Below are positions 1 through 54,989 of a stretch of DNA of 54,989 nucleotides, piece by piece. The translations under genes were made by a program, and so were the position numbers. Under the pieces are notes generated by a model that searched no databases, had not been told where the DNA came from, and was given only the letters and a program-made list of their open reading frames with translations. Position 1 is the first letter of the stretch; each line of letters begins with the position of its first letter. This DNA comes from Alphaproteobacteria bacterium. Lineage in GTDB: Bacteria > Pseudomonadota > Alphaproteobacteria > Elsterales > Elsteraceae. The DNA is taken from NCBI GenBank assembly GCA_013298565.1, contig JAAFIC010000011.1:1-54989 (forward strand), read 5' to 3'.

Positions 1-824
1 ACGCCAACCGCCTCAAGCCCAAGGCCCTTGGTGTTCGGCGCGCGGCCCGTGGCGAACATCACTTGGCCCGCAAGAATCACGGAGCCATCGGAAAGGCTAA
101 CACGCCGCGCAGCCCCCTCTTCCGATAAGCCCACTATTGTGCGGCCCGGCATGAGGTTGATCCCGCGTGCGGTTAGCGACTCGGTTAGATGCGCCCGCAC
201 CTCGCCATCAAAGCCGCGCAGCACCTGCTCGCCCCGGAATACCAGATCGACGGCACAACCCGCCGCCCGAAAAATCCCGGCGAATTCCACCGCGATATAC
301 CCCGCGCCGAAAATCACAATGCGCTCGGGCAGCGCCTTCAGGTCCAGCGCCTCATTCGAGGTAATCGCAAGCTCCTTACCCGGCACGTCAGGAAGCGTTG
401 GCCAGCCGCCGGTAGCAATTAGAATACGCTCGGCGGTAAAGCGCTGGTCGCCGACTTGCACCGTATGCGGATCAATCAACACACCGCGCCCGGCAATGCG
501 CTTGACGCCAGCTTTATCGAGCATCGAAATATAGATGCCGTGGAGGCGGTCTAGCTCGGCATCTTTCGCTGCAACCAGCTTGGCCCAATCGAGGCGCGCG
601 CCGTCTATACTCCAGCCGAAGCCCGCCGCGTCGGCCAAGGTGTCGGCAATATCGGCCCCATAGATCAGCAGCTTTTTCGGCACGCACCCGCGCAAAACGC
701 AGGTGCCGCCGATGCGCGCTTCTTCGATAATCCCCACGCGCGGCCCGTAAGCGGCGGCGCGGCGCGACCCCGCCACCCCGCCGGAACCCGCACCAACGGT
801 TAGAAGGTCAAAATCATAGGCCAT
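1..824 (-). CDS. gor: Glutathione-disulfide reductase (3' end outside window)
   Basis: Flavoprotein that reduces oxidised glutathione with NADPH in the cytoplasm. The frame is open from the ATG at 824 to the window edge, giving about 274 residues of an expected 450-460. Visible parts are an N-terminal FAD-binding GxGxxG-type motif (GAGSGG), the redox disulfide motif GGTCVLRGCVPKK, a second Rossmann motif (GAGYIAVEFAG) and the arginine pair RGEQVLRGFD. That pair fits NADPH binding in glutathione reductases better than the NADH of dihydrolipoamide dehydrogenases. It starts 2 bases after the gabD stop, so the two are probably one operon. Trypanothione-type or other family disulfide reductases are less likely alternatives. 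Confidence 0.88.
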   Translation of the reverse strand, partial: MAYDFDLLTVGAGSGGVAGSRRAAAYGPRVGIIEEARIGGTCVLRGCVPKKLLIYGADIADTLADAAGFGWSIDGARLDWAKLVAAKDAELDRLHGIYISMLDKAGVKRIAGRGVLIDPHTVQVGDQRFTAERILIATGGWPTLPDVPGKELAITSNEALDLKALPERIVIFGAGYIAVEFAGIFRAAGCAVDLVFRGEQVLRGFDGEVRAHLTESLTARGINLMPGRTIVGLSEEGAARRVSLSDGSVILAGQVMFATGRAPNTKGLGLEAVG

Positions 825-826
825 CT

Positions 827-2284
827 CTAGGCTCCAATGCCGCCCATCGCGATGAATTTGATTTGCACGTAATCCTCCACGCCGTACTTGGAGCCTTCGC
901 GCCCCATGCCGGACTGTTTGATCCCGCCGAACGGCGCGACTTCGGTGGCAATCGCGCCTTCGTTGACGCCGACCATGCCATATTCCAAGGCTTCCGCGAC
1001 GCGCCAAACGCGCCCGAGGTCGCGCGCATAGAAGTACGCCGCCAAACCGTAATCGGTATCGTTCGCAAGGCGGATCACGTCCGCTTCATCGGTGAAGCGC
1101 ACCAGCGGCGCGACCGGGCCGAAGATTTCATCGCGGATTACCGCCATATCAGGCGTTACATTTGCCAGAATGGTCGGTGCGTAAAAGCGCCCGCCCAGCG
1201 CGTGTTTATGGCCGCCGGTTAGAATGGTCGCGCCCTTCTCGGTAGCATCCGCCACCATGCGCTCGACCTTGGCAATCGCCCGATCATCAATCAGCGGACC
1301 CGTGGTAACACCCGCCTCCAGGCCATTGCCAACCTTCAGCGCTTTGACCGCCGCCGTGAATTTCTCTGCAAACGCCTCATAGATCCCGGCTTGCACGAAA
1401 ACCCGGTTGGCGCACACGCACGTTTGCCCGGCATTGCGGTACTTCGACAGCATCGCCCCGGCAACGGCGGCATCGACATCGGCATCGTCGAACACGATGA
1501 ACGGCGCATTGCCGCCCAACTCCATACTAACCTTCTTCACCGTCTGCGCCGCCTTGCCCAGCAGCAGCTTGCCGACGGCTGTAGAGCCGGTAAAGGTGAT
1601 TTTCTTCACTTTTGGATTGAAGCAAAGCTCGTCGCCAATCGGGGCGGCCTCGCCGAAGACGATGTTCAGCACCCCCGCTGGCAGCCCGGCGCGCTCGGCC
1701 AGTTCAGCCAAGGCCAGCGCCGAAAACGGCGTAAGGTCTGAAGGCTTTACCACCAACGTACAGCCAACGGCCAAAGCAGCCCCCGCCTTGCGCGCAATCA
1801 TCGAGGACGGAAAGTTCCACGGCGTAATCGCCCCGCACACGCCCACGGGTTGCTTGACCACGAGCAGACGCTGACCACTGCGCGGCTGCGGAATAACATC
1901 GCCATACACTCGGCGGCCTTCTTCGGCGAACCACTGAATATAGGCCGCGCCCGATAGAATTTCGCCGCGCGCTTCGGCCAACGGCTTGCCCTGTTCCGCT
2001 GTCATGATCTGCGCCAAATCTTCGACGTTCTGCGTGATGAGATCGGCCCAGCGGCTAAGAATCGTCGCGCGCTCTTTCGCCGGGCGGGCCGCCCACACGG
2101 GGAAAGCTGCCGAAGCAGCATCAATAGCCCGGCGGGTTTCCGTCGCGCCCATGTTCGGCACGGCCCCGATGGTCGCCCCCGTCGCCGGATTATCGACGGA
2201 GAGGGTCGCGCCCGCATCGGCGGCAACCCATTGGCCGTTGATATAAGCATGTTGGCGAAACAGGGCGGAATCGGTCAGAATCAT
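827..2284 (-). CDS. gabD: NAD(P)-dependent succinate-semialdehyde dehydrogenase
   Basis: Aldehyde dehydrogenase of 485 residues, oxidising succinate semialdehyde to succinate (4-aminobutyrate breakdown) in the cytoplasm. Visible are the coenzyme-site segment TPWNFPSSMIARK, the catalytic glutamate region MELGGNAPF and the catalytic cysteine in GQTCVCANR, all in the usual order. I chose the ATG at 2284 (MILTDSALF) because a GGGAGA ribosome binding site lies just upstream and the length matches GabD; the open frame continues to 2431 without support. It is followed by gor with a 2-base gap. Glutarate-semialdehyde dehydrogenase is the main alternative substrate assignment. Confidence 0.88.
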   Translation of the reverse strand: MILTDSALFRQHAYINGQWVAADAGATLSVDNPATGATIGAVPNMGATETRRAIDAASAAFPVWAARPAKERATILSRWADLITQNVEDLAQIMTAEQGKPLAEARGEILSGAAYIQWFAEEGRRVYGDVIPQPRSGQRLLVVKQPVGVCGAITPWNFPSSMIARKAGAALAVGCTLVVKPSDLTPFSALALAELAERAGLPAGVLNIVFGEAAPIGDELCFNPKVKKITFTGSTAVGKLLLGKAAQTVKKVSMELGGNAPFIVFDDADVDAAVAGAMLSKYRNAGQTCVCANRVFVQAGIYEAFAEKFTAAVKALKVGNGLEAGVTTGPLIDDRAIAKVERMVADATEKGATILTGGHKHALGGRFYAPTILANVTPDMAVIRDEIFGPVAPLVRFTDEADVIRLANDTDYGLAAYFYARDLGRVWRVAEALEYGMVGVNEGAIATEVAPFGGIKQSGMGREGSKYGVEDYVQIKFIAMGGIGA

Positions 2285-2372
2285 CGAGTCTTCTCCCAAG
2301 TGAGCAGCGTTAAGCAACTGTAGTATCATGCCGAACAGTAATTCTAAACCAGAGAGACAAGCGCCGTTCGGG

Positions 2373-3209
2373 CTAATTTTGGGGCAAGGCTGCCATGCGC
2401 GTGGCCCCCGTTGCCGGGCGGGCGGCGACAAGATGGGCGATAACGCTGCCCAGCGTCAACTCGCTCTCCACCCGCACTGGAAGGCGCGGCAACCCTGGTA
2501 GCACTATCCCCAGGTGCAGCGTAATCGGTTTGTCGCGGTCTTCCACCTTGTTCCAATCATTCTCGCGAACGATGTAACCGCCCAACCGCTTCATCTTGAA
2601 GCGGCAAACCAAGGTCGGCCCCGAGAAAATCGTGTAGGTGGAGATGGGCAGAACCTGCGTCTGCGCCGGCTCAAAAACCGCATCGAACCGCCGCCGCCCG
2701 TCAAACAACGGAATCTGGGCCGGGCAGGTGGCGGCATCGGCGACTTGACGCAAACTCAGGAAGGTTCCGGTTAAAGGATCGAGCGTTCCGGTGGTTTGTT
2801 CGAGAATAATCGGTGTGCGCGGCTCCGGGTCTTCGGGCGGGTTAATGCGCCACTCGGCGGGCCGATTGGGATAGGCCGTTACCTCGGCGGTGCGCGACTG
2901 CCCGCGAAACATTGCATTCGAGCGGTAAGAGACGCGCTGCACCAACGTGGGCGACAGTGGATCGACCTCGGCCACGGCATATTGCGACGAGCGCCAACCA
3001 ATAAGCCAATCGACAAACCCTTCCGATTGCGCGGTCAAAGCGATCTCGCTCCGCAGATCGGTCGCCGTGTACCGAATAAAATAGCGGGCGGCGGCAATAC
3101 CGCCCACATAAACGCGGTATTCAAGCTCCGCCCCCGTCGGCTCCGCCGCATGGCCCAGCATCGGCAGGCAGAGGCTTCCCGCGAGCAGTAGAGAAAAAAT
3201 CGGTCGCAT
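2373..3209 (-). CDS. Exported DUF3108-type protein
   Basis: A 278-residue protein with an N-terminal signal peptide (MRPIFSLLLAGSLCLPMLGHA, cleavage near AxA), then a beta-rich body beginning EYRVYVGGI and containing an YRSNAMFRGQSRT segment typical of DUF3108 envelope proteins. The function of that family is not known; it acts in the periplasm or outer membrane. The ATG at 3209 is preferred over the open-frame start at 3275 because the signal peptide begins there. The end of the protein is rich in Ala/Arg/Pro. It reads toward gabD with 88 bases between them, so co-transcription is possible. Confidence 0.7.
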   Translation of the reverse strand: MRPIFSLLLAGSLCLPMLGHAAEPTGAELEYRVYVGGIAAARYFIRYTATDLRSEIALTAQSEGFVDWLIGWRSSQYAVAEVDPLSPTLVQRVSYRSNAMFRGQSRTAEVTAYPNRPAEWRINPPEDPEPRTPIILEQTTGTLDPLTGTFLSLRQVADAATCPAQIPLFDGRRRFDAVFEPAQTQVLPISTYTIFSGPTLVCRFKMKRLGGYIVRENDWNKVEDRDKPITLHLGIVLPGLPRLPVRVESELTLGSVIAHLVAARPATGATRMAALPQN

Positions 3210-3401
3210 GATCGGGCTTTCGGCAGGAAAGAAAGGTCTTCCGCTGAAGTGGGGTGGTCGGCTTTGAAAGTCCATCGTTCATGATCCCGCAAGACGCCCA
3301 AGCCTAATCCGTGTGGCAAGCAATTATTGCTCGGCGAGACGTGGTATGGCAGTCTCACTCTTGCAGGTGTGCGCGCTTGTGCGGTTCTGGGGGCGGCAGC
3401 C

Positions 3402-3608
3402 ATGATGGTAGATGCATCGGCAGATATGCTGATTGATATTGAGCGGATGGACCGGGAGAATCCTGAGATCCGATACCTCAATATCGTCGATCAACTTCCG
3501 CGCCTGCGCTCCTACGGCCTGTCGGACAAAGAAATTGAGGCGGACATGAGTATTACTCTCCGCCCCGAACACCGCCTGCCGATGACTGCCGCTACGCTTG
3601 AGCGCTAA
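3402..3608 (+). CDS. Small hypothetical protein, tandem paralogue 1
   Basis: A 68-residue protein not recognised as any family. It starts with ATGATG after a GGGGGCGG purine-rich stretch. It begins MMVDASADMLIDIERMDRE and ends PEHRLPMTAATLER. The next gene, 23 bases downstream, has the same beginning and end with a divergent middle, so the pair arose by tandem duplication. It has no signal peptide or membrane segment and is rich in Asp, Glu and Arg. It lies on the plus strand just outside the 3' end of the particle genes and could belong either to the phage element (regulator or moron) or to the host. Confidence 0.55.
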   Translation: MMVDASADMLIDIERMDRENPEIRYLNIVDQLPRLRSYGLSDKEIEADMSITLRPEHRLPMTAATLER

Positions 3609-3631
3609 GGTTTTTTGGGAAGACAGTCGCC

Positions 3632-3832
3632 ATGATGATTGACGCATCGGCTGACATGCTGATTGATATAAAGCGGATGGACCGGGAAGACCCGTCCATT
3701 CGGTATCGCTCTATTATTTGTGCACTTCCTCGAATGCTGGCGCGCGGCTCCACCTACGAGGGAATCGAGCGGAGCTACGGCATCACGATCCTGCCGGAGC
3801 ACCGCCTGCCGATGACCGCCGCTTCAGAATAA
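3632..3832 (+). CDS. Small hypothetical protein, tandem paralogue 2
   Basis: A 66-residue paralogue of the preceding gene. The N-terminus MMIDASADMLIDIKRMDRE and the C-terminal PEHRLPMTAA are nearly the same. The central part (IICALPRMLARGSTYEGIERSYG) differs and looks like a short helical DNA-binding-like segment (spaced hydrophobics plus TYEGIERSYG), but this is inference only. It begins with ATGATG after TTTTGGGAAGA. Conservation of ends with divergence of the middle suggests that both copies are translated and under selection. Confidence 0.55.
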   Translation: MMIDASADMLIDIKRMDREDPSIRYRSIICALPRMLARGSTYEGIERSYGITILPEHRLPMTAASE

Positions 3833-3893
3833 AGCCTAACCCTTCCCCTATTATCTGAAGCCGCCCGGTCAGGCTGTTTCCAGCGTTTAACGA

Positions 3894-3922
3894 CGGCGGC
3901 GAGGGTGCATCCATCGCCGCCG
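3894..3922 (-). terminator. Hairpin after the end of the late operon
   Basis: A 9-bp perfect stem (CGGCGGCGA / TCGCCGCCG) with an 11-base loop, 45 bases beyond the holin-like stop codon on the minus strand. There is no T-tract, so it may work as a weak terminator or 3' stabiliser rather than a classical intrinsic terminator. The rest of 3833-3966 holds no gene that I can see. Confidence 0.4.
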
Positions 3923-3966
3923 CGCGCAAAACTAGCCGTCGCGAGGAAACGCTTCAGCAGCCCGCT

Positions 3967-4137
3967 CTAACGCTCCCGGTCGGGCGTCAACGCCGCGATA
4001 AGGCCCGCAAGGGTGCTGCCAACGGTAATGATGCTATTCGATACCTCCGGCTTAACGCTCACCCCGAACCCGGTGACGAGCGCAATCAGCCCTAACCACG
4101 TGCTGCGTTCTTGCAGCCGTTCTAATACGTAGCGCAT
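3967..4137 (-). CDS. Holin-like small membrane protein
   Basis: A 56-residue protein reading MRYVLERLQERSTWLGLIAL at the start, then a hydrophobic stretch, a polar turn (KPEVSN) and a second hydrophobic stretch (IITVGSTLAGLIAAL). It ends with the charged tail TPDRER. The LxxRSTWLGxIAL opening is familiar from small phage proteins in lysis cassettes. It is the last gene of the late operon, 30 bases after the lysozyme-like gene, where a holin or pinholin would be expected. The assignment rests on size, two hydrophobic segments and position. Confidence 0.6.
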   Translation of the reverse strand: MRYVLERLQERSTWLGLIALVTGFGVSVKPEVSNSIITVGSTLAGLIAALTPDRER

Positions 4138-4167
4138 AGGTTTCTCCTAGTGGAAACGGGAAAAAAA

Positions 4168-4590
4168 TCAATCCAAGGCCAGCGTAGCGGCGGACTGGTA
4201 CAGCGCTGGGGGATAGGCATTCCCCACACCGTTCTCATGGCACACGATGGCCTGCATTAACCGCACCCAGGTTTCGGGGGTTCGGGGAAGCTCGGCATCC
4301 GGCGCAACGCCCAATTTTCGGGCGACGGCGGCGATATAGGCGTCGGTGGCATTTTCAGTAGGCGGAGCGTAGCGGTGCAGAATCGCCGTAACGCTTCGGC
4401 AGTGATAAAGATCGTAATAGGTCCGCAGTACGCGCCCTAACGCCCGTAATCCCCAAAGCGGTTCAGTGAACACCACGAACGCGGTATCGGCAGACTGATC
4501 GGGTTTCATGCCGCGCCAGATTGTGTGTGTGCGCCGAATATTGCCCGGATTGTGGTTGCGGATGCCGCGCGGAACCTTGCCAGCGCTCAT
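4168..4590 (-). CDS. Phage endolysin, structural-protein-P5-like lysozyme family
   Basis: A 140-residue protein with the signature RGIRNHNPGNIR near its start, known from P5/gp5-type muralytic proteins of phages. A LWGLRALGRVLRTYY segment and a C-terminal CHENG motif follow. It has no signal peptide, so it would need a holin or would act from the particle. The ATG at 4590 overlaps the upstream gene's stop (ATGA), which indicates translational coupling and favours it over the open-frame start at 4647. It probably degrades peptidoglycan for release of particles; the exact bond cleaved cannot be told from sequence. Confidence 0.75.
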   Translation of the reverse strand: MSAGKVPRGIRNHNPGNIRRTHTIWRGMKPDQSADTAFVVFTEPLWGLRALGRVLRTYYDLYHCRSVTAILHRYAPPTENATDAYIAAVARKLGVAPDAELPRTPETWVRLMQAIVCHENGVGNAYPPALYQSAATLALD

Positions 4591-4928
4591 AGTAAAACCC
4601 TCTTCATCAGGTTTGTGAGATGGTCCCAGCCACCGCCCGCGAGCCAACCGAAAACACCGCCTCCGCCCACCGCTATTGCGGTTTTAGGGGCCGCAGTTTC
4701 GGTGGGAACTTCCAGGAGGGACAGGCGCTCCTCCAACCGCTCCACGCGCGCGTCCCCGTAGTGCAGATGGAGCTTCATTTCGGTGCCGACTTCGGCAAGA
4801 GATTGCGAAAGGCGGTGCAGGCTTTCAGCGGTTTGATCGAGCCGTTGCTCGGCCCGCACGCGCCAAGCCCGCCCTTCGCGGGTGCCCGCCTGAATTTCGG
4901 CCAGCACGGCACGTAGATCGTCGCTCAT
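4587..4928 (-). CDS. Coiled-coil protein with one hydrophobic segment, lysis cassette
   Basis: A 113-residue protein. Residues 1-75 are charged and heptad-like (VLAEIQAGTREGR, HLHYGDARVERLEERLSLLE), followed by a Gly-rich hydrophobic segment (AIAVGGGGVFGWLAGGG) that may cross the membrane. The start is ATG at 4928 within TGATG, overlapping the upstream stop. A GTG one codon earlier is also possible. Coiled coil plus one membrane segment next to an endolysin recalls spanin or hemolysin-XhlA-type lysis helpers, but I do not recognise a family. Confidence 0.5.
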   Translation of the reverse strand: MSDDLRAVLAEIQAGTREGRAWRVRAEQRLDQTAESLHRLSQSLAEVGTEMKLHLHYGDARVERLEERLSLLEVPTETAAPKTAIAVGGGGVFGWLAGGGWDHLTNLMKRVLL

Positions 4929-5917
4929 CACAGCCGCACGGCAAGGCAGCTAGCCGCGCCCATTGCCGCAGGCAGTGCTTGCGTTGTTGACGGCCCGGTC
5001 ACGCTGTTAATCAGATAAGTGTTTCCGCCCGCCCCCAAAAACACAAACCGCCCGCCTTGCGACACAATGGGGCGTTCGGTGTTGAAAATGGTGGACGCGG
5101 CGGGCAAGGCGGGTGAGATAGGCTGGAGCGTCTGCCCCGCATCGGTCGTGTAACCCATCATCGTATCGGCGTAACTGTAAGCCAACACGACACCATTGGC
5201 ATAGGCCGTGCCGCGATAATAGCCCAGTGTAAGGACGGTAGGATTGCTCTGATCGAACCACGCCGCCCCATCCGCCGACCGCGCCAATCCGGGAATGCTG
5301 GCAACGCGGGCGGGGCCGAACCACACGCCGTTGAGGTGCGCGATTTGATATTTTCCAACGCCCGCAACATCAAACGCCTTCACCGCCACCCACGCCGCCG
5401 CATCGTTCGCGCGATGATACCAGTTGGCTTCGTTGGCGATGACCGACACTCCGGCTTCCGAGCGCTCGAAGCTGGCAACGAAGGTCGCAGGCTGCGGCCC
5501 GCCAACCAGCGTCCAGGTTTGCCCGCCGTTAACACTGGTCATAACGCTCATTGCACTGCCGTCATACCCTACAGCCCACCACGCACCCGCCCGCCAGCGC
5601 AAAAACCCAAGCGTGCTGTAGCCCGACGGGAAGGTTGGCACAAAGCTGCCCCAGTTAATCAAATCCGGGGCGGACCACATAACCCCGGCGGTTTGATCCC
5701 ACACTAACCAGCGGTCGCCATAATCGGCGCTATTGCCCTTCACGCCGGGGATGAATACCCACGGCTGCCCCGCGCCCAGCGACCGCGCGGCCCCGGACGC
5801 GCCGACGGCCAGCAAGCGCTGAATAAGGCTGTTGTTTACGGTGATCGAAAACGCACGATCTGCGAAAGCCCCACTCGCGGCTGTCGCGCGCGCGGTGAAA
5901 TTAAAGGTCTCAGGCAT
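4928..5917 (-). CDS. Beta-propeller-type tail fibre/receptor-binding protein
   Basis: A 329-residue protein. The N-terminus (FNFTARATAASGAFADRAFS) matches the closing strands of putative Ig (He_PIG/cadherin-like) domains. The rest is a series of short Trp-rich repeats with Asp-box-like motifs (SVNGGQTWTLV, SADGAAWFDQS), as in BNR/sialidase propellers. It probably binds a cell-surface glycan. It lies downstream of the He_PIG repeat gene (14 bases) and directly upstream of the lysis genes. No catalytic sialidase triad is evident, so a binding role is more likely than an enzymatic one. Confidence 0.6.
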   Translation of the reverse strand: MPETFNFTARATAASGAFADRAFSITVNNSLIQRLLAVGASGAARSLGAGQPWVFIPGVKGNSADYGDRWLVWDQTAGVMWSAPDLINWGSFVPTFPSGYSTLGFLRWRAGAWWAVGYDGSAMSVMTSVNGGQTWTLVGGPQPATFVASFERSEAGVSVIANEANWYHRANDAAAWVAVKAFDVAGVGKYQIAHLNGVWFGPARVASIPGLARSADGAAWFDQSNPTVLTLGYYRGTAYANGVVLAYSYADTMMGYTTDAGQTLQPISPALPAASTIFNTERPIVSQGGRFVFLGAGGNTYLINSVTGPSTTQALPAAMGAASCLAVRL

Positions 5918-5931
5918 GATTTCCGCCCTCC

Positions 5932-6828
5932 CTAAAGTATGGTGATGGTGTAAGCGCGGCTGCCGTAACGGCCTGCGGTATCGAGGCGGGCGATGGTTAG
6001 GCTGTAGGCCCCGCTGGTCGCTTGCGCGCTCACCGTGCCGCTGATAGCCCCCGTGCCAGAATCGAGCCTTAACCCCCAGGGCAAGCGGCCCGTGAGGATG
6101 TAGAACGAGCCTGCCGTGGGGGTTGTGGTTTGCGCGATGCTAACCGCTGCCCCCACCGCAAAACTGCCAAGATTGGGGGAGGCAGGCGCGGACCATGTGT
6201 AGGTTTCCAGCGGATCGAGGGTTGCGCCGCCCGTATCCGGCAAGCTTCCCGCCAGCGCGCCCGTGCTGCGGTCCAGCACAAGCCCCCACGGCAAAATCCC
6301 GCCGCTGATCGTGTATTGGTCCGCCCCGGTCGCGCTCAGGGTTAGGCTTGCCGCCGCCCCTTCCCACAGCGTGCCGAGGCTCCCCGCTGCTGTGCTCCAG
6401 GTTGGCGCGGGTCCAGGGCTATCTTGCGCCCCGCCGATCACGGCTAAGGTGCCAGCAAGCGCCCCGGTGGCGGTATCGAGGGTCACGCCCCAGGGGAGCA
6501 ATCCCGCGCGAACGACAAACCCAACCGCCCCCGTTGCCGCCAGCGCCCCGCTAAACCCGCCGCCCTGCGTGGCAACCCCAAGGCTCCCCGCCACGGTTTG
6601 CCACACGGGTGCGGACGGCGACGGCCTGGGCGTGCCAGCTATCGTATCGCCCACAATCGCAAGCCCCGGCGGCAGCGCGCCGGACTGAACCGCGTAAGCA
6701 CTCGCGCCCGTCGCCAGCAAAGTTTGCGAATATGCCTCCTCCCACTCGCCCTCAAGCAGCGGGGAGGTTGTGACCCAGAGGGGGGCTGAGTCGCCCACCG
6801 GCAACCAAGACCGCATTGCGAGCAACAT
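5932..6828 (-). CDS. Tail protein with putative-Ig (He_PIG) repeats
   Basis: A 298-residue protein built of four copies of a unit with the pattern LP(P/W)G(L/V)xLDxxTGALxG (GALPPGLAIVGDTIAG, GLLPWGVTLDTATGALAG, GILPWGLVLDRSTGALAG, GRLPWGLRLDSGTGAISG). This is the He_PIG Ig-like fold used in surface adhesins and tail fibres. It starts 2 bases after the collagen-like fibre gene. Its last domain and the partial domain at the start of the next gene suggest that the two form one fibre, or were split from one gene. Confidence 0.65.
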   Translation of the reverse strand: MLLAMRSWLPVGDSAPLWVTTSPLLEGEWEEAYSQTLLATGASAYAVQSGALPPGLAIVGDTIAGTPRPSPSAPVWQTVAGSLGVATQGGGFSGALAATGAVGFVVRAGLLPWGVTLDTATGALAGTLAVIGGAQDSPGPAPTWSTAAGSLGTLWEGAAASLTLSATGADQYTISGGILPWGLVLDRSTGALAGSLPDTGGATLDPLETYTWSAPASPNLGSFAVGAAVSIAQTTTPTAGSFYILTGRLPWGLRLDSGTGAISGTVSAQATSGAYSLTIARLDTAGRYGSRAYTITIL

Positions 6829-6830
6829 GC

Positions 6831-8135
6831 CTACGCCTCCTTGTAAACGATAGCGGCATCCCAGCGGGTTTCCCCTTGGGCTGCTGACAGGGCGATACGG
6901 GTGCGGGTATTCGGGCCGGTCGCAATGCTACCCATCGCGCCGCCGTTCCACCTGACCGCCTCGCCCGCAGGCGCATTCAGCACGAGCGTGCGCCCGCCCG
7001 TTGCGTCCTGGTCGATGATGAGCGTGACGCCGATGATCGTGTTGGTGTTGGCAATACGCGCGGGCAGCGTCAGCGTCGCATTCCCTGTCAGGCGATAGTG
7101 GTAGGTGTTCTGACTGTCGAGCGTGGGCAGGGTCGCGGTTGTACTCACATCGGCGCGCACTTGCTTGGCTTCGCGCACGCCCACCAGCCGCCCACCCACG
7201 ATATTCCGATTGGTGAAGAATTGCCCGACAGTGCTTTTACCGAGCGCCCCTGCCGCCGTGCTGGTCGGGATAATGTCGGTATCGGCCACGGTTGCGCGCG
7301 CGGGAAGCGCGGGAAGCAGCGCGTTCCCCGTGATCTGACCCGGCGTGCCATCAGGCTTGCAAACGATAAAGCCTGCCGTTCCTGCGGCAAAATCCGCCGC
7401 AAGACCAGGCAACCCATCGGTCTTTAGGCTGACGGTCGAGGTTGCGCCCGAGACGGTGACGGCAACGCCCTTCGCCCCGTCCCCCGCAACGAGGGCGGGA
7501 TTGCCTTGGTCGCCCTTCGGCCCCGCAGGACCAATACCGCCCACAGCGCCCGCAGCACCAGCAGGACCAGCAGGACCAGTCGGACCCACAGGCCCCGCAT
7601 TGCCAGGATCGCCCTTCGCGCCCGGCAAGCCGATAGGGCCAGCCACGCCAGGGGTGCCAGCCGGACCCGTTGAACCAGCCGCACCGGGAGCGCCCTGCGG
7701 CCCCGGAAGACCCTGAACCCCTGGGAGACCTTGAGCGCCTTGAGGGCCTTGCGGCCCGGCAACGTCATACGCCGCCCACGCCGCCCCATCCCAACGCAGC
7801 AAACTAGAGGCAGCGATATTGATGACCAACGCGCCCGGCGTCGGCGGCTCGAAGCTCCAGGCGTTTACCGGGGCGGCCCCTGCCGGGGTGCCAACCCATT
7901 CGGCAATCTCCCCCGCCTTCCCCGCGAACGCCCCCGTGGGCGCGGCCCCGATAAGCCAACGCTGTTGGTGCGCGGGGGTGATCGGCGGCGCGCTCAACAC
8001 CGCCAGCACGGGCTGCCGCCAAGACGATCCGGCAAGGCGCAGCAGCATGTTATTCAGAATAAACGCAGCATCGCGCAAAACAGTGCCCGTGCCATCGTCG
8101 GCAACGGCACCGGGATACAGAAGTTGTGTGTGCAT
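6831..8135 (-). CDS. Collagen-like tail fibre with DUF2793 domain
   Basis: A 434-residue protein. Residues 1-125 resemble DUF2793 ([21 protein letters not shown], then [13 protein letters not shown]). Residues about 130-215 are an uninterrupted Gly-X-Y collagen-like stretch ([20 protein letters not shown] and on). The C-terminal part is beta-rich ([20 protein letters not shown]). It would trimerise through the collagen segment and form the shaft of a fibre. The Gly-X-Y DNA is repetitive and prone to length change, so fibre length may vary among strains. Confidence 0.75.
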
Positions 8136-8146
8136 GGGGGCGATTC

Positions 8147-9457
8147 CTAGCGAATATAAACGAAGGTCACGGTTTCAGAAACCGGGCGCATCACGCGCCA
8201 ACGGTCGCCGAGCGGCTGGCCCGTGAGCACGGGGACTTGCCCCAGCAGACCAATCAGGCACCACTCGGGGCGTTGCGAGCGCGGAATGTAGGGCCGCGAT
8301 GGGTCGTAGGCAGGGTTGAGCGCCTGAGTGCGGTAGGGGGTGCCGTCCACGTCCGTCACATCGGCCCACACCGGCGCACCGAAAGCATCGGTTAAATACA
8401 TCCCGGCCCAATGGGATTCAGCCGCATTGCCGATCAGTGCCAAGCGGGTATCGGCGGGGCGCGTTACACCCATAATATCGGCAGGATCATCCTGCGCCGT
8501 CGCGGCTTGCACTCGACCGTTCTTCAGAACAACGGCCAACCCTGGCGCGAGCGGCAGACCGCTAGCCGTCTCGAACCATTCGGCGTAATCGGCGGCTTGA
8601 ATGGTCGCATTTTTTCCGTGAAAAACGCCGTCCATCGTAATCTTCGCCTGAAGCGCGCCAATGTTGGCGTAACCAGCAAGCCAATTCTTTGCCGGGTCTG
8701 GCGCTTGACTGACCGCAAGTCCCGCGCAGTCGGTAAAGTTCATCGGTTGCGAGCCGTCCAGTTTGGTGCCGCCCCGTAGGCAAACCCCCCCATCACCGCC
8801 CGAAGCCCCGGTTGCGCCATTCTCGACGCCGAGGCCGCCAGGCCCCCAACTGGCGTTGGTCGTGCCGCCCGTATAATCAATCCGGTTATCTCTCGAGAAC
8901 AGCAGATTGCCGCTAGCGGCTGACCCCCCGTAAACATCCGGCGTATCGGTCAGGTCGATGAATTTATCAACCCCGCTGCCGCCCCCGCCGCCACCGCCCC
9001 CAGAGGCGTTGAGCGTAAACGTGCCACCCGAAAGACTAATGCTGCCCGTCACATTGCCGCCGCTTTGGGTTAAACTCGCGGGAAGTGCGGGGGCGTTGAG
9101 GGTGAATTTCTTGTTCTTAATCGTGCCACTAACATTGCCGCCCTGCTGCACGAACTCGAGATCGTTCAAGGCTTGCTCGATCAAAAGTTTGGCAATGCGC
9201 TCGGCGATCTTCTCAATCGCTACGCCCAACTGGGTCCAGTCGGTATAGGTCGGCACCAGTCCGGCCTTTAGAATGGCGTTGCGAATGCACTCGGTAATCA
9301 TATTCGCCCAATAGGCGCGCAGCGGCGTGCCGAGAAAGCCTGCCTCCAGATCGCAGTCGATAAAAAAGCCCGGCTTATCGTGAATCGAGCCGGGCGGGGG
9401 AATGTCTAAAGGGTTCGGCACAACCAGCGTTGTGTCGGCATCGCGCAAGCGATCCAT
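8147..9457 (-). CDS. Tail fibre with C-terminal self-cleaving peptidase-G2-like domain
   Basis: A 436-residue protein. The N-terminal 100 residues probably attach to the baseplate. Then come two short hydrophilic repeats ([16 protein letters not shown]) and a glycine run, followed by a fibre body. The last about 150 residues carry DYAEWFE, a hydrophobic strand pair ([14 protein letters not shown]), an IMGVTRP segment and [11 protein letters not shown], matching the layout of peptidase_G2 (IMC-type autoprocessing chaperone). Such domains assist trimer folding and then cut themselves off. The cleavage is inferred from the family, not visible. It is the first fibre gene after the baseplate genes. 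Confidence 0.65.
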
Positions 9458-9566
9458 GGAAAACTCCTAAATGTCCGTTGAAAAACTTCGGCGCGACTGC
9501 GCCGCGCCGCTTATGCGGCGGAAGCCAAGCGGTTCGGAGAACTGCGCCCGGCGTCTGAGGGCTAAA

Positions 9567-10262
9567 CTAGAAACACCGATCCGGGTCGCTGTTCTGGCAG
9601 AAGCTCGACCCGTACCGGAAGAAGACGGACGTGTGGGCAGGCTTGAGGCGCTGGAATAGGCATTCGAGCATCGCTTGCGCTTCCGGCAAGCTTACGCCGT
9701 CTTCGAGTTCCACGCAGCGAACATGCACCACCCAGGCGCAACAGCACCCGGCGCGATGCCCCGCCCGCAGGCAGCCCGCCCCTACCGGGAACGGCTCTTC
9801 GATTTGCACGTCAAAACCCAGCAAAGCGGCAAGCTCGATGAAGTAGCGCGGGCTTGCGCCGCCTACCGCATTCTCGGTCGCAACGATACGCTGACGGCGC
9901 GCGTCTAGCCCCGTGACCTTGGGCATACAGAGATCGGGCAGACCGAGCCAGCGTTCCCACCGGCCCAACAGCTCGACCAGCGCGCGCGGATCAAGCTCAT
10001 CCAGCAGGCGGCAAACGCGCTCTTCCAGCGTGATCGTGCCGGGGGTTTCGGGGAGGGCGAGCGTCGCGGCGATAGCCTCCATCAGCTTCACCTGCACACT
10101 CTCGGGATCGCGCGGCCAAACCTCGCCGCGCGGCAGAAGCTGCAACAGCAGGTGCAGATAATCGTCCCGCCCAAGGCCGCAGACGGGTTTGAGCAGGGGG
10201 CTGGGATCGCTCCAGCGTTTGATGAGGCAGCGGCAGAAGGCCGAGGGGGTGAGCGTAGCCAT
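9567..10262 (-). CDS. Baseplate/tail protein, Mu gp48-like (YmfQ/DUF2313)
   Basis: A 231-residue protein. The opening LLLQLLPRGEVWPRD is the hallmark of YmfQ/Mu gp48 proteins, which cap the baseplate wedge next to gp47. It follows the gp47-like gene with a 4-base gap. The C-terminal half is unusually rich in Cys (CLRAGHRAGCCCAWVVHVRC). The 109 bases between its stop and the first fibre gene contain no ORF that I can support. Confidence 0.8.
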   Translation of the reverse strand: MATLTPSAFCRCLIKRWSDPSPLLKPVCGLGRDDYLHLLLQLLPRGEVWPRDPESVQVKLMEAIAATLALPETPGTITLEERVCRLLDELDPRALVELLGRWERWLGLPDLCMPKVTGLDARRQRIVATENAVGGASPRYFIELAALLGFDVQIEEPFPVGAGCLRAGHRAGCCCAWVVHVRCVELEDGVSLPEAQAMLECLFQRLKPAHTSVFFRYGSSFCQNSDPDRCF

Positions 10263-10266
10263 GCCG

Positions 10267-11352
10267 CTAAACCCAGGTCACGCTGCCGAAAATCGGCAGT
10301 TGTTCCGGCCCAATGGCGATATTCGCCGGCGGGCTGAGCGGCACATGGTCCCACTCGCCCGCCGCAATCGAGATCGCCTCGCGCACATGGCTCACCAACA
10401 GCGGCTGCCCCGGCGCACCGTCGCGGAGAATCATATCTTTCAGTTCGGCGATAATGGCAACGCGCACGTCCGGGATCGCGGCATTGCTCTCCGGCACTAA
10501 CGACTGAATAACGAAATTCACCGGAACCGGGTTGGGGGCTTTCACAATCACCATCGCCGTTACCGGGCGGCGGTCCTCGATATAGGCTTGGACATTGGCC
10601 ACGTCCTGCGGCAGGGGAATGCCGTTCGGGTAGCTTTCGTCCATCGTGAACAGCACGCGCACTTGGCACGGCGGCAGTATCCGCACCCAGGCGCGCGTGA
10701 CCCCCGGCACTTCCAAGGCCCAGGCGATGTAATCATGGGCCGCCCCGCCGTGGGGAGCGCGCTGAACCCGCGCCCGCAGCCGCGCGCGCAAACTCTCGTC
10801 GCTCTCAATCTCGGCCCCGCCGCCAAGGCCCAAGGCCCCCACGGCTGCCGCTGCCGCAACCCCTGCGACGGGCGAGACGAAGCGCAACTCGGTCCCCGGC
10901 GCGGCATTGCCCAGCGCGCCCAGCGTGAGCGCATCGACCGACACAACCCCCGTACCGCCGGAGCCGATGAGCGTGGCTTGTTCAACCGAATATTCCGCCC
11001 GGTCCCCCCGCAGCAGCCGCGCGCCCGCCGGAACTACTGCCCCCGACAGGCCCGTGACGGTGACGCTCCCGCCCGCAGGCGTTGCAGGCTTCCGCAGCAA
11101 ACCGCGCCACGCCGCGTGCCGCTCCAGCACCTCGCCCGTGGCGCGATCCGGCAACACGGCTTCGGCGATCCCGTCGAGATAGCCATAAACCTCGTGCAAG
11201 CCGCCCGCGAGCACAGCGGCGATGACAGACAGATTGTTCCAGCGCAGGCGGCTATCGGCCCCCGGTAGGCGCGCATTGATCTCGGCTTCGGCCTGACGGA
11301 GGAGATCGTCAATCGCCGGGCGCGCAAGGCCCAGGCTGTTGGGTGTGGGCAT
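10267..11352 (-). CDS. Baseplate J/gp47 family protein
   Basis: A 361-residue Mu gp47/P2 gpJ-type wedge protein. Typical features are the N-terminal RPAIDDLLRQAEAEINARLPG, the central beta domain with VPAGARLLRGDRAEYSVEQ, and the PHGGAAHDYIAWALEVPGVTRAWV segment found across baseplate J proteins. It builds the wedges that hold the sheath in the extended state. It starts 2 bases after the gp46-like gene. Length and order (46-47-48) are as in Mu. Confidence 0.9.
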   Translation of the reverse strand: MPTPNSLGLARPAIDDLLRQAEAEINARLPGADSRLRWNNLSVIAAVLAGGLHEVYGYLDGIAEAVLPDRATGEVLERHAAWRGLLRKPATPAGGSVTVTGLSGAVVPAGARLLRGDRAEYSVEQATLIGSGGTGVVSVDALTLGALGNAAPGTELRFVSPVAGVAAAAAVGALGLGGGAEIESDESLRARLRARVQRAPHGGAAHDYIAWALEVPGVTRAWVRILPPCQVRVLFTMDESYPNGIPLPQDVANVQAYIEDRRPVTAMVIVKAPNPVPVNFVIQSLVPESNAAIPDVRVAIIAELKDMILRDGAPGQPLLVSHVREAISIAAGEWDHVPLSPPANIAIGPEQLPIFGSVTWV

Positions 11353-11354
11353 TC

Positions 11355-11969
11355 TCAGCCTCCCGTTAGATCGAAGTTGAGGGATCTCAGCGAAAAATCG
11401 ACACGGGTGCGGTCAAACGTCACCGCGACCCTGGCGGCAGGCGGCGGTGCGCCCGAGCCTGACCCCGAACCCTCGGCAGGCAAGCAGAACTCCAAGCCCT
11501 GCCACGCCCAATCGAAGCGAATGGCAAAATCGGCCCGCTTCGGGCGCGTGAGCTTGATCTCTAGCGCCAGCCATTCCTCGCGCGGAATAAAGGCGTTGAC
11601 CTTCACGCGCTCTGCCACCCCATCCGTCACCAGCCACGCCAGCGCCTCTTCGGCATAGAGCTTCGCCCGGCTGACCACCGATTGAAGCTGCTTCTCGCGC
11701 GACAGCAGCCAGAGCCGGGAGCCAATCGGTTGCGGCAAGAAACTATCCGCCCACCAGCCGCGCCGGTCGCCCGAAAGCCTGATCGGCTCCGGCAACCCCG
11801 GCCCGGTCAAATCATCGGGCAGCACGTCGTCATCCAGCGCGCGGCGGTGCGTGAAGAGGGAGATTAAAACAGAGGTGAAGAGATCACACTCCGCCAACAG
11901 CGACGGCGGCAGCAAAGCCCAGTCGCCGCGAAACCGGGAAGTGTCCCAGCGCGTTGTAATGTCGGGCAT
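11355..11969 (-). CDS. Baseplate protein, Mu gp46-like
   Basis: A 204-residue protein of the GP46 family. The N-terminal part (LISLFTHRRALDDDVLPD, then DRRGWWADSF and IGSRLWLLSRE) has the conserved pattern of Mu gp46, related to gp25-like wedge cores with lysozyme-like folds. It is separated from the gp45-like gene by the whole 12.0-15.5 kb cargo region, whereas in Mu these genes are adjacent. This shows that the cargo and one chaperone gene were inserted into an ancestral gp45-gp46 junction. Confidence 0.85.
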   Translation of the reverse strand: MPDITTRWDTSRFRGDWALLPPSLLAECDLFTSVLISLFTHRRALDDDVLPDDLTGPGLPEPIRLSGDRRGWWADSFLPQPIGSRLWLLSREKQLQSVVSRAKLYAEEALAWLVTDGVAERVKVNAFIPREEWLALEIKLTRPKRADFAIRFDWAWQGLEFCLPAEGSGSGSGAPPPAARVAVTFDRTRVDFSLRSLNFDLTGG

Positions 11970-12012
11970 CGAAAGCCTCGTGAAAGATTAAGGGGAAAGC
12001 CCTTGGGGGCAG

Positions 12013-13452
12013 TTAAAGCGGGTAGCTGTAGATCGTCCGGCCACAGCGCGCGTCGAGTTCGGCTTCGCGCGCCAGCTTCTTGCGGAGGTCATAGATGTCG
12101 ATGGCGGGCGCGGCGCGGTTCATGTCGATTACGCGCAAGTTTAGCAGCAGAGCATCCTGGGATTCTTCAAGTTGCTTGAGTGTTATAGGCGCATCTTCCG
12201 GCGCTACAGGCGGGGGCAACGCAATCCGCTGCGGCACCCGGCGCGGGCCGGTAGTGTCGTCCACCAGGCTTGGCGGCGGTGAGACAGTCAGGCCGATCCC
12301 TATTTGTTCCTTCGTCGGCAGGGCTGGAAGCTCGAACACGGGCAGCGCCGCGCGCCCGTGGCGCGCCCCGCCTTTCGACCCAAGACTGGGAACCCTCTTC
12401 AACAATGGCGGCAGCGCGGCCCGCTCGGGCGGTTTCGCGCCAAGATTCCCCCAAACCGAGGCTATCTGTCGGCGCTTTGTCGCCTCTTCTGGGGTGAGGG
12501 TGGTAACGGGACGATCGTTCAGCGTCAGCACCCCAGCGTCATTCACCAAGTACAGACGATCCATCGACGCAACCTCGACCCCGAAAGCCGCGCCAATCCG
12601 GGGATCGTCGCGCAGGACGGTCAGATACGCCTGCCATTTCTGCTTTTGTTCGGGTGAGAGCGTGTCAAAGCCAATATTCGTGACCATTTTAGCAAAATCG
12701 CCATCTCCGAATACTTCAGCCAAGGCGGGCGATCTGAGGTGCGTTGTATCGTCGCTTGGACCAAATGAACCCGCTCCGTCCAAGATACCGCGCGTCTCCC
12801 GAAACTCCAGCCCACCCGCCAGATAAAAATCAAGCGCCTGAGGGCGCTTATAAATTTGCGAATAGGCGGCGGCGGTATCTTGCCGCGCGGCGGCATCGAA
12901 AAACTTCCCAAAATCCTTTTCGAAAACCTCGCCCTCGAAGGTGCCGATGTCGAGATAGGGCAAGTTTCGGTACCAGGCGACGAGTTGATTCATCCACTCC
13001 GTATACTCTCCCTTCAGACTATTCGCTGCCGACCCGGCCCAATGTTCAGGTTCGAGGGAGATGCCCTTTGTGCTGAGGACGACGTCTTCAATTAAAGCCT
13101 CTGCGTTATCCTCTGGGATTCCCTTTTCCAGCACTTTATTAACAATCCTCAATGCCAATCTATCGGAAGCATCCTGGAACGCAATTGGGGTTAATGTCTG
13201 CCCCTTCCGAAGGGCGGCGAGCTTCATGCTGAACCGAACATAATTTGCCAGTTGTCCCTCGCCCTGATTGATCTGCGTCGCAAGATGGTACCAATTCGGC
13301 ACCGCAGGCTTGATAGCGGAATTGGCACGGGCCATGACCTCCAAGCGCCGATAAATCTCGGGCCAATTCTTATCAACTTTCAAGGTCTCAATTTCCGCTT
13401 TCTGGGTGTCAGTCAGCGGAAACCTTTTTTCGGTTACGGGGGAATTTGTCAT
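12013..13452 (-). CDS. Cargo protein 1, candidate tail-delivered effector
   Basis: A 479-residue protein that I do not recognise. Residues 1-48 form a separable head (MTNSPVTEKRFPLTDTQKAE ... ARANSAIK) that exists again as a truncated copy at 14114-14263. Residues 50-330 are mostly helical, and 340-430 are Pro-rich and probably disordered. It has no signal peptide or membrane segment. The ATG lies inside the 3' end of the preceding membrane-protein gene (44-base overlap), implying coupled translation. Head plus variable body, an associated membrane protein, and duplicated remnants are typical of polymorphic toxin systems; effector function is inferred. An accessory baseplate protein is the alternative. 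Confidence 0.5.
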   Translation of the reverse strand: MTNSPVTEKRFPLTDTQKAEIETLKVDKNWPEIYRRLEVMARANSAIKPAVPNWYHLATQINQGEGQLANYVRFSMKLAALRKGQTLTPIAFQDASDRLALRIVNKVLEKGIPEDNAEALIEDVVLSTKGISLEPEHWAGSAANSLKGEYTEWMNQLVAWYRNLPYLDIGTFEGEVFEKDFGKFFDAAARQDTAAAYSQIYKRPQALDFYLAGGLEFRETRGILDGAGSFGPSDDTTHLRSPALAEVFGDGDFAKMVTNIGFDTLSPEQKQKWQAYLTVLRDDPRIGAAFGVEVASMDRLYLVNDAGVLTLNDRPVTTLTPEEATKRRQIASVWGNLGAKPPERAALPPLLKRVPSLGSKGGARHGRAALPVFELPALPTKEQIGIGLTVSPPPSLVDDTTGPRRVPQRIALPPPVAPEDAPITLKQLEESQDALLLNLRVIDMNRAAPAIDIYDLRKKLAREAELDARCGRTIYSYPL

Positions 13453-14089
13453 AATTGCCAGTCTCCATAGCAGTTAAGAGAGAATCGAGAACGCCGTTCG
13501 GTTGAATGAAATCGCAGAGATCGTCCTTTCGTCCAGCGGCCCTATCGAAATAGTAATTCTTATAATTTCCATATGTTGAAATATAAAAATCTTCCTTACA
13601 TACATTATTAGTTAATAGACTCCCACTAATACCGAACGAAATAGGTTCAATCCAAAATATATTATAATCATTATAAGAAATATTAGGATTAGACGAGCAA
13701 TATGGATAGCGGCCAATACAGACTTTATTGGTTTCAGGCTCCCGATGGATCAGAACACGCAAAGGAAAAACCCTGCACTCCCCCCATAAGGGATTGCAAA
13801 GTGTCGTTTCTCTCCCCGAATAACGGGCCGGCTGGGCTACATCGGAACGGACATATAGCAGCCGATCCTCAAGCCGGTAGCGGAACATCAGCGTATCTTC
13901 GCCCGGTTCGGCAAACAACCAGACCGCTAGAGTGGAAAAAGGGAATTCTTCGTAATACCAATCAGAGATTCTATATAAAGAAAAAACTATTACTAAATAT
14001 ATAATTAGACTATAAATTGGAAAAAAGAGAATCAAAAAAAACGATTTTATCGGATTGTTTTTGATCCAATTTAAAAGACGTTTGAGCAT
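13409..14089 (-). CDS. Membrane-anchored partner of cargo 1, candidate immunity protein
   Basis: A 226-residue protein. Residues about 14-38 are one strong membrane segment (FFLILFFPIYSLIIYLVIVF); the rest should face the periplasm and carries Cys pairs (LCNPLWGEC, KVCIGRYPYC). It ends with LLTAMETGNYDKFPRN, whose codons contain the start of cargo protein 1. It is AT-rich compared with the baseplate genes. A close paralogue, now frameshifted, is at 14220-14901. It could protect against cargo 1 in the periplasm, or be a superinfection-exclusion protein. The start ATG at 14089 matches the start of the paralogue. Confidence 0.5.
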   Translation of the reverse strand: MLKRLLNWIKNNPIKSFFLILFFPIYSLIIYLVIVFSLYRISDWYYEEFPFSTLAVWLFAEPGEDTLMFRYRLEDRLLYVRSDVAQPARYSGRETTLCNPLWGECRVFPLRVLIHREPETNKVCIGRYPYCSSNPNISYNDYNIFWIEPISFGISGSLLTNNVCKEDFYISTYGNYKNYYFDRAAGRKDDLCDFIQPNGVLDSLLTAMETGNYDKFPRNRKKVSAD

Positions 14090-14113
14090 TCTCGATACCC
14101 CAATCTGCTAATA

Positions 14114-14263
14114 CTAGAGTTTAATCGCTGAATTAGCGCGGGCCATGACCTCCAAGCGTCGATAAATCTCGGGCCAATTCTTATCAGCTTTCAAGGTCTC
14201 AATTTCCGCTTTCTGGGCCTCAGTCAGCGGAAACCTTTTGTCGGTTACGGGGGAATTTGTCAT
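14114..14263 (-). CDS. Truncated orphan copy of the cargo 1 N-terminus
   Basis: A 49-residue frame: ATG at 14263, TAG at 14114-14116. It matches residues 1-48 of cargo protein 1 at 44 of 48 positions, then stops after one extra residue. It starts inside the end of the frameshifted membrane-protein copy, exactly as the full gene does with its own partner, and is followed 24 bases later by the intact membrane-protein gene. It is a remnant of a duplication in which the body of the cargo gene was lost. It may still be translated as a small protein (for example a decoy or loading domain), but this is not shown. Confidence 0.6.
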   Translation of the reverse strand: MTNSPVTDKRFPLTEAQKAEIETLKADKNWPEIYRRLEVMARANSAIKL

Positions 14264-14901
14264 AATTGCCAGTCTCCATAGCAGTTAAGAGGGAATCGAG
14301 CACGCCGTTGGGTTGGACTAGGGGACAAATTGTTTGTGGATGACCATAGACTCGGCCAACATAATAATCTCGATATCTTCCAAAGGTAAAAATATTATAG
14401 TTTTCGTTACAAGCGCGAATCTCCAATTTTCCATCATAATTTGCATAACTTGGGGGGGTATATTACAAACTCGGCTCGATAAGCATAAGGCACATCGAGA
14501 ATTGATGAGCAGTCTGGATAGCGATTGATACAGATTTTACCTGTTTCAGGTTCTTTATAGATCGGCACTTCCAAAGGAAAAACCCGACACTCTCCCCAGA
14601 GAGGATTACAAATCGCCTTTTCTCTTCCCGAATATCGGGCAGGCATCGCTACATCGGAGCGGACATACAGCAACCGATCCCCAAGGCGATAGCGGAACAT
14701 CAAAGTGTCTTCGCCCGGTTCTGCAAACAGCCTGACCGCTAGAGTGGAAAAAGGGAATTCTTCATAATACCAATCAGAGAGTCTGTATAAAGAAAAAACT
14801 ATTATTAAATAAATAACCAGGCCATAAACTGGAAAAAAAAGAATCAAGAAGAACAATTTTACTGGATGATTTTTGATCCACCTCCAAAAACGCTTCAGCA
14901 T
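14220..14901 (-). pseudogene. Frameshifted second copy of the membrane-anchored partner
   Basis: Paralogue of the 13409-14089 gene. The first frame runs from ATG 14901 (GGAG upstream) to a stop at 14434. The matching remainder continues in another frame to 14220 (ending TAMETGNYDKFPRNRQ). The frames meet at a run of seven G on the plus strand (14452-14458); removing one base restores the full reading frame. The N-terminal membrane segment and one Cys pair are kept. Replication slippage at the run (pseudogene or phase variation) or a sequencing error would explain it. Confidence 0.75.
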
Positions 14902-15033
14902 TTTCGACACTCCTTCTCCTTAACTTCGTGCCACAAAGGGAACGCCTCTTCGAAATAATATTCCTATACCAGAAACAGCAGAGCCATCAGCCTCCGCCTA
15001 TAAGTCTAACGGTTGTTCCAACACCGAACAAGA

Positions 15034-15057
15034 GCGGAACGAGTTGCCCCGTTCCGC
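15034..15057 (-). terminator. Hairpin between chaperone A and cargo cassette 1
   Basis: A perfect 8-bp stem (GCGGAACG / CGTTCCGC) with an 8-base loop, 12 bases beyond the stop of the frameshifted chaperone A product. On the minus strand it is followed by CTCTTGTT, only weakly T-rich. It may attenuate transcription into the cargo genes. The remaining bases up to 14902 hold no gene. Confidence 0.4.
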
Positions 15058-15068
15058 CCGTGCTCCGG

Positions 15069-15466
15069 TTAACGCCCGCCGCGCATCAGGCTGACGCGCT
15101 CTTCTGCTTCCGCGTGGGCCAGCAGAAAATCTTTCACGTCGAGCGCGTCGATTTCCGAGGGTTGCCAGTGGAAGACGGCGGCAATATCCGCCCTTAGCTC
15201 GCGCCAGTTCCGAGGAACGGTTGGCAGAAAGGGCGCAGGAACTCCAGCAGCTTCGGATATTCCTCCGCCGAGATCGCCTCGATCAACTCCACCGGCTCCC
15301 CAGCCAGGGCGGCGAGCAGATAGAGCGTCGCCCCCAGGGGGCCATCGGCCCGGTCGAAGGCTTTCAGGTCACGGATTTTAAGCTCGGTGCGAAACTGCAA
15401 CTCCTCCACGCGGCGGCTGGCGGTAAATTGAACGGGCGTTGCCAGGGTATAGGTTAGTTTGTCCAT
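15069..15466 (-). CDS. Tail assembly chaperone A (gpE-type with -1 frameshift)
   Basis: The 0 frame (15194-15466, 90 residues, starting MDKLTYTLATPVQF) is a Phage_TAC_7 / P2 gpE-type chaperone. At codons 79-80 the slip site C_CCT_TTC (15227-15233) allows a -1 shift that bypasses the stop and continues to 15069. This adds 52 residues with the GpE motif ADIAAVFHWQPSEI, for a 132-residue product. Such pairs coat the tape measure during tube assembly. The start has GGAGAA upstream, right after a terminator. It is one of three paralogues in the operon and lies between gp45 and cargo cassette 1, far from the tape measure gene. Confidence 0.75.
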
Positions 15467-15479
15467 TGGGATTCTCCAT

Positions 15480-15502
15480 AAAAAAAGGAGCCGTGTGGCT
15501 CC
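15480..15502 (-). terminator. Intrinsic terminator in front of chaperone A
   Basis: GGAGCC stem, ACAC loop, GGCTCC and then six T on the minus strand. It ends 14 bases upstream of the chaperone A ATG and 28 bases after the gp45-like stop. It would separate gp45 from the following cassette unless antitermination acts. Confidence 0.75.
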
Positions 15503-15530
15503 AAGAGGGTGGGTAAGTCGAAAACTCCGC

Positions 15531-16025
15531 TCAGAGTTCCTCGAAGCGGATTTGGCTGGCCTGCACCAGCAACCCGTCGGTTTCATCGAGAATGAACCGT
15601 TGGCTCCCGCATTGAATATCGAGGCGTTTGGCCCGCAGAATCACACTGCGGTCGCGGCCAAAATGTAGGCGATGTTGGGCGTTTACGGCGGCGGCGGCGG
15701 GATTGTCCTGGTCAGTGTAGAGCGCCACATCGCCAGGGGCCAAAGTGCGCGGGCGCTTGGCTTGATCGTGCGCCAGAATCGCCGCGCCATTCTCCCGCTC
15801 GCCGCCAACAAACAGGCAGACGGCAATTGCCCCCGGCAAAGGGTGTGCGGTGAGGCCGTAGCCTTCGAGCAGGTCGAAGTCGTTTTTCACCTCGCCCGCC
15901 GAAAGTTCGGCCTGAAGTTGCTGCGTCGGCCCCGCCGCCGAAACCAGGCGAATAACAGCGCGGCTGACGAGATTATCGAGCGCGCGCAGCAGCGGCCCGA
16001 TGAAGCGGGATTGACAATCGTTCAT
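15531..16025 (-). CDS. Baseplate spike assembly protein, Mu gp45-like
   Basis: A 164-residue protein of the Phage_Mu_Gp45 family. It opens with RFIGPLLRALDNLVSRAVIR, has an OB-fold-like core (QAELSAGEVKNDFDLLEGYG, then LPGAIAVCLFVGG) and a beta-rich C-terminus (LRAKRLDIQCGSQRFILDET). The trimer forms the membrane-piercing central spike. It is slightly shorter than Mu gp45 and lacks an obvious metal-binding HxH tip motif. The ATG overlaps the gpP-like stop by 4 bases. Confidence 0.85.
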   Translation of the reverse strand: MNDCQSRFIGPLLRALDNLVSRAVIRLVSAAGPTQQLQAELSAGEVKNDFDLLEGYGLTAHPLPGAIAVCLFVGGERENGAAILAHDQAKRPRTLAPGDVALYTDQDNPAAAAVNAQHRLHFGRDRSVILRAKRLDIQCGSQRFILDETDGLLVQASQIRFEEL

Positions 16026-17116
16026 AGGATTGTCTCCTCCAAGGCAAGGGCGCTACCGGGCGCGGGGTCGCCCGCGTCGGCATAGGCCTGGGGCGGTGTT
16101 AAGCTGAGATCGGTGATCGTGCCTTGCTCGCTTAAGGCAAGGTTGACCGAGCGAATGCGGTACTCTCCTTCAATGCCGAGCAGGTCATCCTCCACCCACA
16201 CCGTCAGCCCCTTCCACCACAGGCCGCCGCCGGGGTGCCGCCAGCCCGCCAGCGAATAGCTGAGGGAATTAGCTCTGCCTTTACGGGTACGAACGTCCTG
16301 TTCGGCCTGACGGCGCAATTCTTCCACCGTCGCCCGCCCGCGTGCGGAGAGGATTTTGACGCGGCTGCCCCTTATCTCGGGGTCCGTTGCCAAGCCCTCG
16401 CCCAAAGCGACTGCCGGGCCATCGCGGAGGCCTGTCCCGCCGAGGGGCTGCTGTCCGCGAACAAGGATCGTGCCGAAGCGGTCGCCCCCATCCCACTGGG
16501 CGGAGCCGCTGAGGATGGGGCTGCGCCCGAGCCGTAGCGCTGTGCGACCGCCCCCCGCGCCAGACCGGGTAAGGATGAGACCTCCCCCCGGCCCATCGCT
16601 GACCAAAAGCGCGCGCAAGGCGCACAACCGTTCGAGTTCGCCATGAATCGTTTCTCCTATTTTTGCGTGAAATTCTTCTAGCGGCGGCCCCGTATCGCCC
16701 TCTACCGCCACATCAATCCCGTGGGGCGCGCAGAGGTGGCGGGCGATGTCTTCCAGCTTTTTGCCGCGAATCTGTTGATCCCGGTCCACGGCGCTATCGA
16801 TGAGATCGCTGGTTTTCGAGCGCCCGGAGACCGAGACCTGATGCTGCTGCGCCCCGTAAGATTTTTCCACTCGGTCCACATAGCCCGTACACACCAAGGT
16901 GTCGCCGATGGAGACTTCGCACGTATCGCCGATGCTGATACCCCGGCTGATGATCGATAGCCCTCCAGTTTCCGCCATGCGCGGATCGGGCCAGCGTTCA
17001 GACAGGCTGAGAGAAAAAGACGTGGCGATACGGTCGATGTCGCTATTAAGCCGCACCGAGGTCCAACCGCCATACTCGGTACCATTTACTCTAAGAGTGA
17101 GTTTTTCCGGCTCCAT
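16022..17116 (-). CDS. Baseplate hub, Mu gpP (gp44)-like
   Basis: A 364-residue protein of the gpP / late-control-D type hub family. Visible are the N-terminal LTLRVNGTEYGGWTSVRLNS, the VCTGYVDRVEKSYGAQQHQV segment with SGRSKTSDLIDSAVD, and a C-terminal segment GLWWKGLTVWVEDDLLGIEG, all in Mu gpP order. It connects the tube to the gp45 spike. It is preceded 4 bases upstream by the gpN-like gene and followed by gp45 with a 4-base overlap. Confidence 0.88.
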   Translation of the reverse strand: MEPEKLTLRVNGTEYGGWTSVRLNSDIDRIATSFSLSLSERWPDPRMAETGGLSIISRGISIGDTCEVSIGDTLVCTGYVDRVEKSYGAQQHQVSVSGRSKTSDLIDSAVDRDQQIRGKKLEDIARHLCAPHGIDVAVEGDTGPPLEEFHAKIGETIHGELERLCALRALLVSDGPGGGLILTRSGAGGGRTALRLGRSPILSGSAQWDGGDRFGTILVRGQQPLGGTGLRDGPAVALGEGLATDPEIRGSRVKILSARGRATVEELRRQAEQDVRTRKGRANSLSYSLAGWRHPGGGLWWKGLTVWVEDDLLGIEGEYRIRSVNLALSEQGTITDLSLTPPQAYADAGDPAPGSALALEETIL

Positions 17117-17120
17117 CGCC

Positions 17121-18347
17121 CTACCCTCCCACCAGATCGAGCGGCACCCCGGCGGGGATCATGCCGGGATGGCCCGACCGCAACACGCCCCGGTTGCGCC
17201 GAGCGAGGCTTTCCCCCCGGCGCGCGTCGCCATAATCGCGGTAGGCGAGCACCAGCGACGGCATCGGTGTTGAAAGCTGCACCTGCCGCACGGGGGCGAG
17301 GGTGCCCATCCCCGCCGTCACATGATCGACGAAAGCGGTGCGAAGCTGCGTAAGCGCGTTGAAGCCCTTATCGGCCCGGCTGCGCGAGGCAGCTTCTGCC
17401 TCCGCATCGCACCAATCGCACACGCGCGACCGCCACCGCACCGCGTCGGGATAGGTTTCCGGTTGCGCCTGCCCTGCCAGCCCAACCGAGGCCCCCAGCG
17501 CCAGCCAGCGCGTTGCGTCGGTCAAGGCATCGCGGTTCTGTTTCTGCCGAAACCGGTTGGAGGTTGTGAGCGGGATCGACGGCAACCCCAGGCCAAAACC
17601 CTGAAACGCCTGCTCGAACGCGCTATAAGCCCGACCAGGATCGGGGGCAGCGCGGCCTAAAGTGCGGATCGCCGTATCGAGCGTGCTCACGATCTCACCC
17701 GCCCCGCCCTTCAACGGCCCGCGCGCCAGATCGGCCACGGCATCGATGCTTCGCATAACGGGATAGCCCAACCCGGCTTGCCCCGGTAGCGCTAGGCGCA
17801 CTTGCTCCAGCGCCACCGCCGCATCGAACAGCGTCGCCCCGGCGTCCCCCTTCACGAAGCCCGGCACGCCCTGAAGCGATAACCGTTGCCCAAGCACCGT
17901 GCCCGTTGCCGCCGTCAGCCCATCAAGGGCCGCGCGAATGCCCGACGCGCCGTCGCGCACTGCCTGCGGAAACTGCGATAGCCCGGCTTCGACAAACGAC
18001 AGCGACACTTCCACCTGCCGCCGCGCCGCGCGGGTTTCGCGGAAGGAGGCGGATTTGACCACCACCATCAACCGCCCCAGCCAAGGGTGGAACAATTCCC
18101 CCGGCCCCGGCGCTTCGAGGGCGGCCAGCAACCGGTCGCGCTGATCGGCCACCTCATCGCCGTTCAGATAGGCGGTGAGCGACACCTCCCTGTCTTGCCG
18201 CCCCATATCCTCGTGATAACCCAGGTCGCGCTGGGGAAAGACGTGATCGGCAATCCGCCGCCCGGCTTTCAGATCATGCGCGGTGCAGACGAACGACACC
18301 CCGCGAAAACTGGCGCGCGCTAGTTTCGATTGCGTTTGTTGGGCCAT
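17121..18347 (-). CDS. Tail/DNA circularisation protein, Mu gpN-like
   Basis: A 408-residue protein with the DNA_circ_N domain (ASFRGVSFVCTAHDLKAGRR, PQRDLGYHEDMGR, YLNGDEVADQRDRLLAALE, PWLGRLMVVV). It is Mu gpN-like, needed for tail/baseplate assembly and proposed to help DNA circularise after injection. The ATG at 18347 has a GGAGGGGGG site; the open-frame start at 18422 runs through a terminator and a repeat and is rejected. A terminator with UUCG loop and repeat copy 1 lie directly upstream. Confidence 0.88.
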   Translation of the reverse strand: MAQQTQSKLARASFRGVSFVCTAHDLKAGRRIADHVFPQRDLGYHEDMGRQDREVSLTAYLNGDEVADQRDRLLAALEAPGPGELFHPWLGRLMVVVKSASFRETRAARRQVEVSLSFVEAGLSQFPQAVRDGASGIRAALDGLTAATGTVLGQRLSLQGVPGFVKGDAGATLFDAAVALEQVRLALPGQAGLGYPVMRSIDAVADLARGPLKGGAGEIVSTLDTAIRTLGRAAPDPGRAYSAFEQAFQGFGLGLPSIPLTTSNRFRQKQNRDALTDATRWLALGASVGLAGQAQPETYPDAVRWRSRVCDWCDAEAEAASRSRADKGFNALTQLRTAFVDHVTAGMGTLAPVRQVQLSTPMPSLVLAYRDYGDARRGESLARRNRGVLRSGHPGMIPAGVPLDLVGG

Positions 18348-18366
18348 ATCCCCCCTCCGATTGCAC

Positions 18367-18389
18367 AAAAAAACAGCGCCGAAGCGCTG
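18367..18389 (-). terminator. UUCG-loop intrinsic terminator in front of the gpN gene
   Basis: On the minus strand CAGCGC-TTCG-GCGCTG followed by seven T. The UUCG tetraloop and T-tract make it a strong candidate. It ends about 20 bases before the gpN-like ATG and directly abuts repeat copy 1. Confidence 0.85.
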
Positions 18390-18440
18390 CAACAAATCCC
18401 GAGCAAACGGCATCGTTTGCAACGACGCATTTGCGTTAAA
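18390..18440 (+). repeat. Structured repeat element, copy 1 (first module only)
   Basis: It carries the core CAAATCCCGAGC, an inner inverted repeat (AAACG gcat CGTTT), and ACGACGCATTTGC. Outer CAAAT/ATTTG ends can pair around the inner hairpin. The second hairpin found in copies 2-4 is missing. It lies between cargo 2 and the gpN-like gene, 43 bases from the latter's start codon. Confidence 0.7.
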
Positions 18441-18472
18441 AGACCGATGATGTTCTGTTTAGGAGGGGCGGT

Positions 18473-20407
18473 TTAGCCGAACGGGCCGCCAAAATCCCGG
18501 TGCCGATAGCCGTTGGGATTGTGGATCGTGGCCCCGCACAACACCGCTTCCTCAAACGGCGTCCACCCATGCCGGGGCCGCCGCGCGTAGCGCTCAATCT
18601 CACCCCGAACCAGCTTACCCAGCCGCTCCTCCTCCTCAAACGCCGCCACCTCCGCCGCCTGCTGCTCATCGGCAGCCTGCGCCAGTTGCTCGGCAGTGGA
18701 GGGGCCGGGAGGGCGCGCGAGCGGGGTGGGGCCGCCAATGGGAATGAAGGAGAGGGGCAACTCCATCGGCTCGAAACTGTTTTTCTTTGGCTTCACCGAC
18801 TCCTTTAGATAGGGCCTCCGTTCGCTCTTGGGCGATTTTTGTTTATCTTTTGTTCCTTTAATGGTTAGGCTAGGCCCTGCGGAAGAGGGGGATGGCGCAC
18901 TTGAACCAACCCGGACATCCAGCGTGGCTAAATCAGACGGGGAGCGCGAGGCTTTCGCCAATCCCTCCCGTCCATTTTTCGCCAAATCTTTGGGGATACG
19001 GTAGAAAATTGTCTTTCTGGTTCCGTCCGCACCGCGATAAGCGATCGGATGCGTTGCCGATGTGGTCGGGTCCGTCCCCTCTGCGGGCGGATAGGTGCGA
19101 ACCATTTCGGCCATAACGCGCCGATTACTCTTTAGGTATTCCTCCACCAAGCCGCTGTCTAACGGGCGCTTTCCCTTATCTTTGGCCTCCCACTCCGCCT
19201 GAATGACCGACTTGATGTTGGACTGCAAATAATTCGCCGGATCAATCCCATACCAAATCGACCAATCAATTTCCTGGCTTATGTCGGGCATGGCTTCGAC
19301 GTTAGCAAAGAAATGCGGATTACTGACGTATATTTCATCATAAGCCTTGCGGTAGGCTGAGGAAAACTGATTATGCGGAGCATAGTCTAAGCGCAGTTCT
19401 TCAGGCGTCAGCGGCTCACCCGCGCTCACTTTCTTAGGGTCGCGTTGGTGGTTCGTGTAGGAGAAAACCCCGACATCCTTAAAGAGAATATGCCCTGAGT
19501 AGAGGTGCGCTTCGGGGTTTAGTTTTTTATTATCGCCGTTAACGTCAATGCCACGCTTCTCGCCATCTTGCATATATTGTACGCGGTCATCCTTCCCATC
19601 GGGAACGGTTAAGATCAACCCCGGCTCGTCGGGTTTCTGAGGCGTCGGCAAGAAAAACTCCTTAGCGCCGACTCTAAAGTCGGTCTGGCTGACCGTAATG
19701 TCGGTGTTTGTGTTCAGGAGAGTCTTTTCTGTCGCGCCCTTATAGAGAATATGGCCAGGCTTTTTTAATTTGGTAACAAAGGGTCGCGCTAAAGCTCGTT
19801 GGTTGATTTCCAAGCCCCCGGTGGCAACGGACTCTGGCTTACCCGCTAACTCCACTTCTTTCCCATCAAGATAGTCCTTAAGTGTCTTCGGATCCCCCGC
19901 ATTGATCGTCTTGAGAATCCAGGCCATCGACTGCGGATCTTGGATGAGCTTCGATGCCGCCTTATTCGTGAAAATACTCTCACCGCGTTTCTCCAGTGCG
20001 GAGACCGTAAACTCCCGTGACAGCCTATCGACCAATATATGGCCCGCCGCTGTCGCCAGAAAGCCATTGATCTCCTCTCGATACTGACTGGAAAGGGCGG
20101 CGGCATTCTCCTTCACCTGGAGTTGTGCCGTTATGCCATCCACCCACTTACTATCAGCGTTTTTGCCTTGCGCGCGCAGCCAAGCCTGCGTGGCCTTAAC
20201 CAAATCGTCGCGTGCTGCATTTTTTTCACCCGCGAGATCAACCTGCACCAAGCCAATTGAATAACCCGATTTCTGCCCAGCGTGTTTAAGACTATAGGCC
20301 TCATTAGGCCGATCCCCCGACTCCGTGCGATGCGCCATATAGGCGTAGATTTTTCGTATCCAAGCGTCATTATCGAGGGGTGATGAGGTCGAAACTGTCG
20401 GCATCAT
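18473..20407 (-). CDS. Cargo protein 2, lysozyme-like candidate effector
   Basis: A 644-residue protein without signal peptide. Residues 20-55 read YAYMAHRTESG ... GYSIGLVQVDLAG, resembling the catalytic E-S-G and GLxQ motifs of transglycosylase/lysozyme folds (candidate catalytic Glu29). Residues 60-400 are unrecognised. About 500-590 is low-complexity Ser/Pro/Lys, and the tail ends GWTPFEEAVLCGATIHNPNG. The starts ATG 20407 and 20404 both lie inside the upstream exported-protein gene (38-base overlap); the GGAG spacing favours the second. It replaces the position between chaperones and gpN where a tape measure gene usually sits. Roles considered: tail muramidase for entry, or antibacterial effector with the two upstream proteins as inhibitors. 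Confidence 0.5.
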   Translation of the reverse strand: MMPTVSTSSPLDNDAWIRKIYAYMAHRTESGDRPNEAYSLKHAGQKSGYSIGLVQVDLAGEKNAARDDLVKATQAWLRAQGKNADSKWVDGITAQLQVKENAAALSSQYREEINGFLATAAGHILVDRLSREFTVSALEKRGESIFTNKAASKLIQDPQSMAWILKTINAGDPKTLKDYLDGKEVELAGKPESVATGGLEINQRALARPFVTKLKKPGHILYKGATEKTLLNTNTDITVSQTDFRVGAKEFFLPTPQKPDEPGLILTVPDGKDDRVQYMQDGEKRGIDVNGDNKKLNPEAHLYSGHILFKDVGVFSYTNHQRDPKKVSAGEPLTPEELRLDYAPHNQFSSAYRKAYDEIYVSNPHFFANVEAMPDISQEIDWSIWYGIDPANYLQSNIKSVIQAEWEAKDKGKRPLDSGLVEEYLKSNRRVMAEMVRTYPPAEGTDPTTSATHPIAYRGADGTRKTIFYRIPKDLAKNGREGLAKASRSPSDLATLDVRVGSSAPSPSSAGPSLTIKGTKDKQKSPKSERRPYLKESVKPKKNSFEPMELPLSFIPIGGPTPLARPPGPSTAEQLAQAADEQQAAEVAAFEEEERLGKLVRGEIERYARRPRHGWTPFEEAVLCGATIHNPNGYRHRDFGGPFG

Positions 20408-21206
20408 AATCTCCTTTCTTGAGATTGGTAAAAAAAGAAATTAAACACGCCTCTTCATAAAAATCTGATTTATAATCATCAGATACATCACTATAATGGT
20501 ACATTTTTTTTTCTGTACAGTCAGGATTATTATTCCAAACTTGCACTAAATACCGAATCGGCGCATAAACAAGTCGGTCCCTAACAATTATTGTTCCGCG
20601 CATGTGAATTGGTATTTTATAAAAAAAAGCATCCGATTGAGGGTGAAGGTATAAATCCCCAGCAGGGGATATTTGAATATCACTATCCTCTAAATATCTA
20701 AAATGAACTGAAACTCCTCTTCTTCCCAAATCACTAAAATTTCTAGTCATTAGTTTCTGCTTATGATCTATAATCAATGCGATCCACGCATTATCAAAAT
20801 CTGATTTCTTATAGGATGGATCTAATTCCGTATATCCTCGAAGATCGTCGTCTGTTGCAATAATTTTTACACCAAACTCATCAGTCTTCCAATTATAATA
20901 GGAATCTATGTCTTTTAAACCAACCTCCCCATTTGGATAGTCACGATCTTCTTTAGAAATATTACCAAATTTTTTTCTATCAATATTATAAGTATAAGTT
21001 TTTTTGTTTTTTTTGTAATTACGCCCAATGAAGACGACTTCATTTTTTTGATTATATCCGAAATACCCAATATCTATGTTTCCCCAATATTTTCGAGCAT
21101 TAAAAAATATTACCGGGTCGCTGGCTGCTAACGCCGCAATCGGCGTACCTTCGATCAACAAAAACAATACCAACACCATAAAACGGGAGAGGATGCTCAT
21201 TTTCAT
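20370..21206 (-). CDS. Exported partner of cargo 2, candidate periplasmic immunity protein
   Basis: A 278-residue protein with a signal peptide (FMVLVLFLLIEGTPIAALAA), hence periplasmic. The body is rich in Tyr, Lys and Asp (DPVIFFNARKYWGN, VVFIGRNYKKN, IIVRDRLVYAPIRYLV), with Cys near the end (NPDC, EEAC). It ends FFTNLKKGDYDADSF; the codons for KKGDYD supply the ribosome binding site and ATG of cargo 2. It is strongly AT-rich. It is a paralogue of the next gene (285 residues), with matching DPxIFF, EVVFIG and LLYAPxxY segments. Inhibitor of a lysozyme-like cargo is my inference; the sequence family is unknown to me. Confidence 0.5.
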   Translation of the reverse strand: MKMSILSRFMVLVLFLLIEGTPIAALAASDPVIFFNARKYWGNIDIGYFGYNQKNEVVFIGRNYKKNKKTYTYNIDRKKFGNISKEDRDYPNGEVGLKDIDSYYNWKTDEFGVKIIATDDDLRGYTELDPSYKKSDFDNAWIALIIDHKQKLMTRNFSDLGRRGVSVHFRYLEDSDIQISPAGDLYLHPQSDAFFYKIPIHMRGTIIVRDRLVYAPIRYLVQVWNNNPDCTEKKMYHYSDVSDDYKSDFYEEACLISFFTNLKKGDYDADSFDLITPR

Positions 21207-21207
21207 T

Positions 21208-22065
21208 TTACTCCTTAATTTTTTGAGCCGCAGGATCTTTTATGATCACTATTTCGCCAGATGAATCGACGTCATAATTACCCCTCGGAAGGCTTTTCAA
21301 CGCAAATTCCAAACAATTGTTCTGAAGAGGGGGGTACAGATAAATTTCTCGCGGTATAGTAACTTTTTCACACCAGCGCGATCTATCCCAAATGTTAAAC
21401 ATATAAGAAGTAGGTGCGTACAATAATTTTTCCCGAACAATTATTTTATTTTGCATATTTTTTGGTATTTTATATAAAATAGCATTCTCAATAGAAACAA
21501 CATATAAATCACCTTCATTTGACATCGTCAAATCATAATCAAAATCAAAAAATGTATTAAATTTATACTGCTTCCATGTACGGGGTCTATTACGATGTAA
21601 AGTCTCAAATATAACCCACCAACGCATTTCTCTATTTTTATATCCGCGTACCACAATTAGCCAATCTTCAACCTTTTCAGACTCGCCATACTCTCCCAAC
21701 AAGGGATTAAATGGATTATATGACGTCATGATAAAATTCTCATTAAACTGCACAAATTTCAACCCCACGTCCGTTCTCTGCTTCATACCAAAATAATAGG
21801 GCCGCATTTTTAGCGTTTTGCTTTCCTGGTAGGACTTATCGAAACGCTTTTTATCGACATTATAAATGTACTTCGGCTGATTGTCCTTATACCCAACAAA
21901 AACCACATCCCCCTCGTTATTATAGGTCACGAAGCTGGAATCGACACGCCAGCCCTGCTTATAGCCATCGAAAAACACAATCGGGTCTTCGGTTCGGGGT
22001 TTGGCAAAGGCGGGGAGAGTTGCCATAAGGGTCATGATGGCTATAAGTGCCCATTTTAACATCAT
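21208..22065 (-). CDS. Second exported paralogue in cargo cassette 2
   Basis: A 285-residue protein with a signal peptide (LIAIMTLMATLPAFA). It shares with its downstream neighbour DPIVFFDGYKQGW, GDVVFVGYKDN, IIVREKLLYAPTSYMFNIW and a Cys-containing end leading to LKSLPRGNYDVDSS. After that motif it has 17 extra residues. Start ATG 22065 follows GAGGATAG; the open-frame start at 22131 has no support. Its stop is 1 base from the next start (GGAGTAAAATG). It is AT-rich. Two diverged copies beside one cargo gene suggest immunity to a related cargo that has been lost. Confidence 0.5.
   Translation of the reverse strand: MMLKWALIAIMTLMATLPAFAKPRTEDPIVFFDGYKQGWRVDSSFVTYNNEGDVVFVGYKDNQPKYIYNVDKKRFDKSYQESKTLKMRPYYFGMKQRTDVGLKFVQFNENFIMTSYNPFNPLLGEYGESEKVEDWLIVVRGYKNREMRWWVIFETLHRNRPRTWKQYKFNTFFDFDYDLTMSNEGDLYVVSIENAILYKIPKNMQNKIIVREKLLYAPTSYMFNIWDRSRWCEKVTIPREIYLYPPLQNNCLEFALKSLPRGNYDVDSSGEIVIIKDPAAQKIKE
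21249..21275 (-). other. Orphan ribosome binding site plus 8-codon minigene
   Basis: Inside the end of the 21208-22065 gene, in another frame, GAGGGG (21281-21286) stands 5 bases before an ATG at 21275. The frame reads MTSIHLAK and stops at 21249-21251. The position within the codons of G-N-Y-D matches exactly where the two cargo genes start in their partner genes. It looks like the leftover start of a deleted cargo gene. Confidence 0.45.
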
Positions 22066-22201
22066 TCTATCCTCACGCGGCTTCGATAGCCCTCGCCACC
22101 GATGCGCGGTAAAGTAGCACGACTGTTTCATCCTCTCCAGAAAAAAACGAACATTGGCAGAACATCAAAGCGGGGGAGGGCTGCATCCTCCCCCCGTGCC
22201 C

Positions 22202-22605
22202 TTAACCGCGCGGGGCGGCCCAGCGCTCCAAGAACTCGCTGGCAGCGGCGTGCCAAGCGAAAAGCTCAGGAAGTGGCAGGGCTTCGATGTCTGACAGCGG
22301 CCAGTGGAACACGCCCGCGAGATCGGCTACCAGCGCACGCCAATCGGCAGGAACTTCCCCACAAAAGGGCTGAGGAGTTCCAAGATGCCCAAGAAATCAT
22401 CACCGCTGAGGGCGTCGATCAACTCTTGCGGTTCATTGGATAGAATGGCGAACAGGCGGGCACTGAGCGCGAAGCCGCCGTCCGACGGGTCGATCCGTTT
22501 GAGGTCGCGCACTTTCAGATCGGCACGAAACGACAGTTCCGTGACCGTGCGGGTGGCGGTGAAGGCGACCGGGTGGTTCAGGCTATAGGTGAGAAGCTCA
22601 GACAT
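22202..22605 (-). CDS. Tail assembly chaperone B (gpE-type with -1 frameshift)
   Basis: The 0 frame (22327-22605, 92 residues, starting MSELLTYSLNHPVAF) is the chaperone. Slip site C_CCT_TTT (22363-22369) at codons 80-81 gives a -1 extension of 53 residues (ADLAGVFHWPLSDIEALPL) to the stop at 22202, a 134-residue product. AAGGAAA precedes the ATG. It follows chaperone C by 30 bases and precedes cargo cassette 2. It is more diverged from A and C than they are from each other (both begin MDK(L/I)xYTLxTPVQF). Confidence 0.75.
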
Positions 22606-22635
22606 AGGGGTTTCCTTTTGGAATAAGGATGATGT

Positions 22636-23033
22636 TTAGGGGTGGGCGTGCCAGCGGGTGAGAAAATCCGCCGCCACCGCGTGCCAGAACTGGAGACTGT
22701 CGAGGCTTAAATTCTCCAGTTCCGACGGCGGCCAGTGGAAGACCCCGGCCAAATCGGCGATTAATTCGCGCCAGTTCCCAGGATAGTTTTCAAAAAAGGG
22801 CGGATCATCTCCTGCGCCTTGAAGAAGTCGTGCGCCGAGAGCGCGTCGATCAACTCCACCGGCTCGCCGGAGAGCAGACTGAGCAGGGTCGCCCCCGCCC
22901 CAACGCTGCCCTGCTGCCCTTCCAGGCGGCGCAGGTCGCGCACGCTCATGTCGGTCTTGAAGCTCAACGCCTCCACCCGGCGGCTCGGGGTGAATTGAAC
23001 CGGTGTGTCGAGCGTGTAGATGATTTTGTCCAT
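22636..23033 (-). CDS. Tail assembly chaperone C (gpE-type with -1 frameshift)
   Basis: The 0 frame (22761-23033, 90 residues, starting MDKIIYTLDTPVQF) ends ILGTGAN. Two overlapping slip sites are present at codons 79-81: C_CCT_TTT (22794-22800) and T_TTT_TTG (22791-22797); I recall the latter as the type reported for P2 gene E. A -1 shift at the first gives a 132-residue product ending at 22636, with the GpE motif ADLAGVFHWPPSELENLSL. GGGAGACTTCCT precedes the ATG, itself right after a terminator. As the first chaperone after the tape measure gene, it is the likeliest one to serve it. Confidence 0.8.
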
Positions 23034-23046
23034 AGGAAGTCTCCCT

Positions 23047-23073
23047 AAAAAAAGCCGGGGACTCGCCCCGGCT
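23047..23073 (-). terminator. Intrinsic terminator in front of chaperone C
   Basis: AGCCGGGG / CCCCGGCT stem of 8 bp with a 5-base loop and seven T on the minus strand. It ends 13 bases before the chaperone C start codon. Confidence 0.85.
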
Positions 23074-23186
23074 CGGTGAACCGCCCGCCCCAGGAGGGGG
23101 CAGCGGAAGAAGGAACGCCGCGCTTGACCCCGCCCCCTCGGGCTGGCAGCGTGGCGCGTGTTTATTGGCTTCAGGATCAACGCCCG

Positions 23187-24065
23187 ATGGTATTGCTCTG
23201 GCGGATCGCCGCACTGCTTCTCGCCCTCCTCCCGGCCCTGGCGCAGCCTGCTGCCGCCGGAGAGTTTTCTGTTGAGGAACAAAAGCTCGTCGCGGACATC
23301 CGGCAGAAAATGGATCAAACCACCCAACTCCTCATCTATGCCTATGAGAATGAGGAGAAAATGGACCTCGCGGAAATGCAGCGGGTGATGGTTGTGTTTA
23401 GAGAACTAGCCAAATGGTTTGAAAATAAAATCCCCGACCGGAGCTTCGAGCGGCGGACTGGCAGTTTCTGCGTGGGATCGGCTAGTTTTGCTTCCAGTTA
23501 CTGGCGTAACACTGAGTATTATTACAAATATAAAGGGTCTGAGGACGGAAAATATGTTGGCGCGCCCCGTACACTTAAAGAATTAAAGGACAGACAGACA
23601 GATCTCTTAGAGGGTCATTTTTTTGATTTTCAACAATGCTATATCCATCTGGATCAAGTCCCAACTAGGCTTGAGGATAAAGAAAGTGCCCCCAAAATTA
23701 ATATTACCACCATTCTTTCTATTCGTACAAATTCCTTAAAAATAGTACAAGATATACAAGATAAAATGAATTCTCGTAATCATACTGATTTCGCGCCCTT
23801 AATTAAAAAAGCCGATGCTCTTTATAAAAATTATTACTCAATCTCTAACCTTAAGATTGGGGGCGGGCTTTTGTGTGAAAATTTTGTTGATTTTCCGAAA
23901 CATTTTATCGAGAATTATATTTTGAGATATGGACAGAATTCAAAAAATCAGAAATTACCGGAGTCTCTATTTAAATTAGGATATAATGGGCTTCTTCATA
24001 GTTACTATCGTGACGTAAAATTATGCGATAATTTTGTCAAGAAATATAAAGAAAGACGCCCCTGA
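23187..24065 (+). CDS. Secreted hypothetical protein, opposite strand to the tail operon
   Basis: A 292-residue protein with a signal peptide (MVLLWRIAALLLALLPALAQ ... AAAG) and six Cys in the mature part (FCVGS, QQCYI, LLCEN, KLCDN and others). The middle is mainly helical and charged. Codon use changes from GC-rich at the start to AT-rich after about 23400. It is not recognised. It sits between the tape measure gene and chaperone C but on the plus strand, so it needs its own promoter, like a moron. It could be a further periplasmic protection protein. The start ATG 23187 has only a weak AGGA site. Confidence 0.5.
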   Translation: MVLLWRIAALLLALLPALAQPAAAGEFSVEEQKLVADIRQKMDQTTQLLIYAYENEEKMDLAEMQRVMVVFRELAKWFENKIPDRSFERRTGSFCVGSASFASSYWRNTEYYYKYKGSEDGKYVGAPRTLKELKDRQTDLLEGHFFDFQQCYIHLDQVPTRLEDKESAPKINITTILSIRTNSLKIVQDIQDKMNSRNHTDFAPLIKKADALYKNYYSISNLKIGGGLLCENFVDFPKHFIENYILRYGQNSKNQKLPESLFKLGYNGLLHSYYRDVKLCDNFVKKYKERRP

Positions 24066-24081
24066 TAGGCTCAGGGGCGTC
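24055..24081. terminator. Bidirectional terminator hairpin
   Basis: GACGCCCCTGA / TCAGGGGCGTC, an 11-bp perfect stem with a 5-base loop. It includes the stop codon of the plus-strand secreted-protein gene. T-rich flanks occur on both strands (TTTCTTTATATTTC on the minus strand), so it may also terminate transcription leaving the tape measure gene. Confidence 0.65.
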
Positions 24082-24111
24082 ATTGAAGTTTTTACAATCT
24101 CCACCAAAACT

Positions 24112-25827
24112 TCAAAAGGACTCTCTAAAAATGCGGGGTAACGACGGCAAGGGTTTTTGACTATGGACATTATAGCCCATGCTCGTGTGAATGTTAAACC
24201 ACTCACCCTCGGTCATCACCTCCGCTCTCGCCCCAGACGGCAGGCCCGTGAAATGAATAGTCAGTTCAGCCCTGGCGGGAAAAGCCGCAGGGGCAGCCGC
24301 CTGATGCATCAGCGGCGATGGGCTATAACTGGCCTGCTGAAGGCTTGGGAGATTTGGTCCACTCGCTCGGAGGATTGGCGACTCATCGCTCGACGGAGCG
24401 GACAGGTTTTCTATACGCAGTCTAAGAGGTTTGAGATAAGGAAGCATTTCTTTCAGCAATTCCCAGCCTCGATCCATTTTTTCCATGAATTCCTTCAGAA
24501 TATCTTGCCCCCTCTTCTCAATATCCTCCCCGCGAATCTCACCGGCTCTGCCGAGGCTGCTCTTGAGGTCGCCAATTGCCCCCATCGGCACGGCACCTGC
24601 CCGGATACGCAGCGTCTCCAACCCAACCGAACCCGCCTGATAACCCCCCAAGGCGGTTTTACTGCGCGCCTCGAAGGCTTGCGCGAGGTTTTCAGGCTTA
24701 CTCTCCTCTGTCACGGTCTTCCTACCCGTGACATATTCATCCTTTTTTCTCACAAGATCAGAAAGTAGAGCCGCCGACTGTTTTTCTTTCATGACGGACT
24801 TTATTTCAAAGTCCAAATCATCCTTATCAAATTTTCCCTTCCTGATTGCCTCAGCAATCAGTTCCAGCGGATCTTGCTTTATCTTTATCGCCTGCTGACG
24901 CAGTCCCGCAATATCAACCCCCCTTTCCTTGAATAGTTCTCGCACATCGGCATCGTTGAACTGGGCGAAAAGCTCCCCGGTGGCTTTCACTGCCTGGGCG
25001 GGGTCGCTCGCGCGGAGTTTGGCGATTTCGAGCAGGCTGGTGGCGCTGCCGATGGATTGTTCAGGAGCCACACCAAACTGCTCCACCCGGTTCACCACCG
25101 GAGCAAAACTGCTTTTCATCAAGGCGTCGGGCAGCGGCGCGTCGTTGAGAATGGTGTGCATCTGCGCGAGGCGAACTTTGACCTCGGTCATATTCTCCTG
25201 CACCGGGCGCAGCAGCGGCATAACCACATCGGCGAGATCGCCCGGCGCCATATTGTGAACATAGGCCGTTTTGGCCATTGCCTCGGTGACATAGCGGGCG
25301 TTCGTGCGCTCGGCGAGTTTGCCTTTATTGACCCCCACATCGAGATCAAGCGTGGCGACCTTGCTAAACAGATCGACAAGAGCCGATGGGGATTGGAGCA
25401 ATTCTTGTGAGCGCTTCAGCGTCGCTTGGCCGAATTCATCGGTCTGGGTGGCAGAGGCCCCCGTTTGGTGTTGGAGCTTTTCTAGCTCACTATTGAATTT
25501 CGCGGTCGTCTGCGCGAGCGGATCGAGGGCAGCGTATAGCAGATTGAGGGCTCCGGTCGTTTTCGCCAACCGCGCAGCAAGCGCCGCTGCCGGCACCAAT
25601 GCTGGAAGAACTTCCGCCCCCTCCCCTTGCGGCACCGCCTGCCCCGCGACAGCCGGAGGGCGCAACACGGCGGGTTCGATCTTGCCGCCCTCCGGCTCGG
25701 ACTTCAGTGCCGCCCTTGCGCTCGCCGCAGGCAATTGGGCGAGGGTTTTCTGGAAGGCTTCCACGTCGCGGGTGGCGCGGCGTAGGGCCTGGCTGAACAG
25801 ATCGATTTCGGGAATAATGGTCGCCAT
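24112..25827 (-). CDS. Tail tape measure protein (probable)
   Basis: A 571-residue, largely helical protein. It has an N-terminal amphipathic region (IDLFSQALRRATRDVEAFQK), then heptad-like segments. The central domain ATLDLDVGVNKGKLAERTNA ... FGVAPEQSIGSATSLLEIAK ... RELFKERGVDIAGLRQQA resembles the conserved core of TP901-type tape measure proteins. The C-terminus is variable. The ATG at 25827 is used because the 31 upstream codons of the open frame run through a terminator. It is short for a tape measure, implying a short tail. The gene lies before the chaperones rather than after them, the reverse of Mu/P2 order. Confidence 0.65.
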   Translation of the reverse strand: MATIIPEIDLFSQALRRATRDVEAFQKTLAQLPAASARAALKSEPEGGKIEPAVLRPPAVAGQAVPQGEGAEVLPALVPAAALAARLAKTTGALNLLYAALDPLAQTTAKFNSELEKLQHQTGASATQTDEFGQATLKRSQELLQSPSALVDLFSKVATLDLDVGVNKGKLAERTNARYVTEAMAKTAYVHNMAPGDLADVVMPLLRPVQENMTEVKVRLAQMHTILNDAPLPDALMKSSFAPVVNRVEQFGVAPEQSIGSATSLLEIAKLRASDPAQAVKATGELFAQFNDADVRELFKERGVDIAGLRQQAIKIKQDPLELIAEAIRKGKFDKDDLDFEIKSVMKEKQSAALLSDLVRKKDEYVTGRKTVTEESKPENLAQAFEARSKTALGGYQAGSVGLETLRIRAGAVPMGAIGDLKSSLGRAGEIRGEDIEKRGQDILKEFMEKMDRGWELLKEMLPYLKPLRLRIENLSAPSSDESPILRASGPNLPSLQQASYSPSPLMHQAAAPAAFPARAELTIHFTGLPSGARAEVMTEGEWFNIHTSMGYNVHSQKPLPSLPRIFRESF

Positions 25828-25854
25828 CAACGCCTCCGGTACGCGGGAAAAATT

Positions 25855-25890
25855 GAAAAAAAGGCCCCCGGTTCTCGCAGAACCGGAGGC
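25855..25890 (-). terminator. Intrinsic terminator between tube and tape measure genes
   Basis: Stem GCCTCCGGTTCT / AGAACCGGGGGC (one mismatch) with a 3-base loop, followed by seven T on the minus strand. It ends about 28 bases before the tape measure start. Confidence 0.8.
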
Positions 25891-25898
25891 TAAAAAAG

Positions 25899-26276
25899 CT
25901 AGGCGATAATTTCTTCGCACTTGGTGGCGGTGAACTTCAACTCGACCTGACCGCCGTCCTTACCCGTAATTTTCGGGCGGGAGTTTTGGCGGGCTTCGGA
26001 CAGAATGAAGCGCTGGCCGGTATCGAATTCGGCCACCACGGTCACGCCGCACATGCCGACGAAGCGGGCAATGCTATCGCCCGGCTTTACCATCAGCTTG
26101 CAGGTGAGTTCGGCGGCTTTGAACTCGGCGGTGAAGCCGGTTTCGTAATCGCCTTCCACTTCCTTAATTTCGTCGCCGGCAAGCGTCAGCGATACGCTTT
26201 TTTCGGTGCGTAAGACCTCGCCATCCACCGTTACGCGCGCTTTGCCAAGAACGCGGTCGCCGCAAACATTAGCCAT
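25899..26276 (-). CDS. Tail tube protein
   Basis: A 125-residue protein of the Mu gpM-type tube family. It begins MANVCGDRVLGKARVTVDGE, followed by a beta-sandwich pattern ending QVELKFTATKCEEIIA. Many copies stack to form the inner tube of the contractile tail. It starts 12 bases after the sheath stop and is followed by a terminator, which fits a need for high expression of sheath and tube. Confidence 0.88.
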   Translation of the reverse strand: MANVCGDRVLGKARVTVDGEVLRTEKSVSLTLAGDEIKEVEGDYETGFTAEFKAAELTCKLMVKPGDSIARFVGMCGVTVVAEFDTGQRFILSEARQNSRPKITGKDGGQVELKFTATKCEEIIA

Positions 26277-26288
26277 TGAATTTCTCCC

Positions 26289-27755
26289 TTAGATAATAAA
26301 TTGCAACTGCCCCGCGAAGACGCGGAACTGGTTGACGAGGTTGGTGGGGATGAGGGCGTTCACGCGGTTGCGGTCGCCGATGTCGCGTTCTACGACGATT
26401 TCGCGCTTGAAGATGTCGATGTTCTCGACAAGGCCCAAGCTCTCCCACAGCAGCGCGCGGGCGATAAGCTCGTCCTTCAGCAGGTCCGGCGTTACGATGG
26501 GCTGGCCTGCCAGAATGCGCGTGCCGTTATCGGCCAGCTTATGCCGGGGGAACTTACTTTCGATGAGGAAGCGAATGTCCTTCCGCAGGAACGACAGCGT
26601 GGCGGGCGTTTGCACGTCCAACCATGCCGCGTCCTGCTGGCCCCAGGCGTTCTTCTGGTAGGTCGTGATTTCGCGCTGGATTTGCACGCGCCCGTCGCTG
26701 CTAACCATGAAGGTGGCGATACCGTCGTAGAGCAGAATGTTCTGTTCGTCCTGGCGGAAGCGGTCGCCGGAGGTGGGCGGCAACAAGCCTTTCAAGATGA
26801 GCGTGTGGATAGGCCGGGCGGGATCAATGGGCAGGTGGAACGCCGCAACCGCGCCATAGGCTGCCGCCCACTCATAGGCCGGGCTGGGGGATTTATTGAA
26901 CCCCATGCACGAGACGAACTGATTGTTGCGCGCATTGCCCCAGGTGGCAAGCTGGGCCAGCGTGCCGCGCCGGGCGGTGAAGGCAATCGCTTCCCGCATC
27001 ACCGTGGGACCGGAGACGTTCAGCAGCCAATCGTCCAGCACGGCCATATTGGCGGGGTCCGTCCAAGGGCTAATCAGGAACTCGTAATGCTCCCCACCGA
27101 TAGCGGCCAGAACCGTCGTGAGGTCCGGGTTGCCTGCCCCTACCACCGTCTGCGTGAAGACCAGAACCACGCCGCCCGGCAAACGCTCGCCGGGGTAATA
27201 GGCGGCGCGAAGGTCGATCTCGTTCCCGCCCTCCCCGGCATTGCGCGCGGTGAGCGTGAGGACCGCCCCGGCCCGCGTTGCCGTTACGGGCAAATCGGCA
27301 TTGGACGCGATAGCGGTTAGCAGGTTCGTCGCAACCACGTCCGCCGTCTCGCCCGGCTTCACGCGGGACTGCACCCGCCGCCCGGCGATGTAGAGCGACA
27401 GCAGACCGCTTTCCCCTGGCACGGTCCCCGTCAGGTTGACCGTCCAAGCTGCTTTCACGCCTGCGCCAAGGTCAGGCACGCCAATCGCGTAGGTCTCGGT
27501 ATAGGCGTTATTTTCGCGGACGCGGCTCACCATCTGGTGCAGTTGCGAGCCTGCCCCGAAGCCGATGCGGGCTTGGTCTGAACTGGTGATGAGTTGCGGC
27601 ACTAGCGCCGGGTAGGTTCCCGCGCCAAGCATCTGCCCAATCACCAGCAGCTTCGTTGGAAACTGCGGCAGACCGCCGCCCACCTTACTGGCATCGAACT
27701 CGATATAGGTGAACGGCGTCCGAATCGTGTTCGGGATGTCGTTGAAGACGATCAT
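26289..27755 (-). CDS. Contractile tail sheath protein
   Basis: A 488-residue protein of the Mu gpL-type sheath family. Visible are the N-terminal TPFTYIEFDASKVGGGLPQF, the FLISPWTDPANMAVLDDWL segment in the middle, and a C-terminal part with DGRVQIQREITTYQKNAWGQ and RNRVNALIPTNLVNQFRVFA that is typical of sheaths. It proves a myovirus-type contractile tail. It follows the DUF2635 gene by 6 bases. Confidence 0.92.
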   Translation of the reverse strand: MIVFNDIPNTIRTPFTYIEFDASKVGGGLPQFPTKLLVIGQMLGAGTYPALVPQLITSSDQARIGFGAGSQLHQMVSRVRENNAYTETYAIGVPDLGAGVKAAWTVNLTGTVPGESGLLSLYIAGRRVQSRVKPGETADVVATNLLTAIASNADLPVTATRAGAVLTLTARNAGEGGNEIDLRAAYYPGERLPGGVVLVFTQTVVGAGNPDLTTVLAAIGGEHYEFLISPWTDPANMAVLDDWLLNVSGPTVMREAIAFTARRGTLAQLATWGNARNNQFVSCMGFNKSPSPAYEWAAAYGAVAAFHLPIDPARPIHTLILKGLLPPTSGDRFRQDEQNILLYDGIATFMVSSDGRVQIQREITTYQKNAWGQQDAAWLDVQTPATLSFLRKDIRFLIESKFPRHKLADNGTRILAGQPIVTPDLLKDELIARALLWESLGLVENIDIFKREIVVERDIGDRNRVNALIPTNLVNQFRVFAGQLQFII

Positions 27756-27761
27756 GCGGGC

Positions 27762-27971
27762 TTACTCCTGTGCAGCTTTGCGCGGGCGGGCGGGCGCTTG
27801 GTCGGGGGTTGGCGGAAAGGTCACGTCGCCATCGGCCACGCGGCGCAGCCAGTAGGGGGTGGCGGGGACTTCGGCCCCGGTTTCCGGCAGCGCATGGCCC
27901 GTCTCTGGATCGAGAACGCGCAGGTGGGTTCCCGGCAGGTCAGCGCCTGCCAGGGCGGGAAGAACGAACAT
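27762..27971 (-). CDS. Mu gp38-like small tail protein (DUF2635)
   Basis: A 69-residue protein with PALAGADLPGTHLRVLDPETG ahead of YWLRRVADGDV, the pattern of DUF2635 proteins found directly before sheath genes in Mu-like phages. Its role is not known. A CTAGGAGAAA ribosome binding site is present. Repeat copy 2 ends 19 bases upstream of its start. Confidence 0.75.
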   Translation of the reverse strand: MFVLPALAGADLPGTHLRVLDPETGHALPETGAEVPATPYWLRRVADGDVTFPPTPDQAPARPRKAAQE

Positions 27972-27989
27972 GGGTTTCTCCTAGGGTTA

Positions 27990-28095
27990 GAGCAAATCCC
28001 GAGCAGGTGGCACACCTGCGACGACGCATTTGCTAAACAAAACAAAAGTCTAGAGCGTTGATTGTGAGCGGATGTGAACGAGAAACGCTCTAGAC
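27990..28095 (+). repeat. Structured repeat element, copy 2 (both modules)
   Basis: Module 1: GCAAATCCCGAGC, inner hairpin AGGTG gca CACCT, then GACGACGCATTTGC; the GCAAAT/ATTTGC ends pair. A TAAACAAAACAAAAG linker follows. Module 2: a 12-bp inverted repeat GTCTAGAGCGTT / AACGCTCTAGAC around a 24-base loop containing GTGAGCGGATGTGAACGAGA. The far arm contains the stop codon of the tail-terminator gene. Confidence 0.8.
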
Positions 28096-28659
28096 GTGGC
28101 CAGGGCCGAAAGGCGGCACCGGCGACGTTATGGGGGGAAGTGGTAAATCGTCGGCGGGGGGCGGCAGGCTGCTGGTGGGCAGCACATACTCCGGCGCGAA
28201 CAAGGTAAACGGCGGCAAATCCTCTTCCGCCGCCCGCGATTCCGACAGCAGCAACGGCGCATCGAACTCGAACAACACCCACAGCCGGGCCTGATCGAGC
28301 CGCACGATGCGCGCACCGAGGTAGGCCATCGGCTCCGAACAAGCGTCGGGTGCCCAAGCCAGCAGCGCGTACCAGAGCGCTCGGCGCACGACCGTCAGCG
28401 CCGCTTCCGCCGCTGCTTGGCCGCGCGGGTCCACCGAGGCATCGAGCACGGCCAGCACGCCGATGCGCTGATGCAAAACCTGCAATAGGTTTTCGTCGGC
28501 CCGGTTGGGTTCCGCCTTATCGTCGAGCGGCACTACAAACGCTGCCGGAAACTCGGTGAGCGTTTGCGTTAGCGCCGCCTCCACTGTCGCCGCCCCCGCC
28601 ACGCGCTCGGCAAACGGATCGGCGATGACGCGGAGGCGCTGGATGATTTCAGTTAGCAT
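28090..28659 (-). CDS. Tail terminator-like protein (Mu gp37-like)
   Basis: A 189-residue protein. It opens LTEIIQRLRVIADPFAERVAGAA and contains AAFVVPLDD ... VLHQRIGVLAVLDASVDPRG and ALWYALLAWAPD, the layout of Gp37/tail-terminator proteins that cap the tube and join it to the head. The last 40 residues are Pro-rich and probably disordered. Its stop codon lies in the hairpin of repeat copy 2. Confidence 0.7.
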   Translation of the reverse strand: MLTEIIQRLRVIADPFAERVAGAATVEAALTQTLTEFPAAFVVPLDDKAEPNRADENLLQVLHQRIGVLAVLDASVDPRGQAAAEAALTVVRRALWYALLAWAPDACSEPMAYLGARIVRLDQARLWVLFEFDAPLLLSESRAAEEDLPPFTLFAPEYVLPTSSLPPPADDLPLPPITSPVPPFGPGHV

Positions 28660-28677
28660 GAGGGTTCCTTCGGTGAG

Positions 28678-28835
28678 CAGAGGCTCTGCCTCTGGACTCC
28701 GCTTTAGGGGCTTGCCCCTTAAGAATCCCTATAATCGTTAGAGGCTTGAAGCGTTGGTGCTTTCCTCAAAGAGAAATGGGATTATCAAGGGGCAAGCCCC
28801 TTGATCGGAGGTTTGGAGGCAGCGCCTCCATAATC
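28678..28835. repeat. Intergenic GGGGC-TTG-CCCC repeat, inverted pair 1
   Basis: It fills the 178-base space between the connector and tail-terminator genes. Outer palindromes (GAGGCTCTGCCTC; GGAGGCAGCGCCTCC) and inner arms (GGGGCTTGCCCCTTAAG...ATCCC and GGGATTATCAAGGGGCAAGCCCC) face each other, so the whole can fold into a long hairpin. A related copy is at 31738-31902. It is an intergenic host-type repeat, unexpected inside a phage structural operon. Confidence 0.65.
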
Positions 28836-28837
28836 CC

Positions 28838-29272
28838 TCACGGTGTGGACGGCGGAACCCGTTCCAGCAGCGTACAGTCGAGGGAGAGGAAGCGATTGCG
28901 GTGCGCGAGGTCGGCGACGCTTCGAATACGCCAGCGTTCGCGCCGTCGCCGCCAATAGAGGATGGTGTCGATCTGATCGGCTTCAGCGAGGAACAGCGAG
29001 TAGCGGGTGAGCAAGCGGATTTGCGGGGCCTCGCGCCCAGTCTCCGCCGCAACATCGCGCCCAAAGAGAATGGCGTGACCCGCGAGATTTTCCACCGAGG
29101 CCCAGATGAGGGCGAGGGTTGAGTAACTGCGGGTTAAACCACCGTCCGGGCTGGGAACATCCTTGGCGCGCTGCACGAAGAAACGCTCCCGCAACGCACC
29201 GATTTCAGGGGCCGTTACCACGGCAGGCGGCAAGTTAGAGCGGATCATGCCCGGCGGGGCCATGCCGCTCAT
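28838..29272 (-). CDS. Head closure / head-tail adaptor protein
   Basis: A 144-residue protein of the SPP1 gp16 / HK97 gp10-like type: LRERFFVQRAKDVPSPDGGL ... WASVENLAGHAILFGRDVAA ... YSLFLAEADQIDTILYWRR, a small beta-barrel protein closing the connector under the portal. The ATG overlaps the stop of the upstream connector gene by 4 bases, so the two are coupled. Confidence 0.7.
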   Translation of the reverse strand: MSGMAPPGMIRSNLPPAVVTAPEIGALRERFFVQRAKDVPSPDGGLTRSYSTLALIWASVENLAGHAILFGRDVAAETGREAPQIRLLTRYSLFLAEADQIDTILYWRRRRERWRIRSVADLAHRNRFLSLDCTLLERVPPSTP

Positions 29273-29838
29273 AGCCGGAACATCCGAAACGGATGCCAGA
29301 GCGCCGCCACGCCGAACGGCAGCGGCTGCACGCTATCCGTCGGCACCGCCTCCCGCCGTTCGTACCAATGGGCGATGAGCATGAGCATCCCCTGGCGCAG
29401 GGCCGCAGGAACTCCTTCCGGCGTGTCGGCGATCCCGGTCTCATAGACGATGCGGAAGCCGCCGATGGGAATGCTTGGCTCCGGCCAGACCGTGATCGGG
29501 GCTATCCGCGTGCCGGAAACGATGTAGCGATCGGACGGAAGCAGGGTTAGGCCGCCGCTCACATCGCGCTGTTCTACCGCCAGCACGGCCCGGATCGGCC
29601 CACACGGCAACCGCAGAATATCCGGCAGATAATCGACCGTCAGGCCCAAGGTTTGCGGCAGCAGGCGACGGCGCAAAGCCTGCTCGCACACTTGCCGGGC
29701 GGACGAAATCAGCGCGGCCAGCAGCGGCGCTTCGTCGGGTTCGGTTGCGGGTAGTTCTGCGATGGGAAGCCGCAGAAAATCCGCCACCTCGGCCACGGTC
29801 AGCGGCTCTGCGACGGGCGGGATGAGAGTTGTGAGCAT
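29269..29838 (-). CDS. Head-tail connector protein (gp6/gp8-like)
   Basis: A 189-residue protein with the typical N-terminus PLTVAEVADFLRLP ... LLAALISSARQVCEQALRRR and C-terminus GVPAALRQGMLMLIAHWYERRE of phiE125 gp8 / HK97 gp6-like connectors. It forms a ring below the portal. A strong GTAGGAGGAAGT site precedes the ATG, directly after a perfect hairpin. Confidence 0.8.
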   Translation of the reverse strand: MLTTLIPPVAEPLTVAEVADFLRLPIAELPATEPDEAPLLAALISSARQVCEQALRRRLLPQTLGLTVDYLPDILRLPCGPIRAVLAVEQRDVSGGLTLLPSDRYIVSGTRIAPITVWPEPSIPIGGFRIVYETGIADTPEGVPAALRQGMLMLIAHWYERREAVPTDSVQPLPFGVAALWHPFRMFRL

Positions 29839-29850
29839 ACTTCCTCCTAC

Positions 29851-29879
29851 GGCCCTTCCGTTTCCACGGAAGGGCCTTT
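29851..29879. terminator. Hairpin in the leader of the connector gene
   Basis: GGCCCTTCCGT / ACGGAAGGGCC, an 11-bp perfect stem with a 4-base loop, 12 bases upstream of the connector start on the minus strand. T residues follow only on the plus-strand side (CTTTAGTTTGTG), so on the late-gene strand it may be a processing or stability hairpin instead of a terminator. Confidence 0.5.
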
Positions 29880-29956
29880 AGTTTGTGTGGGGTCGCTCAA
29901 ACGCCGCGCGGGCTTAAGCGCGTTTTTGACGTTGATGGTCATGGCGGAAAAACGCG

Positions 29957-31582
29957 CTACGGCGTCCAAGTAACGCCCGTGAGCACCGCCACCGCCGCCT
30001 CGTGCCGCAGCACAAGATCATGGGCGGTAATGCAGCGAATGATGGTTTGATCCAGCCCAAAGGCGGGAATAACGCTGCCGCCTGACGGGTAAGCCGCTTC
30101 GCCAGACGCGTCGATCAACAGGCCCATCGCCTCGCCAATCAGCACGTCGGCCATATCGACCAGCAGAATTTCGGAACTCGGCGCGGTCGGTACGTGCAGC
30201 GAGGTCGCGACCGGGAAACCGTTCAAGGTGCCGTTCTGAAGCTCGGGCCGGAAAACGAAATGGCCGGAGCCGTCGCGCACGGCCATTAAGGCTTGCAGCG
30301 TGCGCGGGGCCATAATCCAGGCCGGGCGCACCATGCGGGCTTTGCCTTCTTGCAGCGCCAGAACCATAACCGCTAAATCCGTGACCATCGCCGCGACGGT
30401 GGCCCCGCTCGAAGCGATTTGCTGTGCGGGGAGCACCCAATGGCGAATGCCCTTTGGATCATTGCCCGTGCCAGTGGGATTGCCGTAGAGGAACGCGAGG
30501 TCTTCCCGTTCTGCCAGCGCCGTCACCAAATCATCCCGCACCACTTGATCGGCAGCGGGGGCGGAGTAGCGGATGAGGTCATTGGAAATCGGCACCAGTG
30601 CGGCCAATTTCCGCGCCGTTAGCCGCACTTGCCCGAAGCTCGGCACCGAAGGGGTGATGGCCGTATTTTCGCCTAAGTATTCCGCCTGCGCCCCGCCCGT
30701 GAGCTTTGCCATTAGTAACGTGCCGTGCGGCATCGGCACCAAAGTCGGCCCGAGGCGGCGCACGGCAGAGGCTTTCCGCAGCAACTCGATCACTTCCTGC
30801 GCCTGGATTTCCGGCACAAGATAGCCGCCCGCCGCCCCAACGCCCGCCGCCAGCGCTTTCGCCGTATAACCGTCGTTCCAGGTTTTCGCCGCGAACTCCG
30901 CCGCCCGCGCCGGATCACCCCGCCCGCCCGCAAGCGCGCGCAACAGGCGGCCAATGCCATAGGTCGGGGTATCGAATTGTCCCTGCGGCTGCACAGCAGC
31001 ACGGCGCACAGCGGTATCGAGCGCATCCGTGCGCTGCTTCAAGGTGGCAAGGTCAGCCGCGAGCGAGGCTAGGGCCGGTTCAGCAAAATCGGTCATGATT
31101 TGTTCCTTATGAGAGGGATAAGTTTTTACCGTGAGTACCCGCGCCTGCGGATGGCACGGAAAGGTAACGGGGCTGCATTCAAGCAACTCGGCTTCTAAAA
31201 TTCGCCGCTGCCCCGTGCCTGCGGATTCAGCGCGGCGGATGAGAAAGCCCAAGGACAGGCCATCGAGCGCGCCCTGTTTCAGCAACGCATGGGCCTCCCG
31301 CCCCACTTGGGTTTCGAGCGTGAGTTGCCCCACGAGTCGCAATCCGTGGGACTCTTCGCGCGCCTCAATCCACCGGCCAATCGGCTGGGTTGGATCATGC
31401 TGCCACAGCAAACGCGGCATTGTGCCCCTCTGCCGGTGCCGCGCTAAACTGGCGGTGAAAGCGCCAGGAGCGATGATGTCGCCTTCCAAATCCGGCACAT
31501 CAAACAGCGTTCCATAGCCTTCAATCCGGCCAGCCGTGTCCTCCGTCCCCGCAAAGGCAGCGGGGGCCTGTTTTTGAAGCAT
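29957..31582 (-). CDS. Fused prohead protease - major capsid protein (HK97 type)
   Basis: A 541-residue fusion. Residues 1-162 are an HK97-type prohead protease (GRIEGYGTLFDVPDLEGDII, LWQHDPTQPIGRW, LSLGFLIRR, LLECSPVTFPCHP). Residues 163-541 are the HK97-fold capsid protein: a helical delta-like region (LASLAADLATLKQRTDALD), the core with AAGGYLVPEIQAQEVIELLR, and IIRCITAHDLVLRHEAAVAV at the end. An in-frame ATG at 31096 preceded by AAGGAAC marks the junction and could give free capsid protein. The protease would mature the shell and free itself. AAGGAAAATCC precedes the first ATG. Confidence 0.88.
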   Translation of the reverse strand: MLQKQAPAAFAGTEDTAGRIEGYGTLFDVPDLEGDIIAPGAFTASLARHRQRGTMPRLLWQHDPTQPIGRWIEAREESHGLRLVGQLTLETQVGREAHALLKQGALDGLSLGFLIRRAESAGTGQRRILEAELLECSPVTFPCHPQARVLTVKTYPSHKEQIMTDFAEPALASLAADLATLKQRTDALDTAVRRAAVQPQGQFDTPTYGIGRLLRALAGGRGDPARAAEFAAKTWNDGYTAKALAAGVGAAGGYLVPEIQAQEVIELLRKASAVRRLGPTLVPMPHGTLLMAKLTGGAQAEYLGENTAITPSVPSFGQVRLTARKLAALVPISNDLIRYSAPAADQVVRDDLVTALAEREDLAFLYGNPTGTGNDPKGIRHWVLPAQQIASSGATVAAMVTDLAVMVLALQEGKARMVRPAWIMAPRTLQALMAVRDGSGHFVFRPELQNGTLNGFPVATSLHVPTAPSSEILLVDMADVLIGEAMGLLIDASGEAAYPSGGSVIPAFGLDQTIIRCITAHDLVLRHEAAVAVLTGVTWTP

Positions 31583-31594
31583 GGATTTTCCTTA

Positions 31595-31726
31595 GAGCAA
31601 ATCCCGAGCGGGTGCCCGATGCGCCTTGCGCGTCAAACATGCAGGCACCTGCGACGACGCATTTGCTAAAAAAACAAAGAGTTCGAGCGTTTAACGTGAG
31701 CGAAAGCGAACGAAAAACGCTCGAAA
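31595..31726 (+). repeat. Structured repeat element, copy 3 (both modules, longest)
   Basis: Module 1: GCAAATCCCGAGC ... GACGACGCATTTGC enclosing a longer inner part (GGGTGCC ... GGCACCT) that holds GCGCCTTGCGCGTCAAAC. Module 2: an 11-bp inverted repeat TTCGAGCGTTT / AAACGCTCGAA around GTGAGCGAAAGCGAACGAAA. It ends 13 bases upstream of the protease-capsid start codon. With the next repeat it accounts for the gene-free stretch 31583-31905. Confidence 0.8.
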
Positions 31727-31737
31727 GATGAGAGAGC

Positions 31738-31902
31738 TTTATCAGGGGCGCTGCCCCCGATACCCCCGGCTAAGGGGCTTGGCCCTTAGCAATCCGATTC
31801 CTTTTTTCATGAACCGGGCGGTTCTCTGAAAGTCTGACAGAAAATGGGATTTTTAAGGGGTAAGCCCCTTAAACGGAGTGCAGAGGCAGCGCCTCTGCGG
31901 TT
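31738..31902. repeat. Intergenic GGGGC-TTG-CCCC repeat, inverted pair 2
   Basis: Arms GGGGCGCTGCCCC, AAGGGGCTTGGCCCTTAGCAATCC and GGGATTTTTAAGGGGTAAGC with GAGGCAGCGCCTC repeat the plan of the element at 28678-28835. It lies just after the portal stop and before repeat copy 3. No ORF is supported here. Confidence 0.6.
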
Positions 31903-31905
31903 TAC

Positions 31906-33096
31906 CTACTGCGGCCCATAGCCTACTGCCGCGCGTTTTTCGGCGTCGGTGAGGAAGGTGGCGGCGCTCAGTTTTTCAAACGTCGCGAGGCGCTGATTGG
32001 TAAGGGCGGGAATCGCGTCTTCGTCCAAATTCAGGCGCAAACCGGGCTCGAAGCGAGACAGAAGATGCTCGGTCAGCCCGTCGGCGATGAGGCGGGCCAG
32101 CGGCAACACGCTGTCTTCCCAGAAGCTAAGGCGCGCTTGTTCCATATTCGCGTAAGTCTGAGCATCGGGAATGCCGACAAGTTGCGCGGGCACGCCGAAG
32201 GCGGTGGCGATATCGAGCGCGGCTTGCCTGCGCCCTGCGAGCCAATCCATATCTTTTGGCGACAGCGAGAGTTCTTTTGCGGTCAACCCGCCATCCAGCA
32301 GCATCACCGAGCCTGCTTTGGCCGCGCCGGAGTGGAGTGTATGGAGTTCGGTTTTGAGGCGTTGGAACTGTTCTTCCGATAGGCTGGCGGGGCTACCGTC
32401 TTTCGGCTCGTAGATGAGGGCAAGGCTCGGGCGCGCGCCATTTTCCAGAAGCGCGGCGTTCCACTGCCCGGCAAGATCATGGGCCGCGATAGCCGACAGG
32501 GCAGCCTCGCCATCCCCCTGCCCGCGCCCAATACCGCCCGCGCCATCGGCACCAACACCGCCGCGCCGCAGGTGGATGAGCGACAGGCGCGCATCGAGCG
32601 GATCGGGGGAAAGCTCCTCCGTCCGCGCGCCGCGCGTAATCCGGTAGATCGGCAATCCCTGGCTTCCTGCGCGGATCGACACGCGGTCGGGGCGCAGCAA
32701 ATGCACTTCCTGCGGCGGCAGACCGGGCGGGCCGAGCGGATCAATAAACCCATTCCCATCGAGCACCAGATGGAGGGCAAGCGTCTCGAAAAACGCCCGC
32801 GTGCTCACTTGCGGGGATGGATGCGCCAACAGCGTAAGAGCCGGATGATGGGTAAGCTCTTGCCCCTTCGCCGTTTGCAGATAGAAGGGAACAGACGCCA
32901 CCGCCCGCGCAATCATGGTCACGCAGCGGAACGCCACGGGATTATGGCGCAGACAGCGGTCAGCCAAATGGGGATACGCGGCCCCGCTCCCCAGTGCTAC
33001 GGAGGGTTCAAGCCCCGGCGAGGAGGCGGTTGCATAGGCCAATAAATCCCGACGCGGTGCCGCCTTCGCAGCCCGCCGAAAGAAACGGAACAGCAT
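31906..33096 (-). CDS. Portal protein (HK97 family)
   Basis: A 396-residue phage portal protein. It contains LRHNPVAFRCVTMIARAVAS, LDGNGFIDPLG, EVHLLRPDRVSI, a conserved ENGARPSLALIY segment and GVPAQLVGIPDAQTYANMEQ with ARLSFWEDSVLPLARLIAD, all in HK97 portal order. It forms the dodecameric DNA gate. The ATG at 33096 follows GGGAG; the longer open frame runs through a terminator. The gene lies next to the capsid gene as usual, but the terminase is 3.2 kb away beyond host genes. Confidence 0.9.
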   Translation of the reverse strand: MLFRFFRRAAKAAPRRDLLAYATASSPGLEPSVALGSGAAYPHLADRCLRHNPVAFRCVTMIARAVASVPFYLQTAKGQELTHHPALTLLAHPSPQVSTRAFFETLALHLVLDGNGFIDPLGPPGLPPQEVHLLRPDRVSIRAGSQGLPIYRITRGARTEELSPDPLDARLSLIHLRRGGVGADGAGGIGRGQGDGEAALSAIAAHDLAGQWNAALLENGARPSLALIYEPKDGSPASLSEEQFQRLKTELHTLHSGAAKAGSVMLLDGGLTAKELSLSPKDMDWLAGRRQAALDIATAFGVPAQLVGIPDAQTYANMEQARLSFWEDSVLPLARLIADGLTEHLLSRFEPGLRLNLDEDAIPALTNQRLATFEKLSAATFLTDAEKRAAVGYGPQ

Positions 33097-33124
33097 GGAA
33101 AAACTCCCTGAGAGGAAAAAGGGC

Positions 33125-33153
33125 ATAAAAAAACCGCCCGGAGAGGGCGGTTT
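33125..33153 (-). terminator. Intrinsic terminator in front of the portal gene
   Basis: AAACCGCCC / GGGCGGTTT, a 9-bp perfect stem with a 5-base loop, followed by a T-tract on the minus strand. It ends 29 bases before the portal start and 22 bases after the small protein gene upstream. Confidence 0.85.
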
Positions 33154-33174
33154 ACAAAACAAAAGGCTTAAATG

Positions 33175-33366
33175 TTAATCGTTCATTTCTGCATGTTCTT
33201 TTTTTACGTCGACACCTGATGAATTTATTTCTCTTTCATTGAATTCTCGACCAGCCTCAAAACCTTTAGCAAGGATAGCTCCCACACCTCGCCACAGCTT
33301 ATCGTGGGGGAAATCCCGAACCTGTTGGTTCATCGGCTGATTATGAGTGGTGGTCTGCATCCGCAT
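33175..33366 (-). CDS. Small hypothetical protein coupled to the broken protease gene
   Basis: A 63-residue hydrophilic protein starting MRMQTTTHNQPMNQQVRDFP, with a short hydrophobic helix (LWRGVGAILAKGFEAG) and a charged end. It overlaps the end of the protease gene by 26 bases, so it is probably translated by coupling. Family unknown. A premature stop upstream may now reduce its expression. Confidence 0.4.
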   Translation of the reverse strand: MRMQTTTHNQPMNQQVRDFPHDKLWRGVGAILAKGFEAGREFNEREINSSGVDVKKEHAEMND

Positions 33367-34228
33367 GAGCGGTCTCCTCTGGGCTGCTTGAGCTAGGGCA
33401 GGCTAGCCTCTCAACATCTAACTCTACCGAAAGAGGCTTCCATGCTCTACTTCCCAATGAGACGATCAAATCAAGAACAGATGCAGAAGCCTCTTCTACA
33501 TTATTAAATAAACTTGAAATCTCATCCCTGTCAATGATGAAATCATGAGAAGGGTATGAATGAACAAGTTTATAAATAGAATCTAAGTTTATATTATTTT
33601 TATCTCGTGAAAGCCTAAATCCATACTCGGCAGCCACACTCAAATCCCTCTGATTTTTGCCAATAATCTCTGGATCTATCTTGTCGTATATTTTAGATAA
33701 TAATCCACAGACGACTTTAGAAGCCACATCTGAGGCTGTTTGAAAATCCACATTTCCAAAACTCTTTCGGGTAATTTCAAGCATTACATGTTCAAAGAGC
33801 TTAAACGATTCAGACCTAAGTTCGGCCAGCGCTGACGATGTTACCAAACCAGACTTACGACCATCTAACTGGTTATTTTTTCTTAACTAAACATCAAGAG
33901 GACCAAGTTCTGAGAATGGTGATACAACAATCACATTCGAGCATAGAGAAACCAATGTACCTGCACTTGCACAAATACCTGATGGATGAAAATAAATATT
34001 CTTATAAAATCTTTGAAGAAAACGACCGATACGATACGCTGCACTTGGATCGCCACCATAAGTAGTCATAATAAGAAAACAATTTTCAGCCTGAGAAACA
34101 GGCGCACTTAGTAGTGTATGCTGAAAACCAGCATCGTGTATAGGGCCATTATACAAAATGACATCAGCCAGTTTTTCATCAGCAATTTTCTGAGCAGCTT
34201 CAGAAACACTAACTCTCTTATTTTCCAT
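33341..34228 (-). pseudogene. SDH-type Clp-fold serine protease, broken by one in-frame TAG
   Basis: One reading frame of 296 codons interrupted only by TAG at 33887-33889. The first part has MTTYGGDPSAAYRIGRFLQR, the nucleophile motif CASAGTLVSLC and SELGPLDV. The part after the stop continues LRKNNQLDG ... ESFKLFEHVMLEITRKSFG as expected for this family (serine dehydrogenase proteinase / ClpP-class). Family members read LGPLDVQ here, so CAG to TAG is the likely change. It is AT-rich compared with its neighbours. The ATG at 34228 follows GAGG. Readthrough or sequencing error are the alternatives to a true pseudogene. Confidence 0.75.
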
Positions 34229-34456
34229 ACACTTATACCTCATAAATGATTACCTCATTGCATACACTATAAATAAATTCCCGATGCAAGCACAACCAAA
34301 AATAATTATCCTTCACTATAGATTGAATCATACCTTCAGCGATTCGCAGCGTCAAGAACAAAAAAGCAACATCATCGCATCAATCCCCCCTCTTGCCGCC
34401 TGCCGTTCCCCCTTCTATGCTCGCGGCGCTTTTGCGGATCGAGAGGGTCAAGGCTT

Positions 34457-35665
34457 ATGTCGCAGAAAATCAATAAGATCGTTCTCGCCTATTCTGGCGG
34501 ACTGGATACGTCGGTGATCCTGCGGTGGTTGCAGGAAACCTATCAATGCGAGGTTATCACGTTCACTGCCGATATTGGCCAGGGGGAAGAGTTAGCCCCG
34601 GCGCGCGCCAAGGCGGAAATGTTCGGCGTGAAGCAGATTTACATTGATGATCTGCGCGAAGAGTTTGTGCGCGACTTCGTGTTTCCGATGTTCCGCGCCA
34701 ATGCGCTTTATGAGGGTGTCTATCTGCTCGGCACTTCCATCGCGCGCCCGTTGATTGCCAAACGCCAGATTGAGATTGCCAACGAGGTTGGGGCCGATGC
34801 GGTGGCGCATGGCGCGACCGGCAAGGGTAACGATCAGGTCCGTTTCGAGCTTTCTTATTACGCGCTGAAGCCAGAAATTAAGGTCGTGGCTCCTTGGCGC
34901 ACTTGGGATCTCAACAGCCGCACGAAGCTGCTAGAATATGCCGAACAGCATCAAATCCCCATCGCGCGCGACAAGCGCGGCGACGCGCCCTATTCTACCG
35001 ACGCTAACCTGCTGCACATTTCTTACGAAGGCAAAGCCTTGGAAGACCCGTGGGTTGAAGCCGATGAGGATATGTACACTCGCTCGGTCGATCCACGCAA
35101 AGCGCCGGACGAACCTGAATATGTGGAAATCGAGTTCGAGAAGGGCGACCCCATCGCCGTCAACGGCGTTGCGCTGTCGCCTGCCACGCTGCTCGCCACG
35201 CTGAATGAGCTTGGCGGCAAGCATGGCGTTGGCCGTCTCGATCTGGTGGAAAACCGCTTCGTCGGCATGAAGTCGCGCGGTATTTACGAAACCCCCGGCG
35301 GCACTGTTCTACTCACCGCCCGGCGCGGTATCGAAAGCATCACGCTCGATCGCGGCGCGGCCCACCTGAAAGACGATATTATGCCCCGCTATGCGGAGCT
35401 AATCTATTTCGGCTTCTGGTACTCGCCGGAACGCGAAATGCTGCAAGCCTTGATTGATAAGAGCCAGGAGTTCGTGTCGGGCACGGTGCGGGTCAAGCTG
35501 TTCAAGGGCGCGGTTTCAGTCGTTGGGCGCAAGTCGCCCCGCAGCCTGTATCGCCAGGATTATGTGACCTTCGAGGCCGATCAGGTCTATAATCAGCAGG
35601 ATGCGGAAGGCTTTATTAAGCTCAACGCGCTGCGGTTGCGTCTCGCGGCCCTGGGCCGCAAATAA
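34457..35665 (+). CDS. argG: Argininosuccinate synthase
   Basis: A 402-residue cytoplasmic enzyme joining citrulline and aspartate with ATP in arginine synthesis. Hallmarks are the ATP PP-loop AYSGGLDTS near the start, [13 protein letters not shown] in the middle, and the C-terminal [14 protein letters not shown]. Full length, single copy in this window, ordinary host codon use. It lies on the plus strand between the portal and terminase genes of the particle cluster. Its 3' end is repeated downstream as a 28-bp tandem repeat, and it has its own terminator. The upstream 230 bases are AT-rich and should hold its promoter, but I cannot assign boxes with confidence. Confidence 0.95.
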
Positions 35666-35723
35666 ACGAATGCTGGCCCTGGGCCGCAAATAAACGAATG
35701 CTGGCCCTGGGCCGTAAATAAAG
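35647..35723 (+). repeat. 28-bp tandem repeat over the argG stop codon
   Basis: Copies start at 35647, 35675 and 35703 (about 2.75 units of GGCCCTGGGCCGCAAATAAA plus CGAATGCT). The first contains the last codons and stop of argG. The third has one C to T change. Each unit repeats the same terminal codons and stop, so a change of unit number would not affect the protein. Confidence 0.9.
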
Positions 35724-35729
35724 CGTGTG

Positions 35730-35759
35730 AGGGCGGGGCCGAAAGGTTCCGCCCTTTTT
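35730..35759 (+). terminator. Intrinsic terminator of argG
   Basis: AGGGCGGGGCC - GAAA - GGTTCCGCCCT followed by five T. The GAAA tetraloop and T-tract make it strong. The next gene begins 15 bases after it. Confidence 0.88.
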
Positions 35760-35774
35760 ATAGGGACCGCACCA

Positions 35775-36338
35775 ATGCTTTTATCTGCAAAAACCAGCGC
35801 TCTCCTATTGGTGGATTACCAGGGCAAGCTGATGCCGATGATCGATGGGGCTGAAACAGTGCTGAACCGTGCGCTGTTACTGGCCGAAGCCGCGCGGCTC
35901 TGCGGGGTTCCGGTTTGGGCGACGGAGCAATATCCGCAAGGTTTGGGTGCAACGGCCCCGGCGTTGGCTTCTTGGATCGACCGGGTTTTCGCCAAAACTC
36001 AATTTAACGCCGCTGCCGAGCCTGACTTTCGAGAGGCGTCAGCAGCATGGCAAGGTCGCCAGATTATTCTCGGCGGCTGCGAGGCCCATGTTTGTTTGTT
36101 GCAAACCGCGTTGGGATTGCAGAGTTTGGGATGGTCCGTGGCGGTTGCCCGCGATGCCATCGGCTCCCGCCGCCCAGACGATAAGACCGCCGCGCTGGAC
36201 CGCTTACAGCAGGCGGGCATTCCCCTCATTTCGGCGGAAATGGCGGCCTTCGAGTGGGTGGAGCACCGGAATGCCCCGGCGTTCAAGGCCGTTCTCGATG
36301 CCGTTAAGCGGGGCGATACGCGCTCTAATCTACTGTAG
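35775..36338 (+). CDS. Isochorismatase-family cysteine hydrolase
   Basis: A 187-residue protein of the isochorismatase/nicotinamidase-like fold. The catalytic Asp is in LLVDYQGKLMPMI, the Lys in FAKTQFNA, and the nucleophile Cys in GCEAHVCLLQTALGL (VC position). Such YcaC-like hydrolases act on amides or related small compounds; the substrate is unknown. The ATG at 35775 follows AGGGA; the earlier open-frame start lies inside the argG terminator. Its last 9 bases overlap the end of the convergent terminase gene. Confidence 0.85.
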   Translation: MLLSAKTSALLLVDYQGKLMPMIDGAETVLNRALLLAEAARLCGVPVWATEQYPQGLGATAPALASWIDRVFAKTQFNAAAEPDFREASAAWQGRQIILGGCEAHVCLLQTALGLQSLGWSVAVARDAIGSRRPDDKTAALDRLQQAGIPLISAEMAAFEWVEHRNAPAFKAVLDAVKRGDTRSNLL

Positions 36339-37709
36339 CAGCCGAACACGCGGCAGGGCGGGGGCTTCTGGGAGGGGCGCAAACGCCAGCGCCAGCGCGT
36401 CGGCCCTATCGGGGCTGGCTTGGCCGCGTTTTTTAAGATCGTCCTTACTCTCCAGCTTCAACCGCCCTCGGCTATCGTAGCGGTAGCGGATTTCGCCCAA
36501 CTGCCGCAGCAGCAGATCATCGTTGGGCAGGCAGAGGCGGCCCTCGGCAGCGCGTTCGCGCAAGATCCAATAGAGTTCGGCGCGTAGGTTCAGAAAACGC
36601 TCGCTTTCCTGGGCGGGGCACCCGACGAGGATCGGCACTACCGGAACCCCCTGCTCGCGCAGACGATCCGTGACGCCGCCGCCCACGCCTGCATCATCGA
36701 CCTGCACCGCAACCGCCCCCGTGGTGCGCCAGGCTTCGATAATCTGCCCAACGGTGGCCATCGTATCCTGTTTGCGAAAGGTGCCGTGCAACATTGCCCG
36801 GTCCCCCTGCCTGAGTACCAGAACGGTTTCATCGCGGCCAAAGCGGGCGATATCGACCCCCAGAACAATCGGCTCCGTTGTGGTTACGGGGGCATTCACG
36901 GTGGATTTTAGCAGCGCGGGCGACAGCAGCCGGTCGTCGGCAATATCGGGGAAGCGCCCGCGCACTTTGGCTTGCCACAGCGGCGACTCCTCCCCCCAAC
37001 GAACGCGCATTTCTTCCACCCATAAGGCGCTCACCAGCAGCGGGCGCAGGGCGTCGGGGATATCTTCCCCTGAAAGGTTCGGCGTCGCGAAAGCATCAAT
37101 CGGCAGTGTGTGGAATCCGCCGCCAGGGGCACAAGCGCGGGCGAAGGGACCAGCGGGATCGTCTGGGTTGCCAATGGCGAGAAGGCGCGAGTCCTCATTC
37201 GTAATCAGCGTTTCCGCCGCATCCCACAGGGCTTGCGGCACGCCGGAGGCTTCATCGAAGATAACCAGCACGCGAGCGGCATGAATGCCTTGAAAGCCCG
37301 TCATATCCCAATCGTTCGGTTTGCGCCCATAGCCGACCAACTCGCCATCAATCAGCCATTCGGTGCGGTTCATCGTGCCGGGCAACTTGCCGATGCGGTG
37401 GGCGCGCTTAATCTCCCGCCATAAAATCGCTTTCACCTGAGCATTGGTGGGGGCGGAGGTGACGACGAAACTCTCCCCCGTCGCCCCGGTCGCGATCCAC
37501 CAAGCGGCAAGGCGACTGGCGAGGAAACTCTTGCCCGCATCGTGGCAGGACGGGACTGCGACGCGCCGATAGTCGCGCAAGGCTTCGGCAATGTCGCGCT
37601 GACGCGACCAAAGGGTTTCACCCAGCCGCTGCTGCACGAAGCCTACCGGATCAGCCCGAAACGCGAGAGGATCGGGCGGTTCGTCCGGGGGGCGGCGCGC
37701 ACGAATCAT
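36330..37709 (-). CDS. Terminase large subunit
   Basis: A 459-residue DNA packaging motor. The ATPase half has a Walker A-like SCHDAGKSFLAS, Walker B VLVIFDEAS and the coupling segment LLAIGNPDDP. The nuclease half has acidic positions in VLGVDIARFGRDETVL and VDDAGVGGG and near the end DRADALALAFAP. All motifs look intact. AAGGAGA precedes the ATG. No small terminase gene is visible beside it; upstream are a terminator and palindromes. It converges on, and overlaps by 9 bases, the isochorismatase gene, so it is separated from the rest of the particle operon by host genes. Confidence 0.92.
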   Translation of the reverse strand: MIRARRPPDEPPDPLAFRADPVGFVQQRLGETLWSRQRDIAEALRDYRRVAVPSCHDAGKSFLASRLAAWWIATGATGESFVVTSAPTNAQVKAILWREIKRAHRIGKLPGTMNRTEWLIDGELVGYGRKPNDWDMTGFQGIHAARVLVIFDEASGVPQALWDAAETLITNEDSRLLAIGNPDDPAGPFARACAPGGGFHTLPIDAFATPNLSGEDIPDALRPLLVSALWVEEMRVRWGEESPLWQAKVRGRFPDIADDRLLSPALLKSTVNAPVTTTEPIVLGVDIARFGRDETVLVLRQGDRAMLHGTFRKQDTMATVGQIIEAWRTTGAVAVQVDDAGVGGGVTDRLREQGVPVVPILVGCPAQESERFLNLRAELYWILRERAAEGRLCLPNDDLLLRQLGEIRYRYDSRGRLKLESKDDLKKRGQASPDRADALALAFAPLPEAPALPRVRLLQ

Positions 37710-37731
37710 GCCTGTCTCCTTGCATTAAGGT

Positions 37732-37764
37732 ATAGAAAAACCCCGCCGGGAGGCACCGGCGGGG
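37732..37764 (-). terminator. Intrinsic terminator in front of the terminase gene
   Basis: CCCCGCCGG / CCGGCGGGG, a 9-bp perfect stem with a 6-base loop and a TTTTTC tract on the minus strand. It stops transcription coming from the solute-binding protein side, so the terminase must have a promoter between here and its ATG, or depend on antitermination. Confidence 0.88.
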
Positions 37765-37917
37765 TGGAAAAAGTCGATCATCGAAGCGGCAAGCGGAAAG
37801 GCTTACCATCTGAAATTAGCTTGCCTATGCAGTCACCTGAAGTCAAGAACAAATAGAGAACTTTTGGATTGGATACATCCGAATGAGCGAAGAACGCATC
37901 GCCCCGCGCCGGACGTT

Positions 37918-38114
37918 AGAGCCGCGCGCCTTAACTCTGGCGCGGCTCTATAAGCCGCCTCAGGCGTGTTTGACACGCCAAGCGTGTCGGGTTAGGCGGC
38001 GGCCAAGGGCGCGGATGCGCCCGGCGATGCGCTTGGCGCGTCAAACGCACCGGGCGGCAAGGGCTAAGATAAAACTAGAGCGTCTTGCGTCAACCTTTAC
38101 GCAAGACGCTCTAG
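37918..38114. repeat. Cluster of palindromes in a 457-base gene-free stretch
   Basis: Within 37710-38166 lie at least three inverted repeats: AGAGCCGCGC / GCGCGGCTCT (37918-37949), GCCGCCT / AGGCGGC with an inner GGCGTGT / ACACGCC (about 37953-38001), and a 16-bp perfect pair CTAGAGCGTCTTGCGT / ACGCAAGACGCTCTAG (38075-38114, 8-base loop). GCGCTTGGCGCGTCAAACGC recalls the inner part of repeat copy 3. An ORF across it (37883-38155) is explained by the palindromes. I see no gene here. Confidence 0.7.
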
Positions 38115-38166
38115 GGGAGCGGTTGCGCGATTTGACCGTGACGACGCCGAATTGAAGACGCGAGCG

Positions 38167-38928
38167 TTACCGTCGATAAGACGCCATGATTTTCTCTAAC
38201 GACCCATCCTCGGTCATCGCCTTCAGCGCCGTATCAATTTTCAGCAGGATCGGGGCAGCCACCGCTTCTTGACTGCGCGCGACGACGATGTGGTTCGCTT
38301 CAACCGCAATGCGCTTGGGCAGCACAGTAACCTTGTCCAGCGACTCGCCCAGCGCTTTCATGTGATAAACAAGGGCAGCTTCGCCCGGATTGATAATCGC
38401 CGCATCAAGCCGCCCGGCGAGCAGCTTTTGGAGTCGCAGGCGCGGGTTGGAGTCGGCATCAGCCTGGAAATACTTCTGTGCCTCCACAAAGAAAGCCCCA
38501 TAGCTGGCCGCATCTTGGTAGCCGATGCGCTTGCCCTTGAGGTCTTCGGCCTTCGCGAACGGAAACTCCCGCCCGCGCAAAACGACCAGAATCACCTCAT
38601 CTACCCCCACCGGGGCGCTGAACAAGAACAGTTTTTCGCGCTCCGGAGTTTTGAAAATGCCGGTCAACCAAGCCTCCCCCGCTTCAGCCTGGACGTAGGC
38701 GCGCTTCAAGGGCAGGGCTTCCAGCGTCATCGCCACACCGGCGCGCTGGAACGCTTCGCGAGTGGCTTCGATCACATAGCCTTGCGTTTGTGTACCCTCA
38801 CGCCAGGCTTTCGGGGGAACCGCGTCGTTGGCGAGCATTCTGACAGGCTCTGCCGCCAGCAAAGGGGCAAAGGTGAGTGTGAGAAGGAACGTCAACGCCC
38901 CCGCTTTAGTCTTATCGAAGGCTGACAT
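38167..38928 (-). CDS. Periplasmic amino-acid-type solute-binding protein
   Basis: A 253-residue protein with a signal peptide (AGALTFLLTLTFAPLLAA) and the bacterial extracellular solute-binding family 3 layout: VRMLANDAVPPKAW, YVIEATREAFQRAGV, AEDLKGKRIGYQDAASYGAF, LLAGRLDAAIINPGEA. No transporter permease or ATPase lies next to it, so it may be an orphan binding protein or a sensor. The ATG at 38928 has a G-rich site; an in-frame ATG at 38958 is possible. Confidence 0.75.
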   Translation of the reverse strand: MSAFDKTKAGALTFLLTLTFAPLLAAEPVRMLANDAVPPKAWREGTQTQGYVIEATREAFQRAGVAMTLEALPLKRAYVQAEAGEAWLTGIFKTPEREKLFLFSAPVGVDEVILVVLRGREFPFAKAEDLKGKRIGYQDAASYGAFFVEAQKYFQADADSNPRLRLQKLLAGRLDAAIINPGEAALVYHMKALGESLDKVTVLPKRIAVEANHIVVARSQEAVAAPILLKIDTALKAMTEDGSLEKIMASYRR

Positions 38929-38990
38929 CCTACCCCCCTTGAGATAAATATCCTTCATTTATCGGAAAAATTCCGAAAGGCTGCAAGAGT

Positions 38991-39527
38991 TTATAATTTT
39001 GCATCCACCGGCATCCCCCAATGATCGGCGCAGGTATCCAGCGCGACTCTTAAAATTTCGATACCACTTGCGGGATGGCGCTTGCTGCGGATTGCCCAGT
39101 CGCGCGCGCTAATCCCCTCGCACAGAACCGCTGTGAGAATGGCGCTGAGGATCGGCCCGAGACGCTGAGTGAGGTTTTTCCAGGATTGCGCCGCCCGGTG
39201 AACCCCCTCCTCCGGCCCTGCGGGTGCCGCATTCCCACGGCACGCGGCGGTTTGAAGCCTTGCCCCATAGGGCGCAATCAGCCCCGGTTGGCGGTAGAGC
39301 CGCTCGATTAGCCCCCGCAGGCGTAAGGCCGCATCGGCACAGCGCCCGGTAAGATCGCCGCGCGCCAGGTAACGGTCGAGCACGTCTTGGGTCAGGCGCG
39401 TTGGCAATACCTGTTCGACCTCTAGCTCTTTTGGAAGCGGCATGGTTTCCGCCCGGCGACGGCGCTCGGGCGTCGGGCCAAGGGGAATTACGTCGGGGGG
39501 GGCTAGGTCGGGGGCGGAGTGTGGCAT
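38991..39527 (-). CDS. Hypothetical protein, possible DNA-binding (DUF6456-like)
   Basis: A 178-residue protein. The N-terminal 40 residues are Pro/Arg-rich and disordered. The helical body contains LTQDVLDRYLARGDLTGRCA ... LRGLIERLYRQPGL ... YGARLQTA and a C-terminal LCEGISARDWAIRSKRH that could be a helix-turn-helix. The pattern recalls DUF6456 proteins of alphaproteobacteria, but I am not sure. The ATG at 39527 has GGAAAG; the open-frame start is a TTG. Confidence 0.5.
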   Translation of the reverse strand: MPHSAPDLAPPDVIPLGPTPERRRRAETMPLPKELEVEQVLPTRLTQDVLDRYLARGDLTGRCADAALRLRGLIERLYRQPGLIAPYGARLQTAACRGNAAPAGPEEGVHRAAQSWKNLTQRLGPILSAILTAVLCEGISARDWAIRSKRHPASGIEILRVALDTCADHWGMPVDAKL

Positions 39528-39597
39528 GGTCGAGGGTCTTTCCAGCAAAGGGCTTCACCCTAGGCAGCCCCCTCTGAGTATCAGGAATCTAAACCCC

Positions 39598-39630
39598 ATA
39601 AAAAAGGCCGGGAGAATCTTCCCAGCCATT
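39598..39630 (-). terminator. Intrinsic terminator upstream of the hypothetical gene
   Basis: On the minus strand GGCTGGGA ... TCTCCCGGCC with one mismatch and then a run of about eight T/A-rich bases starting TTTTT. No minus-strand gene lies directly upstream, so it may act as an attenuator for the 38991-39527 gene or insulate it from spurious transcription. The rest of 39528-39760 shows no gene. Confidence 0.55.
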
Positions 39631-39760
39631 GCGATGAGCCTATATTCACTTTTTGTTCTGATTTTGTCAAGCTCCCCCATCACCCTGTCAGATCTTACGG
39701 GGGGATGAATCGCCCTGGCTGGTCCAATAATAGGTATCCTCTCCTGGTCGGAGTTCGCCC

Positions 39761-41230
39761 ATGCGTTTTCGATTTTTGGCCCTCGGGCTGTTCGCGACAG
39801 GCTTAAGCGCCTTCACCGCCCATGCGCTTTCGCCGGAAGAAACCCGCCATCTGTTAGACCGTGCCGGGTTTGGGGCCACACCGCAGGATATTGAGCTTTA
39901 TCGGCCCCTCAGCCGCACGCAGGCCGTCGATAAGCTGCTCGGTCAACTCGATGCCCCCACGCTTACCCCGCCGCCGGAGTTTTTGGCGACCGAACGACCG
40001 GACGCGGCTACCTATCGGGCGGTCAGCGATAGATCGGCGGAAGCGCGCCGCGATTTCACACTGGCCCGGCAAGGGGAGGCGCTGGCGATTCGCGGCTGGT
40101 GGCTTACGGAGATGATCCAAGGAAGCTCCCCCCTGCGGGAACGGTTGGCGCTAATCTGGCACGGGCATTTTACCTCGGCGTACGAGAAAGTGCGTGTGCC
40201 GGATTTGATGTGGCAGCAGGTGGCACTCTTCCGCGACCCCGGCACGCGCAGCTTTGCCGACCTGCTGCGCGGGATTGGCGAGGATGGCGCGATGTTCCGC
40301 TATCTCGACGTTCCTAGCAGCCGTAAAAATAAGCCGAACGAAAATTTCGCCCGCGAGTTGCTAGAACTTTATACGCTGGGGACCGGCCATTATTCTGAAC
40401 AGGATATTCAAGAAGCCGCGAAAACCATGGTTGGCTGGCGGCTGAACGCGGGGGATTTGCGCCCGGTCTTCACTCCCGCCACGGCGGTTTCCGGCCCCAA
40501 GCAGGTGCTGGGCGAAACCGTGACCGAGCTTAAGGACGTGATCGAGTTGCTGTTACGGCAGCCCGCCACGGCCCGTTTCGTTACCGAAAAACTCTGGCTC
40601 GCCTTCATCTCCCCCACGCCCGATACCGCGCAGGTGGAAGCCCTGGCCAAACGCTTTCGCGATAGCGGCTATCAGGTGCGCCCTATGGTCCGCACGATCC
40701 TGCTCAGCGATGCTTTTTGGTCGCCGGAAGCCCATGGCCGCTTAGTGAAATCCCCGGTCGATCTGGTTGCAGGCACCGTTCGCCGGTTTGGAATGCCGAT
40801 CAAAGACGCGCGGTGGCTGGCGATTGAAACCCGCCTGCTCGGGCAAGATTTGCTCGATCCGCCCAATGTACGCGGCTGGCCGGGCGGGATGGACTGGATC
40901 ACTACCGACAGCCTGTTGAAGCGCCGCGCCGTGCTCACCCGCCTCGCCTATGGGGAGACGCCCGAACCCGCTAACCGCCAGCCCGATGGGACCGCCGCGC
41001 AATATGCCCGCCTCTCCGGCCTCACGCAAGCAACGGCTTCGGCAGGCGCGATGCAAGGACGTGCGGTGAGTTTGGGGGATTTTTTCGCCAAAAACCCACT
41101 GTTTTTGACCGATGAAACCCTCCTGCAAAAGGTTATTATGGCCGAAGCCCCCGTGCAGCCGCCGACGCGCTCCACTCCGCCGGATCGCCTGCTGGAACTG
41201 TTGCTCGACCCTGCTTATGAGGTGAAATAA
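39761..41230 (+). CDS. DUF1800 family exported protein
   Basis: A 489-residue protein with a signal peptide (RFLALGLFATGLSAFTAHA). Family motifs are HLLDRAGFGATPQDIELY, the HGHFTS segment (LIWHGHFTSAYEKV), RELLELYTLGTGHYSEQDI and LDPPNVRGWPGGMDWI. DUF1800 proteins occur as two-gene units with DUF1501 proteins; their biochemical role is unclear. The stop overlaps the next start (TAATG). Confidence 0.88.
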   Translation: MRFRFLALGLFATGLSAFTAHALSPEETRHLLDRAGFGATPQDIELYRPLSRTQAVDKLLGQLDAPTLTPPPEFLATERPDAATYRAVSDRSAEARRDFTLARQGEALAIRGWWLTEMIQGSSPLRERLALIWHGHFTSAYEKVRVPDLMWQQVALFRDPGTRSFADLLRGIGEDGAMFRYLDVPSSRKNKPNENFARELLELYTLGTGHYSEQDIQEAAKTMVGWRLNAGDLRPVFTPATAVSGPKQVLGETVTELKDVIELLLRQPATARFVTEKLWLAFISPTPDTAQVEALAKRFRDSGYQVRPMVRTILLSDAFWSPEAHGRLVKSPVDLVAGTVRRFGMPIKDARWLAIETRLLGQDLLDPPNVRGWPGGMDWITTDSLLKRRAVLTRLAYGETPEPANRQPDGTAAQYARLSGLTQATASAGAMQGRAVSLGDFFAKNPLFLTDETLLQKVIMAEAPVQPPTRSTPPDRLLELLLDPAYEVK

Positions 41231-42420
41231 TGCTGCCCCGTCGCCAGTTTCTTCGCCTTTCGGCCCTTGCGGGCGGTGCCCTGCTGCTCCCCAGCGGTTG
41301 CGCTGTAGTGCCAGGTGGGCGCACCGCTAAAACCGCCTCCGGCAAAGCCGACACGCTGCTGCTGGTCGAATTCCAGGGCGGTAATGATGGGCTGAATACC
41401 GTGGCCCCGATCACGGACCCGCTCTATCGCAAACTGCGGCCCACGCTGGCGCTCGCGGAAGCCGACGCCATCCCGGTGGGGCGCGACCTTGCGCTGCATC
41501 CGGCCCTCAAACCGGCGATGGACCTGTGGAGCGCGGGCGATCTTGCCGTTCTGCTCGGTGTCGGCTACCCGCAGCCCGACCGCTCCCACTTCCGCTCTAT
41601 AGATATTTGGGATACCGCCTCGGACGCCGACCGCGTGCTAACGACGGGCTGGATCACGCGCGCCCTGCACGCCCAGCCACGCGCCCGTGCCGCCGACGCC
41701 TTCGTGCTCGGGCGTCCCCACCTGGGGCCAGTGACGGGGCAGGGCATTAAAGCCGTCTCCCTCAGCAATCCTAGCACTTTCGCCAAGGCCGCGACGGCGG
41801 TTTCGATCCCCGAGCAACTCCGCCGCAATCCGGTGCTCGACCAAATCAGCGCTGTTCAGGGCACGCTGCGGGTTGCGGGCGACGATATTCAGGCGAAACT
41901 TAAAAGTGTACCCGCCAGCCTCACCGCCGATTTCCCCAAAACTGGCATGGGCGCGCAGTTCGCCGACGCACTCCGTCTGCTGGCAGCAGGGGTGGACGCC
42001 CCCGTTATCAAACTGTCCTTGGGCAGCTTCGACACCCACATCGACCAAGCCCCCCAACACGCCCGCCTGCTGGGGGATTTCGCCAGCGCCCTCGCCGCCT
42101 TCCGCAAAGCCGCCCAAACCGCTGGACTGTGGGATAAGGTGATCGTGCTCACCTACTCCGAATTCGGTCGTAGGCCCGCTGAAAACGGCAGCAAAGGCAC
42201 CGACCACGGCACCGCAGCACCCCTCTTCCTCGCAGGCGGCACTGTGCGCGGCGGCTTGATCGGCACGCAACCACCGCTGGATAAGCTGGTGAACGACGAT
42301 CTGGTGCATACGATGGATTTTCGGCAGGTCTATGCCAGCCTGCTGCAAGGATTGTGGGGGCTGGATGCGGGGAAAGTGTTGGGTAAGCCGGTTGTGCCAG
42401 TGGCAGGGTTGGTGGCCTAG
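41230..42420 (+). CDS. DUF1501 family Tat-exported protein
   Basis: A 396-residue protein with a twin-arginine signal (LPRRQFLRLSALAGG) and a lipobox-like end (LPSGCA), so it may be a Tat-exported lipoprotein. The fold is sulfatase/alkaline-phosphatase-like. Motifs are LLVEFQGGNDGLNTVAPI, SHFRSIDIWDTA, SFDTHIDQAPQH and YSEFGRRPAENGSKGTDHGT. The likely metal ligands (Asp, His) are present. It is translationally coupled to the DUF1800 partner. Confidence 0.9.
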   Translation: MLPRRQFLRLSALAGGALLLPSGCAVVPGGRTAKTASGKADTLLLVEFQGGNDGLNTVAPITDPLYRKLRPTLALAEADAIPVGRDLALHPALKPAMDLWSAGDLAVLLGVGYPQPDRSHFRSIDIWDTASDADRVLTTGWITRALHAQPRARAADAFVLGRPHLGPVTGQGIKAVSLSNPSTFAKAATAVSIPEQLRRNPVLDQISAVQGTLRVAGDDIQAKLKSVPASLTADFPKTGMGAQFADALRLLAAGVDAPVIKLSLGSFDTHIDQAPQHARLLGDFASALAAFRKAAQTAGLWDKVIVLTYSEFGRRPAENGSKGTDHGTAAPLFLAGGTVRGGLIGTQPPLDKLVNDDLVHTMDFRQVYASLLQGLWGLDAGKVLGKPVVPVAGLVA

Positions 42421-42431
42421 AGGTCGCTTGC

Positions 42432-42490
42432 GCGATGATGGGGGCGCGGCCCCCAAACCCCGGTTCAAGGGCGTTGCCCTTGAAAATCCG
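42432..42490. repeat. Short intergenic GC palindrome pair
   Basis: GGGGGCGCGGCCCCC followed by CAAGGGCGTTGCCCTTG between the DUF1501 stop and the tRNA gene. It belongs to the same general type as the repeats at 28.7 and 31.8 kb and may end the DUF1501 transcript. Confidence 0.5.
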
Positions 42491-42491
42491 C

Positions 42492-42567
42492 TGGTGGGCC
42501 CGGCCGGATTTGAACCGACGACAACACCGTTATGAGCGGCGCGTTCTAACCACTGAACTACAGGCCC
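42492..42567 (-). tRNA. tRNA with CAU anticodon, probably tRNA-Ile2
   Basis: A 76-base cloverleaf including encoded CCA. The acceptor stem GGGCCTG pairs with CGGGCCC, the D arm is GTTC...GAAC, the anticodon stem CGCCG/CGGTG bears loop CTCATAA, and the T arm contains GGTTCAAATCC. Anticodon CAU can be Met or lysidine-modified Ile. The GGGCC acceptor and G/C-rich anticodon stem fit Ile2 better than elongator Met, but this needs a profile search. Confidence 0.85.
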
Positions 42568-42611
42568 CCGCAGCGATACCCGGAATTAAGCCGGGGTTAG
42601 GGTTATGAAAG

Positions 42612-42640
42612 CAAAAGGGGCGTTCCGTCAAGAACGCCCC
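42612..42640 (-). terminator. Intrinsic terminator of rpoD
   Basis: GGGGCGTTC / GAACGCCCC, a 9-bp perfect stem with a 6-base loop, followed by TTTT on the minus strand, 34 bases after the rpoD stop. Confidence 0.85.
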
Positions 42641-42674
42641 TTGCTTTTAGAGCCGATATTTTTCCCTAGACTGA

Positions 42675-44636
42675 TTAGGTATCGAGGAAGCTCCGCAGTT
42701 TACGGCTGCGGCTTGGGTGTTTGAGCTTCCGCAGGGCTTTCGCTTCGATCTGGCGGATACGTTCGCGCGTGACCGAGAACTGCTGCCCCACCTCTTCCAA
42801 AGTGTGATCGGTGTTCATGCCGATGCCGAAGCGCATCCGCAACACGCGCTCTTCACGCGGGGTGAGGGTTGCCAGAATCCGCGTCGTGGTTTCGCGCAAA
42901 TTCGCCTGAATAGCGGCATCGAGCGGCAGAACGGCGTTTTTGTCTTCGATGAAATCGCCCAAATGGCTGTCTTCTTCGTCCCCGATGGGGGTTTCGAGGG
43001 AGATCGGCTCTTTTGCGATTTTCAGGACTTTGCGAACCTTTTCCAACGGCATCATCAGCTTTTCGGCTAACTCTTCCGGCGTCGGCTCGCGGCCAATTTC
43101 ATGCAGCATTTGCCGCGACGTCCGCACCAGCTTATTGATCGTTTCGATCATATGCACGGGAATGCGGATCGTCCGGGCTTGATCGGCAATCGAGCGGGTA
43201 ATGGCTTGCCTGATCCACCACGTTGCGTAGGTGGAGAACTTATAGCCGCGCCGATACTCGAACTTATCCACGGCCTTCATCAAGCCGATATTGCCTTCCT
43301 GGATGAGGTCGAGGAACTGCAAGCCGCGATTGGTGTATTTTTTGGCGATGGAAATGACGAGGCGCAGGTTCGCTTCGACCATTTCTTTCTTGGCGCGGCT
43401 GGCTTCCCGTTCGCCTTTTTGGATTTTCTGCACCATCGCGCGAAACTCGCCGATGGGCAGGGTAACTTCTGCCGCGAAGGCCGCCGTATCTTCCCGAACC
43501 TTGCGCGCGTCTTCGGCGTGCTTATCGTAGAAGCGCGTCCATTTCAGGCTGCGGATACGAACCGATTCCAGCCAGCCCGGCACCAACTCATTGCCCATAT
43601 AAGCCGTGAGGAAATCGGCGCGCGGTACTTTGGTCGATTCGGCCATACGGAGCATTTTACCGTCGAGTTGCAGCAGCTTGCGGGCCAGCAAATTATGCTG
43701 CTCCACCAGTTGCTCGATCCGCAGCGGGTGCAGGCGCACGGTCTTGGTAATATCGACCAGATCGCTGCGGGCTTTTTCGTATTTCTTCTCGTTGGCGGGC
43801 GTCAGCGGCTCGCCTTTGAGCAACAGGCCGACGCGCTTATCTTGCAGCTTGGCGAGCTTGATTTGCGCTTCAGCAATCTGATCGAATTTCTCGACGTATT
43901 GCGGCAGCAACTCGGCTTCCATCGCCGATAGCGATACGCCCGGCTCGTCGCTTTCGCCCTCGCCGTCAACGCTGGGGGCGGCGGCTTCGCCTTCCTCGGC
44001 TTCTTCCGCTTCCTCCGGGGCCTCGGCCCCCTCGACGGCGGCGAGCAGTTCCGGCGGAAGCTCTTCATCTTCCGCAGGCGCACCATTACCATAGGAGGCT
44101 TCGAGATCAATGATGTCGCGCAGCAGCATCCGCCCGTCGATCAGCGCCTGACGCCACGCCACGATGGCACGCTGGGTCAGCGGGCTTTCGCATAGGCCGG
44201 AAATCATCGCCTCGCGGCCAGCCTCGATCCGCTTGGCAATGGCGATTTCGCCTTCGCGCGACAGCAGTTCGACCGAACCCATTTCGCGCAAATACATCCG
44301 CACAGGATCGTCGGTACGGCCAACCTCGTCTTCATCGACATTGCCGCGCGCGTCGCTATCGGCGTCCGCTTCGGTTTCCGTCTCTTCGGCTTCGTCGCCT
44401 TCAACGATGTTGATACCCAACTCCGAGAGCATGGCCAGCGTATCTTCGATCTGTTCCGAAGAGACCTGATCTTGCGGCAGGGCAGCATTCAGCTCGTCAT
44501 AGGTTACATACCCGCGCTCTTTGCCTTTGGCCGTCAGTTTTTTGACGGCGACGGCGACGGTATCGACCAATGGACTTTCGAGTGCTTCTTCCTGCGGGGT
44601 TTGCTCTTCTGCGGTACTCGCTGCCTTCTGCGCCAT
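42675..44636 (-). CDS. rpoD: RNA polymerase primary sigma factor (sigma-70)
   Basis: A 653-residue housekeeping sigma factor. It has region 1.1 ([17 protein letters not shown]), an acidic Glu/Asp linker, the non-conserved region, region 2 with [18 protein letters not shown] and the [19 protein letters not shown] box, and region 4.2 with [20 protein letters not shown]. The ATG at 44636 (MAQKAAST) has a GAGG site; 7 extra upstream codons of the frame are not supported. It lies 91 bases after dnaG in the usual alphaproteobacterial dnaG-rpoD order. Confidence 0.96.
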
Positions 44637-44727
44637 TCTTAACCCTCGCCAAACCAAACCATCGCGTAAAATTTTCTACCCACGTTCATGCCGTAACATG
44701 CCGGGGTGCTCATTTAACCCATCTGCG

Positions 44728-46656
44728 TTACGAAGGCGCGACGGGGTTGATCCCCGTTTCCGCCTCGCTCGCCTGCGCCATTCCCTCGCCGTCCAGCTCT
44801 GCATGGCTTTTTGCCTTATCGGCAAACAATGCCTTATACCGCAGCCAGGCTTCCGGCGTTTCCTCCGACAGCGTGACCGCCATCAGAATTTTCCCGTCTT
44901 CCGTCACGCGGCGATCCGACAGCCGACCGAAAATTTCGGCGACCTTGGCGCGCACATCTTGAGGAAACGCTTCACGCCGCGTGAAGGGAAACGTTCCGGC
45001 AACGTCTTGCTGCATCACTTGGGACAGCATAAAGGCGTGCTCGCTTTCCGCGACATGGGATTGCAGGGCCTCGGCGTCAAGGCCGGGACGGATAGCCGTT
45101 AGATTTACGATTTCCCGCCGAAGCAAGTCAAGGCCCGCATCGGCAAAGCTGATTTCGGCTAAGGCTTCCTGCCAATGATCGAACAAAAACGGGTGGTTAA
45201 GAAAAGCGGCCAGCAGGGCGCGGGCGGTCAATCTTTCATTGAGAATGCCCGCCGTGCGCCCATTCGCCTGTGGAATAGATTTTAAGAAGGCGTCCGGCTC
45301 TTGCCACCGCCCGCGCTTGCCGGGCTGAAACTTTGGGCGGAACGGGGGGGGCGCCGGGGCCACCTCAACGCTGGTTTGCACCGGAGCCACGCCGAACAAG
45401 CCCGTGAGCCGTTGATCAATGTCAGCCTGATACAGTCGCCGCACGTCGGCATCGGCAATGGTGGCGATTTGGGCGTGCAGTTCGCGGGAGAAATCGGCTT
45501 TGCGTTCTGGGGTATCCAGCACGCGCCCGAGCTTAACGCCCTCCCACAGCGCTTCGACGAGCGGGCGTGCCGCTGTCAAGGCTTCCCGCAGCCGCGCCGG
45601 GCCACCGGGACGGCCTAGGAGATCATCCGGGTCGAGACCGTCTGGCAGCGTGACGAAACGCAGCGACCTGCCCGCCTTGAGCTGTGGTAGCGCCCGCAGG
45701 GCCGCGCGCATCATCGCCTTCTGCCCTGCTGTATCGCCATCGAGGCACAGCAAGGGTTCGGGCGCGAGCCGCCACAACTCTTCCATCTGCTCTTCGGTAA
45801 AGGCCGTTCCCAAGGGGGCCACCGCCGTATTGAACCCGGCGCGGTGCAGGGCGATCACGTCCATATAGCCTTCGGCCAGGATCACTTCCTGCTTCTTCGC
45901 CGCCGCCGGGCGTGCGAGATGTAAGGCGTAGAGACTGCGGCCCTTATGGAACAGCGGCGTTTCCGGGCTATTCAGATATTTCGGCTGCCCGTCGCCCAAA
46001 ATCCGCCCGCCGAAGGCAATCACCCGCCCACGCTTATCGCAGATCGGGAACATCACGCGCCCTCGGAAGCGATCATAGGGATCGGGTTTTTCTTCGACGC
46101 GAATAAGCAACCCGGCTTCCACCAACAAGGCTTCATCGAACCCTTGGATTTTAAGCGCCACCTTCAACCCATCGCGCTGATCGGGCGACCAGCCCAGGCG
46201 GAACTTGCCAATATCCTCCTCCCGCACGCCGCGCCGGATAAGATACTCCCGCGCGCTGGAACCGGAGGGGCCGCGCAGGCTTTGCTCGAAATAAAGGCAG
46301 GCGGCTTCCATCGCCGCTTCCAGCGTCTGCCGGCGCTCCACCGTGCGCCTGTCCGTCGGTGTGTCGCGGGGAACCTCAATTCCGGCCTCGCCCGCCAGCC
46401 GTTCGACGGTTTCGGCAAAGCCAAGCCCCTCCGTTTGCATGACGAAGGATACAATGTCCCCATGCGCGCCGCAGCCGAAGCAATGGTAAAAGCTCTTATC
46501 GTCATTGACGAAAAAACTCGGTGATTTTTCACTATGGAAGGGGCAGAGGCCGGAAAACTCCCGCCCTTTCCGAGTAAGCTTCACCTTCCGCCCAACCACC
46601 GAAGAGGCTGGAACGCGGGCGCGCAGATCATCCAGAAATTGGGGCGGGAAGGCCAC
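44728..46656 (-). CDS. dnaG: DNA primase
   Basis: A 642-residue primase that makes RNA primers at the replication fork. It has an N-terminal zinc finger (LCPFHSEKSPSF ... YHCFGCGAHGD), a TOPRIM domain with catalytic EGYMDV and DGDTAGQKAM, and a C-terminal DnaB-binding domain. The start is GTG at 46654-46656 preceded by AAGGAG. Repeat copy 4 lies 15 bases upstream of the start codon. Confidence 0.95.
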   Translation of the reverse strand: MAFPPQFLDDLRARVPASSVVGRKVKLTRKGREFSGLCPFHSEKSPSFFVNDDKSFYHCFGCGAHGDIVSFVMQTEGLGFAETVERLAGEAGIEVPRDTPTDRRTVERRQTLEAAMEAACLYFEQSLRGPSGSSAREYLIRRGVREEDIGKFRLGWSPDQRDGLKVALKIQGFDEALLVEAGLLIRVEEKPDPYDRFRGRVMFPICDKRGRVIAFGGRILGDGQPKYLNSPETPLFHKGRSLYALHLARPAAAKKQEVILAEGYMDVIALHRAGFNTAVAPLGTAFTEEQMEELWRLAPEPLLCLDGDTAGQKAMMRAALRALPQLKAGRSLRFVTLPDGLDPDDLLGRPGGPARLREALTAARPLVEALWEGVKLGRVLDTPERKADFSRELHAQIATIADADVRRLYQADIDQRLTGLFGVAPVQTSVEVAPAPPPFRPKFQPGKRGRWQEPDAFLKSIPQANGRTAGILNERLTARALLAAFLNHPFLFDHWQEALAEISFADAGLDLLRREIVNLTAIRPGLDAEALQSHVAESEHAFMLSQVMQQDVAGTFPFTRREAFPQDVRAKVAEIFGRLSDRRVTEDGKILMAVTLSEETPEAWLRYKALFADKAKSHAELDGEGMAQASEAETGINPVAPS

Positions 46657-46670
46657 TGAGGCTCCTTATA

Positions 46671-46773
46671 AAAAATCCCGAACGGGTGGACTCACCCGCG
46701 ACTAGCCTTTGCGTAACAAAACAATTGACTAGCGCGGCTGACATGAGCCGAAGCGAACGGAAGCCGCGCTGAG
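46671..46773 (+). repeat. Structured repeat element, copy 4 (both modules)
   Basis: Module 1 is diverged: AAATCCCGAAC, inner hairpin GGGTG gact CACCC, GCGACTAGCCTTTGC. The linker is GTAACAAAACAATTG. Module 2 is AGCGCGGCT / AGCCGCGCT around GACATGAGCCGAAGCGAACGGA. The stem sequence differs from copies 2-3 on both sides, that is, with compensating changes. It fills the space between the GatB/YqeY-domain gene and dnaG. Confidence 0.75.
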
Positions 46774-46774
46774 G

Positions 46775-47236
46775 TTAAGCGGTTAGCTTTGCCTTGACTT
46801 GGGCACTCGCGGTCTGGAAATCCATAGCCCCCGCGAAACGGGTTTTCAGCTCGCCAATAACGCGGCCCATATCCTTGATGCCGCTCGCGCCTAGCTCCGC
46901 AATCACGGCGGCAATTGCGGTATCGGCTTCCTCAGCGCTCATAGGCTTTGGCAAGAAGCGTTCGATGACGGTGATTTCAACGGCCTCAATTTCCGCCAAC
47001 TCGGGCCGACCGCCCTGTTGGTACATCGTGATCGACTCGCGGCGCTGCTTGACCATATTTTGCAGCATCGACAGGATCGCCTCGTCCGGTATGGCATCAA
47101 CACCAGAGGGGCGCGCCTCAATATCCTTATTTTTCAAGGATGATTGGATGAGACGCATAGCGCCGACAGTGACCTTATCGCGCTCCAGCATCGCGGTTTT
47201 ATAGGCATCGGCAATCGCGGCGCGCAGGCTGCTCAT
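46775..47236 (-). CDS. GatB/YqeY domain protein
   Basis: A 153-residue protein of the YqeY family, related to the tRNA-binding tail of GatB; the cellular role is poorly known. Motifs are AYKTAMLERDKVTVGAMRLI, VKQRRESITMYQQGGRPELA, ERFLPKPMSAEE and IKDMGRVIGELKTRFAG. It stands before dnaG-rpoD, as in many alphaproteobacteria, and is divergent from carA. Confidence 0.88.
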   Translation of the reverse strand: MSSLRAAIADAYKTAMLERDKVTVGAMRLIQSSLKNKDIEARPSGVDAIPDEAILSMLQNMVKQRRESITMYQQGGRPELAEIEAVEITVIERFLPKPMSAEEADTAIAAVIAELGASGIKDMGRVIGELKTRFAGAMDFQTASAQVKAKLTA

Positions 47237-47461
47237 TATCTTTACTCCTCAGAACCCTAAACCGGGCCGGTCCAAAACGAAGGGACAAGATGATAGGCGA
47301 TGTGCGTGCCCGAAACTAGACCTTGCCCTCAGCCTCCCGCGTCGCCCTGAGTGAAGATCAACCGCTAGCCCAGCAGCGTTGTGTGTTTTTGCGCCAAGGC
47401 AGCAGAGTTCAAGGTTGCCTTACTGGGGGGCCGCCATGCTGTGCAGAGACGCCGCTTGGGG

Positions 47462-47490
47462 TTGACCCCTGAGTGTTGCTCCCGTATAGG
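47462..47490 (+). promoter_or_regulatory. Candidate sigma-70 promoter of carAB
   Basis: TTGACC, a 17-base spacer, then TATAGG, about 41 bases before the carA ATG. Box quality and spacing are good. The rest of 47237-47531 shows no ORF or known leader element that I can recognise. Confidence 0.65.
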
Positions 47491-47531
47491 CTCCGCAATT
47501 TGCCCGCCCGCATACTTTGATGAGGTACAGA

Positions 47532-48692
47532 ATGACCGATGCCGTCCCCACCCCTACTGGCGCACTCGTGCTGCAAGATGGCACTGTTTTATGGGGACGT
47601 GGCTTTGGGGCGTCGGGGCGATCAGTTGGCGAAGTGTGTTTTAATACGTCGCTAACGGGTTATCAGGAAATCATGACCGACCCATCTTATGCGGGCCAGA
47701 TTATCACCTTCACCTTCCCGCATATCGGCAATACTGGCGCCAACCCCGAAGATATCGAGACCAAAGCGCCTGCCGCGCGCGGTTTAATCGTTAAAACCGA
47801 TGTAACCGAGCCGTCCAACTGGCGCTCGGTGCAGAATTTTGATACCTGGCTACAGGCTTGGAACCTGATCGGCCTCGCTGGAATTGATACCCGCCGCTTA
47901 ACGCGCCTGATTCGCGATAAGGGCGCGCCCACAGGCGTTATCGTCCATAACCCCGCCGGGATCACCGACGCCGATATTGCGGCGGCGACCGAAGAAGCGA
48001 AAGCCTGGCCGGGCCTTGAAGGCATGGACCTCGCAAAAGACGTGACCACCCGTCAAAGCTACCACTGGACCCAATCGACCTGGAGCCTCGGCGCGGGTTA
48101 TGGCGAACAAGATAGCCCCGATCATCACGTCGTCGCCGTTGATTATGGCGCAAAGCAGAATATCCTGCGCTGCCTTGCCGCTACGGGCGCGCGGGTAACT
48201 GTCGTTCCTGCCTCCGCCACCGCCGATGAGATTCTGGCGCTGAACCCCGATGGGGTGTTTCTGTCCAACGGCCCCGGCGACCCCGCTGCGACGGGGGTTT
48301 ATGCCGTGCCGACGATCCAAGGACTGCTGGGCAAAGGCGTGCCGATTTTCGGCATTTGCCTCGGTCATCAGTTGCTGGCGCTGGCGCTCGGCGGCAAGAC
48401 CGCGAAAATGCCGCAGGGCCATCGCGGCGCGAACCACCCAGTGAAAGATCTCGAAACCGGCAAAGTGGAAATCACTAGCCAGAATCACGGCTTCGTCGTG
48501 CTGCCGGAAAGCCTGCCAGAAAGTGCCATCGTTACCCATGTATCGCTGTTCGACGGCAGCAACGAGGGCTTCCGCCTGGAAAACCGCCCCGTGTTTTCGG
48601 TGCAGTATCACCCGGAAGCCAGCCCCGGCCCATCGGATAGCCATTACCTATTCGCGCGTTTCGCCAAGCTGATTGAGGACCGCAAGCGTTGA
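47532..48692 (+). CDS. carA: Carbamoyl-phosphate synthase, small (glutaminase) subunit
   Basis: A 386-residue subunit that releases ammonia from glutamine for carbamoyl phosphate synthesis (arginine and pyrimidines). It has the N-terminal domain (NTSLTGYQEIMTDPSYAGQI) and a class I glutaminase domain with nucleophile Cys in GICLGHQLLALALGG, plus SQNHGF and the His/Glu of QYHPEASPGP. The ATG at 47532 follows GAGGT; upstream TTG/ATG starts are less likely. carB follows after 54 bases. Confidence 0.95.
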   Translation: MTDAVPTPTGALVLQDGTVLWGRGFGASGRSVGEVCFNTSLTGYQEIMTDPSYAGQIITFTFPHIGNTGANPEDIETKAPAARGLIVKTDVTEPSNWRSVQNFDTWLQAWNLIGLAGIDTRRLTRLIRDKGAPTGVIVHNPAGITDADIAAATEEAKAWPGLEGMDLAKDVTTRQSYHWTQSTWSLGAGYGEQDSPDHHVVAVDYGAKQNILRCLAATGARVTVVPASATADEILALNPDGVFLSNGPGDPAATGVYAVPTIQGLLGKGVPIFGICLGHQLLALALGGKTAKMPQGHRGANHPVKDLETGKVEITSQNHGFVVLPESLPESAIVTHVSLFDGSNEGFRLENRPVFSVQYHPEASPGPSDSHYLFARFAKLIEDRKR

Positions 48693-48746
48693 GCGCTGCC
48701 CCTTCCGCCGCCCCGCTTACCCGCTGCTGAAAGACCGAGAATTCTC

Positions 48747-51700
48747 ATGCCGAAACGTACCGATATTTCCTCCATTCTCATCATCGGCGCGGGGCCGATT
48801 GTTATCGGCCAAGCCTGCGAGTTCGATTACTCCGGCGCGCAAGCGGTAAAAGCGCTCCGGGCGGAAGGCTATCGGGTTATTCTGGTCAACTCCAATCCGG
48901 CAACGATCATGACTGACCCGGATTTAGCCGACGCTACCTACATTGAACCAATCACGCCGGATTTCGTGGCGCGCGTGATCGAAGCCGAACGGCCCGATGC
49001 GCTGCTGCCAACAATGGGCGGACAAACGGCGCTAAACTGCGCGCTGGCGCTTGATGCCAACGGCACGCTTGCAAAGTATGGCGTAGAACTCATCGGTGCC
49101 AAGCGCGAGGCCATCGAAATGGCCGAGGACCGGCTGTTGTTCCGCGAGGCAATGGAGCGTATTGGCCTTGAAAGCCCACGTAGCCATTTTGTGCAGTCGC
49201 TGGAAGACGGACGCAAAGCCGTGGCCGACGTTGGCCTGCCCGCTATCATCCGCCCGTCTTTCACTTTGGGCGGCCAAGGCGGCGGTATTGCCTACAATAT
49301 GGAAGAGTTCGAGGCGATTGTCGCGGGTGGGATCAAGCTGTCGCCCGTCGGCTCGGTTCTGGTCGAAGAATCAGTGCTGGGCTGGAAAGAGTATGAGATG
49401 GAAGTCGTGCGCGACCACGCCGACAATTGCATTATTGTCTGCTCTATCGAAAATATCGACCCGATGGGCGTTCATACCGGCGACAGCATTACCGTCGCCC
49501 CGGCCCTGACGCTGACCGACAAAGAATATCAGATCATGCGCGACGCCTCGATTGCGGTGTTGCGCGAAATCGGCGTCGATACCGGCGGCTCGAACGTGCA
49601 GTTCGCCGTGAACCCGGAAGACGGGCGCATGGTGGTCATCGAAATGAACCCGCGCGTTAGCCGCTCCTCGGCGCTGGCCTCCAAGGCCACCGGCTTCCCC
49701 ATCGCCAAAATCGCGGCCAAGCTCGCCGTGGGCTATACGCTGGACGAGCTGAAGAACGACATCACCAAAGTCACCCCGGCCAGCTTCGAGCCGACGATTG
49801 ACTATATCGTCACTAAAATTCCGCGTTTCACCTTTGAAAAATTCCCCGGTGCCAGCACCACGCTCACCACGTCGATGAAATCAGTCGGCGAGGTTATGGC
49901 GATTGGCCGCACCTTTGCCGAGAGCTTTCAGAAGGCCCTGCGCGGTCTTGAAACCGGCCTATCGGGCCTTGATGACATCGCTATCGACGGCTCGATGCGC
50001 GCCGCCCTGTCGGTGCCGACGCCCGACCGTATCCGTATTATCGGCCAAGCCTTGCGGGGCGGCATGAGCGTTGAGGAAGTGCATACTGCAACCAAGGTGG
50101 ACCCGTGGTTCCTGCGCCAGATCGCTGATCTTATCGCCGAGGAAGCCGCGATTAAAGCCAATGGCCTGCCGCGCGACCGCCGGGGGCTGCACCGGCTGAA
50201 GGCGCTCGGTTTCTCCGATGCGCGCCTTGCCAAGCTCACCTTGCAAAACGAGGCCGATGTGTCGGCCCACCGTGCCGCTCTCGGTGTCCAGCCGGTATTT
50301 AAGCGCATTGATACTTGCGCGGGAGAGTTTGCCTCCGACACGCCCTATATGTATTCGACGTATGAGGGCAATGGCGTCGATCCTGCCGAATGCGAATCCG
50401 ACCCCACCACGGCGAAGAAGGTGATGATCCTCGGCGGCGGCCCCAACCGCATCGGCCAGGGTATCGAGTTCGACTATTGCTGCGTCCACGCCGCCTATGC
50501 GCTGAAGGATGCCGGGTTCGAGACCATTATGGTCAACTGCAACCCGGAAACGGTTTCGACCGATTACGACACTTCGGATCGGCTTTATTTCGAGCCGTTG
50601 ACCGGGGAAGACGTGATAGCGATTGCCCGGCGCGAACAGAGCAAAGGCACTCTGCTAGGGGCCATTGTGCAGTTCGGCGGGCAAACACCGCTGAAGCTGG
50701 CAGCGGCGCTGGAAGCCGCTGGGATTCCCATTCTCGGAACCTCCCCCGATGCCATTGATCTGGCGGAAGACCGCGAACGCTTCCAAGCGCTGCTGCACAA
50801 CCTCGGCCTGCGCCAGCCGAAAAACGGCACCGCGCGCTCGGCGCTTGAGGCGGAAAAGGTTGCAGAGCAGGTCGGCTATCCCGTCGTCATTCGCCCCTCC
50901 TACGTACTTGGCGGGCGGGCAATGGAAATCGTTCATGACGTTGAAGGTCTGCGCCGCTACGTGACCACCGCCGTGCAGGTTTCCGGCACGACACCCGTGT
51001 TGATCGACAGCTATCTGCGCGACGCCATCGAAGTGGATGTCGATGCTGTTTCGGACGGTACAGACGTGCTGGTTGCAGGCATTATGGAGCATATTGAAGA
51101 AGCGGGAATTCATTCCGGCGATAGCGCCTGCGCGCTGCCGCCTTATTCGCTGACCCCGGCGATTATAGATGAAATCCACGCCCAGACCGTGCAACTCGCC
51201 CGCGCCCTTAACGTCGTTGGCCTGATGAACGTGCAGTTCGCGGTGAAAGACCAAACGGTCTATATTCTCGAAGTGAACCCGCGCGCCAGCCGCACGGTGC
51301 CGTTCGTTGCCAAAGCCACGGGCCGCCCGATTGCCAAAATGGCCGCGCGGATTATGGCGGGCGAGGCGCTGGCCAGCTTCCCGCCGCCCCCCGCGCATGG
51401 GCAGCATGTGGCCGTGAAAGAAGCCGTGTTCCCCTTCAACCGCTTCCCTGGTGTCGATACGATCTTGGGGCCGGAGATGAAATCGACCGGCGAGGTCATG
51501 GGCCTCGATATGGACTTTGGCCGCGCCTTTGCCAAAGCCCAAGCTGCCGCAGGCGTGCATCTACCGATTGCAGGAGCCTGCTTCATCTCGGTGAAGGAAA
51601 GCGATAAGGGGGCGATGGTGCCCCTCGCCCGCACACTCGCCACAATGGGCTTCCGGGTGGTCGCTACGCGCGGCACGGGGGCGTACCTGAAGGAACATGG

Positions 51701-51968
51701 CATCGAGGTGCACCTAGTCAATAAAGTCACCGAAGGCCGCCCGGACGTGACCGACCTGATGCGCTCCGGCGAAATCCAACTCGTCATCAATACTGCCGAA
51801 GGCAAAATTGCGATTGCCGACAGCTTCTCCCTCCGCCGCACTGCGCTGACCGCCGGGATCGCTTATATGACCACCGTAGCAGGCGCCCGTGCCGCAGTGC
51901 GGGCGATTGAAGCCTTGCGCGGCGAAACGCTGGGCGTGCGGCCCTTGCAGGCGTATTTCACGAAGTGA
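48747..51968 (+). CDS. carB: Carbamoyl-phosphate synthase, large subunit
   Basis: A 1073-residue synthetase with two ATP-grasp halves: [20 protein letters not shown] and [20 protein letters not shown] start the two duplicated parts. The carboxyphosphate half has [10 protein letters not shown], the carbamoyl phosphate half [12 protein letters not shown]. The C-terminal MGS-like allosteric domain follows ([18 protein letters not shown]). Full length, with all halves intact. It uses ammonia tunnelled from CarA. With argG in the same window, both nitrogen-entry steps to arginine are close, but they are not in one operon. Confidence 0.96.
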
Positions 51969-52068
51969 GGCTCAGATAACGTAAATTCTCTATAAGGAGA
52001 ATATTTATAAGTCGATCCACTTGAGCGATTGCCGTGTATTTAAGTAATCGGCAATCGCCTTAAGCGTC

Positions 52069-52638
52069 TTATTCAGCCCGAAGTTTTCCGCCGAGGAGAA
52101 AGAAAAGGCAAATCGCGTGCTTAAGATTCTTATCATTTGCATTTTTCCAAGCGTCAATAGAAATTTTCACCTGTTTCAGTAATACTCGAGCATCTTTTAG
52201 AGTTAATTTCTGACTGAGATTGTAATCAGCATCGTGCCGTTTCTTCTGCGCGTCAATGATTGCAAACATCAAATCTAAAACGAAACTTGGTAAAGTTAGA
52301 GATTTTTCTGTAAAATTTGCATCAAGAAATTTCATGAGGTTATCATCATCAGGAGATTTAAAAGTCTTTCTTAATTTATTTGCAGCTTCTTTTATCTGAA
52401 AATGAGCTATATTTCTGATAAAAATTTGACGGCGCAATCTAAGATTACTGCCACTTCCAACAATCTTTTCACCAATTTCCAGAAGCACAAAATGAAATAG
52501 AGCATAATAAGTATCGGAAATAGCTCTTCTGATATGCGCCTCAGCAGGGCGACCTCGTCCTCTAACTTTTTTAGAGGGTGAATTTTTAGCTAACGAATTT
52601 TCAGCTTTTTTTAACAATTCTATGTAGTATTGCGCCAT
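52069..52638 (-). CDS. HEPN-like domain protein
   Basis: A 189-residue helical protein. The segment AHIRRAISDTYYALFHFVLL and the later KKRHDADYNLSQKLTLKDAR are the usual landmarks of HEPN-type helical bundles seen in toxins and nucleotidyltransferase partners. A strict R-x4-6-H RNase motif is not obvious; RHDADY may be a variant. The DNA is clearly more AT-rich than carB or the transporter genes. It follows the small partner gene by 3 bases. A toxin or defence role is an inference. Confidence 0.55.
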   Translation of the reverse strand: MAQYYIELLKKAENSLAKNSPSKKVRGRGRPAEAHIRRAISDTYYALFHFVLLEIGEKIVGSGSNLRLRRQIFIRNIAHFQIKEAANKLRKTFKSPDDDNLMKFLDANFTEKSLTLPSFVLDLMFAIIDAQKKRHDADYNLSQKLTLKDARVLLKQVKISIDAWKNANDKNLKHAICLFFLLGGKLRAE

Positions 52639-52641
52639 TCA

Positions 52642-52905
52642 TTAATCCTCGTCGCTATCAAAGCGAATACTAGGGTACCGATCATCTATTTGCAATATTA
52701 GACGAACAGAGTTTTTCATAAAAGGTAGAGCCTTTTCCTCAAAACCTTCTATATCTTCCCCAAGATTTACATTAATCATTAAAAAATCTTCACCATCCTC
52801 ATCTTTTCGATTATAAAGTTCGATTTTTCTTACACTACTATTTAAAGAGCTTTTTTCAAGCTCATCTCGAAGGATTTCCTTAATTTTCTCGTCAGTCGCA
52901 ATCAT
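52642..52905 (-). CDS. Small partner of the HEPN-like protein
   Basis: An 87-residue acidic protein starting MIATDEKIKEILRDELEKSS, with a beta segment (RKIELYNRKDEDGEDFLMIN) and the end DDRYPSIRFDSDED. The ATG at 52905 is preferred to the TTG at 52998. A small acidic gene just ahead of a HEPN-like gene is the layout of an antitoxin-toxin pair. Family not recognised. Confidence 0.5.
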   Translation of the reverse strand: MIATDEKIKEILRDELEKSSLNSSVRKIELYNRKDEDGEDFLMINVNLGEDIEGFEEKALPFMKNSVRLILQIDDRYPSIRFDSDED

Positions 52906-52990
52906 TTGTGTCTGCCAATTAGAATTTTGGTATGACCAAAAATTATGAGTATTCAAACATAAAGTCAAGATACAACCCCCAATTAAAGGC

Positions 52991-53020
52991 TTGCTCAACG
53001 AACGAACGTTACACTATAAC
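52991..53020 (+). promoter_or_regulatory. Candidate promoter with Zur-like operator for the metal transporter
   Basis: TTGCTC, an 18-base spacer, then TATAAC, 7 bases before the small ORF. The -10 box is inside GTTACACTATAAC, a GTTA-n5-TAAC inverted repeat resembling half of alphaproteobacterial Zur boxes (GTTATA-n-TATAAC type). Zinc-dependent repression is plausible; evidence is one imperfect palindrome. Confidence 0.4.
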
Positions 53021-53026
53021 ATCTCT

Positions 53027-53155
53027 ATGTCTCACTCCACCCCTCCCCTCAGTCCCTTCGCTTGGGGCCTACTCCCCCGTCTCGCCTGCGTCGCGGGAGT
53101 GCTGTTGCTAATGTGGGGCGCGGTTGCGTGGGCGTTGGTGGAGGGGGTGGAATGA
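53027..53155 (+). CDS. 42-aa single-span membrane protein ahead of the metal transporter
   Basis: Starts MSHSTPPLSPFAWGLLPRLA, followed by one hydrophobic helix (CVAGVLLLMWGAVAWALV) and the end EGVE. Its TGA overlaps the ATG of the ATPase gene (ATGA), so it is translationally coupled. Not recognised. It may be a small subunit or regulator of the transporter. The plus-strand open frame from 53062 reads through part of it in another frame. Confidence 0.55.
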   Translation: MSHSTPPLSPFAWGLLPRLACVAGVLLLMWGAVAWALVEGVE

Positions 53156-53886
53156 TCCGGCTTGATAATCTCACCCTCACGTATGACCGCCACCCTGCGG
53201 TGCACCATCTGTCCGGTCAGTTCCGGTCGGGCAGCTTGACCGCGATTGTGGGGCCGAATGGCGCGGGGAAATCGACGCTGTTGAAGGCGATTGCCGGGCT
53301 GCTGGCCCCATCGTCCGGCAAAGTCGAGCGTAGTAGCCTGAAGAAGGGCGACATCGCCTACCTGCCGCAACAGGCGGAGATTGATCGCAGTTTCCCGCTG
53401 TCGGTGTTCGATATGGTGCTGATGGGGCGCTGGAAGCATATTGGCAGCTTCGGCGGGGCGCGGAAAGAAGACCTTCACGCGGCCAGCCAAGCGCTTGAAG
53501 CCGTGGGCCTCGCCGGGTTCGAGCGCCGAATGCTCAATCAGCTTTCCGCCGGGCAAATGCAGCGCGTGCTGTTCGCGCGCCTAATGGTGCAAGATGCCGC
53601 CGTGATCTTGCTGGATGAGCCGTTCAATGCAATTGACGCGCGCACCACGGCCGATCTGCTGACGTTGGTAACACGCTGGCATTCGGAAAGCCGTACCGTG
53701 ATTGCCGTGCTGCACGATTACGAGCAGGTCCGCAGTCGCTTCCCGGAAACGCTGCTGATGGCGCGGGAATGCCTTGCCTGGGGCAAAACGGAGAGCGTGC
53801 TGACCCCTGCCAATCTGCTGAAAGCCCGCGCCCGGTCCGAAGCCTGGGACGAAGATTCGCCCCACTGCCATCAAGCCGTGGCCTGA
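53152..53886 (+). CDS. znuC: Zinc/manganese-type ABC transporter ATPase
   Basis: A 244-residue ATPase. Walker A is GPNGAGKSTLL, the Q-loop region AYLPQQAEI, signature NQLSAGQMQRVLFAR, Walker B VILLDEPFNAID, and the switch His AVLHDYEQV. The family is that of ZnuC/MntB-type importers. The start ATG 53152 overlaps the small ORF stop. Zinc as substrate is suggested by the Zur-like site only; manganese is possible. Confidence 0.85.
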   Translation: MIRLDNLTLTYDRHPAVHHLSGQFRSGSLTAIVGPNGAGKSTLLKAIAGLLAPSSGKVERSSLKKGDIAYLPQQAEIDRSFPLSVFDMVLMGRWKHIGSFGGARKEDLHAASQALEAVGLAGFERRMLNQLSAGQMQRVLFARLMVQDAAVILLDEPFNAIDARTTADLLTLVTRWHSESRTVIAVLHDYEQVRSRFPETLLMARECLAWGKTESVLTPANLLKARARSEAWDEDSPHCHQAVA

Positions 53887-53907
53887 TCCAGTTCGGGGCG
53901 TTTTTCG

Positions 53908-54786
53908 ATGCTAGAGACTCTTTGGGCGATCTTCTTTGCCCCTTTCACTGAATTTGCCTTCATGCGCCGCGCGCTGGTAGCCTGTATCGCCCTAAGCCTC
54001 GGGTGTGGGCCGATGGGCACTTTGCTGATCTTGCGGCGCATGGCCTTGGTGGGCGACGCCATGAGCCACGCAGTGTTGCCGGGCGCGGCCATTGGCTTTC
54101 TCGTCGCGGGACTGTCGCTTTGGGCGATGGGGCTTGGCGGGTTTATTGCCGGGCTGGCGGTTGCCTTGCTCGCAGGGCTGGTCTCCCGGATCACGCCATT
54201 GCGGGAAGATGCTAGCTTTGCCGCCTTCTACCTGATCTCGCTGGCGGCAGGCGTGATGATTGTCTCGACGCGGGGCAGCAATGTCGATCTCATTCATGTG
54301 CTGTTCGGCACGATTTTGGCGGTCGATGGCCCGTCCCTCTTGCTGGTTGCGGGGATCACGAGCGTTACCTTGCTAACGCTCGCCGCAATCTACCGCCCCC
54401 TGGTGATCGAGTGTCTCGATCCTGGCTTTTTCCGCGCTTTAGGCGCACCGGGGGCTTTCTATCACCTCAGTTTCCTCGTGCTCGTGGTCCTGAACCTCGT
54501 CGCGGGTTTTCAAGCGTTAGGCACGCTGATGGCGGTGGGGATGATGATGCTGCCCGCAGCCGCCGCGCGCTTTTGGGCGCAGCAGTTGTGGAGCCTGTCG
54601 GCAGTGGCGGCGGGTATTGGCATCCTCTCCGGCTTCGGTGGGCTGATCCTGTCCTACCACCTCGATCTGCCGTCCGGCCCGGCGATTATTTTGACGGCGG
54701 GGGGATTCTACAGCGCCTCGCTCATTCTCGGTACGCACCAAGGGCTGTTGCGCCGCTGGCTGCCAGAACGGCATTTAGCCGGGTAA
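53908..54786 (+). CDS. znuB: Zinc/manganese-type ABC transporter permease (ABC-3)
   Basis: A 292-residue permease with about eight membrane helices. The ABC-3 signature DAMSHAVLPGAAIGFLVAG is near the start, and GFQALGTLMAVGMMMLPAAAARFWA near the end. It starts 21 bases after the ATPase gene. The metal-binding protein gene is not in the window and may follow further right. Confidence 0.88.
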   Translation: MLETLWAIFFAPFTEFAFMRRALVACIALSLGCGPMGTLLILRRMALVGDAMSHAVLPGAAIGFLVAGLSLWAMGLGGFIAGLAVALLAGLVSRITPLREDASFAAFYLISLAAGVMIVSTRGSNVDLIHVLFGTILAVDGPSLLLVAGITSVTLLTLAAIYRPLVIECLDPGFFRALGAPGAFYHLSFLVLVVLNLVAGFQALGTLMAVGMMMLPAAAARFWAQQLWSLSAVAAGIGILSGFGGLILSYHLDLPSGPAIILTAGGFYSASLILGTHQGLLRRWLPERHLAG

Positions 54787-54989
54787 GCTGAGGGGTAACG
54801 CGTCAGCGTGCGTCAATTCTCATGACGCAACGCGGCGTGAAGGTCAGGATTGCTGGCGCAAACTTAGAAACAGCCTGCGACTGATAGACCGTTAACCGAA
54901 TTTAAGCAAACGCGATTTCTGTTGAAACTTTTGAACTCTGATTTTATTTTTATTTATATATTTCAATAGGATAAACCTGCATCGCTTGC
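54787..54989. other. Gene-free right edge
   Basis: 203 bases after the permease stop. The first part is GC-rich, and the last 60 bases are very AT-rich (TTTTATTTTTATTTATATAT). This looks like an intergenic or promoter region; no ORF, hairpin terminator or RNA is recognised. Confidence 0.4.

Follow-up and report, generated by a model that had tools for sequence, protein, structure and literature searches.

The 54,989-nucleotide stretch of alphaproteobacterial DNA considered here (hereafter the window) raises the question of how a 49-codon frame came to copy the start of a gene for a 479-aa protein and to end just before another copy of the gene that precedes it. We refer to the 479-aa protein as the cargo, to the preceding gene as its partner and to the copied piece as the head. 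A prophage makes up the window; its Mu-like baseplate genes were recognized by Pfam, namely the hub (GpP/gp44-like), gp45, gp46 and DNA-circulation families, along with tail, capsid, portal and terminase genes read from its ORFs only; the cargo module is situated between gp45 and gp46 (Table 1). The comparisons draw on the genome of the window (G000), that of a sister species (G001) and a third genome of the genus (G002), with the full module available in two genomes only, plus a truncated third copy. Elsewhere in the window, a tail protein (8147-9457, minus strand) contains a Peptidase_G2 domain of the autoproteolytic, intramolecular chaperone type, its neighbour (6831-8135) bears collagen-like Gly-X-Y repeats, and a plus-strand gene (23076-24065), opposite in orientation to the tail gene cluster in which it lies, encodes a 329-aa signal-peptide-like protein with no family match.

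Table 1. Features of the cargo module, in window coordinates
Feature	Position	Strand	Basis or remark
Tail assembly chaperone paralogue (TACc) heading the cargo module	15194..15466	-	Family profile matches
Partner copy 1 (probable immunity gene), broken	14220..14901	-	+1 frameshift relative to the other copies
C7 run at the partner copy 1 frameshift	14452..14458	-	Mutation, slippage or sequencing error all possible
Orphan head	14114..14263	-	49-codon copy of the cargo start; G001 counterpart L009:9119-9268
Duplication junction, orphan head/partner copy 2	14090..14120	-	Alignment; G001 has a homologous junction
Partner copy 2 (intact; 226 aa with a single N-terminal hydrophobic segment)	13409..14089	-	3' 44 nt overlap the cargo start
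Cargo head, residues 1-49, source of the duplicated piece	13306..13452	-	DNA and protein comparison
479-aa cargo (probable toxin)	12013..13452	-	ORF, protein searches
Hypervariable cargo stretch, residues 209-266 (G000 against G001)	12655..12828	-	38-52% identity; flanks 85-88%
Constant C-terminal tail, cargo residues 369-479	12016..12348	-	Common to a different-body cargo in G001

The orphan head and the tandem duplication

The orphan frame runs from MTNSPVTDKRF to NSAIKL, ending with IKL and a stop codon, and the initial annotation was correct in describing it as a copy of cargo residues 1-48 that terminates ahead of the next partner gene: 44 of 48 residues are identical, with four differences, and a whole-genome protein search recovers the pair with E = 3.7e-22, far beyond chance. 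The match at the DNA level begins upstream of the orphan head, and the entire preceding partner gene (14901-14220) has been duplicated too, with an identity of 81% over 410 bp in the 5' part of the partner copies, a drop in the middle, and 93% over the 195 bp comprising the partner 3' end and the cargo head. In both units the partner and cargo frames overlap by 44 nt (14263 to 14220 and 13452 to 13409); since the 3' end of the partner thus lies inside the cargo frame, copying a whole partner necessarily takes along at least the first cargo codons. The duplication extends to cargo codon 48 and is followed by a short junction (about 30 nt) and then by partner copy 2, with 24 nt between the orphan stop and that ORF (14089-13409). 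The orphan head is part of a tandem duplication of the partner gene together with the cargo start.

The same arrangement is seen in G001, in the order chaperone, partner 1 (broken), an orphan of 49 codons that ends in SIKL and a stop, an intact partner 2 and the cargo head. As the junctions of the two species align, a single ancestral duplication accounts for both; copying of the overlapping partner gene, with a junction common to the two species, is enough to explain the fragment in full. G002 has the chaperone and the beginning of a partner at this place, after which the contig ends.

The G001 contig stops inside the cargo head, and the sequence at this point has nine copies in the genome (none in a reversed control); the remainder of the cargo is on another contig, both having similar inverted ends. 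Hence, an insertion element probably interrupts the G001 cargo near codon 39; no transposase was seen, as the contigs end within the element. The element ends (L009:10047-10092 and L008:6955-7005) are imperfect inverted ends with a possible 3-bp target duplication. Both assemblies being drafts, this contig end might be taken to indicate that the second unit is an artefact of repeats that were collapsed or joined as chimeras. However, the repeated element with its nine copies explains the break, the two units are about 20% different over much of their length, and the assemblies of two species agree in this arrangement. Further, the longest exact repeat between the units is only 51 nt in G000 and 47 nt in G001, which makes assembly chimerism unlikely; altogether, we regard an assembly or sequencing artefact as extremely improbable.

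An alternative history would have the head as the relic of a displaced older cargo, with a head and a first body once following partner 1 and an incoming partner-cargo cassette replacing that body and orphaning the head. Tandem immunity genes with a toxin stub are the expected debris of such an event, comparable to C-terminal displacement in Rhs proteins or the V. cholerae T6SS arrays, where displacement is documented (PMC5361080), and the partner alleles and one cargo segment do differ between the species. Against this, the 24 nt between the head stop and partner 2 hold no trace of another body, and cargo divergence does not set in at codon 48, directly after which G000 and G001 are still 87% identical. 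The head with a different body is likewise absent from every collection searched. The head itself is present in two of the 385 genomes of the class, with no match beyond G000 and G001 and only chance-level scores within the family, so that the expectation of finding it fused to other bodies in relatives was not borne out: it occurs only with the same body and as orphans, and in no relative at the family level. No instance on another body was found in the collections searched, which comprise few genomes. Scans of public genome and viral contigs for the cargo came back empty, those of viral and genome contigs for the cargo, tail, partner and hub detected no relatives, and phage records yielded none for the cargo. 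These observations leave displacement of an older cargo as an unlikely account. One further, weak head match, on contig 57 of G000 (E = 0.02, with an internal stop), crosses a 340-aa ORF without signs of a cargo module and was dismissed as chance. The predicted cargo structure, obtained from two sequences, is of very low confidence (mean pLDDT 34), and its very weak secondary structure would place residue 48, the putative end of a small head domain, inside a helix spanning residues 30-63.

Lesions and sequence exchange in the partner copies

G000 and G001 each have two units, with tandem partner copies beside the putative toxin gene. Partner copy 1 of G000 is 682 nt in length as against 681 nt in the other three copies, and is 77% identical to copy 2 over the first 141 residues. 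The partner beside the orphan is broken and the one beside the cargo intact in both genomes, the lesion differing by species: a frameshift near the C7 run in G000, which, lying in a homopolymer, could perhaps be a sequencing error, and an in-frame TAA in G001.

Inspection of the four partner copies reveals a variable centre, of conflicting phylogeny, between conserved blocks at the 5' and 3' ends. The first ~250 nt group by species, and in every pair the identity over the last 70 nt is 90% or more. The centre groups partner 2 of G000 with partner 1 of G001 in a crossed pattern; over nt 250-540 these two are 76-91% identical, and every other pair falls below 50% somewhere. Among the informative site patterns, 34 group by species, 34 are crossed and 6 are positional, with 29 of the 34 crossed sites lying in nt 250-510 and 30 of the 34 species sites outside it (Fisher p = 1e-9, 68 sites); the best segment score was reached by none of 2000 permutations. 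The central segment found intact in partner 2 of G000 has decayed in G001, where it lies in partner 1. These patterns show that recombination is real and acts on the putative immunity copies, which are mosaics.

The within-genome dS of the heads is 0.30 and 0.20, as compared with 0.69-0.88 for baseplate genes between the species. Although the duplication predates the species split, its flanks and heads are homogenized within each genome, for which gene conversion is the simplest reading. This bears on the possibility that the 49-residue peptide is itself functional and retained for that reason, for instance by acting as a translated leader to which partner 2 is translationally coupled, or by serving as a small binding peptide. 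Its frame is open, with the stop at the same position, 24 nt ahead of the partner 2 start, in two diverged species, and there are few replacement changes between them (dN/dS about 0.08-0.15). However, with the heads homogenized within genomes, an open frame could be inherited from the functional head; gene conversion can produce the low dN/dS of the orphan and so explains it, without being proven by it. Moreover, the differences between the orphan and the head of its own genome outside the overlap (8 silent and 4 replacement in G000; 3.5 and 3.5 in G001) are insufficient in number to demonstrate that the orphan is constrained, and a functional peptide appears quite unlikely to us.

The idea of modular recombination, by which the fragment was initially interpreted, therefore survives in part: the partner copies have a mosaic structure and the cargo family is built of modules (see below), but the view of the break as an exchange boundary between head and body is not supported, as a duplication with a junction common to two species suffices.

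The intact partners of G000 and G001 differ in their centre, and the cargos differ most in one internal stretch, residues 209-266, which is a candidate for the part recognized by the partner.

The cargo family and its baseplate slot

A second cargo in G001, 468 aa in length and occupying the same slot, lacks the head, and its last 110 residues are 58% identical to those of the 479-aa cargo. The module common to the cargo family is hence the C-terminal 110 residues and not the head, with the N-terminal bodies differing. Classical polymorphic toxins combine a constant N-terminus with a variable C-terminal toxin domain; here the constant region lies at the opposite end, and no constant delivery region is seen at the N-terminus. 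The two G001 tails, carried on different bodies, show 88% DNA identity over 286 bp and resemble the G000 tail less than they resemble each other. Since the head is absent from the 468-aa cargo and the tail is common to both, the tail is likely a better candidate for docking to the particle, and the earlier suggestion that the head targets the protein there is accordingly disfavoured.

The N-terminus of the 468-aa cargo offers a functional clue. Its residues 2-196 match the profile of the Smlt3024 family (NF050128; E = 7.3e-11, 41.4 bits), which, being far below the curated cut-off of 800 bits, marks it as a relative and not an equivalog, and also match PDB 9p3h (E = 5e-9). Smlt3024 is growth-inhibitory in the periplasm and is neutralized by Smlt3025, encoded directly upstream (PMC6759196); an immunity-like gene likewise lies directly upstream of the 468-aa cargo. 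Plasmid-borne relatives of this N-terminus include calcium-binding (RTX-type) and hypothetical proteins, most with a gene directly upstream, to which the 328-aa immunity-like protein of G001 has a marginal 26-residue match; the partner was also compared with these upstream genes and no relation was found. Neither the body of the 479-aa cargo nor the 226-aa partner matched a known family; a relation of that body to the Smlt3024 domain was considered and none was found (no NCBIfam match to NF050128; hhalign probability 0.7%). The 479-, 644- (see below) and 468-aa cargos have no Pfam match to the MuF domain, and no PAAR domain was matched anywhere in G000. The hydropathy profile of the partner displays one N-terminal segment, which fits periplasmic protection. 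By analogy with its sibling, the 479-aa protein is probably a toxin too, with the membrane-anchored 226-aa partner as its immunity protein; from the build of the module and the Smlt3024-like sibling, we infer that it would act in the periplasm and be docked to the tail via its C-terminal 110 residues.

A second module (18473-22131, minus strand) has a 644-aa protein behind two tandem signal-peptide-like proteins of 278 and 307 aa that are related to each other (27% identity, E = 3e-28), again presenting tandem immunity-like genes. Genome G057 contains relatives of the N-terminus of the 644-aa protein, one of them within a protein that also shows a LysM-like stretch. Homology of its C-terminus to the constant tail is not claimed, as 10 of 500 shuffles scored better.

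In the viral contig L035, whose baseplate J protein is 92% identical, gp45, an 89-aa PAAR protein and gp46 follow in a row, with no chaperone copy, partner or cargo between gp45 and gp46, i.e., an empty site. The PAAR gene (L035:8116-8385) occupies the slot held by the cargo module in the window. Tail-assembly-chaperone paralogues (Phage_TAC_7/phrog_166) number three per prophage, one before each toxin-like module (22761-23054, 22327-22605 and 15194-15466, minus strand, in the window; 1712-1981, 5050-5322 and 7919-8191 in L009), and only one was found in the module-less L035. A frame at 15070-15260 (minus strand; RNWRELRADIAAVFHW...) overlaps the end of the chaperone gene, as in programmed-frameshift tail chaperones.

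A proposed history and its relation to known systems

Taken together, we consider an old tandem duplication of the overlapping immunity gene, followed by segment exchange, to be the best explanation, and a rather probable one. The cargo module of this contractile-tail prophage has a probable immunity gene before a probable toxin gene, overlapping by 44 nt. In an ancestor of the two species, the immunity gene and the first 48 toxin codons were duplicated in tandem, resulting in the order immunity 1, toxin-head stub, immunity 2 and toxin, as the structure and common junction show. Homologous exchange between the units, demonstrated by the site patterns, keeps the toxin heads as well as the 5' part and 3' end of the immunity gene similar in a given genome, and allows the central, putative specificity segment to move between units. 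The toxin-adjacent copy stays intact and the distal copy decays in both genomes, presumably under selection, and the head stub would be a passenger that may also serve as recombination homology.

Under such a history, head shuffling gives way to a testable account in which a toxin module carried by a phage switches immunity alleles between its tandem copies, and the stub of the toxin start arises merely from the overlap of the two genes. The likely particle-docking part shifts from the head to the C-terminal tail, and the baseplate slot between gp45 and gp46 is indicated as a cargo site in this phage lineage. A more speculative extension, which we offer only tentatively, is that of a temperate contractile-tail phage lineage with interchangeable toxin-immunity cassettes at the site of a relative's PAAR spike tip, bearing a common C-terminal docking tail and their own chaperone paralogue, which may load them, with specificity switched by exchange between tandem immunity genes. 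If true, polymorphic toxins would have a class that is borne by phages and reversed in polarity.

The closest parallels are the tandem T7SS immunity families esaG and tipC, in which recombination at conserved 5' and 3' blocks reshuffles the variable centre, and among which partial toxin copies (tspA, rhs) can sit (PMC9484751). The tandem paralogues, conserved ends around a variable centre and partial toxin copy are shared, with immunity being putative in our case, but here the genes form a phage-tail module with two copies only. Moreover, the tspA fragment comes from the 3' end, whereas the stub described here is the toxin N-terminus, because the immunity and toxin genes overlap. The V. cholerae T6SS arrays (PMC5361080) similarly have orphan immunity copies beside the current effector-immunity pair of a contractile injection machine; however, those are non-homologous pairs from outside, in contrast to homologous units duplicated in place and still exchanging sequence. 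The X-T4SS effector Smlt3024 and its periplasmic immunity protein Smlt3025 (PMC6759196) resemble the G001 sibling in its N-terminus and upstream immunity-like gene, but the sibling has a phage-specific C-terminal tail with no T4SS setting seen, and the 479-aa cargo itself shows no relation. The MuF toxins of temperate phages (PMC5576092) are likewise proposed to travel with the particle and have an adjacent immunity gene; however, they are tied to the head of the particle, and their MuF domain is constant and N-terminal whereas their C-terminus varies, as opposed to a constant C-terminus and a gene in the baseplate cluster. The mechanism is thus known in kind from esaG/tipC and the displacement arrays, and the phage setting and the constant C-terminal tail make the present system a variant of it.
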